From contig JAKTTT010000009.1 of NCBI GenBank assembly GCA_030581615.1, forward strand, positions 372,001-436,000: a stretch of 64,000 nucleotides of DNA, given 5' to 3'. Of the stretch, positions 1 to 64,000 are shown in pieces. This DNA comes from Alloascoidea africana. Its lineage: Eukaryota; Ascomycota; Alloascoideomycetes; Alloascoideales; Alloascoideaceae. The notes beneath the pieces are model-generated. The model did not search any database. It worked only from the letters and a program-made list of their open reading frames with translations, and had not been told where the DNA came from. Position numbers and translations under genes: made by a program. Each line of letters starts with the position of its first letter. Position 1 is the first letter of the stretch.

Positions 1-59
1 GTAGTGTAGTATAATCAAGTTTTCCAAATGTTTTATTCTGTTTCCTCTATTACCAAAAT

Positions 60-1058
60 TTATGTCTGCTCAGTTGGATCCGCAGGCTCTTGAGCTTGTA
101 ACTTTTCAACCACCCTGGCCATGGCCTCATCATCATAAATCTTGAATCCATCGGCCTTGGTAACGCTGGCAAGCTGAGTATTATGTGCATCCAACTTTTC
201 CTCCATCACCTGCTTCAAAATCTTAAGAACCAGAACTTCACCCTCTTCTAGAGTCAACGATGTGTGATATTCGTTCTGGAGTTCGGCCTGAGCACCCTCA
301 CTACCACTTCCAATTGCCTTTGCATCGTATCTATAAAACGTTCCCGACGGTTCGGCGTGGTATCTTCAAACAGTCCAAGTTAGTTTCGTGTTAAAAACCA
401 AAAGAATGAGCAGACTTATTCCACATACAACTGTGGGCCATTTTCATCAATCCCCGCAACCAGTAATGCTACACCAAATGGGCGAGACATGAGCCTCTTT
501 TCACCTTGAGCGCCTTCACCGAATCTTAAGGCCAGGTCACTGACTGCTTGAGTTACTGACTCCACGCCAATGGGCTCATCGTAGTGCAGTTGATGATTCT
601 AATAACAATTGCGTTAGAGGGGCGAAGGACAACAAAACACTGTGTATTAAAATGCCTACCAATGTTTCAACTCTGGCATGGTTGATAATGGTTCGAGCAT
701 CTGCTGTTAGCCCACTAATGGCACAACCAACATGTTTATCTATTGTCACAATTTTCTCAATCGATGAAGCCTCAAGCAACGATGAAGTGACTCGTTTTTC
801 GACTCCCAGAATGACACCCTCTGAAGTAGCAACACCAATTGCTGTAGATCCAAGCTATACCAAACAAAAAAGACTTTGTTAATCCATGAGAAAGAAGAAA
901 TAGTGAATGTGCCAGATGCTTCAAAGCGTCCAAAAACTTGTCAAGACCCCAATCTTACTTACTTTGATTGCCTCCAACGAGTATTCAACCTGGAAAAGTC
1001 GTCCCTCAGGGGAAAAGGTATTGACGCCTCGGTCGTATTCACTTCTCGTTAAAAACAT
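60..1058 (-). CDS. PUP2: 20S proteasome subunit alpha 5
   Basis: Alpha5 subunit of the 20S proteasome outer ring, acting in ATP-dependent protein degradation in nucleus and cytosol. The gene has four exons on the minus strand: 963-1058, 660-854, 429-598 and 60-363, joining to 254 residues, the usual length. The first exon starts [20 protein letters not shown], the alpha-subunit N-terminal signature that gates the ring, followed by [11 protein letters not shown]. Later blocks [18 protein letters not shown] and [13 protein letters not shown] are conserved in Pup2. Donors are GTAAGT, GTAGGC and GTATGT; the last intron has ACTAAC ahead of an AAG acceptor. The C-terminus ([22 protein letters not shown]) is also typical. 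It is divergent from the C1-THF synthase gene and has a PACE-like site just upstream. The exon joins are inferred from frame and homology; the identity is very secure. Confidence 0.96.
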
Positions 1059-1618
1059 AACAAAATGGATCCTTGTTTTGAGAGATTGATAGATATCTGG
1101 AAATGAATAGTGGCGAAAGAGGTGGTTTGGTTGGATCCCGATACATAGTCACCCCAACTTCCGGAATGACCTTCATCAACGTTTCTCATATTTCACACTT
1201 GAGCTACAAAACATTATGAGAAATCTGGAAGATTGGTAATGATTAGAGGTCATTGAATGCAATAATAACTGGAGTTTTGGATCGTAATTGTAGTTTCAAA
1301 ATAATGGGGGATGATTCGCTTATACTCTTCAACTGGTGCCTTATACTCCGTCCAATTTGTCTCCCAGTTACAGGTTTACAATACAAAACAAAATTAGATC
1401 GTAATACTGTTTTTAATTCAAAGAATTATGGGGATTTTACAGCAAATTTATTGCTGGCTAACATGTCGGAAGCCAGCATGATTTGGGAACGTGGAGTCCT
1501 AGTCTTAGCTGAGATCGGGTAATCACCCGGTCCGAGGTATCGGGGGAGAGGAACGCAAATCAGGGAAATATCAACTCCATCAATTCTTCTTGATTTCTGA
1601 CCAAGATCACACTCAACC
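1059..1618. promoter_or_regulatory. Divergent promoter region PUP2/ADE3
   Basis: This 560 bp gap separates the divergent starts of PUP2 and the C1-THF synthase gene, so it should hold both promoters. Apart from the PACE-like site near PUP2 I see no further recognisable element and no credible coding sequence. Confidence 0.6.
1109..1118. promoter_or_regulatory. PACE-like Rpn4 site upstream of PUP2
   Basis: The + strand reads AGTGGCGAAA about 50 bp upstream of the PUP2 start. Rpn4, the proteasome regulator of ascomycete yeasts, binds GGTGGCAAA (PACE) and close variants such as GGTGGCGAA. The match is one or two bases off the consensus, but it is where a proteasome gene would carry it. The role is inferred from position and gene type. 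Confidence 0.4.
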
Positions 1619-4600
1619 ATGGGCGCTGAAATTATCGATGGCAAACAGATCGCTGCGTGAGTATCGCCCTTGGGACGATGGACACTGGAAAGTCTCTATC
1701 CCCACAAGATCAGCCTCTTTCACTGGCAGTTGAAACGGGCATGAAAAAAACCAGTACTAACCGTCCTTTTTTCTCGACAACAGGGGCATCCGCGAAAACA
1801 TTCGAAATGAAATCCTTTTGATGCAAAAGGAACACCCTTCGTTCCAGCCCAGCTTGGTGATTATTCAGGTTGGCGAACGTCCAGACTCGTCTACCTACGT
1901 GAGAATGAAGCTGAAAGCTGCAAAGGAAGCCAATATCGACTGTGTTGCAAAGCACTTCCCCGAAACAATTACTCAACAAGAGGTATGTTTGATGTATCGA
2001 TAGCACTTGTTTGATTTTCCCTTTCCCATCTCTTGGGTTTGAAACCATAAGTTGGGTGTTACTCCAGCTTGTCCGGAGTTGTGACTGACTCGGTGAAAAG
2101 CGCTTGTGATTCGGGGTGTATGGGGAACAATAAAAATATCCAACATCTAACAATTTCAAATAGCTTCTTCATGAAATTGACCTACTAAATGAAAATCCCA
2201 AGGTCCATGGGATTTTGGTGCAACTTCCTGTTCCTGCCCACATTGACGAAATCGCTATCACCAACTCAGTTGTTCCCGAAAAGGACGTTGATGGTTTCGG
2301 CGCTGTGAACATTGGAGAGCTACTCAAGAAAGGCGGGGAACCTCTTTTCGTTCCTTGCACTCCAAAGGGAATTATCGTGCTTTTGAAAAAGGCTGGCGTT
2401 CAACTACAGGGCAAGTTTGTTGTTGTTCTGGGCAGATCTGATATTGTTGGAACTCCGGTCGCTGGACTACTTAAATCAGAAGACGCTACAGTGACAACGC
2501 TACATTCCAAATCACAAAACATCGAGCAAATCATTGCTCTGGCCGATGTTGTTGTAAGCGCCATTGGAAAGCCCCAGTTTGTCCAAGGGGCATGGCTTAA
2601 GCCAGGAGCAGTGGTCATCGATGTTGGTACAAACTATATCCCTGACGAGACGAAAAAGAGCGGACAGCGTTTGGTTGGAGACGTTGACTATGCGTCTGCC
2701 TCGCAAATAGCCTCTGCCATCACCCCTGTTCCCGGCGGTGTAGGGCCCATGACCGTTGCGATGCTTTTGGATAACGTGGTGCTTGCGTGCAAACGTTTGT
2801 TCAAGAAGAGCACCGTCATCACTCCATTGCCCTTGAATTTGGAGAGGCCTGTTCCCTCGGACTTTGCCATTTCCCGCGCCCAAAAGCCAAAGAATATCAC
2901 AGACGTTGCCAAAGAGGTTGGTATTCTCCCCAGTGAACTTGAACCATATGGTTCTTACAAGGCTAAAGTTCATCTAAATCTTTTGGATAGACTAAAGGAG
3001 AGAAACAATGGTAAATATGTCCTGGTTGCAGGAATCACTCCAACTCCTCTGGGAGAAGGAAAATCCACCACAACTGTTGGATTAACACAGGCTCTTGGCG
3101 CCCATCTCCATCGATCAGTTTTTGCAAATGTTCGCCAGCCATCCATGGGCCCTACTTTTGGAATCAAGGGCGGTGCCGCTGGAGGAGGTTACTCACAAGT
3201 GATCCCTATGGATGAATTCAACATGCATCTTACTGGTGATATTCATGCCATTAGCGCTGCCACAAACTTGCTCGCTGCCGCTATTGATACAAGAATGTTC
3301 CACGAATCTACTCAGAAGGATGCTGCTTTGTACAGACGTTTGGTCCCCACCAAGAAAGGTGTTCGAAAGTTTAGCCCGGTAATGTTTAGAAGATTAGAGA
3401 AGCTTGGGATAAACAAGACAAATCCAGATGATCTTACACCAGAAGAGGTGTCTCAATTCGTTAGATTGGACATTGATCCAGAAACAATTACTTGGAGACG
3501 TGTGGTGGACTGTAATGACAGATTTCTTCGGGGGATAACTGTTGGACAGGCTCCAACAGAAAGAGGAAAGACTAGAGAGACCGGGTTTGATATCTCAGTT
3601 GCCAGTGAAGTTATGGCAATCTTGGCTCTTTGTAACTCTCTTGACGACATGAGAGAGCGTCTGGGGAGAATGGTCGTTGCAAGCAGCAGATCTGGTGAAC
3701 CAGTCACTTGTGACGATATTGGTGCTGGTGGTGCCCTTACTGCTTTGATGAAGGACGCCATAAAGCCAAACCTAATGCAAACTCTAGAGGGAACGCCGGT
3801 CTTTGTTCATGCTGGTCCTTTTGCAAACATTTCAATTGGTGCTAACTCTGTCCTAGCAGACAAAATTGCGCTGAAGTTGGCCGGTACTGAGCCAGGTGAA
3901 TCTGAGGCAAATGTCGGGTTTGTTGTCACAGAAGCTGGTTTCGATTTTACTATGGGCGGAGAAAGATTTTTCAACATCAAATGCCGATCTTCTGGTTTAT
4001 CTCCTGATGTCATCGTCATAGTCGCTACAGTTCGAGCCCTAAAGCTCCATGGAGGTGGCCCAGACGTTACAGCGGGTGCTCCCCTTCCCGACGTGTACCT
4101 GAACGAGGACACTGAGCTGCTGCGAAAGGGATGTGCTAATTTGGCCAAACATATCTCAAATGGAAAACGCTATGGAATTCCAGTTGTTGTTGCAATCAAT
4201 AAGATGGAGTCGGACACTGACGCTGAGCATCAGGTAATTAGAGAGGAGGCCCTCAAGGCCGGCGCTTTCGACGCTATTGTCTCGAATCATTGGGCAGAAG
4301 GCGGAAAGGGAGCCGTTGCTCTTGCCGAAGGAGTCATCAAGGCCTCTTATGAGCCAAGCAATTTCCAAGTTCTTTATCCCACTGAAGGCAAGACAGTCGA
4401 AGAAAAAATCACCATCATTGCCAAAGAGATGTATGGAGCTGGATCAGTTGAGCTTAGCGAGCTTGCGCAAAAGAAGATTGAAACCTACACCAAACAAGGG
4501 TTTGGCAACTTGCCTATTTGCATTGCCAAAACTCAGTATTCTCTTTCGCATGATGCAAAGTTGAGAGGTGTTCCGACTGGATTCACTTTCCCAATTAGAG

Positions 4601-4737
4601 ACATTAGAGCATCCATTGGGGCTGGATATCTCTACGCTTTAGCCGCTGAAATTCAAACAATTCCTGGCTTGCCAACACATTGTGGATTCATGGACGTTGA
4701 GGTGAATGAAAAGGGAGAAATTGAGGGGTTATTTTAA
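1619..4737 (+). CDS. ADE3: C1-tetrahydrofolate synthase, cytosolic, trifunctional
   Basis: Trifunctional enzyme interconverting one-carbon tetrahydrofolates: methylene-THF dehydrogenase, methenyl-THF cyclohydrolase and 10-formyl-THF synthetase, feeding purine and methionine synthesis. Exons are 1619-1656, 1784-1982 and 2164-4737, giving 936 residues, against about 946 in Saccharomyces Ade3. The N-terminal dehydrogenase/cyclohydrolase domain (about 1-300) has the catalytic Tyr-x-x-x-Lys (YVRMK) and the PGGVGPMT signature near residue 268. The synthetase domain follows, with the nucleotide loop [11 protein letters not shown] near residue 370. The protein starts [13 protein letters not shown] with no mitochondrial targeting peptide, so it resembles ADE3 rather than mitochondrial MIS1. 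Introns have GTGAGT and GTATGT donors; acceptors are CAG and TAG after ACTAACC and CTAACA branch sites. The exon 1 start is supported by the family N-terminus. Confidence 0.96.
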
Positions 4738-5553
4738 GAATACTCAAATGGAAACCAGAGCCCAGCCTAATTTCAACAGCAAGGCTGTTAGATGCTGTTT
4801 TTCCCTTTTGAACAAAAAGTGCACGAAGTAATAGAAGTAAAAAAAAAACAAATCCGAAATGCATGTTCGTTCTAGATGATTAATAAAATAACACCGCCAA
4901 ATACACTCAACTGTATTTATCTGCGATGAGTTAATGATTCAAATTGTACATTGTCTGACAGAACAAATTATTCTAAACTAAAGAAGTTCCAAGTGTCCCC
5001 TATTGTTCCTTTTTTGGGGAATACACAACTTCCAAAAGTGGCTTTAGTTCTACAAGGAAAACCGTAGAGCCGAGAATGCGCATTCTGATCCTCCGAACTT
5101 GAGAATCGGACCTAATGTTCAACACCATTACTTATTAATACTCTGTTATTCACAGAGAAGGCGTAAAATGGGAAATAAATCTGTCCATAATACCAGCTGA
5201 TCGTAACTTCACGGCAAGGGGTAGCCGCGCGATGAGTTGTCCAGCTTCAATGCGCCGATTCAAGAACGTGTTGCCTCAGACATTGGAACAGATCCTGGGC
5301 GTTTCTCTTCGTCCCGTAATTCCCCGATCACCATAGGCACCACAATCAAGCCAGAGTTTCAACCCGAACGGATAAATAAGGGCAACTTTTAATATGCTTT
5401 AGAAGAAAGCAAAAAGATAGATAGCGCTTATCCGAGGCATTAAAATATGTAGAAAAGGAGACGCTATGGTTAATGTCAATGATGCATCCGCTATTAATTC
5501 CTATTCTTATCATGTTAGAGATTCCGATTCTTTCCTTAGGTTGAGATGAGTTT
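4738..5553. other. Convergent intergenic region with two PAC-like boxes
   Basis: This 816 bp gap lies between the 3' ends of the C1-THF synthase gene (+) and the F-box gene (-), where no promoter is needed. It nevertheless holds two perfect copies of GCGATGAGTT, at 4923-4932 and 5229-5238, both on the + strand. That matches the PAC box (GCGATGAG) of yeast ribosome-biogenesis and polymerase I/III genes. A short inverted repeat with a T-run loop lies near 5003-5022. No open frame of note is present. An unannotated RNA gene is possible but unproven. Confidence 0.4.
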
Positions 5554-6444
5554 TCAGATCGCGTTTGCACGGGCCGAGAAGACACAACGGGTCTTTCTGC
5601 ATTCAGGGATCAAATTTTCCATTTGCGACAGTAGAAACGCATTACTGATGGCAATCTCTTCGATCATCAGGTGGTACTTTGTTAGCGCTACATCGTCCAA
5701 TGCGCAAATAGGCGATACCGAATGGCCTTTAACTAAGCGGTATGTGAAGCTGCACTCGTTACGAGGCGATCTAATGATGACCGTTCCATTGGGATGGGTG
5801 GACCACTCTTGGTAAACTCTTTGTGTTTGGGTAAACAGGTTGATGAGAAAAAGGGTAGGAAAGGATTTGAAGCTATCGCTGTCTTTTTTCAGCTCTAGGT
5901 TTATTTCCAACTTGATCTGGCTAAAAGGGATGTCATCTTCAATCGTTACCATGGTGGAATTGGATTCTGTATTGTTGTCTTTCAACCAAAACCTAGAAAC
6001 CGAAGAGTAAGGACCATAGCACTCACGCGATAAAGCAGTATTAGGAAGATAAACAGTTTTATATTTCTTTGTTTGTGTGTCAGAGTCCAAGTCGGTTGGC
6101 GAAAATGTGCCTAGCACAATTCGGCTGGGAACAAATGTTGACGACAAACTTCCTAATAGCGGCGGTGAATACGAGTAAAAACCCTCATCTTCGTGTATTT
6201 GCTCTGTGTGCTCCTCATCAATGGGATGCGCTTCACCAAAATCTTTTCGGTTCGAGTGAAGAAGCAAATCTTTTGCATGCTTCAGCCTTGCGTGAATAGT
6301 CGCCAGCGCCAAGTATCGAAAAGAATGGGACACAAGGGATAAACTAGACAGCATTTGAGCATCGCAATGTGATAAAACAAAACTTTGCAGCTCTGGTGGA
6401 AGCTCAAAGAATGAAAAACAGCTCGAGTTTGGTTGTAATGTCAT
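5554..6444 (-). CDS. F-box domain protein
   Basis: Single-exon gene of 296 residues. Residues about 11-60 form an F-box: FFELPPELQSFVLSHCDAQ followed by LSSLSLVSHSFRYLA, the usual Leu-Pro-x-Glu-Leu start and the Val/Ser-x-x-Phe core. F-box proteins link substrates to Skp1 in SCF ubiquitin ligases. The remaining part has no WD40 or leucine-rich repeats that I can see. It contains a His/Ser-rich acidic linker near 90-105 and a C-terminal block with YHLMIEEIAISNAFL, which looks like the fungal F-box family with an uncharacterised C-terminal domain. It is transcribed in the same direction as TFB2, 316 bp downstream of it. The F-box is clear; the substrate is unknown. Confidence 0.8.
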   Translation of the reverse strand: MTLQPNSSCFSFFELPPELQSFVLSHCDAQMLSSLSLVSHSFRYLALATIHARLKHAKDLLLHSNRKDFGEAHPIDEEHTEQIHEDEGFYSYSPPLLGSLSSTFVPSRIVLGTFSPTDLDSDTQTKKYKTVYLPNTALSRECYGPYSSVSRFWLKDNNTESNSTMVTIEDDIPFSQIKLEINLELKKDSDSFKSFPTLFLINLFTQTQRVYQEWSTHPNGTVIIRSPRNECSFTYRLVKGHSVSPICALDDVALTKYHLMIEEIAISNAFLLSQMENLIPECRKTRCVFSARANAI

Positions 6445-6760
6445 TTTGTATCAATGATATATGGAGACAGTGCACAAAAAGAAGATAAAGAAGTGAATAA
6501 AAGGAAGAGCTTCTTATTTTATAATGCTTTGGGTGTTGTTTTCTGAGTCACCCAGCTCCTATTTGAGTCTCGGAACTATACAAATATCAAAGCACATCAG
6601 GTATCAACTCGGATCTTGAACGTTTTCTTATTCCTTGAAAAATGACCCGACCTTTTATCTGCGGTCACAGCATGCCAAGCAACATCTGCCAAACATAAAG
6701 GGGAAACTTCTTCCAAAATATAGAAAACAAAAAGCTCGTACCTTTCTACAATGGAAAGCC
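6445..6760. promoter_or_regulatory. F-box gene promoter / TFB2 3' flank
   Basis: This 316 bp gap lies between two minus-strand genes. It must contain the TFB2 terminator and the F-box gene promoter. No specific site is recognised. Confidence 0.5.
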
Positions 6761-8394
6761 TCACTTCCTCCGTCTTTTACTGCTCCTATTTGCATACTCT
6801 ATTACTTGCTGATTCCCCTCTCGTGTAACAAAGAACTTCCTTTTGTTGCTGTTTCCCCATACTAGGACTCCGATTTCTGCGGCGTATGTGGCTAGGTTCA
6901 GATACTCATCTTTGCTCGCAAAATCAGTAAACAGATAACCTTCAGTCGACTTTATTCTATCCAATTCTAACTGCCATAGCTTGATTTGGTCGATAACAGT
7001 TGGAGGAATAACGCTGGTTCGGGCCGAATCCTTCGAATCGCTTTTGTCGCCATCTTCTTTCACCGTTGCGGCCTTCTTCATTTGTTCATGTGCATGAACT
7101 TCTAGATATGAAATGATTTGGTCAGCTGTGATGCCATTGTACAGCGCACTTCTTATAGACTCTCTTGTCAACTGTCCAGCAACCATATTCGCAAACCTGG
7201 TCCGTAGGTGAACAAACAAGTTCAGAACAGCTATTTGTAAAGGGCTGTCTGTATAGGCATACAACTTGAAATTAGTTTCGACTATTATAAAGCCTTGGGA
7301 TGATGATGTTAGGAACGATATCGATGACCTGCTTGCACCTTGTTCAGCTGAGTTGGTTCCAGCTCCACCTTCTTTTGCTTTGATCGTTTCATCTGTGACG
7401 TGGTCAATGGCAGCAGACATTGATCTTGCTGTACCGGGATCTGAGGTCAGAATTGTAGCCAACCGGGTCGGATAAAATCTTCGAGACTTTGATTTTCTTT
7501 GATAGACAAGTCCATAGTCTCGCAAGTCATCAAGCATGTGTAGCTGAGTTGCACTTAGAGCAGCTGAAGAATAGTCTTTCCCCAACTCTAAGCTGCCTAG
7601 CATAAAGATGAAATTCAGGACATCGACCTGGTCCATGTTCAACTGATACGCCATTTCCAGGTACTGTAACAAAAGAGTCCATATCTGGGTATTTACATCT
7701 TGCAATAAGAATTGGAATCCTGCGTTGGTAATTCGCATGCTTCGCGGATTTGAGCCTTCCATTAATCCACTATGCTGCAAAAGTGAAAGGACTCCTTGAC
7801 TTGGTACTTCGTTCATTTGTGTGCCCACCATAAAGTGTAATATAGATTCCCATTTGTGGGTAGTTTGAACATCCAAGAAATGTATATCTACTCTGTGCTT
7901 ATCTTCAGTGTCGCATGGGACACCAAACGCATTTCTATCGTCTCCACCAGTTAGAGCATTCTTGAAGCTCTGTCGAAAATCAGGATTTAGACAGATCTCC
8001 TTGCCCCGATTAATATCCTTAACAAGATTCAGCTTTCGAAGCTTCATTAAAGCCTCTACTGCATATCTAATGTCTTTGGTTAGTTATCTTGCTCAGGCTA
8101 AATGCACAAAGGTTAAGAGAAAGTACTTTTTTGAATTAGGCTTGACCCATAAGTTTGACTCCTTAACGCGCACGCTGTTCTCGTTAAACAGCATAGACAT
8201 GATGTAAAATTTGCCCAGGCTGGGAAGCAGTCGATATATGGCAAGACATGTTGCAGGCTAGGGATAAGGTCAGTTTGGATTTGCTATAAGTCATCACTAA
8301 ACACACTTACTGATTGATACAGTCGTCTCTGAACCGACTCTGGCAGACCTTCCAGGTAGTCATTAACTGTGGTTCTAAACTCGTAGTTTGCCAT
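6761..8394 (-). CDS. TFB2: TFIIH core subunit p52 (Tfb2)
   Basis: Subunit of the TFIIH core, which opens promoters for RNA polymerase II and unwinds DNA in nucleotide excision repair; p52 anchors and stimulates the XPB/Ssl2 ATPase. Exons on the minus strand are 8311-8394, 8127-8257 and 6761-8066, giving 506 residues, close to the 513 of Saccharomyces Tfb2. Exon 2 begins [20 protein letters not shown] and exon 3 carries the conserved block [16 protein letters not shown] followed by [11 protein letters not shown]. The C-terminal Ssl2/Tfb5-binding part includes [11 protein letters not shown] and a basic end, RSSKRRRK. Introns use GTAAGT and GTACTT donors; the second has an ACTAACC branch. The N-terminus [18 protein letters not shown] aligns with the family start. 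The GTACTT donor is the least certain join. Confidence 0.95.
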
Positions 8395-8550
8395 ACTCAA
8401 CCCGAGGAAAGGTTCACTTCCTGCAAAGTGAAAGTTTGGCTTGACCATCCAAGATTAATGTGATCTGCGGGTAACTAAGGTTTCCTACCACTTTGGTAAG
8501 CAAAAATAAATGTTTTCAATCAAGACCTGGTTCATCGCACTTTAGAAAAT

Positions 8551-11500
8551 ATGCCCCCAAAAAGAAAGAAGGGAGATGCCTCTGTGACAAAATCGGAAAC
8601 TGTATGATACGAAGGAATCAATTTTGTTAAAGGTTTATTGCTAACCAATACCCTCAAGAAAAAAACGAAACCACACACGCACGCTGAAGAGGATCATGCC
8701 TTTAATGAACTTTTACAGCCCATTTACAAGGGAAAAGGATTATCAGACTCTATTTCTACTGCTGAGGTGAGTGTTGCTTTGTGTTTACTGGATTTTTTAT
8801 TCTAATGCCCTGCTTAGGATAAATGGAATCTACTACCAGCTTTTCTAAAGGTGAAAGGTCTGGTGAAACAGCACCTCGATTCGTACAATTACTTTGTTGA
8901 CATCGAGTTAAAAAAAATCATCAAAGCCAATCAAGTGATTCTTAGTGATGTCGATCCTGACTTTTACATAAAATACCTTGATATTCGAGTCAATGAGCGG
9001 AAAAGGGGTCATAACAGGAGGGGAGCAAATATGACTGCACCTCACGAGTGTCGGTTGCGAGATCTCTCATACTCTGCTCCGATTTACGTGGATGTGGAAT
9101 ATACAAGAGGCAAGAAAATTATCGTTCATGAAGATCTCGAGATTGCCCGAATGCCTATCATGTTGAGAAGTAATAAATGCATTTTGTATGACAAATCAGA
9201 CGCAGAAATGGCAAAGTTAAATGAATGCCCTTTGGATCCCGGCGGATATTTCATCGTAAATGGTACAGAAAAGGTCATTTTGGTGCAAGAACAGCTTAGC
9301 AAAAACAGAATCATTGTCGAAGCGGATGAAAAAAAGGGAATTGTACAGGCATCAGTAACCTCGTCTACTCACGAGCAAAAGTCCAAAACCTATGTGCTGA
9401 CCAAGAACAACAAAATTTATCTAAAGCACAATTCTATTAGCGATGAAATCCCAATTGTTATTGTGTTGAAAGCAGCTGGTATTGTTTCGGACTTGGAAAT
9501 AATGCAGCTCGTATGTGGTGACAACCCGCGCTACCAGGACTTGTTTGTTGTGAATTTTGAAGCTGCCTCTGAATTTGGCATCTATACAAGACAACAGGCA
9601 CTAGAGTTTATTGGTTACAAGGTAAAAACAATCCGAAGGAACAATGCTCCCAAATTATCGCCCCTTCAAGAAGGATTAGAGGCCATTGCCAACACCATTG
9701 TGGCTCATATTTCCGTAAAGGGCCTGGACTTTAGTGAGAAAGCCCTTTATATGGCTATGATGACAAGAAGAGTGCTAATGACTATGGACAATCCAAAGAT
9801 GGTCGATGATAGAGATTATGTCGGAAATAAACGTCTAGAGTTGGCTGGCCAGTTGCTGTCACTGTTGTTTGAAGATTTATTCAAAAAGTTCAACACGGAC
9901 TTTAAGTATTCGATCGATAAAGTATTGAAAATGCCAAACAGGGCCAGCGAATTTGATGCTCTATTGAACATTAATGCGCATTCAAATAATGTCACTGCTG
10001 GCATGAACCGTGCAATTTCTACCGGTAATTGGTCGTTGAAACGATTCAAGATGGAACGTGCTGGCGTTACCCATGTTTTAAGTAGATTGAGTTATATCAG
10101 TGCTCTTGGTATGATGACCAGAATATCCTCACAGTTTGAGAAATCAAGAAAAGTGTCGGGCCCTAGAGCTTTGCAGCCTTCGCAATTTGGAATGCTGTGC
10201 ACCGCAGACACTCCTGAAGGTGAAGCCTGTGGTTTGGTTAAGAATCTGGCATTAATGACACACATTACAACCGATGATGAAGAAGACCCCATTCGCAAGC
10301 TTTGTTATTTGTTAGGTGCAGAGGATATATCAACAATTGATGGAAAGTCTCTTCACGCATATGGAACATCAGGCATTTTTTTGAATGGTACCCTTATTGG
10401 CATAACAAGATATGCTTCAAAGTTTGTCAAACAATTCCGAAGTCTACGAAGATCTGGCAAGATTAGAGAGTTTGTAAGTATATTTGTCAACGAGCACCAA
10501 GCTGCAGTCCATATAGCAACAGATGGTGGGCGCATTTGTCGTCCTTTGATCATTGTTGAAAATGGTGAATCGAAGGTGAAGGCTGAGCATCTGTACCTAT
10601 TAAAAATAGGGAAGATGCAGTTTGATGACTTTCTAAAGCAAGGGCTTGTTGAGTATCTCGATGTCAATGAGGAGAATGATAGTTACATGGCTCTTTATGA
10701 ACCTGATATTGAAAAGAAAACAACACATTTGGAAATCGAGCCTTTCACGGTGCTTGGCGCAGTCGCCGGTTTGATTCCTTATCCTCATCATAACCAGTCT
10801 CCTAGAAATACTTATCAGTGCGCTATGGGTAAGCAAGCTATTGGAGCAATTGCGTACAACCAGTTCAGACGTATTGATACCCTTTTATATGTCATGGTGT
10901 ACCCACAACAACCAATGGTCAAGTCCAAGACCATAGAGCTGATCCAGTATGACAAACTTCCTGCTGGGCAGAACGCAACTGTCGCGGTCATGAGTTATTC
11001 AGGATATGATATTGAGGATGCTTTGGTGCTGAACAAGTCATCAATTGATAGAGGCTTTGGAAGATGTCAGGTATTTAGAAAGAATACCACTTTCCTCAAA
11101 CGTTATTCAAATCACACAACTGATAAGCTAGATGGTGTTCGGGTTGATGAAGATATGAATCCTATTTTCGAACATCAGGCACTTGGGACAGATGGAATTG
11201 CAGAGGTCGGCTGTAAAGTTGAATCTGGCCAAGTATATGTGAATAAGAGCGTTCCGGTGGAGTCTGGGAATGATCGCTTGATGGGAGAAAACGGTCCTAG
11301 CACCTCGGTTCAGTACAGGGAAACACCTGCATATTACAAAGGGCCGATACCAAGCTATATAGATCAGGTTATGCTCTCTGTAAGTGACAATGAGCAGCCT
11401 CTTATCAAAGTACTTACACGCCAGACGAGGAGACCTGAGCTAGGCGACAAGTTTTCGTCAAGACATGGGCAGAAGGGAGTATGTGGTATCATTGTTCAAC

Positions 11501-12162
11501 AAGAGGACATGCCCTTTAACGATGATGGCATATGCCCTGATATTATTATGAATCCTCATGGCTTTCCGTCGCGTATGACTGTTGGGAAGATGATTGAGTT
11601 GATATCCGGAAAAGCTGGTGTTTTAGATGGATCTTTGCAGTACGGAACATGCTTTGGCGGCAGCAAACTCGAAGACATGTCCAAAATACTGGTCGATAAA
11701 GGATTTTCTTACTCTGGAAAGGACCAACTCTACTCTGGCATTACTGGAGAATGTTTGCAGGCGTACATTTTCTTTGGCCCTATTTATTACCAGAAGCTTA
11801 AGCATATGGTTTTGGACAAAATGCATGCCCGTGCTAGGGGACCAAGAGCAGTCTTGACTCGCCAACCGACAGAAGGCCGATCAAGAGATGGTGGTCTACG
11901 TTTAGGAGAAATGGAACGTGATTGTGTCATTGCATATGGCGCTTCTCAACTATTACTTGAGAGGCTAATGATCTCATCTGATGCGTTTGAAGTTGATGTT
12001 TGTTCAAAATGCGGACTAATGGGCTACAGTGGCTACTGTTCCACTTGCAAGAGCAGTGAACATGTAATCAAAATGACAATTCCTTATGCCGCAAAGTTGT
12101 TATTTCAAGAGTTGATTTCAATGAATATAGCTCCTAGGTTACAATTAGGAGATGTCTTCTAA
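8551..12162 (+). CDS. RET1: RNA polymerase III second-largest subunit (C128)
   Basis: Second-largest subunit of RNA polymerase III, which makes tRNAs, 5S rRNA and U6; it forms half of the active site. Exons are 8551-8601, 8659-8766 and 8818-12162, giving 1167 residues (Saccharomyces Ret1 about 1149). Exon 3 opens with [20 protein letters not shown], the family N-terminal block. Conserved pieces in order include [66 protein letters not shown] and [20 protein letters not shown]. Near residue 1115 there is a C-terminal zinc finger (CSKCG...CSTC). Exon 1 encodes a short basic Lys-rich leader (MPPKRKKGD). It is divergent from TFB2 with about 156 bp between starts. The first acceptor (CTCAAG) is weaker than the others, but the TTGCTAACC branch supports it. 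Confidence 0.97.
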
Positions 12163-12391
12163 GAGTACAGTTGAACTTTGTGAGTACCCCAGCAAATCGT
12201 TCTCAAGAGAAATAACATAAAATTAAGATAGCAGTTATATATGCAAAGAACAAAGCACTCTAGTAATCCAAAATAAAACTACATACAAAATGCAAAAACA
12301 TAAACCCAGGATATTTGAAAATAGTTTGGGAAGCAATATAAAACAAATAGCAGGAATAAATAAGCCGTCAAGTAGTCTAGCAAATAATGAC

Positions 12392-13633
12392 CTAAATTTC
12401 GTCTTCCTCTCCGTTGGGGAAAACCATAGAATAATCCACATTAAGTGTATTGAGCAGATACCTCATTGTCAAGCTTTTTGATTCTTGATCATTCGTCTCA
12501 CTTGCTTCATCCTCGGCTTTTTCGAGCTCCATTTTACGTCGCTCGATTTCCTTTTCGTACTCGTCTTTCATTCTGTCAAAATTTTCTTTTTCTTCGACAG
12601 ACAGCTTTTCGTAATCTTCATCATACACTCCGACCTTTTCTTCAAAAGACGGAAAGTCATCATAATTACCAAAGGAACTCCGTTTTTTTATTCTTTTCTC
12701 GTACTCTGATAATCCACCCATTCTTTCCACCTTTTGGCTTGCTTGGTTAAACAGATAAGTTGCTGATTTCTGAGCAGCAACTCTCCATGTCTCAACCAGC
12801 TTGACTAGCGTTTCGTCTTCGTTCCTTTTCAAATATTTCTGAGCTTGTTTGAGAGTATCCAGCTCCCTTTCATAACTCCGAATTTCCATATCTAATTGAG
12901 ATTCCTTTCGACGAAGCCCAGAAATTGAATCTCCATCTTCTTTAGAATCATCATTATGCAGCAAAGACGAAGATGAGATCTTTTCAAACGAGTGGACTAG
13001 AGGAGTTCGCAGTTTCTGAAGCGTTATTGGTGCACTGGCACGCCTGTGCGATGTGGGGTGAGGTCGTGGTATAATACGGCTTGTGCTTCGAGGAGAAGAT
13101 GAAATATTTCCAGAATATTCAGAAGACAAGGGAGATGTGAGTGAAACATAAGAAGATGACGAAGAAGGTGGAGTGAGAACAGGGATCGGTCGCTCACCAA
13201 GTAAAGGTGCTTTCCTACCAGGTATGATTGGTGAAGTAAAGTTCCGGCTTTTTATGGGTATAACAGGACTTCTATGTGTGGATGAGTGCGAGCAAGGACT
13301 GCTATATTCTTCAAAAGAGGGTGAAGATGGGAGCATCTTTCGCTTTTTAGACACTTTTAGGGTTCCTGGACTTATAGGGGGCAGTCTTGCAACATGGGAA
13401 GACTTTGTAGGAGACCGGTGTATTGAGATATCGTTCTGAGTATCTAAAGCTTGAAACGCGTCACTGGCAGCCTCTACTGTCTGTGATTGTTCAAGAGCCT
13501 GCTCAGGCCTCTGTTCTGTGGCAGCTGAAGGACTATCATCATCTGCCATCGCGACCCATTGAGGTATGTTTTGAAGTGGGAGTTGCTTGGGGGTGATGAT
13601 CCAGATACAGCTGTCCGTCTCAGGTTTACACAT
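12392..13633 (-). CDS. SFR1: Sfr1/Mei5-type recombinase accessory protein
   Basis: Likely subunit of the Swi5-Sfr1 (Sae3-Mei5) complex that stimulates Rad51/Dmc1 strand exchange in homologous recombination. The call rests on the C-terminal domain: a coiled coil (RRKESQLDMEIRSYERELD) leading into LVKLVETWRVAAQKSATYLF and KVERMGGLSEYEKR, the family's WR and RMGG blocks. A further coiled coil and a conserved C-terminal helix (LLNTLNVDYSMVF) follow. The N-terminal half is disordered and rich in Ser and Pro, as in Sfr1. No intron was found. The first in-frame ATG is at 13633 (413 residues); a second at 13549 (MADDDSPS, 385 residues) is also plausible. The gene diverges from NOC2 with a short gap. 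Family call is good, exact orthology (SFR1 versus MEI5 naming) is a matter of convention. Confidence 0.78.
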   Translation of the reverse strand: MCKPETDSCIWIITPKQLPLQNIPQWVAMADDDSPSAATEQRPEQALEQSQTVEAASDAFQALDTQNDISIHRSPTKSSHVARLPPISPGTLKVSKKRKMLPSSPSFEEYSSPCSHSSTHRSPVIPIKSRNFTSPIIPGRKAPLLGERPIPVLTPPSSSSSYVSLTSPLSSEYSGNISSSPRSTSRIIPRPHPTSHRRASAPITLQKLRTPLVHSFEKISSSSLLHNDDSKEDGDSISGLRRKESQLDMEIRSYERELDTLKQAQKYLKRNEDETLVKLVETWRVAAQKSATYLFNQASQKVERMGGLSEYEKRIKKRSSFGNYDDFPSFEEKVGVYDEDYEKLSVEEKENFDRMKDEYEKEIERRKMELEKAEDEASETNDQESKSLTMRYLLNTLNVDYSMVFPNGEEDEI

Positions 13634-13654
13634 GTTCCCAGAGTTACCAGTGCT

Positions 13655-13660
13655 CACGTG
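13655..13660. promoter_or_regulatory. CACGTG E-box in the SFR1/NOC2 divergent promoter
   Basis: A palindromic CACGTG sits about 20 bp upstream of the first SFR1 ATG and about 70 bp upstream of NOC2. It matches the core of Cbf1/bHLH sites of yeasts. With under 100 bp between the two starts it could act on both genes. A six-base match can be chance. Confidence 0.3.
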
Positions 13661-13728
13661 CCAGATATGAAAATGAAAAAAAAAATGTTTAGCTGAGAGA
13701 TCTTAAAAAGCATCACCACTAATTCAAA

Positions 13729-15846
13729 ATGGGAAAAGTATCAAAAGCCACAAAAAAGTTCAAGAAGAATCACTTGAAAAGAGACATTGAACAGCGGAAG
13801 GTAGTTCAGCAGTATAAGAAAAAGATACAGAAAGGGAGGAAAAGGTCTCAACCCCAGAGCGCCGATGGTTCAGAGAAGACTAATGCACCCTCAAAGGTTG
13901 ACAACAATCTTTCAGTTGAAGATTTGTTCAAGGAAGAGGGATTTGAGCTACCTAAACCCAATAAGAAGCTTATGAAAAAGGCGGATAATTTAAAGCTAGA
14001 GGAGACCGCTAATGATAGTGATAGCGAAATTGATGAAGAAGCCAACCATAAGATGGATTTAGCAGGCCTTGCTGAAAAGGATCCCGAGTTCTACAAGTAT
14101 CTACAAGAAAATGACGAGGGGTTATTGGATTTTGATTCCGTTAATCCTCTGGATGCGATTGAAAGTGATGAGGATGATCCTAGCGACATAGACGAAGACG
14201 ACAAGGAGGTTGCACCGAAGGAAAAAAACAGAGAGTTAAAGGAATTGAAAGACGTTATCGAGGTCACTGTGGATATGGTTAATTCATGGAACGAAGAGCT
14301 AACTAAGAAAAATCCATCTGTTAAGGTCATTAGGAATGTTGTTATGGCATTCAAAGCAGCGATTAATGTTGGCAGCACTAGTGAGCATTACAAATACGCT
14401 GTGACAAACGAAAAGGCTTTCAGTCTATTAATGAAGACAGGATTAACTATCCCCAATATTCTTCAAAGATTAGCTCCTTTGAAAGAGAATAAAGCGGGTT
14501 CACGAGTCACTTCAAACAGTGAAGCACTTAAATCGGTGGATCCAATTATTAAAGCCTACGCTGTATCGCTTTTGACTTTTCTTTCAGATTTAAACAACAC
14601 AGAAACAGCAGTTCTTGTGCTCACTTGTACACAGGAGTTGTTACCGTACTTGCTGTCACACAGACCGATCATTAAAAAGCTCTTTGCTACTTTAGTGAAC
14701 CTATGGGGAACCACAAAGGATTTTGAAACCCAGATAGCGGTGTATGCTTTTCTGAATACAGCTGTTTCTGAATATCCAAAGTCATTACTAGAAATGGTCT
14801 TGAAAAGCACATACTCCACATTTGTTAAGCACTGCAGACAAACTAATCCACACACAGCGCCATTACTCAATTTTCAAAAGAATTCGGCTAGCAAATTATT
14901 TGGAATTGATCAAAATTTATCGTACCAGATTGGATTTGAGTCTCTTCGGCAACTTGCCATTCACTTGAGAAATAGCACCAAGACGAAGACAAAAGACTCG
15001 TACAAGTCCGTGTATAACTGGCAGTTTGCGCATTCTCTAGATTTTTGGTCTCGCGTTTTGTCAGACCATTGTGACCCAGAGTCAGAGAAGCAGAGAGGAT
15101 CGGAGTCACCGTTAAGATCTCTAATATATCCATTGGTTCAGGTAATCCTGGGGTCCATTAGATTGATTCCAACAGCTAGGTTTTTTCCGTTTAGATTTTA
15201 CCTGACAAGATCTTTGATACGCATATCTCGACAGACAGGCGTTTTCATTCCTCTTTTACCAACAATTACAGAGATTCTTGTTTCGTCAATGTTCTTTAAA
15301 AAACCGAAATCGACTAACCTAACCGCATTCGACTTTGATAATAACATCAAAGCCAATGCGGCTTACTTGGGGTCAAAAAGGTACCTGGAAGGCGTTTCCG
15401 AGCAAATAGTAGAACTCTTGGGTGAATTCTTCGTACTACACGCTAAAAGCGTTGCTTTCCCCGAACTCGCGATTCCTGGCATTCTGACCTTGAAGAGGTT
15501 CATCAAGAGAAACAAGTCGGTGAAACTGAATAAGCAACTGAGAAATCTGATTGAGAAATTAGAACAAAATTCTAAATTTATCTCAGAAAAAAGAAATAAA
15601 GTGACGTTCGGTCCAAGCAACACAAAAGAAGTTTACAATTTCTTATCCGACGTGTCATGGGAGAAGACTCCTCTGGGAGCTTATGTTGTTGTACAGAGAG
15701 AAGTAAAAGAAGAGCAGACCAGGATATTGCGCGAAAGTTTGCTTGCAGAAGAAAAAGAGGCAAGCGAAAAAAATGAATTTGAAGACATTGAAAGTGACAA
15801 CGGCTTTGAAGAATCTGAAAATGAAGACATTAGCATGAGCGATTAA
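13729..15846 (+). CDS. NOC2: Nucleolar complex protein 2 (60S ribosome biogenesis)
   Basis: Noc2 pairs with Noc1 and then Noc3 to carry pre-60S ribosomes from nucleolus to nucleoplasm. Single exon, 705 residues, matching the Saccharomyces protein (about 710). It starts MGKVSKATKKFKKNHLKRDI, a basic leader usual for Noc2. An acidic stretch (DSDSEIDEEA, ESDEDDPSDIDEDDKE) lies at about 95-165. The helical Noc2 domain then runs to about 640, with KPKSTNLTAFDFDNNIKANA and LGSKRYLEGVSEQIVELLGEF as clear family blocks. The tail is again acidic (EDIESDNGFEESENED). It diverges from SFR1 over a gap of about 95 bp. No PAC or RRPE box is obvious in that gap. Confidence 0.95.
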   Translation: MGKVSKATKKFKKNHLKRDIEQRKVVQQYKKKIQKGRKRSQPQSADGSEKTNAPSKVDNNLSVEDLFKEEGFELPKPNKKLMKKADNLKLEETANDSDSEIDEEANHKMDLAGLAEKDPEFYKYLQENDEGLLDFDSVNPLDAIESDEDDPSDIDEDDKEVAPKEKNRELKELKDVIEVTVDMVNSWNEELTKKNPSVKVIRNVVMAFKAAINVGSTSEHYKYAVTNEKAFSLLMKTGLTIPNILQRLAPLKENKAGSRVTSNSEALKSVDPIIKAYAVSLLTFLSDLNNTETAVLVLTCTQELLPYLLSHRPIIKKLFATLVNLWGTTKDFETQIAVYAFLNTAVSEYPKSLLEMVLKSTYSTFVKHCRQTNPHTAPLLNFQKNSASKLFGIDQNLSYQIGFESLRQLAIHLRNSTKTKTKDSYKSVYNWQFAHSLDFWSRVLSDHCDPESEKQRGSESPLRSLIYPLVQVILGSIRLIPTARFFPFRFYLTRSLIRISRQTGVFIPLLPTITEILVSSMFFKKPKSTNLTAFDFDNNIKANAAYLGSKRYLEGVSEQIVELLGEFFVLHAKSVAFPELAIPGILTLKRFIKRNKSVKLNKQLRNLIEKLEQNSKFISEKRNKVTFGPSNTKEVYNFLSDVSWEKTPLGAYVVVQREVKEEQTRILRESLLAEEKEASEKNEFEDIESDNGFEESENEDISMSD

Positions 15847-16278
15847 CGATACCTGTGTTTTGTTCTCAAACCCTCTTCTCCCGTCTTGGTTCATATTATT
15901 GGCATTATTCAATTGTTAAACACATCTTGAAATATAAATGTAAATTAATTAGTTGCCATTTTCCAAACTCGCCTACTTTAGACACCATTTGAGATTACAA
16001 CTTTAATTGTTATACGTGTCTAATGTAGCCAGTTTATAGAGAGATAGTTATTCAAACTTGTTTTTTGGAAATGAGGAGATGACTAGTTTTTCAAGATAAC
16101 TTGTCATGAGGTTCCTCTATAGTGCCCAAGAATACAGAGATAGGTCATACTAAAATGTGTAACATTCCAACAAGGTATACTCAAATCTCAAGTTATAAAT
16201 AGCCATCATGATATTCAACTCTTAAGACCCTCCCATTCCAGAGTGAATTATATGGAAAAAAGGAAATGCAAAAATATT
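15847..16278. other. Intergenic, NOC2 3' flank to tRNA-Leu
   Basis: AT-rich spacer of about 430 bp between the NOC2 stop and the end of the tRNA-Leu gene. A T-run on the tRNA strand (caaatattttt, just past the tRNA) should serve as its polymerase III terminator. Nothing else is recognised. Confidence 0.5.
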
Positions 16279-16371
16279 TGAGAGCCACGAGATTCGAACT
16301 CGCGCATCCGAAGATATCAGAGTTCTTGAAGAACCTAAATCTGACGCCTTAGACCACTCGGCCAAGCTCCC
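16279..16371 (-). tRNA. tRNA-Leu(UAG) with an 11-nt intron
   Basis: The minus strand folds as a class II tRNA: acceptor GGGAGCT pairing with GGCTCTC, discriminator A, D-arm GGCCGAGTGG, a long variable arm (GATATCTTCGGAT) and T-arm GAGTTCGAATCTC. After removing TTCTTCAAGAA the anticodon stem is TCAGA/TCTGA with loop TTTAGGC, so the anticodon is TAG, reading CUA and probably other CUN codons. The intron lies one base 3' of the anticodon, the canonical place. The mature sequence closely resembles the Saccharomyces tRNA-Leu(UAG). A T5 terminator follows. The internal A and B boxes are intact. Confidence 0.95.
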
Positions 16372-17281
16372 ATTTTTTGATTTTTAAAACCTCGTGATAT
16401 TTATAAACAAATACTTGATTTTATTAGAACAGTGTACTATTGAGACTGGAGACAAGGATTATGAATGAAATTTTTCTCTTTCTTTTTCTTTTTCTTTTTC
16501 TTTTTCTTTTTCTTTTTCTTTTTCTTTTTCTTTTTCTTTTTCTTTTTCTTTTTCTTTTTCTTTTTCTTTTTCTTTTTCTTTTACTTTTCTTTTACTTTTC
16601 TTCTTCTTAAACTACTTAATGTTAATCTTCTAAGCCATAGACCTGAGAGTTCAGATCTGAGGTTCTGTTATCTCACATATGCCAGCACTGCTTTAAAAAA
16701 GCTCGTGATCAGTCTCTTTCAGCATTTGCATTAACTTAACACTGTTTGGTTTTGGCTGGATTCTACAGGATCTCAGCCGTTTTTGTTTCTCCTTCAGCAC
16801 TTGTATCAGCACTGTTAACCAGGGAGGCTAACATCTTCTGCTGTTGGTTCAGGATGGCGAATTATGCTGGCCATTAGACAAAATGCTTGTGATATAATTG
16901 ATGATATAAACATATATATTCAGGGCCAAGTTAAATAGAGAGAATCTAAGCTTTGAAGTTCATAGAATACGGAAATGTTTGTGGCAGTAAGCGAACTTTG
17001 AGTGCACAACAGAGCTTTTTTGTTGTCAAGTGCAGGCACGGTTGCCATATTTTTGGAATCGCTTATCCCCACCAAATCAGGATTAGCACATACGTCGGCT
17101 AATCATTTAGATTTGTTCCATTTTTGCCGGGGACCGACTTTATGTAGTACTTAGGTCAACTGGTCATTGAATCGTCAAGAAACCTACGGTGTTCATTTCC
17201 TGTCCGATCAAAGCTGATTCAACAAAAAAAAGGCATGCCAATAACGAATATTCCTACTTTCAAATAGTTAATACTATTATG
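16372..17281. other. Intergenic, tRNA-Leu 5' flank to KEX2 3' end
   Basis: About 910 bp without a recognisable gene. It contains the CTTTTT hexamer array and otherwise ordinary AT-rich DNA. The long Phe-only frame across the array is an artefact of the repeat. Confidence 0.5.
16471..16602. repeat. CTTTTT hexanucleotide microsatellite
   Basis: Near-perfect tandem CTTTTT units, with a purer core from about 16482 to 16582 and decayed copies (TTTTACTTTTC) at the right end. One strand is wholly pyrimidine, the other wholly purine. It lies about 110 bp upstream of the 5' end of tRNA-Leu. A nucleosome-depleting or simply neutral tract is likely. Confidence 0.95.
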
Positions 17282-19748
17282 CTACTTGCTAGAGCTTATT
17301 AACCGCTCTTGCTCGTTGGTTTCGTCTCTGTCTTGGTCTTGTGAATACCGCGTTCTGTCCTCATCGTTTTCAGGGAGTCTACCCAAACCATCGACGCTAT
17401 CCTCATCCGAATTGTCTGTATCTGTGTCATCATCAGGGCGAATAATGTCAAATTCGTAAGAATTCCTTGGCCTAGCAGCTCTTCTCTGCCGCGCCGCTCG
17501 GTCAACGCCACAAAAGTACATCATCATTCCAAAAAATGCCACTAGAATGAACATGAAAAAATACGTTCCATAAGAGAAGTCAGGCAAAAAGTTCCAAAAG
17601 CTCGATCCATCCTTTTCGTCCGTTTCCTTGTTTGAGTTGCCTGTGCTTGCACCAGTCGTAGAGCTTGGCAAGTAGACCGCTGAAGATGTGGTCTTGCTCG
17701 AATCGCTAGATGTTGCAGAAGCGCCGGTAGAGCTTGAAGCAGCACTAGATTCGGAAGAATCTTCAGAACCAGGGAATTCATATGTTTTAGCTTTCGAAGA
17801 ATCAACCACAACGCCAAACAAGTTCAGTTTCCAATCATCAAAATGTGCATCTCCCATGGAGTTCGTGCTTCGTACAGTGAGCTTCCAGTCGCCTACTCCG
17901 TCTTCTCCCCAATGGGCAACACTCATCAAACGCCAGTCTTGAAATCCCCCAATGTTGTGGTCTTCTGATCGATATGGGGCCAGTTCAGACTTGATTCCAT
18001 TGGGACTGACGAGATCTATAGCGATTTGCCCTCTTCTGGGCGCTCTAATATTCACAGTGACGGTCAACTGCTCAATTTTATCGAAATTGGCCTTCTTAAG
18101 CTGTTCTTCGGTTATTGTTATAGTGCTCTCGTATTTTTCCTCACTAGTTGTGGACTTTATCGTGCCATTAACGGTTTCAACCTTGGAAGTGAACCATGCT
18201 TGCGGTTTCACTAGTTCCCAAGTTTTGGCCTTTTCCACAATGGCGTATGCATCGATTCTTCCAAAGCCGTACTTGTGAGAATGCCTCTTGTTCATCTTTG
18301 TATCTTGCCAATTTCCATCGTTATCATTCACCTCAACAGAAGTTAGGAGAGTCAGATACTGAATATCTCTCCATGTTAGTTCCGGCCTCGCCTGAAGGAC
18401 CAACGCATAAACTCCAGAAACAAGTGGTGCTGCTGCCGATGTACCACCATGTTTATCGGTACAAGAATTTTTGTATGCATCTGTTGTAGAAATATAAAGT
18501 CCAGATCCAGCACCAAAACCAGATACCATAACTGCACTACATGCTTCAGCGTAAGGGGGGTGGAGTCCTTTGTGGTCAAGTGCTGTTACCGTTACACTAT
18601 AGATAGAATTTGTATATCCATCGAAGTTGCAGTTGTCACCAGAAATGCCACCATTTCCACTAGCAAAAACAAAAATGCTGCCTTTCCCTTGCCGCCCATT
18701 CTGAACGCCATTTAGGATTGCTCTTTCTACGATTTCATGCGGGGCAGCCATAGATTTTCCGGTATCCTCTGGACCCCAAGAGCAGCTGTAAATTTGGTTC
18801 AGGTCCATAGCATAGTTTAAAGCAGCCACCTCATCAGCATCTGTAATTGCAGCGGATAAAAGTCTAATGCCTGAGATTTTAGAATCATAGGCCACGCCAA
18901 TGCCACACTGGTCATTTTTCACAGCTGCTATTTCGCCACAGCATCTTGTTCCATGTGTATCATCATACAGCCTGGGCTTGGGGTCTTGCACATTATCGTT
19001 AAAATCCCAAGAACCCTCTTTAAACTATCAAGCATAAAAAGATTGAAAGTTAGCACTCTCGATATGTACATCCAATACCGAGAATTCATATACTCACATA
19101 ATTATCTGTCAAATCCTTATTGTCCATATCCAAACCATCATCAATAACGGCAACCACCGAACCATTTCCTGTTATACCCTGGTACCAAACACCTGTCACA
19201 TTTAAATCATTTCCTGGGTATGACGGGTTAATCAAGTGCCATTGTTTAGAGAAGATAGGGTCCTTGATTCTCAGCTTGTCTTTTGCTTCTTGTATTCTTT
19301 CTGTTGAAGAATCGTTTGGTTTGTCGTCGTCATCTCTTGGCTCAACGGGAACAGGTCTTCGTTTAAATAAACGTTTGGGGGTTTGAGGCCATATCTTTTT
19401 GATATTCTTATCGGTTTCCAGAAAGCGTTTAACTATGTCTGGGGACCCCAAATCCCGTTTTCCAAGTGCTTCCGAGTCTGATGAAACCGAAAACATATGT
19501 ATATCCGGTAAACTTCCAACTGGATGTTCATAATTCCAATCAGAATTGCTTTCTATAAAGCTTTGAAGGTCTGTGCCTTTTGACAGCTCAAGACAAAAAT
19601 ATGACCTCGTACTAAAGTCCCGCTTTGGTATGCGATAACTATATCTCGAGTTCTGGTCTCGTTGCGCGTGTCCATCTAAGGCCATCTCCAGCGCCAGGCC
19701 TGAAACTGACCACGATATCAGAACCAAAATGATGGTATGAAGCTTCAT
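17282..19748 (-). CDS. KEX2: Kexin, Golgi proprotein convertase
   Basis: Calcium-dependent subtilisin-like protease of the trans-Golgi that cuts after Lys-Arg in secreted precursors such as mating pheromone and toxins. Exons 19098-19748 and 17282-19024 join to 797 residues (Saccharomyces 814). A signal peptide covers about 1-20. The propeptide ends with autoprocessing sites (PKRLFKRR, about 124-131). The catalytic triad is Asp203 (VIDDGLD), His241 (DDTHGTR) and Ser413 (HGGTSAAAP), with oxyanion Asn341 (ASGNGG). A P domain covers about 470-620. A Ser/Thr-rich stalk, one transmembrane segment near 705-725 and an acidic cytosolic tail follow. The tail carries YEFDII at about 740, identical to the Golgi retrieval signal around Tyr713 of the Saccharomyces enzyme. 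The intron has GTGAGT, GTGCTAAC and TAG. Expected to be a type I membrane protein. Confidence 0.97.
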
Positions 19749-22700
19749 TTCCGTCGTTAAGGTGAATCAGGGCAGTGACAAAAGTCTAGTTTTCAAAGCC
19801 AACCTGAATAACACGTATTTATATGTCCGGGTAACTATGTGCCTCATCTTCCTTTCCTGCTCCAGTTTTTTTTTTCCACCTTTCTCTCCACAATGGTTTT
19901 ACAGCATATAGGCCACCTGGGCGACTAAGATTCACACTACACTCGGGTGAAATCTGGAACCCGAAACCTGATAACTGTGCCTGTGCGAAGTTGTGCAAAG
20001 GCACTGATTACGCACCATAGTTTTCTCATTGTTGTTTTTGCTAAACCTTGGGAGAAGGTGCGATTTACGCGCTGTAAGTGATTTAGAACGGGCTATGAGA
20101 GTTTTAGTATGATTTCAATGTTCTACTCTCGAGAGTAAGACTTTTCTTTAGTTCTGAGGATTGAAGAAAAACTGATGAGGTGGTCATAACTATCAGTTTG
20201 GGAATAGACCAAAGAGAGGAATGGCAATTTCATTTTTAAAGAGAAGACTACAGACCCATTCTTCATTTGCCACGACAAATGGGGCACCAAACTTTTGAAT
20301 ATATCTTGACTTGTTAATGTCGGCTGCTGCTGTTTCCTCAATCTAATATAAAATGACCAAATCCATTCCATCGTGTGGTGGGGTCATTAATGAATATCTT
20401 GATATACAATACCGTCATTACTGAGGTAATGACAGAGGCATGTGATTTTGTCTAAGTTAAACCATTGAATTTTTTCAGAATTACAACCCTCGAAATGAAC
20501 TTAAAGGGCATTTGGTATTTCTGCTAAGTATAGTTTGATTCGTCAAGCTTTGTATTAGAATGTTTTTTTTTTCAAATCAATAAAGGGAATATAGTCTTGA
20601 ACACTTCTGAAACCTGCTATCCCATTATTTTTTAAAAAACAATCGGACTATTCGCCAGATTGAAAGACTATTTCTTTTTTAAGTATAATGGGAATGACTA
20701 ATCCAGTATAACGTTGAACCCATATTATTGAATCAATCATATCGTCAGCAGACTGAGATTAAACATGTTCAAAAGTGGGAAGGTATCCAACATATCTAAT
20801 CTATTCAGACCAATCATGTTGGATGAATCATGAATTAGTATGAAAAGTTGTTACTGTGGGAGAGGCATCAAATAACATACTTTCAAACAAAAGTGCTTGA
20901 AGATAAGTGTAAGAAATAATGCAGACCCCTGCATTATTTTACTTTACTTTGTCAGATACTCTACTTCTTCGTATTCAACATGTTCAGTATTTATCATTGA
21001 AGTGGAGAAAACAAATCATTGTCATCTGGAAGTGCTATGTTGGTGCGACACAAGTTGATACCTAAAAATAAGAATCACATGAATCAAGGTCCATTGTCCA
21101 GGTGTTGATGACCACCTGGCGCTATAAAAGAGCTCTAGAAGGACGTTAGAATCATTTAGACCTTGTAGAGCACAATCCATGTTCTAATTGTGGAGATCAT
21201 CATGGGTTGGGATCTGAAGAGTACAGTAAATGAGTCTGAACAGCATTTGTTATATCAAAGTCTTTTCTCTGACAAAGGCTCTGAAACCAGCTTATACAAC
21301 TTCTACATACTATCCTCAGGTGAAAGAATGTAATCCCTGCAAATTGAACATTTCCGGAAGATTCTTATAAACTTTATTTGTGTTTAGCGCTAATCCTCGA
21401 TGTATAATTCCAACCTCTTAATACAAGAATTAGTAATCTCATAACCATTCCCAAATGAATTTTCAAGGTGTTGATAACAGCAGTTTAAGTGAGTCTTGTA
21501 ACAATGCTGTTCCTGGAACATGAAAAAATTTGCCTTTTTTTCAGTTATATAACATGGGGGAAGTGAAGACATCGTGTTCAAATTGAGATCACACTCGTCA
21601 GTAAATGGTCAACCCACTCCCGCTCATAGAATCCATCAAGTGTTAAATCATTTATAAAACCTTAAACAGGAATTGGTGAAGCCACTCAGCTGAGCATCAG
21701 AAAAGCTCATTATGTTGATGGCGAAAGAGGCATTAGCTTTGATGTGAGGGTCCCCAGGACAATGCTTTCATTAGCCAAGAATCTACTAGCATATTTCTTA
21801 AATCACATATCAATTGAGTTTTGATAAAGGAGGTAAATAGAGAATAGATACGGGTCTAATAAATAATTCTTTTGGTCTTCGGTCCCCTTTCTAAGGTGTT
21901 TGATGCATGAATTCTAGAGTTTAAAAAAAAATTAGCCTAGAGTAGGTGTGAGCAACTCTTGTGAATGGGTCTTTGTGTATACCAAAACTGGTCATCCTCG
22001 GCTATGTATCATGATAATCTGACATTGCATTTTAAAAGATTATTCACTCTTTAGGACAAATTAGGCAGGAGGGTTATTAACAATTTTGAAGCCGAGAAAA
22101 CATTTCAAGGCTTAGACTTGGGAAAAGAAATTTTGGTTTTTAAGAGTTCTTAGCTTTGAGAAGACCTCAGATAAGCTCAAGTATGATTCAATAGAGTATC
22201 ATTCCGTAAATGTTGAGAGTAAGAATTGTTGTTTCTTAGGATGTGTGCTATCTTTAACGACTATACTCAGTCTTGGTTGTCCCATTCACAACATGGCAGA
22301 ATGTTCTAGTTAATGTCGATATTTCTTTAGATCCTTTATTGTATATACTAAAATAACTCAAGCCTATTCTGCTCTCCTTAAACAAACAAACAAACAATCG
22401 CCAATTATACGTGAAAAGCATTATCTGGGTAAATGTATGTTCTTTGAAAGAGCAAGTACAGCAGTACATCAATGTCAGTATAAATGCTTTTCCTAAAGGC
22501 GAAGTAAAAGTGATTTGTTTCTACAGAGTAAAGACAAAGACAAGGATCGGAACCCAATTCTTTTCTCATACTTTGATCCAATTATATAAGCTAAATGATT
22601 CATATTGCGGGTTTCATAAAAGTATTCATTTAAGATTGGTTTTAAAAGAGGTCTTTGTTGGTTTGTAAGTGCCAATTCCAAAAAGTTGATTGTGAATTTG

Positions 22701-23782
22701 TGTTCATGGAGTGGCTGATGGGTTCTTGATTCTCTTTACCTTTTTACACAGATATATCTGCATCAATAACCGCCCCAATTGCCCTGAATCATGGGTCAAT
22801 ATTAGTCTATGCAGGTTTACAGGATAGTTCTCCCTTTTTTAAACAAACAAATCTGCGTGCTTGGGGTTGTTCAATCTCATAATGAGGAAAATCTTGTTCT
22901 CTATTGGATGTTTGTGGCGACCTTCATAGCATTCTCGAATTTGATCAAATATTGACATGCAAACAGGTGAACAGATCATACCAATCCAAACTTGAAATGG
23001 ATTAGATCCGAAATGAGTTGGGGTTAGTATGTAAATGAGTGTGTGATTGAGTATCATTATTTTTCCGGGTCAGCTTTTAGGACCTACTACTACTATTTGA
23101 AAAATTCTTTACTTTTCTATAAGATTGGTGGTACCTTGTTTCCTCACATTCCTTAATTTTCCCTTTAATATACCCATCTTTTCCTTGGTTCTTTGTTTGT
23201 TTTTTAAAGTATGAAATGTTAAAGTGTAAATATCCCCAATACTTAAGCGCTCTAGATAATAACAATTATACATGTTAACGCTTTCTCCTGCATTGAAAGT
23301 AGGGAAACGGACACGTGGCATTTATTCTCACAAAGCAGGTATTACCAAAAAAAAAAACTATACCAACAAGTTACTAAACAGTCATCTATTGTTATAGAAC
23401 TCTTACTCATACTCAGCAGTCGGTAAGTTTTGTTCCATAATGTTTCAGATCTTCCAAGTTTGTATAATTGATTGAATTGATAAACTTTATATTTTCCTTT
23501 GATGATGAAAGCTAAGCGCTCTTTGATAACTTCAACAACAGAATGCCCTCTGTTCTGTTCACCTTTCCCTTGTATGTGTTTGTTCTCCCATTCAAGAATT
23601 TGAACCAAAGACTTGTTATCGTTCAGGATCTATTGAATATTTAACAATTTTGAAAGGTTTCTTTTCCGTTCTTATTGGCGCTTAAATACGTGAAAGAAAA
23701 AACTGCATTTCTATTTTTAATCAGATATGGTTTACATTACAACTTTATATCAAAAACGACAAGATTTTTAACAAAGAAATTG
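19749..23782. other. Long AT-rich intergenic region
   Basis: About 4 kb without an intact gene. The first few hundred bases are the KEX2 promoter. The rest is AT-rich with no long frame on either strand. Around 20.9-21.3 kb short coding-like runs occur, including a possible zinc-knuckle remnant at 21168-21233 (see its own entry). No terminal repeats, rRNA or further tRNA were recognised. It ends at the tRNA-Ala gene. Confidence 0.5.
21168..21233 (+). mobile_element. Possible fossil of a retroelement Gag zinc knuckle
   Basis: A short run on the + strand translates to a Cys-x-x-Cys-Gly-x-His-His pattern, close to the zinc knuckle of LTR-retrotransposon Gag proteins in yeasts. The surrounding sequence is broken and AT-rich and no terminal repeats were found, so if real it is an old, decayed fragment. 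The family cannot be set from so little; a Ty3-like or Ty1-like origin is equally possible. Chance is a serious alternative. Confidence 0.2.
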
Positions 23783-23855
23783 GGGCGTGTGGCGCAGTTG
23801 GTAGCGCGTTAGATTTGCATTCTAAAGGTCTCTGGTTCGATCCCTGACTCGTCCA
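23783..23855 (+). tRNA. tRNA-Ala(UGC)
   Basis: 73-nt cloverleaf without an intron. The acceptor GGGCGTG pairs with CTCGTCC and includes G3:U70, the alanine identity pair; one T-T mismatch is present at the sixth pair. D-arm GCGCAGTTGGTAGCGC and anticodon stem TTAGA/TCTAA are perfect. The loop TTTGCAT gives anticodon TGC. The T-arm TCTGG/CCTGA around TTCGATC has one mismatch. A T8 run about 12 nt downstream is a polymerase III terminator. Two mismatched pairs are more than usual, yet the identity elements and promoter boxes are intact. Confidence 0.92.
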
Positions 23856-24905
23856 ATACCAATATCTTTTTTTTCATTTTTATTTTTAAATAAAGAAACA
23901 ACACCATTAATAGAGGGTCCCCTATTTTTTTTTTTTTTGTCTCAGTTTAACTAAGAATTTGACATGGGTAAAGGTTTATGTTTAATCATCACTACAAAGA
24001 AAAGACAATGAAACGAAACGAAACTTGCACTTTTTGCCACATTTCTTTCCTTTAGAATGTGACTCACAATACATATTCTTTCCCATTAAACAAGATGTGA
24101 AGTGATTGTGAAAAAAAAAAAAAGAAAAATTTATTAAACAATGATGATGATCCTTTTGAGGACATTTATTCTAGAAAAAGTTTTCATAAAAATTTCTCTC
24201 CTCTTTATCAAAAGACTTTTACTATTAAAAGTTGAGTTGAAAATTGTTTAAAAGAATAATAATTGCAATGAACCTCTTATGAAAGAAAAGATGTCATAGA
24301 TAATGAATTCTTTTAAAGTATATATTTGACAAACTCCATTGTTCCAAAATAACCAGAAATAAAAGCGAAACCTTAAATTCCCAAACCAATGTTCCTTACA
24401 TATATGGGTGAAATGTCTTGCATTTACTATAATAGACTTTTAATCGTTTTATGTGTTTGAATAACGGCCAGATATATAGATTTTTTTGGTGGAAGGAACA
24501 AATCTTTGAGATAAGCGCTGAACCAGAACCAGAACCAAAACACACTTGTTCTTGTTCTTGTTCTTCCTAGCGCGCATTCTTTCATTACCCAATACAGACA
24601 TTTACAAGACAAAGAGAAAGAGAAAGAGACCAAAAAAAACAATTGTGGAATCAACAAGTAGGTTTTATGTTTTATCACATTTATGAATGCGTATCAATTG
24701 AAATGGAACCCTCATATACTAAATAATGCCATAATTGAGAAATGGCGACCTATTAAAGACAGATCAAGAATAAAAAAAAAAAAAGAAAAAAAAAAGAGAC
24801 AAATTTGCTTCTACCAATGATAAACAATTAACAAACTGAATAATAATAAAAAAAGAAAGAACGAATAAACACACACAAACAAAAAGGTTGGTTTTCAAAT
24901 TTTTG
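23856..24905. other. Intergenic, tRNA-Ala to UBC8 3' end
   Basis: About 1 kb of AT-rich DNA with poly-A and poly-T tracts and short simple repeats such as CTTGTT near 24546-24565 and an AGAAAG tract near 24613-24630. It includes the UBC8 3' flank. No gene is seen. Confidence 0.5.
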
Positions 24906-25858
24906 TTAAACCTCCAATGGACCAGCAGCCATTTCTTCATCATCATCCGAATCAAATGAACCAACCGAACTAAGTTCATCATCTTCAGAATCATCATCAC
25001 TTCGATTATCCAACTTTTCACTATTTGCATATTTGTTCACATATTCTTTCACCCGTTGTTCATATGCTTTTGCATCTCGTAATAATAAAGAAGAAGCTTC
25101 TCCATTTAAAGGATCCGCTGCATTTGGATATCGTAATAATTGTGGTAAAAAAACACTAAAAATGTTGAGCATATCAAACATTGGACTCCATGTTTGATTG
25201 ATAACATCAAGACAAACAGATCCACTCATTTCATCGATATTTGGATGGAAAATCTTATTTTCAAATCCAATAGATGGAGATTTATAAGGGTATTGATCCG
25301 GTAATTCAACATGAACCTTCCATATTCCTCCTTCAAATGGAGTCCCCTCTGGTCCATAGAACTTGACAAAGAATTCTTGCCTATGAAAAAGGGTGATTAG
25401 TATGCCCAAAAGACAAAAAAGGGGGGAAAAAAAAGGGCTAATCTTACATGTTATCATCAACTAAACTGACATCGTAATCGCTCATTAGACTGTGTATGGA
25501 GGAGGTCGATGTTAGTTGATACAACTGGTAATGATCTTATGTCTTTCAAACTCCACATACAGCTTCATGACATCAGTTTCGATTCTACGTTTAGGGGAGC
25601 TAGATACCAAAAAATAAAGGATTGTTAGTTAACAATGTATGTAATTAAAAAGAAAAAGAGATGGGAAAGTTTTGGAAAGACAAAAATCTCTTCCTGACTC
25701 CAATATACCGCAAAAGTTATTACGATACATTTTTGTGTGTGTGTATCGTGTGCGAGTCTCCTATTTGTACGAGATTTGGGTGGGATCCAAACCAAACAAC
25801 GAAAACCACAAAATAAAAAAAGAGATAGCAATATCTGTGTGGGAAAAACATACCTCAT
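24906..25858 (-). CDS. UBC8: Ubiquitin-conjugating enzyme E2 (Ubc8)
   Basis: E2 enzyme; in Saccharomyces Ubc8 works with the GID/CTLH ligase to degrade fructose-1,6-bisphosphatase when glucose returns. Four exons on the minus strand, 25854-25858, 25561-25599, 25448-25489 and 24906-25380, give 186 residues. The start [20 protein letters not shown] is that of the Saccharomyces protein. The UBC fold shows HPNI at 74-77 and the active-site Cys85 in [15 protein letters not shown] follows. A C-terminal acidic tail ([22 protein letters not shown]) extends past the fold, as in Ubc8/UBE2H. Exon 1 is only five nucleotides, ATGAG, with GTATGT after it; the other donors are GTATGT and GTAAGA. It diverges from the Ada-like gene across 5.4 kb. 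Confidence 0.95.
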
Positions 25859-28800
25859 CTTTGTTTGAAATAATAAACACGATATCAATGGTGATAAAGT
25901 GTCGTGTCGGTTTATAAAAAATTTATGGAGAATAAGGGAAAAGTAATGCAAATGATTGATTGATTGATTGTAGATCAAGGGTTAAAAGAGAGGGAGAAAA
26001 GAGGGAGAAGAGGAGTTAAAGATATTGGGTGAATGGATGTTAGTGAAGGAATGAGATGGATGGATTGCTTTAACTCTCTGGTCACTCATCTCCTCCCGCA
26101 GTGGGAGGGGGGCAGGGTAAGTGTGGCTGTCGGGGGGTTTCGGTTCATTGGTGTATCAGAGCCTGTGTTTTCTTTTTGGGTATATGTATTGTTTCTTTCT
26201 GAATAGGATAGGATAGGATATGATAGGTTAAGCTTTGGTTCAAGATCCGGGGATTGGTTTTGTTAAAAGTTTGAAATTGAAGTTGAAAACTGAAAATTGA
26301 AAATTGAAAATTGACTTTTAAAATTGAATTTGAATCTGAAGATTATGGTATAAGCGGGTTTTCACTTTTCAAATGGGGATGTCTATATTTTTAGGAAAAG
26401 TGCATGTTGAAAGAAGAGGCCGAATTGATGATTCGAAATAAAAAAAAAAAAAAAACGTGATAAATAACAATCTAGTGAATCCACTATAATTTGTTTTTGA
26501 ATGATGGTTTGTTTGTTTCTGAGGCATGCATTTGGATGGGGATAAGGAATAATTATCGTTATCAATCAATCGTATCATTTTGCATTTCTATTTTCAATTG
26601 TTGTAATAATTTGCCACTAAAGAATCAACCAAGAAGGTATTAACAACTACTCAAAGTCAAAAGCGAAAGCGAAAGCGAAAGAAGAAAGATCCACATTCCC
26701 AATTCATCGAATACTAGTTAACAAATAGCGTGAATTTTAAAACATAAAAACGTTTCGAGTTGTTTGGGAATGATTACAGTTATGGAAAATCTCCACATTT
26801 TTACACTACTTTAAATTTTTGTATTGTAATTTTTTTGGTTTTTTTCCGGAAGCTAACAATTACCACTAAACCTCAAAAAAATAACAAAAAAAAGATTGGT
26901 AAACAGGAGATCAATAATAGTGTGAAACTCCGGGGGAATGTTCCGATATCCTCCTCCTCCTCATAGATAGATATAGAGATAGAACAAGTTGTGAAAAATA
27001 GTTGCGTGGAGATTTGAAATTAGTGTGGTGGTATCATATTATTTTGTTAAAATGGAGTTATCTATGACAATTACAAAATTTAGTATTATTTATTCCCAAC
27101 TTGCACATTTGAAAAAAACAAATCTTTGCCGAAATGTACGTATGAATCATACAAGTTTACACAAATATTCGAGCAATATATAAAGGAAAGAGAGGAGAAA
27201 TTGTGTAGGTAGATGTGTGTTCACTTACAATGTTTGATTCACAAGGTGTCTGTTTTTGATCAAGACTAGTTCTTAAATGGGGATATAGTTATGGTTAGCG
27301 CGGATGCAGATTGACCCGAGAAACAGAAACAGAAACCAGAAATGTTTATCCCATGTATGGTTAAGAAACTTGTAGTATAAATCTTTTTTTGTGTTTGTTT
27401 TCGAAGATGATAAACTAGAGGGGGAAAAATCCTAATTGAAAACCGCACTGGTTATAGAAGAGAAAGGAAAAAGTATAGTCATTGATTTTGTTCTTAATGC
27501 GTTGTTGAGTCTTCCGAGATAGGAAATCCAGGAACGTTAGATTACGTTACGTTAAGTGATATCCATTTTGAGCAAGTTGGACAAGTTGGACAAGTTGGAA
27601 CAGAAAAAGGGGGCGCGTTCTCATCCGCGGGAAAGGGTGATTTTACAATTGTTGCTTCATCCAATGAATAAGAAACTTTTAGTTGTTCCTTAAAGAACAG
27701 TGTGAGTATCCAAGATAGGAGTTGATTTTTCGGGATTGAGATTGAGATTGAGATTGAGATAAGTTTAGGCTAACTAACTTGATAAACAAGGTTAGTGAAA
27801 TAAATGTCCTATGAGAAAAGGAGAAATTGAAATGGAGTAGAAACTCCATTATTCCATTTAACTGTACAATTTAAAGGATGATTAGAATAACTATTAGACA
27901 TGTCGTTGAATGTGAAAGAGGGAAAGAGGGAAAGGGGGGGGTTCATTTTCACATGGTTCCGATATTCTCTATTTTTTTTTATTTTTCTATCGGCGATTAG
28001 ATTAATAGTGGTATAGGAATAGATTAGGAACAAGGTAAATAAATAAAGCCACATGTATGATATTAGTTGGGTTGAATAAAACAAATTAGTATAATAGCAT
28101 AGCATAGAAAGCTAGTCTAAGAACAACCACTTCCAAGCTGCTGTACTTGATCCGTACATGAGTGTGTATGTATGTGTATGTGTTGATAGTTTTTGATAAT
28201 TTGATATGCCTTGTTAGGACAATGTGTGTATGTATGGTGATACGTAGAGCGAAAAGGGAAAGGGGAAAGGGAAAGGGGAAAGGGTAATCGCTATCATAAT
28301 CTTGTGCCTGAGAAGGTCACCGGTCGTCATGGAGGAATCACCGTGCATGGACACTATGCCGGAATAGAGAGAGCTCCAAGGGGTTTGGAGGTTGGAGTTT
28401 CGGTGTTCGAAGTTCGGAACTATTCCGCTTTTACGGGGAGTAACGAGATGGAAGGATTACGTGAGGAAGTATTGTGCTGCAGGAGAAGATGCGATTGGGC
28501 TTTTCCGAACGAGGCCTGTTTGGATTGGTGCATGAGGAGGTGGCGCTGGAGTAGGTTGAGCCGTTTCGTGACGGCCAATCAACCAATCGCTGGGCAATCA
28601 GGGAGGTGTTCCAAAGGGGAAAAGCCTTGGGCCGAGTCAGACAGATAAGAGTGCGAGAGGCAGAGGGAGTGGGAATGACGTAGATGTCCATGTCCATGTC
28701 CATGTCCATGTCTACGGGGACGAGGACGAGGAGGGTGGTGACGAGACAGGATCAAAAGACCGGCCGGTTCATTACATCATGGCTCTGAGACAAGAAGAAG

Positions 28801-31250
28801 CCCATGTTTGGAGTTCGGAAGAACTAGATCGCAGAGGAGGCAGCCAATAGGAAAAAAAGGACAGTTATTAGAATGCGGCAGATACGAGAGACAATTGTTT
28901 CAAAACGAGATGCGATAACGCAATGACGATTGGGTCGGAAAGAAAAAGAAAAGAGAAGCGAAACGAAACGAAACGTCAGAGAATTATCGCATTTTGAGGT
29001 TTTTTCTCTATTTTGTATTTGTATTTATTTTATTCCCGAATAGATGGGGATGGGAATTACATCAGGGAAGATTAAGATAACGAGAGATAAATGGTGTAGT
29101 AAGCGGTTCGGTTGGGGGGTATGTCATTTTCCTTTTCCTTTTCCTTTTCCTTTTCATTTCAGCATGGTCGTTAGTAAACAATTGTGTTTAAGATTAGATT
29201 AGATTGCATTAAGTAAAAAAAAAGAGAGTTGATGGAAAGTCCATGTATGGGTGGAATTGGAATTAGAACTGGAACTGTGGACACCTGCACCAGTGCATTA
29301 TTGTTAGTAATGGCATCGACTAGAACTAGATTTGAGAGCTTCTAGAAGAAGGGTGTAGACGGACAGAGAGAGAGAGAGGGAGAGAAAGAGTTGTGCCTTT
29401 CGCCTGTTTAGGTTTTGGTTTTGGTTTCCTGGATTGGACGGATGGGGAGTAGAGATCTAGGTTTCACAAGATCGGCGGTATGGTTGGAGGATGGAGGATT
29501 GGGGGTGGATGAGATGGGACAGCCCGATGGAGGTGAAACGGGAGGAATGGCTGGGGTGTCTCTCTCATCTGTTGACAAGGAGGAGGAGAACAACAAGAGG
29601 ACCACTGCGAGCCGAGGATGGGCTGCCAATCAGAGCACAGCACAGCACAGCAGAGCACAGCAGGGATGGGAAGAGCAGCACCGCCAGAGCGAGAGCGAGA
29701 GCGAGAGCGAGAGAGAATAAGAGAGTGTGAGTGTGAGTGAGAGAGAGGGACTGAGGAGAGGCTCCACGCACGCCCGCGGCAACTCAATCTGGCCTCACAT
29801 GGCTGTCGCTCCAGCTCGATGCTCGGTGCTCGATGCTGGATGCTCCACCTGTCTCCGCGAAGATGCGCCGAGTCCGCGGAACAAACGCTGCCCGCTCGAC
29901 GAGGCTCTGGCGCTGCTCTGGCGCTGCTCTGGCGCTGCTCGTTCCTGCTCCCGCTGGCATTGCCAACATTGCTGGCATTGCTGCTGGCATTGCTGGCAAA
30001 GTTGACAACGCTGGACTTGCCTCGCTCCCTCTCCCTCTCCTTAATTCCGTGGTGGGCGAAAACGGAAACGAGCGAGATGAAATGAAACACCGCAGGATTG
30101 ACGTGAGCGTGCAGCAGCGTCCTGCACCCTAGCATGATGTTCCCCAAGCGATGGCCTGGCGGCGAAAACCTTTTCTGGGCTCCTCCGGGATGGGTGATGA
30201 GCTGTCACCCTTCTCTGGAGAACTGTGAGCTCAGCGAGTTCATAGTTTGCAGTTTGGTTATTTCTTTCAGTGTTCTGAATCTGACTCAGGTTCAGGTTCT
30301 GACTCTCGTGCTGGTGCTGGAGCAGGTTCAGGTTCAGGTTCAGGTTCTGGTGTCGGTGTAGCGCTGAGGGAAAAACCAAACCCAGCCAGATTAAGATTCA
30401 TTCTAGAAAAGCATCCGCGGTGCAGCGCTGCCCAGCCAACCACAGACAGACATCCCTCTAGGCTTTTTGTAATTGCAAGTGCGAGTGCGAGGACACTTCC
30501 ATCGGCTCCAGCTACGGCTGTTCTGGTTCTGCTTCTGGTTCTCGCTCTCGCGCTCGCTCTCGCGCTCGCTCTGCTCGTTGAGACTGAGATTGAGACCCAT
30601 GGGCGCCTCTGCTCCCGCTGCTCCCGCTGCTCCCGCCGGTCCCTACGGGCCCAGCGGTCGCAGCGGTCGCAACGGCCCCGAGTGATGTCACACGCAGGGT
30701 GACCTGGGGCGGTGTGCCGTGACGTCAGCGGGCCGGGCGCGAGAAGCGAGAAGCGAGATCTGGAATTGGCGGGCGGTCTGGGCCCGCCCGCCGGGGCCGG
30801 CACGCACCCGCTGGGCCGCTGCGACCGGGCGGGTCTGCGACGGCCTGCGACTGCCTGCACCCGCCTGCACCCGTCTGCGGGTCGGTGCTCCAGAGCTGAG
30901 CCAAAAATCCAAAAATCCAAAATCCAAAAATCCAAAATCCAAACGCAAAAAACCCAAAGCCAAAAAGCCAAAGAACAAAGGTGCCCTGTAAAACACAACA
31001 GCTCAAATGCAAATACACTTGGACTTATAAATATATAACCTCCCCCCTCCCCCTGCTTTCTCTTCTTGGTCTTTTCCACTCCTTCTTCTGCTCCCACTGT
31101 ACGGATCCAGGAATTGGCCCTATCTTTTATTTTATTCTCTTTGTTTTGATCTGTCCGTGGGCTCAAATAGACACTTTAACCCCCCACCCCCAATTGCAAA
31201 TTGAATTGCAAGTCCGCGCGCCCCCCAATTATTAAACAACCAAGCCTGCA
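25859..31250. promoter_or_regulatory. Very long divergent intergenic region, microsatellite- and GC-rich
   Basis: About 5.4 kb between the divergent starts of UBC8 and the Ada-like regulator. The left part is AT-rich with simple repeats: AGGAT near 26206-26220, AAATTG near 26282-26312, TTGAGA at 27733-27760, purine AAAGGGG at 28252-28284, CCATGT at 28685-28713 and TTTTCC at 29127-29155. From about 29.5 to 30.9 kb the sequence becomes GC-rich, with AGCGAG at 29687-29715, GGTTCA at 30323-30346, CTCGCT runs near 30540-30575 and a GGGCCC-like segment to 30890. A TATA-like run (ATAAATATATAA) at about 31027-31038, then a pyrimidine-rich leader, sits about 210 bp before the Ada-like start. Open frames here are compositional and not supported. 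Confidence 0.55.
29560..30890. other. GC-rich repetitive island
   Basis: A patch visibly richer in G and C than the surrounding AT-rich DNA, built from short repeats of GCTCT, CTGGCATTG, CAGGTT, CCCGCTGCT and similar units, with many CG dinucleotides. It has open frames on both strands (one of about 300 codons on the minus strand, 30267-31166) but these are low in complexity, overlap each other and match no family, so I do not call a gene. A structured 5' leader or promoter-island role for the downstream regulator gene is possible. Confidence 0.6.
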
Positions 31251-33353
31251 ATGCCCTATTCCTCAGAAAGCGCTAGATGGAATGCTTATCAGTTTGGTGA
31301 CCCTCTAGCCGTTGGATGCTTTGTCGTTTGTAGAAAACAATCCCATATCTATTGCCGACCGGACTGCGATGCCCAGACCCCAACAAGCCGCAGACTCTCC
31401 GTCCTTTTTCTGGATTCGGCCCAACTTGCCCATCAGATGGGCTACAACCCTTGTCTCCATTGCTCTCCAGATTCAACCCCAACCGTCGACATTTCAATAA
31501 TTGCCAAAACCGTCCATGATGCAAACAAAAAAATCGGATTTGAACCTGTGGCAGACGCGGCAACAGCCACCTCCACAGGCTCAGGCTCAGGCTCATCTTC
31601 CAACAGCCCTTGTTCGGATTCAGATGCTGCTGCTGCTGCTGCTTCTACGTCGACCACTACGGACCCTTATATGATGGCAAATAGCTCTCGCAAATTGTCC
31701 AGAACTGACCCAGACCACCATCAACTCGTCAATTTGGCTTGTCGCCATATCGCCGCAGCTGCTGCCTCCGCCGTCATATCCTCTCTATACTCGCCCTCGG
31801 AATCCGGTGAAGTCATATCTTCAATCTCCCAATCGAAAACTGACCCGGATCTCAACCACCATTCTTCCCTAACCTCCTCCGCTGTGGCCGCTGCAACGGT
31901 CGCCGCAACAGCGGCTTCTCCAAAGAAAAAGAGGAAAAGAGGCGGTGTTTTGGGCTTTAAAGAACTCGCTCTAAAGGCAAAGTTATCCCCATGGCATTTC
32001 CACAGAGTTTTCAAGTCCATAACTGGACTAACCCCAAAGGCATATGGCGATCTTTGCTGGGATACAGTTACCAAAAATAAGGCCTATATCGACACTCTTA
32101 AAACAAATTGCGCAACTGCTCTTTTTGAACGTGCTCGAAGAGAATCGAGCATTGACACTCTAGATCGGAAACATTTTACACAATCCCAGAAACAAGGTCA
32201 AAAAAATCAAAATAATGGTCAAAACCGTAGCAGGAGACAAAGTCAAAGCCAAAGTCAAAGTCAAAGCCAAAGCCAAAGCCCAAATCTGAATCAACACCAC
32301 CAGTTGAGAGCAAGAGACGTTAAAATGGAACACTCATCAAGTGTGGATTTCCGATATACCCCAACAACAGGGGGTTTACCACCGTCTCCCAATTTTACAA
32401 GTTCGGATTCCCTCTTCAATTTCTCAAGACCCTCGGAATACCCAACTATTCAAGTTCCTGGTAAAGCAGGTTCAAATATGGTTATGGGTCCAAATGGCCA
32501 TGGCCATAGCCATAGCCATTATCCCATAGACCAGCAACAACAGCAACAGCAGCAGCAGCAGCAGCAGCAATTACAGGTTCAATTTAACAATATGGATTGG
32601 CACTCTCCTGGTGCTGAAAGATTTTCTGTCCATGTTCAAGAAGATTCTAGTTATTCTCCCCATTTTATCCAACAAGTTTCCACTGCAGCAGGAACCTCAT
32701 CTTCATCTTCTTCAACAACAACCCCAATTGTCCCTTCTCATGCCCAATTCCCTCCTTTCCAACTAAGCGATCCAAATCTCGTTACAAGCTCGGTTGTCCC
32801 ACCTCTAGAAATTTCTCCTGGCGCAGGTGGTGTGCCTGTTGTTACTGGTGCTGGTGCTTATAATTCAAACGAATTCCAAGCACAGTTGAATACGAGGTCT
32901 TCTGCCTCTTCACTTGCTTCCTCTTCTGCTGCAAGTGCAACCACAAACACCAGTAACAACAGTTCCATCTCTTCTGCAGCCTCGGATTTTTCTTTCCTGA
33001 TTGACAACAATAATGAAAACCTATTGGATTATTCTTTTGGTACGGCAAACCCACCACCTCCGACAACAGCCTATGATTACGAACCTACAAAAATGGATTC
33101 AAACAATAACAATAGTACCGTTCCAACAAGCCTTACAAATCTGGATTTGGATTTGGGGCTTGGTATTGGCCACCATTCTTCTTCAATAGGCCTCGATTCT
33201 CCAACTATGATGCCTATTTTCCACTATTCTGGTGATTTTCAACATGAACGAGAAGGAGATCATTTGGATTCACATAACGATTCATTGACTCTGAACAGCG
33301 GCGCTATGGGTACAGGAGGAGGAGTCTTTTGTCTTGGTGCAACAGGTGCTTAG
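31251..33353 (+). CDS. Ada-type zinc domain / AraC helix-turn-helix regulator
   Basis: A 700-residue single-exon protein joining two bacterial-type modules to a fungal low-complexity tail. Residues about 8-75 match the N-terminal domain of Escherichia coli Ada, with Cys35 and Cys39 (IYCRPDC) and Cys68 and Cys71 (NPCLHC) as zinc ligands; in Ada one such cysteine takes a methyl group from DNA phosphotriesters and switches the protein into an activator. Residues about 232-278 form an AraC helix-turn-helix with SPWHFHRVFKSITGLTPKAY, very close to that of Ada. No O6-methylguanine methyltransferase domain follows. The linker and tail are rich in Ala, Ser, Gln and Asn, with polyQ coded at about 32534-32569. 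Role inferred: alkylation-responsive transcription factor. Related fungal proteins exist, but targets are unknown. Confidence 0.85.
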   Translation: MPYSSESARWNAYQFGDPLAVGCFVVCRKQSHIYCRPDCDAQTPTSRRLSVLFLDSAQLAHQMGYNPCLHCSPDSTPTVDISIIAKTVHDANKKIGFEPVADAATATSTGSGSGSSSNSPCSDSDAAAAAASTSTTTDPYMMANSSRKLSRTDPDHHQLVNLACRHIAAAAASAVISSLYSPSESGEVISSISQSKTDPDLNHHSSLTSSAVAAATVAATAASPKKKRKRGGVLGFKELALKAKLSPWHFHRVFKSITGLTPKAYGDLCWDTVTKNKAYIDTLKTNCATALFERARRESSIDTLDRKHFTQSQKQGQKNQNNGQNRSRRQSQSQSQSQSQSQSPNLNQHHQLRARDVKMEHSSSVDFRYTPTTGGLPPSPNFTSSDSLFNFSRPSEYPTIQVPGKAGSNMVMGPNGHGHSHSHYPIDQQQQQQQQQQQQQLQVQFNNMDWHSPGAERFSVHVQEDSSYSPHFIQQVSTAAGTSSSSSSTTTPIVPSHAQFPPFQLSDPNLVTSSVVPPLEISPGAGGVPVVTGAGAYNSNEFQAQLNTRSSASSLASSSAASATTNTSNNSSISSAASDFSFLIDNNNENLLDYSFGTANPPPPTTAYDYEPTKMDSNNNNSTVPTSLTNLDLDLGLGIGHHSSSIGLDSPTMMPIFHYSGDFQHEREGDHLDSHNDSLTLNSGAMGTGGGVFCLGATGA

Positions 33354-34535
33354 ATTGGTATACAAGGTGATGATGAAAGTTTTGGATAATTTGCAACTGT
33401 TGTACTCTATCATGCTGCTCTTCAAAAGATGATTCCCTAACCCATTGGCTCCAACCCGGTGTCCTACCCAGTGGTGTATCACATTCTTTCTCAAATATTA
33501 TGATTGTTTTGTCTTAACTATAGAAGGGTTTTTTTGGGGGGTGTTTTTGGTTTTTTGATTCTATTAATAGTTGTTGCTCTTTAGGAATAAAGGAGAAGAG
33601 AGCAAAAACAAGAACTAGAAGATGAGAAAAAATTCAAAAACAAGATTAGAAAAAAAAAACCTATTACCGATTCGACAAGACTGAAGCACCATCACTGCTC
33701 TACCACGACCACCACAACTACCTTGAACTAAATTTTGTTTTTTGTTCAGATACAGTAATAACAATCTCGTTTTATTTTATTTTATTTTATTCATTTCATT
33801 TGTTTTGTTATGTTATGTTTAGTTCTTCTTTTGATTTTTTTTTGGTTTTGCTTTGCTTTGCTTCCTTTGCTTTGCTTTGCTATCTTGTGGTGTTTTGATA
33901 TACTGGTCAAAAAAGAAGACTCGTGATGCTAATGAGATGGAACCAAGCCCAAGCCCAAGCCCAAGCCCAAATCCCAACCGAAATCCCAAATTATTGTGTT
34001 TAAAACTGTTTATATATTTCATGTTTTGTTATGATATATACAAGTTAATTTGTTGAACAGGGGACAACAAAAAAAGAATATGTGTGTACTTTACTGTACA
34101 TTCTTTTTTAAAGACTGATCAGGATTTTGTACTATTTGATTTTTTTGATAGAGTTGAGTGATAATAAATGCTCATTTTTTTTTTTGTTTTTTGTGTGTTT
34201 AGACATCCCATCCTATGGATGGATGCGTGCCACACACAGTGATATGGATGATGAACTTTCAGGTATAATCAGGGTGGAGAGGATAATAATGTTTTCCAAA
34301 TATGGGTTTAAAAAAACTTTTGGGGATTAAACTCAATCTAACACAACATTTCTAATGTGGAGAAGGAAGTGGATCAGGAGATGAGAGTGAGAGTGAGAGT
34401 GAAAGTGAGCAAAAAGAGCAAAAAGAGTAAAAGAGTGAGTTTATGATAATCAAAAAGAAATAAAAAGGCTAGAACAAACAATAAAGAAACATTATTAGAT
34501 TAGATTAAAATTTTTGGTTATTCTTTATTCTTCCC

Positions 34536-34577
34536 ACCAAAAACCAAAAACCAAAAACCAAAAACCAAAAACCAAAA
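34536..34577. repeat. CCAAAAA heptamer repeat
   Basis: Six or so tandem CCAAAAA units. Lies in the 3' flank shared by two convergent genes; no function is suggested by context. Confidence 0.9.
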
Positions 34578-34973
34578 GGGGGAGATTTACTCCAAAAACG
34601 ATTAACTTATTATTTTTGGATTTCTGGATTTACAAAATTGGAAATGATTTAGGTCAAAGATTCAAAATTATGATTTCTTTTCGATAATCTATCCGATTTG
34701 CGTACGTTACCATCATCATCATCATCACTTTATTAAACTTCACAAGATTTTTGTTTTATTTTTACAAATGAGATAAGAAAATAACTCAATCTGGATATCG
34801 GAATGATAATGACAATAAGCAAATATATATTACGGCAAGTTTTAAACCAAATCTAGTAGTATGTTATTGATGTGATTAAGAGAATGTGGGTGGAGTCATC
34901 ACTTGTGGATTTCCATCTCATCTCATCTCATCTCATCTCTTGGCAAAGGGCCCTGCATCCCCCACCCAAATGT

Positions 34974-35023
34974 ACACAATTATAATTACAATTACAATTA
35001 CAATTACAATTACAATTACAATT
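34974..35023. repeat. ACAATT hexamer repeat
   Basis: About seven tandem ACAATT/ATTACA units, followed about 90 bp later by the stop of the chitin synthase gene. Typical microsatellite. Confidence 0.9.
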
Positions 35024-35109
35024 GTCTGGACCCTTTTCATATTTTTCCGAAACACTTTAATTCACTTGACTGACCGGATTAAAAAACCAAGAATTTCTTA
35101 AAAACAAAA

Positions 35110-38100
35110 CTATTTATAATGTTGAAAAACAGAACGATCCGCTCCTGCAAGTCCATTTCTTAAAGCATACATTTGCCAAGTTTCAATAGGAATCGAATTT
35201 TCATCAAAGTTTTCCTCATTTTCTTTATCCTCCTGTATTGCAATAATTTTTTTGCCATTTTTTTCTTCCAAAACAATACGTGTATTTCCCCATGTAAAAT
35301 TATCTTGATTCCAAAATGAATAAATCGGTAAAATAAATGAATGTATTGGAAGTGCTGCAAAATAAACAACCATCCAACCAATCAATTGATATTGCTTTTT
35401 CACAATATACAAAATCATTTGTAATCCATAAACGCTCGCAATCATAATTACCGAAATTAGGGGGAAAACACTGTTTTTGGATGCAATCACATAGACAAGA
35501 TAAACCAAATAGACAAAAACAGATGGTAGCAAGATTGTTCCGGCCAAATCCACAAATACAATAAACCTCATTGAAAAACATAAAAATCCACATAATCCTT
35601 TCAACTTGAATAATTCAACAAGATTATGAATTGTTGAATTGATCCATCGTCGTCGTTGAGATAATAACACGGAAAATTTTTCAGGAGCAGTGGTCTTTGC
35701 CTGTGCATCAGGATTAAAAGTAAGCTTCATCTTGGGGAAATGCTTTAATAAAATAGTCGTTAGATATCGATCCTCACCCAATGAAAATAAATTCTTCATG
35801 TGTAAAGTGTTAACATCATCCAATGCATATTCTTCAATAACCTCATCCGACATGAATATAGGACGTGCCTTATCAACTGTTCTCAATCGATACAATGAAA
35901 AGCAACCAGGTAAACATGTAACACTACCAAACAAACTTTCAAACGCTTTTGAAAGATGATGTGAAATGTAATATTCGTAAATCTGTAACATTGTGAAAAG
36001 TGATTTTTCCTCATTCATAAGCTTTGTTTCTCCACATATTCCACAAATTCGACTATCCTGAACACAACTCGAGACCAAAGTTGCAAGAGAATCAGGCATA
36101 GCCATTGTATCTGCATCAATTGTAAATAAAAATTCAAATAATTCGGGATCAATCCCAATAATATTGTTGATATGATGGAATAACTCTAACTCAAGTGGAT
36201 TCATCCCCCGTTGGAAATGTACCTTGTTGAGAAACCTCATTAACAACACTTGTGAATCCCGTTTCCCCCTGTTCCCAGGCTTTGAAACTTCGGTAGCCTT
36301 GCCCACTTTCACCACAACTAGATACGGACAAACACTGCCTTCAAATTCGTATAAACCAGAGTAAACCTTGGCATAATTGAGCTTTGCACTACCTTGACCC
36401 ACACTCCTGAATGGCAAAGCTGGTGGATCATATTTGTCATCAACACCAAAAATGTCTAGCACAATTTGAGCAGTGGATTCCTCGTTCCCTGCGCCTGTCA
36501 CAACACCATCACATACGAGGAAAATCAGTTTGCGTTGGTTATCATAATTGAGAGTCGTTATTGAGTCAATCGCATACCTCAATGCCGCTTCACCCTCCGT
36601 ATAGGCCGGAATTTGACAAATAACGTACTTGCTCTGTGGAGCGGGCTTTTTCCCAAATCCAAATTGTAAAGCGGCAAGAAATTTGATCAAAGTCACAGCA
36701 GATAAAGCAACTGCCATAGCCAACAACACGTAATTCGCAGCCTGACATCGGGCGCTTTTTCGGAAATCAAGTTTCGCCGTATAGAAAACCTTCGTGATAC
36801 AATCCATGTTTTCTTTTTTCGTCTGTTCCGAAATCTCCAACTTTTCAATTGCAGATGTAATATCACTTCCTGCATTGTTTTCAAACAAATCTGTAAGCTT
36901 GGAGTCCAAAAACTTGTAGTTTTTGTATCCGTCCATCAATTTCACCGTGTACAAATAATTCGTCAGATCGTATACTGAACCATTCACTATCGCCCAATTG
37001 TTATCACCGCTTTGACCAAGCTTTCGTACCTTGTCCCTCGTCACCACAAGATCTCCCTTGTAATATTTTTTCAAAGATGGGATCAAAACATCGTCATACC
37101 ACGAGTACTGGTAAGTAGCACTGTCTTCCCATCGCACTTTAAAGTCTCCACTATAATGCACCGCTCTCTCATCATCCACCGTCTGATTCGGCATCAGCCA
37201 AATGGTCTTGTCCTTGACGAGATTAGGACAAGCAACCGTCAGCGGCCGTGGGAAAAGATCCGTCACATCCTGGCCCGCAAATAACATCATTGTCGTGTCA
37301 TCCGACTTGATCGGCGTATCCGAGTGCTGTTTCTTGTGGAACTTGGTAAAATCATACACTTTGCCACTGATCGCAGCATAGTAGTCGCCGGTACCCTGGT
37401 GGTAACCCACCTCTTTCACATTCCAAGCCTTGTCAAAGTCTGGACACGTTATCCGCATCAGGAAAATCATGTAGAAAATGATCCCACCATTGATAAGAAA
37501 TATGAGAAAACAGATAAACACTTTTTCTCGCCATGCCATTCTTACATCAGCCCGTTTCATCCTTAAAATGTACTTGAGAATTGGACTGGGCATCCAAAAA
37601 GTGCAAGCCCACACAAGCGAGACCCATAGTCGCCGTTGGCGAGAAGTGCGCTGAACCTGAATAGTCCGGTCTCCCATAGCAAGGCCTTGCTCCATTTCGT
37701 ATTGTTCCACCACCTGCTGGTGCTCCTGCTGCTGTTTGCGGTCCACCATGTAATCATCATCGTCCATTTCAAACTGCTCTTCTTCATCGTATCGGCTCGA
37801 CTCGTACCCCGCAATGCTATAGGCGCCTTCATGAAAGGGATTCACACTAGGAGGCCCCGTAACAATGCTCGCATGTTGTAACTGTTGCTGTGATGAGACA
37901 AGACTAGACAGGTCTTGTTCAAGAGCCTGCCAGGCAAAATCCGTCATCCAGATTCTTTCACGACCGAAAAAAGCATCCGCCAAGGTCCATGAACGAACAC
38001 TTTGAGCCCATTCCTCTACAGTCTCCGCGTTCACGTAGGGAGGTAATAACACGCTGTAGTGTTCGAGAAACTCTGCATAGTCAAAGTCTACAGAGTAAGG

Positions 38101-39750
38101 ACACACTTCTCGCTTTGCAATCCACTCTGTCAGCGCAATTGAGCGGATCTGCGATGAAACGAGAGCTGTCTCCCAGTTGTCAGTGTCTGATTTCAAACCG
38201 CCCGAATAATGCGATGCGTTCTTGCTCGTGGCAAGATTCATCACTGTCCACACACGAGTCTCTGAAAAGATTTCTCTCATGTCGTCATCGTCACCATCTT
38301 CTTCTCCATCTTCATCTTCATCATCATCATCTGCTTTCCCGGGCGATTCATTAAAAGGGTTCTTGGAGCTTGACGATCTGGCCAAGACCTTGTTGGAGAA
38401 AATCGGCTCGGATATTAGATCGTGGTTGAAGCATCTGGCAACTGTTTTCTGCTCCTCGGACTCCATGTGTCCCATCTTCTCTCGAACTGTCCGGGACGTG
38501 GGGACACCGCTGAAGCCATCCGCAATGAGCTCTGCGTTAATTCCAGTCGTATCGTCAAACACTGAGTTCACAACTCGGCCTCGTTTCCAAAGTGGAAGGT
38601 CCACTACGTTCACCACAGACACAACGCGCCTCTCCAGATCAGCCTCTTCATCCTCATCCACATTTTCGTTATTTTGAGCCCGTAAGTGCTGCCTCACAGG
38701 CAGCAACCGCTCTTCAATCAGCTCGTTTGCCCTCCGGATCATAAACCTGACGAGATCAATATAAGCCGTGCTGATGATTTCCTTTTTCGTATACTTGTCA
38801 AAAACTTCAGGCTCCAGCTCTAGTAGCGTTGCACCCTCGATCAAATCCACCTCTTCTTCATCTGCATTACCAATCAACAAGATTGCAGAGAGAACAGACA
38901 GAATATCTGTGATTTCTGCTTGAGAAAATCCAACTGCATCAAGCGAATCTCTCCAGTCGGATGCCAGTGCATAATCATCCAATAGAGTGTTTTTAACATG
39001 TGAGAGAGTATAGGTATTGGATTTCCGCAAAAGGTTGTATTCAGAGGCAGAATTCTTGACGGACAAAACCTCCCGTTCCTCAACAGATACAGAGTTGAGC
39101 AAATGGTAAAAAACGCTAAAGGACCTGTAACCTGATTTTTCAGGCAGATCCAACAACGGATTGAGGTCCAACATTGGCTCATAGGTCCGCAGTCGCGCTT
39201 TCAAAATCCTTCCTTCGCCATCTATCGTGAATGCAAATACTATCCCATTGTGAAACGTTGAAAAGACATTGTAAGGTGTGGTTGCTGTGAAGAATGGGTA
39301 GATCACTTCTAGTGCATTCTGGAACAGCGTGGTTTCTCTTGGTACGGTCCCGATGGTCTCCGCAAACGATGAAGGAGCAGATTTGTCAAGAGGTCTGTCA
39401 AGGAAGCAATTTTTTACAAGGTTAGTGAGTTGTTATCCAAGCGAGAGTACCATGAGTTTTGCATTTAAGCATGTGTGAAGGAGCAAAGATCAACCGCCGC
39501 AAAGAAGCAACAACAAACTGAACAGGTGTAAAAAAAGAAAAATACTAAAATATATGACTTACACGACTGCAAGAGTCTGGTTCTCGGATCTCATATACGC
39601 ATGTTTCCATAATGTATTCAAGAAATTCTCATCCAGTTCGGAATCAAGCTGTAATGTAGACGTTGAGTCCACGTCGATTGTTGGCACCCCATCTGTAAAA
39701 TGGTCGTTGATAGTTTTGAGCAGCAACGACGTTGTTATGTGCTGTGACAT
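35110..39750 (-). CDS. Chitin synthase with myosin-like N-terminal domain (class V/VII)
   Basis: Membrane enzyme that polymerises chitin from UDP-GlcNAc. Exons 39563-39750 and 35110-39394 (GTAAGT donor, CAG acceptor) give 1490 residues. The first 550 or so resemble a reduced myosin head: YNVFSTFHNGIVFAF, FSVFYHLLNSVSVEER and the ILSAILLIGNADEE block are seen, but no GxxGxGKT P-loop. A Glu/Gln-rich segment precedes the first membrane helices (about 650-700). A cytochrome-b5-like domain starts KAWNVKEVGYHQGTGDYYAA. The catalytic domain has TIDADTMAMPDSLA, EDRYLTT and QRRRW (QRRRWINSTIHNL), then C-terminal helices. There is no recognisable DEK_C domain at the end. That points to class VII rather than V, though I rank this as inference. 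Such fusions mark filamentous fungi and basal yeasts. Confidence 0.93.
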
Positions 39751-42700
39751 GTGTTATTATAATGCAGAGTTGTATGGACAGAGGACCAAAACGAAATAAA
39801 AAACCCCGAAAACACAAAGATGAAACACAGAAAGAGATGAATTTGGGCCGTAAATAACGAGGAAAGACAGGGGTGATTCAGTCCAGTTTGGGGAGGAAAA
39901 GAAAGAACACAAAAATGAAAATCAAAACAGCCTGAGGCAACGCTAAAAATAGTCCCTGTGCGTCTCGCAAAAGATACGAGGTAACGTCGTATCTCATGGG
40001 GAGGGTTGTCATGGAAACGGCTACCTTCTCAGGCGCCTCGCTTCTCGCCTTTACAGCACCACGCCAGTTTGCAGAGCAGTAAACAGCACTAGGGGCCTGA
40101 TAGGTACGTTGTATATATTGTCTTCCTGTGGTTTTGCTGGCGGAATTCGGATGAAGATAAGACACCGATGTGATGTTCCCCCACAGTATGCAGAGGGTTA
40201 GCAAACCCGCAAGCGCTGTTTTTTTTTACGCTTTTGTGTCGGTAATCCTTAGTTAGTGCGATTTGCAGGTCTATCTCCTTGTGAAATAGGGGGGATATTC
40301 TAGGTGTGACCTATACCGTTTTGGAGTACTCAAGCTTTTGATAAAAAGAACCCTTACCGGAACAATTATCAGACATAATGCAAAGGAAATGTGAGGATTG
40401 GACAGTTTTTCAGTGTTACAAAGCGGATATTTTAGAGTGTCTCATGACAATGCATCTTTCTTCTCAACTAGTCTTACCTCTCTATTGGTATCCACAAGGT
40501 TTGAACGCAGATACACATGTTTCTAACTATTCCATACCAGCTAAGCCATGGATTGTGGAATGAGAATGAGAATGCAGTCTACAACCATTTTTTCCCCTAC
40601 TACCCAGGTTCATTCCAACCCGAAAATCTTATACTTTTTACCGCAGTGAAGTAGTGTTGGCGTTCATTGACTTCATTATAAAGTAATTTCAAAGATCGGA
40701 GCAATGAGGTTAGAATGAGACTGAGGATGATGAGTTTATCTTAGATGCGTGACGAGGATGTATGTCCTCAATATAAATTTTGTAAAATTCTTAATGAATT
40801 TGAACAAATCTTCATAGCATGGCGGAAAATTGAGCCAGATCTTTCCCTTAATCTCTCAGTTGATGAACAATTTTCCGTAGTGGAATCAAATAACAGGAAA
40901 TCTTAATATTCAAATAGGAATAATCTAATTGATATTTCGCTTACTGTTCTTTTGAAACTTTTTTAGTTTTGCACTCACCCATTGGATCAAAACAAATCTC
41001 TACAGCTTTGGTGAGCATCAAAAACATTCACCCTCTCCATACCCCAAGCTGGATGTATTTCTACTGTTCAATCTCCAGCTTGCAAATGGAATATCCGGTA
41101 AAAGCCATTTTAAACAGATTTTGAAAGCTTCAATTTCTTTCAAGTCCAGAAGCATTTCGTTGATGCCATTGTACCTATGTTGGTTCCCTGAGAACTGGAA
41201 ATTTGGGACGGATATTAACGTCTTGGTTTGTTTTAATTTTTTTTCAGTAAGCTCTTAAATTGAAAGGATTAGGCGGAGATAAATCCTAAGGAGGGACAAG
41301 AAACCTTCCCTGTTTCTGTTTGACCATAATCACAGGTGTTACAAAATGTAGCTCTTCTATCAATTTTTGCCAAATTAAATATCCTAACTTTCTAGAGTGT
41401 ATGATTAATGCTCAAGTACTGATATTGAAGCATTAAATCTACACGAGAATAACAGTTAAGAGTCTCCAAAATACAAAAAGAACTCTAAAAGATGTTTTGA
41501 GGAATGTCAATTACAGAGCGAAAATATATGCCAGTTAACCCCCTTGGGAATGTTTAACAAGAGCGATTAACAGAATATTATCACAAACAACATGGCCAGC
41601 ACAATGGAAACTGGATGAGTTCGATCAGATCAAGTAGATAGGACTCACCAAAGACAAAAGCTGGACTTGTTTGTGATTAAAAAAGAGAGTTTGGGTGAAT
41701 AATTAGCAGAAGAGGCAAAAAGTGTAAAAACAAGAGCTTGTTGTTGTATCTTTGGAGTGAATACAAATGGAGCATTTACGTTGAGCTTTCCTACATGGGG
41801 ACGAAATTCAATGTCTTCATGGTCACAACAAATTGTATATGTATCTTCTTGTTTTCAGAAGTATATGCTTGAATGTGATATAGTTTCTTCATAAAGTGAG
41901 CTGTTATAACTAACACAGTCCTTTTGGGAACCGCTTCTCAACCTTGTTAAGGGCTTAATATATAGACTACTTAATGGAACAGCTTGAACCTTAGGGTGAC
42001 CAACACAGACTTTAGATCGGTCTATAACAATTACTTTGACCAGTTTCTTTTGTTGGCTTTGGTAATGACCAGATCAAAAGACAAAGATAAAAGAATTTAC
42101 TATGAAGCCGTTTGATGAAAATGAAGAATAATTATAAAACAACAAAGGTAGATCACAAATGGCATTCCTAAAGAAAAGACGGACAATTAATAGGTAGATT
42201 ATTTGATGACTGTTTTGCAATTGAAGACAACAATGTTCTGCTGCTCAATAAACTATACAAGAACAATTACGGGGATCAAGATGATTCTCATCTTAGAAAA
42301 CTTGCATTTGACGGATCTGTGAGAAACCAAAAAAATACTTTCAAATCATAATGGCAACTACACAAGGTTGAATATGCATGAAAGTTGCAGGCAGGTGCCA
42401 AGTTTGAGCCAGTATAGCAGCAGGGACAAGATGGTGTAATAAGAGAGAAGGACCAAATCGGGAATATCGAAGGGAACAAGGCAGACTATTGAAGGAGATT
42501 CCATTTTCAAAACAATAATTATTTGAAGATCGTGCTCAAGAAATTGTCAACGGAAATGACACAGCTTGTCGTGTCGATTGGCCAAACAGCCACAAGATTT
42601 GGATGGTCAACAGACTAGATTCATCGACGACTACTACGATTGATTTCACTTGGTTAATAGGGAAAATCCTGGAAATGAATCTCCCACTTGAAATGCAAGA

Positions 42701-43389
42701 ATTGGCAGAAGATTGGCGGCCAGTCCTATAACTATAAAGTTCAAAACTGATCTCCTCAAAACTTTTGTCTATTGATCATCCAAAGTCTTTGTCAGGCAAG
42801 GAGGAGATGGCAAAGCCACATCTTGTACCATTTCTGAAGCTATTTTTCTTGACATGTTTATCTCTAAGATATGCTGCAGGAGTATTAGGAACTGGTTTCG
42901 TGTTATGCCCACGGCCTCCAAGTTTACCAGCTTCTCGACTTTCGCAAATCTCATATCCGCAAAATGTTGTGAAACTCTTACTCACTAGCGAAACAAAATA
43001 TATAATACAGATTATACTACTTACTTTTTTTCATCGATTCATATAGTTGATTCTGTTGGTGGGTAAGCGTTTCACAACAAAAAGAAATTCAAGCTCCTTG
43101 GATGCTTCCTTAAATTTTAACGAGCTGGCCCATTCTCCCTTGTTACGCCATCTTGTTTCTCCTACTGGTATTCTCTGCGATTTACTACCCATCATTCCAG
43201 CATCTGCCTAATGTCTACAAATGCTTGCTGTACTAGAGGCTAAGCTAGTAAGATAGCATACATGCTGGATCAAACATGGCAGACAAATGGTACAAAATGT
43301 AGCTTTAGGTGTATGGGTGTTTCCAAATGAGTGAACGGTTAGCTGAATAGTAAATCCTGGGTAAGAGTGTGCAAGTCAATCTAACTGGC
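39751..43389. other. Long intergenic region with decayed coding DNA
   Basis: About 3.6 kb between the divergent starts of the chitin synthase gene and MOG1. The first few hundred bases should be the chitin synthase promoter. The segment from about 41.5 to 42.73 kb holds coding-like runs without an intact gene (separate entry). The remainder is AT-rich, with no tRNA or repeat array seen. Confidence 0.5.
41540..42731 (+). pseudogene. Broken coding remnant of unknown family
   Basis: Several stretches on the + strand read like protein rather than random AT-rich DNA: a run ending at 42731 is open for 70 codons without any start, and an earlier run across about 42178-42350 is charged and acidic with balanced composition. 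A weaker run around 41740-41830 reads KTRACCCIFGVNTNG, which faintly resembles the DDE_1 region of pogo-like transposases. The pieces lie in different frames, so the gene is broken in several places. The family is not established; a mobile-element origin or a lost host gene are both possible. Confidence 0.35.
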
Positions 43390-44108
43390 ATGTCATTTAT
43401 AAAGAGGGATCTATATGGGGGATCGATAACAGCAGAGGTTCCTGATTTTTTCATCGATGCGAGTCAATTCCGAGAAGTTCCAGATAATCAGGAAGTTTTG
43501 ATTGTTGGGCCTGAAGAAGCCCCGGTACTAAAGGACAAGGAGTTGCCAATTTTGATTCAGAAAGAGGATGCATTGATTTTTGACATTATGGAACGGGTAG
43601 AGGTGAATCAAGGGGAGGATGACAAAGCGAGTGTGAGAATCCATCTTGAAGACATTGCGAGGTGTAATGGGGTTGAAGGAGAATCGCAGGTTTTGCAGAT
43701 TGTCGATGAGCAGGTTCCTTCTCTAAGGTGAGTAGGGTTGAAATGTGCCTAAGTAACCAGAACAGAGCGCTAACCTCGCAAATAAGCAACGTTCCGGTGT
43801 ATTTGGCGACTGCAATTGAGCCTTCGCGAAAATGGGGCCGGACCACGGTGGTTGAGGGCACCGCGGCCGCGGAGCCCCAGGTGGCCGTGGTTCTGGCGGT
43901 GATCCGGCTGGGCAGCGTGTCGTCGGACATCTTGGTGACCTACAACCTGCCCTTCACGTCGAAAGAGGACCTGGCGTCGCTACGAGCTCTCGCTGCTGGC
44001 GAAGACCACGACCTTGCCCGCCAGAGCACCGGCCGGATCGCTGGTGCTCAGGCCGTGGTGCGGCGGGTTCTCGGGTCGCTGGCGGTGGACCTGAGGCTGT
44101 TCGGGTGA
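43390..44108 (+). CDS. MOG1: Ran GTPase-binding nuclear import factor Mog1
   Basis: Small protein that binds Ran/Gsp1, promotes nucleotide release and supports nuclear protein import. Exons 43390-43727 and 43787-44108 give 219 residues, the normal Mog1 size. The N-terminus has RDLYGGSITAEVPDFFIDAS followed by QFREVPDNQEVLI, the family hallmark. Exon 2 starts NVPVYLATAIEPSRKWGR and ends LRLFG, again typical. The donor is GTGAGT, the branch GCTAACC and the acceptor AAG. The ATG at 43390 is preferred because no upstream ATG is in frame. Exon 2 is much richer in G and C than exon 1. Its stop is 310 bp before the LST4-like gene on the same strand. Confidence 0.94.
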
Positions 44109-44418
44109 GGCCGGGGCACCGGGGCGCGGTCTCGGGCCGTGGGGCCGTGGGGCTGGGCGCCGATTGGCCGGCGCTTAGCGGGCAGGGGGTCACCCGGCCG
44201 CGGAACTCACCTCCGGAAGCTGAGGCGGCCTGTCACGGCTGGGCTGGTATTAAATAGTCTCAGCATCCAGAGCTCCCAATCGCAGATAGCATATCTTTTC
44301 GTACTTCCTTTCCTCCATCTCTCGCATAGATATCGAGCATTTTCGGTCGGCTGCGGTTTCGATTTCTTCTGAAATCATCTTAGTCGTCGTCCTTGTCTCT
44401 TATCGCCCACCCCCCAAC
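44109..44418 (+). promoter_or_regulatory. GC-rich promoter region of the LST4-like gene
   Basis: About 310 bp between MOG1 and the next start. The first half continues the GC-rich patch of MOG1 exon 2 (runs of GGGGCC and GCCGG). A TATA-like TATTAAATAG occurs at about 44249, about 160 bp before the ATG, followed by a pyrimidine-rich leader. Confidence 0.45.
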
Positions 44419-47400
44419 ATGACCGGCTCCAAAAGCACTCTCCACAAGCTGCTCAGCTCGTCCTCGTCCTCGTCCTCCTATTCCTCCTACTGCTCAACTC
44501 CCTGCCCGTCCACCTCCGTGTCTCCTCACGCGTTCCATCCTCAGCAGGACCCCTTTGAAGCTCTGCAGTTCCCGGCTGACAGCATCAGCTTCTCGCCTTC
44601 CACAGAGCATGGAGACTCAAACATCCGGTTTCTATTATATGGAACTCCCTATTTGTTGGCTCCGCCAGACATAGACCCAATGTCGGATATACAAGTCATT
44701 ATCGCCCAAGATCCATTCGTCGCTTCTTCGAAACATGTGCTTTTCGATTCAAATCTCAACCAATCCCCACACTCCCAGCCCCAATCTTGTTCGTCTTCGT
44801 CTTCTTCGCCTTTTGTACCGGAAGGTCACAAATCCTCAACCACAAATCCGATCTCAACTGGATCCTCGAATTCCTCTCGAAAGCCTCCAATACAACACTG
44901 TCGACGGCGGCCTCTCCCTCCCGCCGCTCCTACCCTTTCTCTTTCTCATGATTCCTCTCCAAACCCGTTGTCGAGAGAAGGTCTCGCTCCAGTCCCCCAG
45001 CTGCTGGAATACATGTTTGGAACTGTGCCCTTGAGCTCCGTTAGTACCATAGTCAAAGTTCACCCTCTTCCAAAAGAACCCAACAGTCACAGATCCTCAT
45101 ACCTTATTTCCAAAGTCTTTCTTGTGAATCCCAAAATTGACTGCTTTGAAACCATGACCTTGGAAACCTCTTCAAAATCCTCGTTCTGGTATTCTTTTTT
45201 TGAAGACTCAAGATCCGCCGCCAGCGGTAACAGCAATAGTACCCAACATGTCTCCACAGACAACAACCACAATGACTTGGGATCCGAATGGTGCCCACGC
45301 CCAACTGCAATCTCAAATAAAGAATCAGGACTCAGATTCGCAATAGGTCTTATAATAACCTTACCCTCACCAGACATTCAGCTGTTTCTTCAAAACAACT
45401 GGGAAGAAATCACTTACAACTTTGCACATCTCCAAGCCCAAGTTGTCAAGAGCCTACGGCTAATCCTAGCCGATCTTTCATCAACCAGAAATTCCCGTAG
45501 TTCATTCTATCTCCACAAAAAATCAGAGGTTGTGCCCGCCCATTCTCTTCAACACGATGAGTCTATCAGAAGGGCAAGTGAAAAGCTGTGCAGGGCTATT
45601 TATGGACTGGCGTGTATCCCACGAGTCTTGTGTGGCCAAGATAATCTTTTCCAACTTTGTGAGGAGATCCATATGTGGTTGGAAAACAAAGATGGCAGAA
45701 CAGGTGGAACGTATAATCGGTTTTTGGCCGCTGTGGTGAGCGCCACAATTTCTAGTCGAAACGATTTGCTCCGTAAACCCTGTGAACGAAGAACATTAAG
45801 ATTAGGCGCCGGCAAAGATAGCATGAGTCCAATTTCCAGAGTCGTGATTCAGACTGGCAATCCGGTCGTTGCAAGAATTCTGATATTTATAATAACATCA
45901 ATGTTGCCAGATCAACTGAGCGATAAGATTTCTGGCCAGGTTCAAAGGATTAAAAAGAATCTTGCATTTTCACAAATCCATGAAGACGATGATGACGAAA
46001 GAAGAGAATCTGTAGTGGAATTGGATCGAGAGGGAACAATAACCACTCAAAAGCTGTCCAGTGCATTGTTATCCAGTTCATGTTTCGAGAATAATTTCCA
46101 AACTCCTTCACATTTGATAAGTGCAACGTCTACAGGTTGGGAAATACCCAAATCAAGCGCTTCATCCTCAACAACAATCCCAACGCTTGGCTCTGCTGGC
46201 CCCGTTACGGGCGCCTCGTTCGCCTCCAATTCAACTTCCTCATCTTTAGCATATTTATCATCAAGCCTATCTTCAACAGGAGGATATCCCGATTCCCTTT
46301 CTTCCTCTTGGTCCAGGTACGGACGATCGTTCTTTGATTCGATCAAGAATAAGTATGTTCTCGCAAGTTCAGGATCAATTAGCGGTAGTAGCACCAGATC
46401 ACAACCTCATTCTCGAAGAGGTTCCGCTCTTTACTCTCCTTCAATTGGTATGACTCCTTCCGGTCCAATAACAAGACACAGCAATGCCAGTCAAGATTTT
46501 GAAGTTTTGGAAATCACCAGTCCAACTCATGTCCTCAGAGCAAAATCTTCTCTGGAACTCTCTGTGCAGCCACCATCCCGACCGAGCCTTTCAAAATTCC
46601 CATCTGCAGACAGAACCACAACAATGGTTTGGACAACGACTCAGAAAAGAGAAAGACAGAGCCGTACTTTTAGTACTGAACTTCGAGGTGATAGCGTGCC
46701 ATTCTTAGATGATGTGTTGCATCCCGATGTTGTTTTTTCGCTTGATGAGGATAACGATGATTTTTATAACGTTGAACTGAATCCAGCGAATTTTGATGTT
46801 GATTCAAATTTACAAAAAACATCTTTGGGAAGAGACTTTTATGCAGATGGAAATGGTGCTGTGGTAAGTCTTAATCCAATCTGCGGATACGTTACTGGAT
46901 TCCATCCCGAGTTTTCAATACAGGCGTGTAAAATAGATCCAGAGCTGGAGTCCAATGTGATGCACGCTTTAAAAGCAGATGCTGAGTTTGTGGTTGATGT
47001 AGACACACAGACAAATGAGTTGTTTAAGAAAGATGATTCGTTAGAGTTGGTCACGGATTGGATTGCCCTTTCGAAATGCTATTTTATATCTTTGAAAGCT
47101 CGAGAGATTAAAGAAATTACACTTTCGCGGAGATACCATAAGCCAAATCATCACAACTCTGGTGAAATTGAGAGAGCGCCGGGGGTTCGAAAATCAAGCA
47201 TGCTCAACGCTAGTCAGTCATCTCCTCCTATCTTTGGATATGGACCAGTCTCTACTTTGTCTGCAGGGACAAAACTGGCGTCCTCTACTTCACCATGTAC
47301 AACGACATTTGAACAAAAGATTACATCTAGAAAGATCTATTATGGCGGAAAGCCCATTTCGGAAATGTCAGGTATGGTAAATATAGTAGCACAATTGCTC

Positions 47401-47604
47401 GAATCAATTTCAGATTGTCGAAAACCACCATCACCTCATCAACAAGTTTCTTCAAAAATTCAACTGAAGAATAACAAATCGAATTTGGAACTTTGTCAAC
47501 AGAATACAAAGCCAATGAATATTGCTGGGGCCTCTTTGGAGTCCCATGAATATGAGCAAATATCTAGCTTGTTCAACACATTGCTGACTCTTAACAAAGA
47601 TTAA
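44419..47604 (+). CDS. LST4: FNIP/Lst4-type DENN protein
   Basis: Single-exon protein of 1061 residues. It resembles Lst4, the yeast folliculin-interacting protein that with Lst7 activates the Rag GTPases and TORC1 at the vacuole in response to amino acids. Family blocks include RFLLYGTPYLLAPPDIDPMSD near 74-95, the LLEYMFGTVPLSSVSTIVKV / HPLPKEP block near 195-225 (the phosphorylation-sensitive FNIP motif), and LRFAIGLIITLP near 308-320. A long Ser/Thr-rich disordered stretch fills about 500-790. A C-terminal DENN-like part contains LVTDWIALSKCYFISLKARE and GGKPISEMSGMVNIVAQLLE. It starts with a Ser-rich leader. Assigned with good but not full certainty because FNIP proteins diverge strongly. 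Confidence 0.82.
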   Translation: MTGSKSTLHKLLSSSSSSSSYSSYCSTPCPSTSVSPHAFHPQQDPFEALQFPADSISFSPSTEHGDSNIRFLLYGTPYLLAPPDIDPMSDIQVIIAQDPFVASSKHVLFDSNLNQSPHSQPQSCSSSSSSPFVPEGHKSSTTNPISTGSSNSSRKPPIQHCRRRPLPPAAPTLSLSHDSSPNPLSREGLAPVPQLLEYMFGTVPLSSVSTIVKVHPLPKEPNSHRSSYLISKVFLVNPKIDCFETMTLETSSKSSFWYSFFEDSRSAASGNSNSTQHVSTDNNHNDLGSEWCPRPTAISNKESGLRFAIGLIITLPSPDIQLFLQNNWEEITYNFAHLQAQVVKSLRLILADLSSTRNSRSSFYLHKKSEVVPAHSLQHDESIRRASEKLCRAIYGLACIPRVLCGQDNLFQLCEEIHMWLENKDGRTGGTYNRFLAAVVSATISSRNDLLRKPCERRTLRLGAGKDSMSPISRVVIQTGNPVVARILIFIITSMLPDQLSDKISGQVQRIKKNLAFSQIHEDDDDERRESVVELDREGTITTQKLSSALLSSSCFENNFQTPSHLISATSTGWEIPKSSASSSTTIPTLGSAGPVTGASFASNSTSSSLAYLSSSLSSTGGYPDSLSSSWSRYGRSFFDSIKNKYVLASSGSISGSSTRSQPHSRRGSALYSPSIGMTPSGPITRHSNASQDFEVLEITSPTHVLRAKSSLELSVQPPSRPSLSKFPSADRTTTMVWTTTQKRERQSRTFSTELRGDSVPFLDDVLHPDVVFSLDEDNDDFYNVELNPANFDVDSNLQKTSLGRDFYADGNGAVVSLNPICGYVTGFHPEFSIQACKIDPELESNVMHALKADAEFVVDVDTQTNELFKKDDSLELVTDWIALSKCYFISLKAREIKEITLSRRYHKPNHHNSGEIERAPGVRKSSMLNASQSSPPIFGYGPVSTLSAGTKLASSTSPCTTTFEQKITSRKIYYGGKPISEMSGMVNIVAQLLESISDCRKPPSPHQQVSSKIQLKNNKSNLELCQQNTKPMNIAGASLESHEYEQISSLFNTLLTLNKD

Positions 47605-49247
47605 TCATACAAGAGGGTATACAAAAATTGACTTTCTTTTCTACCTTGTTTTTTTTTGCTGTTTTGTTTTTCATTTTGCGTCTCTATGATTGTTTGGGTT
47701 AGTTTTTTTTTTTTTTGTAATTGGCATTATTACCTGGTATCTGATCTCTCTTGTTCCACCACTAATGAATGATACTTTAAACTTTTTTCTTCATTTGCTT
47801 CTTTCCTTATATTTATATATAATATGTACCTTTAGGCGTATACTAGTTCTAGCTTTGGGATGAATAAAAAATAACAAATAGGTAATTATCTCACAAAGCC
47901 CTGAATTGTTTCAACAATTGCTAGGCATGATTTTGTTCATTGGAGAAAACGTGGGCTTTATGGAATAGCTCGATATGGTCACCAGGTGTGCTTTTACAGT
48001 AGTTTCTATCAGGGATATCTTGAGTGTATTGTAAACTGTTTGTTGATTTTCTGGGGTTGAATTAATCGTAGTATTCATTCAATGGAGGCTATATACATTT
48101 CAAGTGAACCTGGGGTTTCTACAGGCAGTGCTCATCAGTATTGAATAGACCTGGTAATCTCCCACAAGACCCTGAATGGTTTGTGCAGCTCGTTGCGTAT
48201 TGGGGAAAACACAGATCCTTAGTGGGCAGCTTCAGTACCTCTAATAGCTATTCGCGTTTATTTTGTTACCGTTAGAAGCCCCTTGTTTGTTTAACCAATA
48301 CACTTGAAAACCCTTACTCTGATGATCAGGGATGATATGAGAAAATGGAAAGTTCATGAGCATGTGTGTCTTTAAAACTAAAAATTGGGTACACAGGGTG
48401 AAAGGAAAAACTTATCTCCGCAAAAAAACTCTTTTTATTTTCTTGGCCTTCGGATATTTATCAATGTTAGATCACAAATTTCTATATCTTGGTCGTTCTT
48501 TGCATGGGCAAGCCAAGGATGGAGATGCTAGATTTCTCGTGAACAAGCATGCTCTTGTGGAAGAACCACAACACCACACACAGAGCAGAGAAGAGCATGA
48601 AAAGTGGCAAGAAAAGATGAGGACTATTTGCGCTGTTCGGAAAACAAAAAGACAAAAAAAAAACGAATAAATTCATCTTCGTGCAGTATATATTCAGAGA
48701 GGAGATTAATGGCTTGGTGTGACTGTGTAAATAGAACACAAACATATTACGGCCTGTCTCTAAAATGCTGTGTATGCTTTCAAAGACATATCCTTGATCC
48801 GAAGGCGCATTTCTGCTTTTTCTCCAGTGCTTGTTCTCATGAAGCATAGCTCCTAAAGGTGAACTGTATACTTGTGTATATACAGAGGAGTGAACACGTC
48901 TCAACTATTGGATGTGCAAAAATAACTTGATCTTGTGAGTCCCATAATTATTGGCCCTTTAATTAATCTCCTTCATACAGTTTTTGCTCTTGGCCTACCA
49001 GATTATACCGGTTGAATTCGGGAAATCCGATGCTGGCGGATCGATTTTCGATTCAATAAAAAAAATGTAATGCAGTGCCCGTCAGAATCCCTGGAGATGA
49101 TCGCTAATGTAGTTGAAGCAGATTAATTTGAGGTATTCATTTGTACACGTAATTCGCTGCTTATAAAAGAGGACGCTTTTTTTTTTCATCCCTCCCAGTC
49201 TCTTTTTGCGCTACTTGGCTTTTCTCTACATTTAGCATGCCACTAGT
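47605..49247. other. Intergenic with a degenerate direct repeat
   Basis: About 1.6 kb after the LST4-like gene. It contains two similar copies of a roughly 80 bp block starting GGTAAT at 47881 and 48153 (see repeat entry). A TATA-like ATAAAAGAGG at about 49163 lies some 80 bp before the small candidate gene. No other gene is supported. Confidence 0.5.
47881..48213. repeat. Degenerate tandem repeat pair, period about 272 bp
   Basis: Copies at 47881-47965 and 48153-48213 share GGTAAT, then CTCACAA/CCCACAAG, CCCTGAA, GTTT and later ATTGG-GAAAAC. The match is partial but ordered over some 70 bp. It looks like an old duplication rather than a microsatellite. Whether it extends into the 190 bp between the copies I cannot say by eye. 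Confidence 0.45.
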
Positions 49248-49684
49248 ATGAGTTCGATTTTTGTGTTGAGAGGGCGGCTTTTGGGGAAAGCTTTGCTTTC
49301 TTCCACATTGAAGCGCGAGTTTGTGCAATTTCTTGCAAGCATCCCAGATAATACTCTACTTGATATAGCCTTCCCCCTTGAATCCGATTCCCATGTCATC
49401 ATCCATAGCACAGATCAGTTTGTGATGATCAGAAACCCCGTAAGTATTATGGTTTTTCTATACAGAATGGAATGAATTGTTGGATTAACAGAATGTAGTT
49501 AAATCGAGACGGAGAGCACAAGGTCGAAATTCGAGTCCGAACGGACAATGGAACAAAACCTTTGGAAACCACCGTTTCCATTGTTTATATCGCCTGCTCT
49601 TCTTTCTCAACTGCCACTGCGGGTCTGATACGATCGGCATTCAGAAAGGGTTACTGTAGTATTAGGCCATCCCAGCATCTATGA
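49248..49684 (+). CDS. Small two-exon hypothetical protein
   Basis: Exon 49248-49439 ends at a consensus GTAAGT donor; splicing to a TAG acceptor at 49496-49498, behind a GATTAAC branch, keeps the frame open through 49499-49684 and gives 125 residues. The predicted protein has an amphipathic basic N-terminus (MSSIFVLRGRLLGKALLSST) and a central LDIAFPLESDSHVIIHSTDQ. After the splice it reads DGEHKVEIRVRTDNGT and then VSIVYIACSSFSTATAGLI, which could be a membrane segment. No known family is recognised. A TATA-like box about 80 bp upstream supports transcription. The basic hydrophobic start could be a mitochondrial presequence. Existence is only suggestive: the splice pair is inferred, and a 59 bp intron is at the short end. 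Confidence 0.42.
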
Positions 49685-52600
49685 ATCGCTATTTTGCATC
49701 TTTAGGAGATGGCTTCAACTAATGACTATTTCCGATCGCTATAACCGAACCAAATCTGATGTTTTTTTCCCAAGGTCTAAATTTTTATGTCTACTTCGTT
49801 TTCACCATTGCCCAGGCTGTGTACTTATCCTGGATGAAGTTATATTATAGGGTCTCTGAACAAAGACCAACAATTCGAAAAGGAACGGTTTGTGAATTTT
49901 TGTGAAATGTTTCGACGTACTGAGGACTAGTGCCATCATAATTCATGTTCATGATTATTTGTTGATATCGTAGCAAGGCAATGTTGTAATAATAGCCAGT
50001 CCACCCATGATCATGGCAAAATTTGCACACGAACCATGACGATTTATACATGAAGATCTGAGCTCCACGGCTCGATCCAACTCCTCTACCACATTTTCTC
50101 CGTTGTATTTTCACTTGCCAATCCGTACACGATCCACGATTCATGCATTTGACACATATTTACGGCAACAGCTTTTAACCGAGTGTCAACTTGACTTATT
50201 GTTTGCCTAATACAACAGCCTGTAGAGGAATTTTTCATTAAAACAAAAAGGAGGGGATTATATTTGCATTTATGTTTGTAATTTTTATTTGTTACGCGTA
50301 CCAAAGTATTTCAATGCCTTGATTTTTATTCGTAAGAAAAATACAGACAAACTAGGAACTGTCTACCTAAATGGCATGCTCTGAAGAGCCTTAGAAGAAT
50401 GTTTTCAGAGCTGACGCTACTATTGATTGCAAGAAATGCTTACGAATTTTTGATTCGAATGAGCGTTCAGTATGCATCGATTGAAAAATAAAAAAAAAAG
50501 GATGCCTGAGCCATAGCTAGCCATAAATCGCTGCTAGGATCATTTCATTTTGAGGCAAGTCTTGATTATCAGAGGTTTTTAACGATTACAATTGTTTGCA
50601 ATATTGTATTTGTGAGTTTTTTTTTTGATATTAGACTGTCCTATTCAAAGCATGATCGGAGTGGTAAGACTCAACATTTGGCAGAGCAGGGAAGACCGTG
50701 GAGGTTGATGACGCCAGGAATCAGTTAACCCCGTTGTTGGCGCCTTTCTTTATTTTTACCCATTTGGCTAGTTTTTAAATGACATGCTTTTTGAGCTTAT
50801 TTAGCACTCTTTCTTTTTTTCTTGATTTTGATGGAAAAGGAAATATTTTTCATTATTTAAAGGAATAATAGATAAATACACTTGTGAGGCCGCCTTGCAG
50901 CTGCTATAGAAAAAAGCAAACTGCAGTAACCAAAAAAATGTGTTAACACGTTTAAGCGATAAAGCAGAAGAACGATAAGCATCACCGTCATAACAAAGGT
51001 GCATATAGGGATGGAGCGTTTGTTAGAGTCTTTATAGCTATTGATCACTGAATATACAAACAAGACTTGAACTAGAAAGCTGAGAATGGTAACAAATATG
51101 CAAGGAAAGAGTATACAGGGAGATACTGATAGAGAAGAAAGTGTGGCTACACTTGTATCATAATTTCGTAAAAAGCTTTTTAAAAACTTAGGGAGATTTC
51201 TCAGGATTTTTAAGTCATAATTGCACGTCACTTAGAGATTTTGCCTTTACTCACAAACATGTCCGAACCCAGCAAAAAACAAACAGACTAGATAGATTTA
51301 TAAACACAAATAGAAAAACAATATAACTGTATGTTTAACATTTCCCTGAAACCAGGAAAAAAGGTAAATTTCTCATGTTTTTGGTGCTTCTCTGGGGGAA
51401 ATAAATAATATTCTGTCACGTTTTACACCGACACACGACACACTACAGCGATGACTCCGACATTCAGGATCATCATTTATGAAAAATTTCGGATTATGTT
51501 ATTTTTCCCCTTTCCATAGAAAGAATCCTATGTAGAGATCTAGAGCAGTTCTGCAAAAAAGACCAGTGTGGGCAACTACTTTTCCAAAAATCATGACATC
51601 AAAAAGTCATCTATTTATTAATTCATAGAGCAGCAAATGTGCAAGCAGAACTGCCACATGTTTTGAAAATTGGGGCTGTTGATAACTAAATTAAATGAAT
51701 AGGACACCCACAGCGCTACAATGAAGAATGTGTAACTTGATGTTTTTTTCTTTTTCTTTGCTTTTTTTCCCTGAATAACAAAAGCAAATAAGGATATTTC
51801 AGAGTACTACTGCACATCGGCCTTAGGAACCCATTTTTAAGCTTGTGTAAAGCTTGAAACAATGCTGGATAAATTGGCTAGAAAGTATATTATTAATGGG
51901 CACTGATGTAGAAGATCTATAGTTTTGCGCCTTGACAGATTTATTGCATCCAGATTAAGTTATTGTTGGTCATGAGGTTCTTATGCTTGATAGATAGGCA
52001 AAGCCTATGGGCAATCTGTTTAATCGTTATTTGATCCTGTAATATAATGTAAAGAAGCAATAAATTGAGTGATAGGATCTGAAAAAAAATATCAATTAAT
52101 TGATTACATTCAAACCGCTTTGATAAACCTCCTTTCTTTCCTGGCGTCCAGCGTAGCACTCCCCTTCGCCTCCTTCATTAAAAAGAAAAAAGGAGAAAAC
52201 TATATGGCAAACACAAGATTAGCACACGAAATGCCTTGCTTGGATTTGTTTGAAGTAAAGTGAACACAAGTAAACCATCTCGCGCAAATATGCAATAGGT
52301 TGTTCTTGGCTGTACAAATCTGTGCTTCGATGCATATAAACCCACCCATATTGTCACTCTTGACTGTCAAAATATAGAGATACAGGTTTAGGTTAGGATG
52401 CAACGTTAATTGCCATTTTTTTTTCTTTCCCATGGATCATTCATTCATCTGAAAAAAGTATGAAATTTTCTGAAACAGCTCAGATTATCAGAAACTAAAC
52501 CCTGGCCTGGTTCGTTTATTATACTTTGAAAATGTTTTTCTTTTTCCTGTTTTCACACAGAAGAAAATGTCTATTTGTAGTTTAAAAGTGAAATAGATTG

Positions 52601-54519
52601 TCGTATCGATGACCACTTGACATTCCTTTTGCTTGCTTAAAGTATGACAGGTAGGAGCCAAACATCTTGGCCCTCCACCACCGTAATAGCAATAATCCTA
52701 ACGAGTTTCTTCGTACTTTGACATACACGCACAGTAGAACTTGTGATGAGGGCCATAAAACTCAATTAGGTTAATTTCACATGTGGCATGTCAAGTTGCA
52801 AGCTTTTTATTGTTGCAATAGGCTTTAGATCTTGACGAGTCGAAGATGTACTCCTGCTTGATACAAGTAGTCAATTCACCCCGAGCATGTGCAGAAATCA
52901 AGTGTATCTAGTAACCACACTTAACTCGAAATCTGCTAGTGCTCTATCCTCCATTCTGAAGTGGAAAAGTGTATAGTAAGCGCGTATTGAGAGCGTTCCC
53001 TGTCAAAACAGCGATGGTCTGATTATTACAAAAGGGTTCAAGATCTCTGGCAGACCTTGACATGCTGTTCCGCTCCTCGATGGTGACAGTTCAGATAGCT
53101 CGGACCGGCCCTGCAGACACCTAACCAGATGGAAAGTTACCCTTGGAGTCAGCATCAAAGGCCGAAGACAGAGGCAGCACAAGCACGAGAGGCTCGCCTA
53201 TCCGCTTACAGCATCAGGTTGTGCGACCAGCCCAGCGCTCCTGCAACACGCGATTAAACACCTGCGCATTGCCTTTTCTCCTTCTGCCTGCTTCTTCTCC
53301 GCGAGATTTACAGCTTCTATTATATCTGGCGCCTACACCGCCTTTCTCAGACTTGCTGATAACGGTCTCTCTCTTGTTCTGTAGAGAGAATTCCGGGTGC
53401 ATAAGCAGGAGCAGAGTGCTGTTTTGGGTCTGGACTGGCTGGCCCAGACTCTGGAGGATCATGTATGTGCCTTGGGTTCGTAGACAGATGAGCAAGTGTT
53501 TGGTTTGAGACCCTGGTCTACTCTCACGGCACACCATATGTCTTTTGCTTTGCTCAGGCAAGGAAATCCAGCTTGCCTTGCGCAGCCCTTTTTGGCAAAG
53601 GGGAGGAGAACCATCTTATGGAACACGTTAGTTATCTGTTTTCTTTGCAATCAAGTAGCTAGGGTGGAGCTCGCCTTATAATAACCTTGGTTAATAACTC
53701 GTTTTCGCGGGTTCAAACGAGATGTATTAAATTAAGCCGAATCTTGACCCTCTCTTCCAGCGAAAATCTGGAACCTTTTCAACTTCCATAACTTTAAGCT
53801 TAATATCATTAAGATTCGATTGCAGCAGGGCTCTGAACAACACTTGTTCCAGCTTTTCCTCCTTTCACTCTCTAAGACAAGTTTTGGAGTTGCCAATCTC
53901 CTACTGTATGATAAGCATATACAGCCTCCATATCTAAAGAAAACAGGTGCTTTCACGTTCAAACCAAACCCAACGCGCATTACATTTTCCACCCCTCTGT
54001 AGTTGTGCTTCCATTGATTTGGAGACATGTGCCAGAGTTTTAAACCTAATCTCGGGTGCATGATTGGAGTACTCAAGGTGACCTGCTACGCACATCAATA
54101 ATAGAACCAACTGCCTCACCAAAAGCAACGAATTTTCTACAGTCTCTTTTTTTTGTTCAAAGAGAAAAAAAAAATTCTTATGCTGAAGCTCTCTTCTGTT
54201 TCGAAGAATGCATCGTTTACATTACTAAAATACTGGTATATAATAATAGCAAAAAGAACAAACAGGAATATGAAACCTTAAAAGTGAGAAATTGGGAGAG
54301 AAGAACCGTGCGTATTCAAAAGAAACATTAGAAATTAATGTCACACATAATAATGGAGAGATAGTAAAATGAAACGCTTGTTTTGTGAACTGGTTTCAAG
54401 CTTATGCTTAAATAGGAATATCATGAAGGGTGAAAAATTGTACCAAAAACAAAAAAGAGAGAGCATCTGAAGAGATGAAAAATGCAAATCATTTTCTGTA
54501 AATTTGTCACCACTCTGCT
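49685..54519. other. Long gene-poor region
   Basis: About 4.8 kb of mostly AT-rich DNA. A hydrophobic frame on the minus strand near 50857-51231 has no ATG start except internally and is not called. Around 53.1-53.65 kb the composition rises in G and C and splice-like signals appear (separate entry). The right end is the 3' flank of the Myb gene. No tRNA or array repeats were found. Confidence 0.5.
53385..53626 (+). other. Candidate spliced exons, unknown gene
   Basis: A strong acceptor (GCTGATAAC branch, pyrimidine tract, CTGTAG) precedes 53385. The segment 53385-53462 is 78 nt, open in frame (EFRVHKQEQSAVLGLDWLAQ), and ends at a GTATGT donor. A second acceptor (TTTGCTCAG) opens 53558-53626, 69 nt, which stays in frame and ends at GTTAGT. 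Both are multiples of three. No convincing first exon or family was found, so this may be a fast-evolving gene, a spliced non-coding RNA, or chance. Confidence 0.2.
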
Positions 54520-56050
54520 CTACTTCTGCTTGTTGATTGAAGCGATCGTATTGGTGGCGCAAGCTGCTGAATTCTCTTTCCTGTTAGTTGTGCCTTCTTC
54601 GGATCTGATCTTTGTCCGACTCTGTTCATCTGCCGGCTTGCTGCTTTCAATAGACTTTGTGTCTGCTCCTATTAATAAACCTGCCTTTGGTGATTCTTTC
54701 CTTTTTTTGGTTGGAGGCGTGCCATCATCGCTGCTTTCCGAGTTGGCATCGTCTTCATCTACCCCTGATAGGACTGTATTGGTCAGTATGAGATAACAGT
54801 TAAAACAACACTAAAAAAAAACTTACGTTCACCTTTAAATTTCTTCACCAACCGCTTCCATCTATACCTGACAGATTGGCTATCACGCTTTCCAAGCTTA
54901 ATTGCATAGGAGGTGTAATTTTGACGTGGTAAGGTCGATAGGACCATGTCTATTAGTTGTGCGTCGTCTTCTGCAGTCCACGTTGTATTTGAGGCTTTCG
55001 ATCGCTTGGGTTGCTTTCTTCGGATTGGGGGTGCTTCAATAACCTCTATTGGAACAGCCTGGTGTTGCTGTTGGTGCTGTCTTTCATGTTGTCTTTGATA
55101 TGACGGTATTTCATCGTATGATCGTTTAATTTGCTGATCTGATAACGTTCGATGCTGGTGACCAAGATATGGTATCAAGGTTGGATTTGTACTTCCCAAG
55201 GAAGATGTAGAAGAAAGTGCTGGGGTCAAGGGAAGACCTGCACCACTGGAAGAGTTTGAGGTTGAAGGTTCGAGAGAAGTGTTTTGGGAAGTGATGGTCA
55301 GTAGAGGAGGGAATCGAGTTAGCTGTGATTGGACTCGGCTTTCATGGGAGATCTGATGGGCAAACACCGAAGACTGAGAAGAGTATTCGCCTTGTATGCT
55401 TGTTTGAGATTGCGAAGGAGGATGAGGAGAGCCAGTATGTTCAAAAATGCTTCCTCGCGAAATCGAACCAGTTGCAGAATCTGATATTGAAGGGCCGGAA
55501 TAAGAGACGGAGCGGGTATTCGAATATGTGCTTTCTATAGGAGAAAAATGATGAGGGGGGAAATGAGCTTTTGGAAGCGATGCTTGGAAAGCCGATGTTG
55601 TCGGTCTGGATATGGAGCCACTATGGATAGGAGAAGTCACCGGGGATCTTGATCTATTGGCGTTTAGGGCTGGCAGAGTTGATGATGCACTGGTCGTCTT
55701 TGGGGAGGTGTTGAGATTGCTGCTCCTTGGAGAAAGTTCGCTTTTCTCCTTTTTGATGATTTCGCTTATTGGAGACAGAGACACATTTCTCGATACTCTT
55801 TGGCTGGAAGAGGTCGAAGGGGACTGTTTCTCGTTTGCTTTATTCTTGTCATTTAGTAGATCTGCCAGGTTCATTCGGGAGGGTAGAGTTCTGGGTCTTG
55901 ATGTTCTTATTGGATTCGTGTTAGCATGCTTGCCATTTCCTAAACCTACAAGGAGATCTCCATGATCACTACATACCTTTCAAAAGAATTTATGGAGGTT
56001 AACGAGGGTAGTGCGGGCAAGGGAGAGGGGAGTTGGTTTGTTGAAAACAT
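54520..56050 (-). CDS. SANT/Myb-like DNA-binding protein
   Basis: Predicted nuclear protein of 463 residues from three exons: 55977-56050, 54827-55890 and 54520-54773. Residues about 325-378 form one Myb/SANT helix set, starting NTTWTAEDDAQLIDMVLSTL, with a second Trp in VRYRWKRLVKKF; the middle aromatic position is Tyr. The preceding RRKQPKRSK looks like a nuclear localisation signal. The N-terminal two thirds are Ser/Thr/Pro/Gln-rich and disordered. Exon 3 adds a charged tail, DEDDANSESSDDG and PPTKKRKESPK. Intron 1 has GTATGT and a strong TGCTAACA branch; intron 2 has GTAAGT and CAG. If intron 1 is wrong, translation could start at 55874 (MNLADLLND). Single-Myb proteins act as transcription or telomere factors; which applies here is unknown. 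Confidence 0.75.
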
Positions 56051-59000
56051 GAAGATGGCGTGCGATACGGCTGGAGCTGAGAGAAGGGACGGGGGAGCGG
56101 TGGAACTGGAGAGAAGCTATGTGGGATCTGGGGTATTCGGGACCTTTGGATCTGGATGCTGGAGGAGGAGGACTAAAGGACACAGACACAAACCTGGAGG
56201 AGACTCAAAGTAATATCTGCTTCTGCCTGAGGAGGGAGAAAAAGCATGTTTTTTATATATGGGCGGCCCAATATTAAAATCGCTCCCAGCTATTTTACCT
56301 TAGACTTGCAGACATGTGCAGGATCATGCAGCGAGTGTGCATGCATGACGTGTATGGGTGTAAATTTACTGTACGCAAAATAAGTTGCAAGGGTTCCGCT
56401 TTGGGAGGTTTCCCTACATAATCTCATGTACCTGCTTCCAAATCAGGAAGAATGTTATTCCAGAATTCTGCGGCCTCGCATCAATGGGAAACTCCAAAAT
56501 TGTGGGAGCGAGGTTGAAACTTATGCTGGCCCAAAACGGTTTTCTCTTCCATCCCGTCTTGCTCTTTCTTTGGTGCTAGAGAAAGCCGGGGTTTGGACTA
56601 GGGCTAGGGCTGGAGCTGGAGCTGGAGCCTGGGCTTAGATTTAGGCTTTGATTTCAACTGTAACGCCAAGTGGAAAAGAAGAGCCAGAAACAGGAGTTCC
56701 AAGCCAATTCCAAAAAATGCTTGTTGCTATTTCAAATAGCGAAATCCAGCGCAAAACCTGTTAGCCATTGTCTTTTTCTGACACTTTAGACAATAAATAA
56801 CAGCCATGCTACACACCTCTTTTGTCGAGTTTGAAAAGGACAGATATAGAACAGCATTGGGAGTTGCTCCGACCCAAATCAGAAGTCATATATACCCATC
56901 TAAAACATGGAAACGCCTTTAAAGTTTCATCTGGTTTGACGAAAAAAGAAGAGCATTTCAACAGTAATCATCACACTTAGGGACTGTTGAACAAAGAGGT
57001 TCCTAGAGCTCGTTAAATTGGTGTTGTAGAACCTCAACCCTTATAATTTTCATTTCCTCACACTACGCATCGTTTTGTAAGCTTTATTATATGTGGGAGA
57101 TCTATAATTTTGGAAACGCGCAAAAGCACATTTAGAGGTCACAGCGCTGGAGCTGAGCTGAAAAAGAAAAGGCCCAACCCTTATTTCAAGAGGTCCTGTT
57201 CCCCTCCATCTATCCGTACAGCACCCGAACGCAGATGTAGAGAAGGAAGAAAATGGCAGAACGCTCATGGATCTCGCAAGCAGGGATCACTTGCTGTACG
57301 GCAATGGGCTTCTGTGCCAGCCCGCCACTCCAACAGGAGCCCAGGGAACGAGACTGCAACCGAATTCCAATTTAGATTATAGTATCGAGTTTTTAGCATG
57401 ATATATCTCGGCGGTGAAACGACACTACAAAGCCAAAAACAAAAGGAAACCGGAGATAGAAATCAGAAACTTGGATATCGTGAAAAATAGAAACTGCGAG
57501 TGAACATGTAGGCAGGCAGCCCTGCTGAAGAAACATTGCTTTGGAGATGGATCTCGTCGATCTGATAATTTATGGGCTCAAAATTTGCTGTTTTTAGAGT
57601 CTCCTATCCACTGGTTTATTCGCCTGCCAAGCACGGCTCTTTAAAAACTTGTCGAAAGCAAACGAATCTATCGCTGTGTACTGAAAACAACAGAACAATC
57701 TGAACGCTACACCCTCTTCTTTTCCTGGAACCACATTTTCATCAAATCTAATTATTAATTTACGATATCCGAAACCAGTCCTACAAAAAAAAAGTAGTAG
57801 ATACATACACATGCAATTCGATGAAGATGAAAAAGAAATTGAAAATTGAAAAAGGCAGGCAGGAAAGAGAAGAGGAGAAAGTGGTGGTGTTGGTGGTAGT
57901 GCTCTCATAATGAGACAATGCAGATAGATGAAATAGGAAAAGAATATGCAATCACATTTTATCTTGACGTTTCTTTCCACTTTAGGACGATGTATCCAAA
58001 ATTAATCCAATCTATGGGGAAAATGAAGTATTCTTTACATCCGCTATCTTTATTACAATGTTGACCAATGTTGATGATCTTTTGGGGTTGCTACAGGTGC
58101 ACCCCCGATTATGAGACTGGATCCAAAAAAGACTCCAACGTCGTACATTCCTCCATTGTTAGAGATACACGCATGGTGTATTATCTCTCTGGTGACTGAA
58201 AGTGTGAAGGCTGAGTGAACACATACCAACCACTTAATTGACTACTCGAGAATGGCTTATATAGGTGTAATTGAAACAACTTCTGTGCTTGAATTTTTGC
58301 GTTATATACACACTATGTGGCTACACCATTAAACGTTAGACATCAGCTGTACTATCAAATTGGTTGCGTTTCGGCTTGACTCTGTTGTAAGCTGTATATA
58401 TACACACAAACTTGGTGGCATCTTGTTGCGACACAACTAGAGGTTGGGCGATTTGTATGGTACGCTCGACTCTCTGAACTAGTTGTTGTCTTGACACTCT
58501 GTGAAATAGGCATTCGGCATGGATTAAAACGAGGCACAACACCGTTCCCAAACTTTTCGGTAGACGTGTGTGTACGGAACAGGACGGAGTGAACTTCTTT
58601 CTTTTTATGTCATACTCCGTTAAATAAACACCAATAAAAAAGACTTTGATTTGAAGCGTATCGTATCGATCAGAAAGTAAAGAAAAAAGAAAAAGAAAAG
58701 TATGCTTCCCAAAACTCTTTATTGAAATACAGATTTTTAGGTTGATTTAAAAAAACCTGACCTAGCAAAGTCAAAAAGAAAATTTCAAAGGGTTGTCATT
58801 GCTGTCATCTAAATGAATATAAACTTTACAAGAAAAAAAGTTTCTGTTGACACTATTAAAACCTCCATGTCATATGAATCCCCAACCTTCTTTCCAGTTC
58901 TGATTATTTATACTGTGATACTGTTCAAGGAACCTTTACAGAAATGAATTGTTATTTGATGAACGTTACAAACCACGTGCCATCCATCAATTAGTGTATA

Positions 59001-61253
59001 ATCTCAAGTTTAACAAAGAATTGGAGGACAGCATCCGGATATCAGTACTAATTTCTTTGGTACAGACTTCATCCTAACTGTTATCATTCCCATTATTCAA
59101 ATCGATGTAATATTAATTGGAGTAAGTAGCGCCAAGGAGGTCCTTATGCCACTGCTTAAGTTTATGCTCCTGTCATCGAATGTGCCAAACGACTACTGTC
59201 TTGCGACTACAATCTGTTAAAATCATTAATAATGAAGAGGGGAAACTTGTGGGAAGCCATTGCATTTTCCAAGAGGGAAAAAATGTTTCAGACCCTGGTT
59301 CGCCGGGCATTATTTGTCCCATACAACATCAAACACACCTTCCAATACAGTGATATGCTTGGACAATAACGGCTTTTAATGTCCCCTATAAGTCTTGGAG
59401 ACTCCAATTCATTGTTCTCTTTTCGCTCATTCATTGGAAATTTGACTATGCATATATGGACACATTTGGTATGAAATATTTCACATTCTTCGCAAAAACA
59501 TCTGTCATGTTCGTTAGACTTCGGTTTGTTTTTTGGGAAAGATTATTTCAAATAAAACTTGCTTATGAGATCAGCCCTTTAAAAGTACGATTCTAGACAA
59601 GGCTGGATACATTTATAAATTTGGAATTGAACAAGTCCCTAAAGTCTTATAATCTATGTCTATCAGGAACTCTCTGAACATACCCTCTTGTGAAGCACCG
59701 ACAACGTTGGATCAAAACCCCTGCCTTTTGTTTGGCAACGTGATACGCCAAGCTCTGGAATGATATTGGTTCTCATTCAGGGTTTTGCCTCCCTGAAGCA
59801 TAAAATCAATAAATCAAGATCCGGCAATCACCTTGCAATAACTTGAAATTGAGAAAGGGATAACATCTATCATATCCTAAATTGGCATTTACAAGGCTTT
59901 TTATTTTCCCTTTTCATCTACTTTCCCTTTTCACTCCTATTTCATTTTCACGGTGCTCTTACATAAGATAATAGAATCAATGAATTGGAAATTCAAATGT
60001 CAGAAACATTGGGTATAATCAACGCAGTGCAAACTGTGAAGATAGAATAAACATGTCCCTGTCATTCAAGAAATTGAGTAGTATTGAAATAAAGTGCTAC
60101 CTTATCACCAACCCTCTCTAAAAAACCTCGGTAGGCTCCATTGTCCCTAGCACGTTGATTAATCTCTATGTTTGTTATATCTGTACTTGATTAACACCCC
60201 GATAATTTTATTGTTCTGTTATTCTTGCCCAAGATTTCATCTTGATCTATTTATGCCCAAGCTCAAATCAAGTAACTTTGTTGTGAAAACAATTTACAAC
60301 ATCTTTACCTCTTTAAAAATGACATTAGGCAGATAATCTGTATAAATTGAACTACCTCTCACTAAAAAAACAACCAAGCACGAAAAAAATCTTATAACGC
60401 TTTTACAATTCTCAATTTCACTTGAGAGCGCATAAGTTTGAATTCTAAGATTCTAGATCGTGTAGAAAAGGCTTTAGCACTAGTTGGTGCTCTTGGCATA
60501 CAAATGGAAAGCCATTAAAAGCAACCAGACATTCATCTCTACAGCTTTGTTTTATTTGTATAATTCTCAGTAAGGAATCCAACCCCATAAACAGATGTGT
60601 AATAGTTAGTTTAATTGAATTTTTGTTACACATGTAGTGTCAGTTTATCAACCAAAGCTTTTTACAGTTCGAGGTATACTGTTAAATTGTTTCTACCCTC
60701 AGTACGCTTTTTCTTATTTGCTTGAACAACTGATAGGCATGTATACAAATTACCATTTTCGAATTTATTTCTCTTTAATTGAAAGCTTTTCTGCTTTTAT
60801 TTGCTGGTGTTAAACTAAAAGTTGACGATCGGTGATGACAAGAAGGACGTGACCTGGCTTGGATCTCTAATCTGCATCTCTGCATAATAAGCTACACAGC
60901 ACAGATTTCAACTTCTCAATTAAGCAATCCATGTATTTACAACTAGACCAGTCAAGATAGACGGTGACATATTCTACCAAGATACAATGTATAAAAGGTT
61001 GACAACATACTATAGAAGCATGACTTTATACAATTGTACTTGTGTAAACTGTTACAACAGATGTGTAGAATAACAATCAAACAGTAATAGCAGCGCAACG
61101 AAGGAGCAAAGAACTTTTAGTATGTTCTGGCCATAATTGCAAGAAGTTGTTGGAGAACAAAGCGGAGAATGAACAAGAGCACCTGCAGAATAGGCATATC
61201 GGTAGGTATAAACAGGATAACGATGCGATTGGTTTCTCCGACCAACAAGGAAA
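56051..61253. other. Long gene-poor region
   Basis: About 5.2 kb. The left edge is the Myb gene promoter. A minus-strand frame at 57594-57980 (128 codons) has a pyrimidine-rich TTTTTTTTGTAG acceptor-like signal inside and a protein-like second half (TGFGYRKLIIRFDENVVPG), but no proper partner exon, so I do not call it. Short coding-like runs near 59.1-59.4 kb suggest decayed sequence. The remainder is AT-rich with no recognised RNA gene. Confidence 0.5.
57594..57780 (-). other. Possible terminal exon, unassigned
   Basis: On the minus strand, a poly-pyrimidine TTTTTTTTTGTAG is followed by about 60 open codons ending in KPVDRRL and a stop. The amino-acid mix (FGYRKLIIRFDENVVPGKEE) is not that of random AT-rich DNA. 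No upstream exon or family match was found. This may be a last exon of an unrecognised gene or a chance frame. Confidence 0.2.
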
Positions 61254-63630
61254 CTAATTGTGAACGGAAGAAGCATGACGTTTCAAAGCTTCACTTGCTT
61301 TAGAGATGGGCTCTAACGCAAATCTGCTTCGAGTACTATCTGAATTAGCCTTCATTATCTTCCTCTGCTTTTGTACATAGTCATCCAATTCGACTGTGAT
61401 GTCATCGATAAAAGATTTATCAAAGTCCTTAATCAATAGATGCACCAAACTCAGCCACGCGAGGACGCGGTAAACAACCTGTGGGTTTGGACTTGTTACG
61501 TTTGCTTTGTTGTCAATTTCAGAAGTTGTGGAAGAAGAGTGTACTTCAGGTGAAGTGCCAAACGCGGAGAAGATGCTTTTTCTGACAAGATCCTCGATAT
61601 CTGCTTTTCGCTCATCCGTGAGGGTGATGTATGGGGTAGAAGAGCCGGTAAATGATTTAGTTTCAGATCCATTTGCAGTTTCCGAGTTAGGTTTCTTGTC
61701 TCCTTCTATAGCTACACTTTCTAACTTCTCTGCAAGCTCTTCGATATCTGAGGCTTTTGGTATCAGCCTCTTTCTCTTCAATAAATCTTTCAATACATTA
61801 ATCAGAGCAACCTTTGCTGTTTCCATCGCATTGGACTGGAGGGTCATCTTAATAAACTTATATGAGAAATCTTCGCTAGTAACCGTTAATATTTTGGCAA
61901 TTAATGTGTATACCAGGGCACGAAGTTCTTGAAAATCTTTTGCTCTGAAGAAATCTGGTAATCCGTTTGGCGGTTGTACGGGTTGTGTGGTAAGAGCTAA
62001 TAACACTTGCATGAATATATTCAACTTGTCGTTTGATATTTGGGAGACGTTTTTTGTCAAAACATCATTATCCTTTGCAACCCACCAACTTAGGAAGCAA
62101 ATGACTTCACGAACACCCATTGAGATATTTGTTATATCCGCATCTGATCTAAAGACAAATTTGAAAGCAACATCAATGACAGTTGATAACGAAAGGTCGT
62201 CGAAATTGGCGTCTTTGGAGCTTCTCAAGGTAGAGTAGTAATGAGCCGCCAAAAATAGCATTCCATCTTGTGAAAGTTCAACTGCATCAGGATCTGACAA
62301 TGTGGAATAGTCGAACGTGATGCTGTCTTTGATTGGACCATTTAAAGACTTTTCTAGTGCAGACCTGTGCTTATTAGCGTAATCCTCTTTTTCAGGTTTT
62401 TTCTCGCTCTCGGCCAAGCATTCTATAAACTCGGTAGGATCCAAATCAAAAGAGTGTGAGAGCTGAGTGAGTCGATCTATCAGCTCAATTAAAGGCTGCT
62501 GGTATGGGTTTAAATTGTCAGATAAATGCCTAAAGTTTTGGTATTTTTCATTCCTGACGTTTGCCGGTTCATTTACCAAATTGTTTTTGATCTCAAAGAA
62601 AAGTTGAGATGACCAGTTTATAGACACATGACCAAGAGATACTCCAACAACAAAGGTTAGATAGCTCTGTAAAAGCTTTCTCTGGATGGACAACTCTATT
62701 TCATGTTTTGTTTCGTCCACAATTGGATCAGTGAGTGGAGGGCGATAGTCCCTCGCAAAAACATATAAACGGCGCAGAATCATGTGAAACACGGAGAGCG
62801 GCACCTTTGTGATGTTCTTCGAAAGCAGCGACACAAGAGCGGTAGCCGCTTTGGCCAGATAACGCGAGGGAACTTGAGTGTTCACCCTTTTCATTGAAGA
62901 AACCAACAGTTCAAAAAAAAGGTGAAACTCAACACCAAACTGCCTCTCGTTGCTCTCAGCGCCGTGTTTGCCCTCTTCTGTGTCAAACTCTAACTTGCTG
63001 ATATATTCAGTCGACTCCAGAAACAATTCCTTTGGGTTTCCATGCTCGCATAACAGGAAAAATATTTGATAAACTTGGGGAACCCCGGGCACTATCTTCA
63101 GTCCTAAAGCGAAATTATTTCCATCAATCATTGGAAGAATCTTTCCTAGGATATCCCACCCACATTCATACACGATAGAATGCTGCGCATTATTAGATCC
63201 AGAACATAATTATCGGAAGGGGAGCAAGCACACTCACATTTTTCTCAAGAACATCCGCAAGAACGGTCAGCAGATCAACCTTCTCTTCCTTGGTGAATCT
63301 GTTGGGCGAAGACAAGTTGAGATCGATAAAGACGCTAAACAGCATAAAATCTTGAGATTCCTAAATACACATTGTTTAGCAAAAGACACTACGCAAACAG
63401 TTATCATGGTGAATGCATACTATGGCCTCAGTGGCAACAGTTTCAATTGAGTCAAGTAGCTTAGCCGGTGATAGTAGATCTGATGGCGTCTTCTGTGAAG
63501 GACTGTGCCCGATAACTGTTTCTGTTTCTGTTTCGGATCCATGACCGCCCTCTACATCTGGATCTTCATCGTCTAATTGGGGGCGCTCGGCAAGGGGAGA
63601 AGATGACTGGGTATGGGCCTTCAAGGACAT
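61254..63630 (-). CDS. YAP1-binding / glomulin-family protein (Ybp1-like)
   Basis: A 753-residue helical protein from exons 63421-63630, 63238-63360 and 61254-63182. It resembles the Ybp1/Ybp2 family (Alf4/glomulin fold): in Saccharomyces Ybp1 protects the Yap1-Gpx3 peroxide relay and Ybp2 acts at kinetochores. Supporting blocks are KLLDSIETVATEAI then ESQDFMLFSVFIDLNLSSPN, ECGWDILGKILPMIDGNN, CEHGNPKELFLESTEYI and FHLFFELLVSSMKRV. Then come RYLAKAATALVSLLSKNI and a Ser/Thr-rich loop near 640-660. The first ATG in frame is at 63630; the leader (about 1-45) is acidic and disordered. Donors are GTATGC and GTGAGT; acceptors TAG and CAG; the first intron has TTGCTAAAC. Which paralogue function it serves is not decidable from sequence. 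Confidence 0.78.
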
Positions 63631-64000
63631 TGCTGTTGTGGTGGGCACTAGTCGCTTCGGCTGGAGTCAGCGAAGAGAAGGGAAGAGGTGGAGGGTGTAG
63701 GGATGGTGAGCGGATGATGAGTCGATAGGAAGAATCAACATCCCAGATACATACTCACAAGTATATATAGTTTCCTTTTCTATTTACGGACTCTAGTTGA
63801 TCCCTATCCGGTCAATACAATTCGGTCATAATGTACTAGTCTTTGTGTTTTGATTCCCTCGTCCCTTAATGTAAAATATCGACACTGGAATAGTTAATCG
63901 TATGCATATGAATTGGAGTTTGCAGTAAATGGCCCATTCTCTCGACTTTGGTCCTGAGATACCCATCTATCTCCTTTGATCTGACGCCTCCTTCCTTTTC
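63631..64000. promoter_or_regulatory. Promoter side of the Ybp1-like gene
   Basis: About 370 bp upstream of the Ybp1-like ATG up to the window edge. AT-rich with a TATA-like TATATATAG near 63762 on the + strand. No coding sequence is seen before the window ends. Confidence 0.4.

What the first reader, a model, noticed from the sequence alone, without database searches (positions are those of the whole stretch)
31251..33353. Bacterial Ada sensor module fused to AraC HTH and a fungal activation tail
The N-terminal Cys35/Cys39/Cys68/Cys71 pattern and the SPWHFHRVFKSITGLTPKAY helix-turn-helix match both halves of the Escherichia coli Ada regulator (Ada zinc-binding Pfam family plus AraC HTH). The DNA-repair methyltransferase half of Ada is absent; in its place lie long Ser/Ala/Gln/Asn-rich regions that look like yeast activation domains. 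The arrangement suggests a eukaryotic alkylation-responsive transcription factor, probably an old transfer from bacteria. Known: how bacterial Ada works. Seen: the motifs. Inferred: the function in this yeast.
Basis: partly seen in the sequence, partly recalled or inferred. Interest (0 to 1): 0.8.

Follow-up and report, generated by a model that had tools for sequence, protein, structure and literature searches.

The report
Yeast transcription factor derived from Ada
A yeast gene carries the front half of a bacterial DNA-damage sensor; it has kept one of the two parts that read DNA but has largely lost the residues of the other, which in bacteria carries the damage switch, while a second gene in the same yeast has kept both.

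Summary
ORF 31251-33353 (700 aa) has an Ada zinc domain with four cysteines, an AraC-type HTH, no methyltransferase half, and a Ser/Gln/Asn-rich tail. It belongs to a family found in many budding yeasts, Candida albicans among them.

In Ada, R45 and R71 (zinc domain) read the A box; F114, H115 and R118 (HTH) read the B box (PMC4437013). Over 122 proteins (the window and its 121 retrieved relatives of this type), the four cysteines and the B-box readers (W/H/R) are kept in 122 of 122. R71 is basic in 1, R67 in 14, and R45 is Arg in 56. The window has Q45, N67, H71. A disordered insert splits the HTH between helices 1 and 2; AlphaFold packs the halves together.

A second gene of the same genome (contig C43), contiguous like N-Ada, keeps all these residues and is the better candidate alkylation sensor. 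The one PF01035 match found in the genome is an alkyltransferase-like protein without the acceptor cysteine.

Most likely: a sequence-specific yeast transcription factor that has lost or replaced Ada's methyl switch. Bacterial origin fits; one transfer or two is unresolved.

The parts
31251..33353 (+). Open reading frame, 700 aa plus stop: Ada-derived yeast transcription factor
31272..31472 (+). Ada zinc domain (residues 8-74); ligands Cys35, Cys39, Cys68, Cys71; Ada positions 45/67/71 are Q/N/H here
31491..31535 (+). Predicted helix, residues 81-95, conserved in the yeast family
31710..31790 (+). Helix 1 of the split HTH (residues 154-180, DHHQLVNLACRHIAAAA...), counterpart of ITHACRLLE in Ada
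31791..31922 (+). Low-confidence Ser/Ala-rich insert (residues 181-224) inside the HTH domain
31923..31940 (+). Basic patch KKKRKR (residues 225-230); a nuclear-localisation or DNA-backbone role is inference
31950..32075 (+). Remaining HTH helices (residues 234-275); residues W248, H249, R252 correspond to the B-box readers F114, H115, R118 of Ada
   Evidence: PMC4437013 section 6
32121..33350 (+). Ser/Gln/Asn-rich tail (residues 291-700), possible activation region (composition only)

Best explanation
The gene encodes a budding-yeast transcription factor built from the N-terminal half of a bacterial Ada protein. Shown: Ada zinc fold with four cysteines, an AraC-type HTH split by a disordered insert, a low-complexity tail, wide conservation in yeasts. 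Inferred: it binds DNA mainly through the HTH, whose three B-box-reading positions are fixed, and recruits the transcription machinery through its tail. The zinc domain is kept as a folded module, but the arginines with which Ada's zinc domain engages DNA are largely gone, so it probably no longer works as a DNA-phosphotriester sensor with an electrostatic switch. That job, if this yeast does it, more likely belongs to the C43 paralog.
Confidence: 0.55

Rival explanations
1. One reading: it still works as Ada does. Cys35 takes a methyl from DNA phosphotriesters, the charge falls, the protein binds its sites and turns on alkylation-repair genes.
Against: Loss of R67 and R71 in most of the family, and of R45 in the window; zinc-domain charge no longer positive on average; better-preserved paralog in the same genome. 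No Ada-box-like site (AAT N6 GCAA) within 1 kb upstream of C43 nor anywhere in the fetched MAG-type or alkyltransferase-like loci; two upstream of the window gene, but 15 in the 64 kb window. Candida literature passages link ADAEC to white cells, Efg1 and azole resistance, not alkylation.
Confidence: 0.2
2. The zinc-thiolate site was re-used: it senses electrophiles, oxidants or another methyl donor directly, without needing DNA phosphotriesters, and this switches the factor.
For: Invariant zinc-thiolate motif with the acceptor-cysteine context kept while DNA-handling arginines are lost. ADAEC is up in an azole-resistant isolate and listed among Hsf1 targets (passages), which is only circumstantial.
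Against: No direct evidence of any signal. Four conserved cysteines are also expected of a purely structural zinc site.
Confidence: 0.2
3. Not a DNA-binding factor: zinc domain and HTH remnant now serve protein-protein contacts.
For: The HTH is split and the second AraC HTH is missing.
Against: The HTH is the most conserved part and keeps all three base-reading positions in 122 of 122.
Confidence: 0.05

Closest known systems
Escherichia coli Ada, N-terminal half (PDB 1zgw, 1u8b, 1wpk, 1adn)
   Same: Zinc fold, four cysteines, HTH with aromatic-H-R at the B-box positions
   Different: A-box arginines largely lost, HTH split by a disordered insert, no C-terminal methyltransferase, long low-complexity tail
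Uncharacterised yeast family 'Ada DNA repair metal-binding domain-containing protein', including P0080 of Candida albicans (gene probably ADAEC; that link is recalled)
   Same: Same architecture and motifs; the window is a member
   Different: Window and P0001 branch outside the other yeast members sampled (the window+P0001 pair itself has weak support, 84/41)
C43 paralog in the same genome, with P0004 and Capronia P0005
   Same: Ada zinc domain plus one HTH plus long tail
   Different: Contiguous N-Ada-like match in C43 (14-148 to 1zgw, 107.6 bits); all DNA-reading residues kept
SaraC of Stereum hirsutum (PMC9769804)
   Different: Reported as a secondary-metabolism regulator with in vitro binding and weak demethylation of 5mC/6mA oligonucleotides; its sequence was not compared here
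Cada2 of Caulobacter (PMC10957082, passages)
   Same: An Ada relative without A-box reading that keeps a B-box HTH
   Different: Cada2 lacks the zinc domain and is switched through its methyltransferase cysteine, which the window protein lacks

Membership tests
Ada (E. coli type) | Zinc domain with four cysteines | tested here: met
Ada (E. coli type) | A-box-reading arginines R45 and R71 | tested here: not met
   Window Q45, H71; family R45 56 of 122, R71 basic 1 of 122; roles from PMC4437013
Ada (E. coli type) | B-box-reading residues F114, H115, R118 | tested here: met
   W/H/R in 122 of 122, aromatic in place of Phe
Ada (E. coli type) | HTH contiguous after the zinc domain | tested here: not met
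   C of ACR to W114 is 44-95 residues in 122 yeast proteins, 24 in 32 of the 35 bacterial proteins that could be measured
Ada (E. coli type) | C-terminal O6-methylguanine methyltransferase domain | tested here: not met
Ada (E. coli type) | Methyl transfer to Cys38 from phosphotriesters and induction by alkylation | not testable with these tools
   needs biochemistry or expression data
AraC/XylS family | DNA-binding domain with two HTH motifs | tested here: not met
   HTH_18 positions 1-27 of 80 only, below cut-off
Yeast Ada-domain family (C. albicans P0080 type) | Zinc domain, DH..LV..ACRH helix, variable insert, GVLGFKELA...WHFHRVFK HTH | tested here: met
   yeast clade 100/100

The most novel reading that the evidence does not exclude
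A bacterial DNA-repair sensor was turned into a yeast transcription factor whose zinc-thiolate site directly senses electrophiles, oxidants or another methyl donor, with no DNA lesion as messenger, while a paralog in the same genome keeps the ancestral alkylation-sensing role: division of labour after duplication, with an HTH split by a disordered insert.
Probability: 0.2. Interest if true: 0.75.

Novelty: new variant of a known kind. Interest (0 to 1): 0.5.

Why it matters
It gives a testable case of a bacterial repair sensor domesticated as a eukaryotic regulator, with the ancestral form and the altered form side by side in one genome. It suggests why the yeast family, reported for Candida albicans as of unknown function (ADAEC, if the recalled link holds), is labelled a repair protein in databases: only 4 of the 119 listed members of this type carry a precomputed HTH_AraC match, because the HTH is split and divergent.

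Tried and rejected
Ada-box search: AAT N6 GCAA occurs 15 times in the 64 kb window, twice upstream of this gene (30936 and 31199); none lies within 1 kb upstream of C43 or in L004, L005, L006, L007 or L009; one lies in L003 (outside that promoter) and one in L008, inside the AlkB-type ORF. Not evidence of autoregulation.

Tandem AATTGCAA upstream of the start codon (31192-31211): six AATTGCAA in the window against 6.9 expected; TTGCAA 29 against 38 expected. The pair pattern gave 17 matches in the genome, control 0, but 10 of the 17 are the plain tandem repeat, and this genome is rich in such repeats; dropped.

Conservation in bacteria: the first set of 80 loci was found by patterns that themselves demand R67 and R71, so it is biased; the 19 profile-only loci (of L106-L124) were used as a control. 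L125-L133 (weak, partial matches) were not counted in it. In one search, 32 of the 80 bacterial sequences did not fit my HTH pattern and were not counted.

Tree: 69 rows, namely 45 bacterial rows out of 80 + 19, 21 of the 122 yeast proteins, and 3 canonical fungal proteins; bootstrap not settled. All fungi are one side of a branch at 94/90, not starred. AU tests do not reject C43 with a bacterium (0.195), the yeast family and Capronia with Enterobacteriaceae (0.332), or the three canonical fungal proteins together (0.204). So one transfer or two is unresolved, and so is a duplication.

My recalled systematic name for ADAEC was wrong: the search listing for that name shows a paper on Adr1. The identity of P0080 with ADAEC is recalled and comes from no call.

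Papers: no paper describing this yeast family as an Ada-derived factor turned up. The library lacks most subscription journals.

Full report
The 700-codon ORF at 31251-33353 matches Ada_Zn_binding well over its cut-off and HTH_AraC just over it. Its best solved relatives are the N-Ada structures, in two separate stretches: residues 6-76, and 237-266. No methyltransferase domain was listed.

It is not alone. The genome (23.2 Mb in 138 contigs) holds a second Ada zinc domain, on contig C43, scoring higher (105.8 against 73.8 bits). That gene (837 aa from its likely start) matches N-Ada in one contiguous stretch, 14-148, 107.6 bits. Its HTH is below Pfam's cut-offs. The only PF01035 match found in the genome reads PWWRV where a methyltransferase has its cysteine, and its best solved relative is alkyltransferase-like protein 1 (3gva, E 2.7e-14). 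So no O6-methylguanine methyltransferase was found. The genome also has HhH-GPD glycosylases and two AlkB-type genes.

The window protein is a member of a yeast family. One search found three close relatives (65, 63 and 49% identity over residues 1-80). A profile search gave 154 matches, 120 of them listed, with names including Candida albicans, Metschnikowia, Scheffersomyces, Diutina, Ogataea, Pachysolen, Wickerhamomyces and Babjeviella. All 121 retrieved proteins of this type plus the window make the set of 122. The ten bacterial hits, P0004 and P0005 were set apart as a different type.

What was kept and lost. PMC4437013, section 6, states that Cys38 accepts the methyl, that methylation relieves a charge clash with DNA, that R45 and R71 read the A box, and that F114, H115 and R118 read the B box. 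In the 122 proteins the B-box positions are W, H, R in 122 of 122 and the four cysteines are kept in 122 of 122. R71 is basic in 1 and R67 in 14; R45 is Arg in 56. The window has Q, N and H at 45, 67 and 71. In 19 bacterial domains retrieved by profile alone, R67 and R71 are each kept in 18, and position 45 is R or K in 14. The 80 pattern-retrieved bacterial domains have both R67 and R71 in 80 of 80, but the patterns favoured this. C43, P0004 and P0005 keep R45, R67, K70 and R71. The zinc domain's net charge averages -0.27 in the yeast family and +4.88 in the 80 bacterial ones. Within the family the HTH is more conserved (0.83) than the zinc domain (0.59). Against my reading: the CRPxC context is nearly unchanged and R45 survives in almost half of the family.

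Origin. In the tree the yeast family is one clade (100/100), the 24 fungal rows are one side of a branch (94/90), and they lie next to a subset of bacterial Ada. Trees that split the fungi are not rejected. So a bacterial origin is likely, one transfer is the best tree, and neither one transfer nor a duplication is shown.

Function. I infer a transcription factor that reads DNA through the HTH, with the tail as a possible activation region. Fungal Ada-type proteins are known: the SaraC paper (PMC9769804; abstract and sections 3, 5, 6 and 12 read) reports them in basidiomycetes and ascomycetes, and a survey of fungal transcription factors (PMC5415576, passages) lists the AraC-type HTH. PMC10056406 (passages) reports HTH_AraC as absent from its two yeast genomes. 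[quoted passage not shown] white-specific in C. tropicalis too (PMC3605238); a core Efg1 target (PMC8980467); an Hsf1 target (PMC10699808); occupied by Ncb2 (PMC5382705); one mention each in PMC2718853 and PMC6266447. That ADAEC is P0080 is recalled. None of these passages tests alkylation.

Verdict: a new variant of a known kind. The most novel reading not excluded is a re-used zinc-thiolate sensor beside a paralog that keeps the ancestral role.

Noticed in passing
G000 contig C43, L003:5081-7594: Second Ada-domain gene, 837 aa, keeping all Ada DNA-reading residues tested; the better candidate alkylation-responsive factor of this genome.
   Followed up: yes
G000 contig C70, L004 about 1307-1839: Alkyltransferase-like gene (PWWRV in place of the acceptor-cysteine motif), apparently with one intron; no true O6-methylguanine methyltransferase was found in the genome.
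   Followed up: partly
window 35110-39306, - strand: Chitin synthase with partial myosin-head match, cytochrome b5 domain and CHS4-like region; the coding start may lie further upstream.
   Followed up: partly
window 31192-31211: Two AATTGCAA copies 12 bases apart upstream of the start codon; not more frequent in the window than chance, and repeats of this kind are common in the genome.
   Followed up: yes
window 29415-30900 and elsewhere in the genome: Upstream region and several fetched loci rich in short tandem repeats that read as SE, QS or NL runs.
   Followed up: no
L126-L130 (Chloroflexota loci): Partial Ada-type zinc domains keeping R67 but not R71, in proteins that look unlike Ada; the module seems to be re-used elsewhere.
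   Followed up: no
window 16278-16372 (-) and 23783-23855 (+): tRNA-Leu and tRNA-Ala genes.
   Followed up: no
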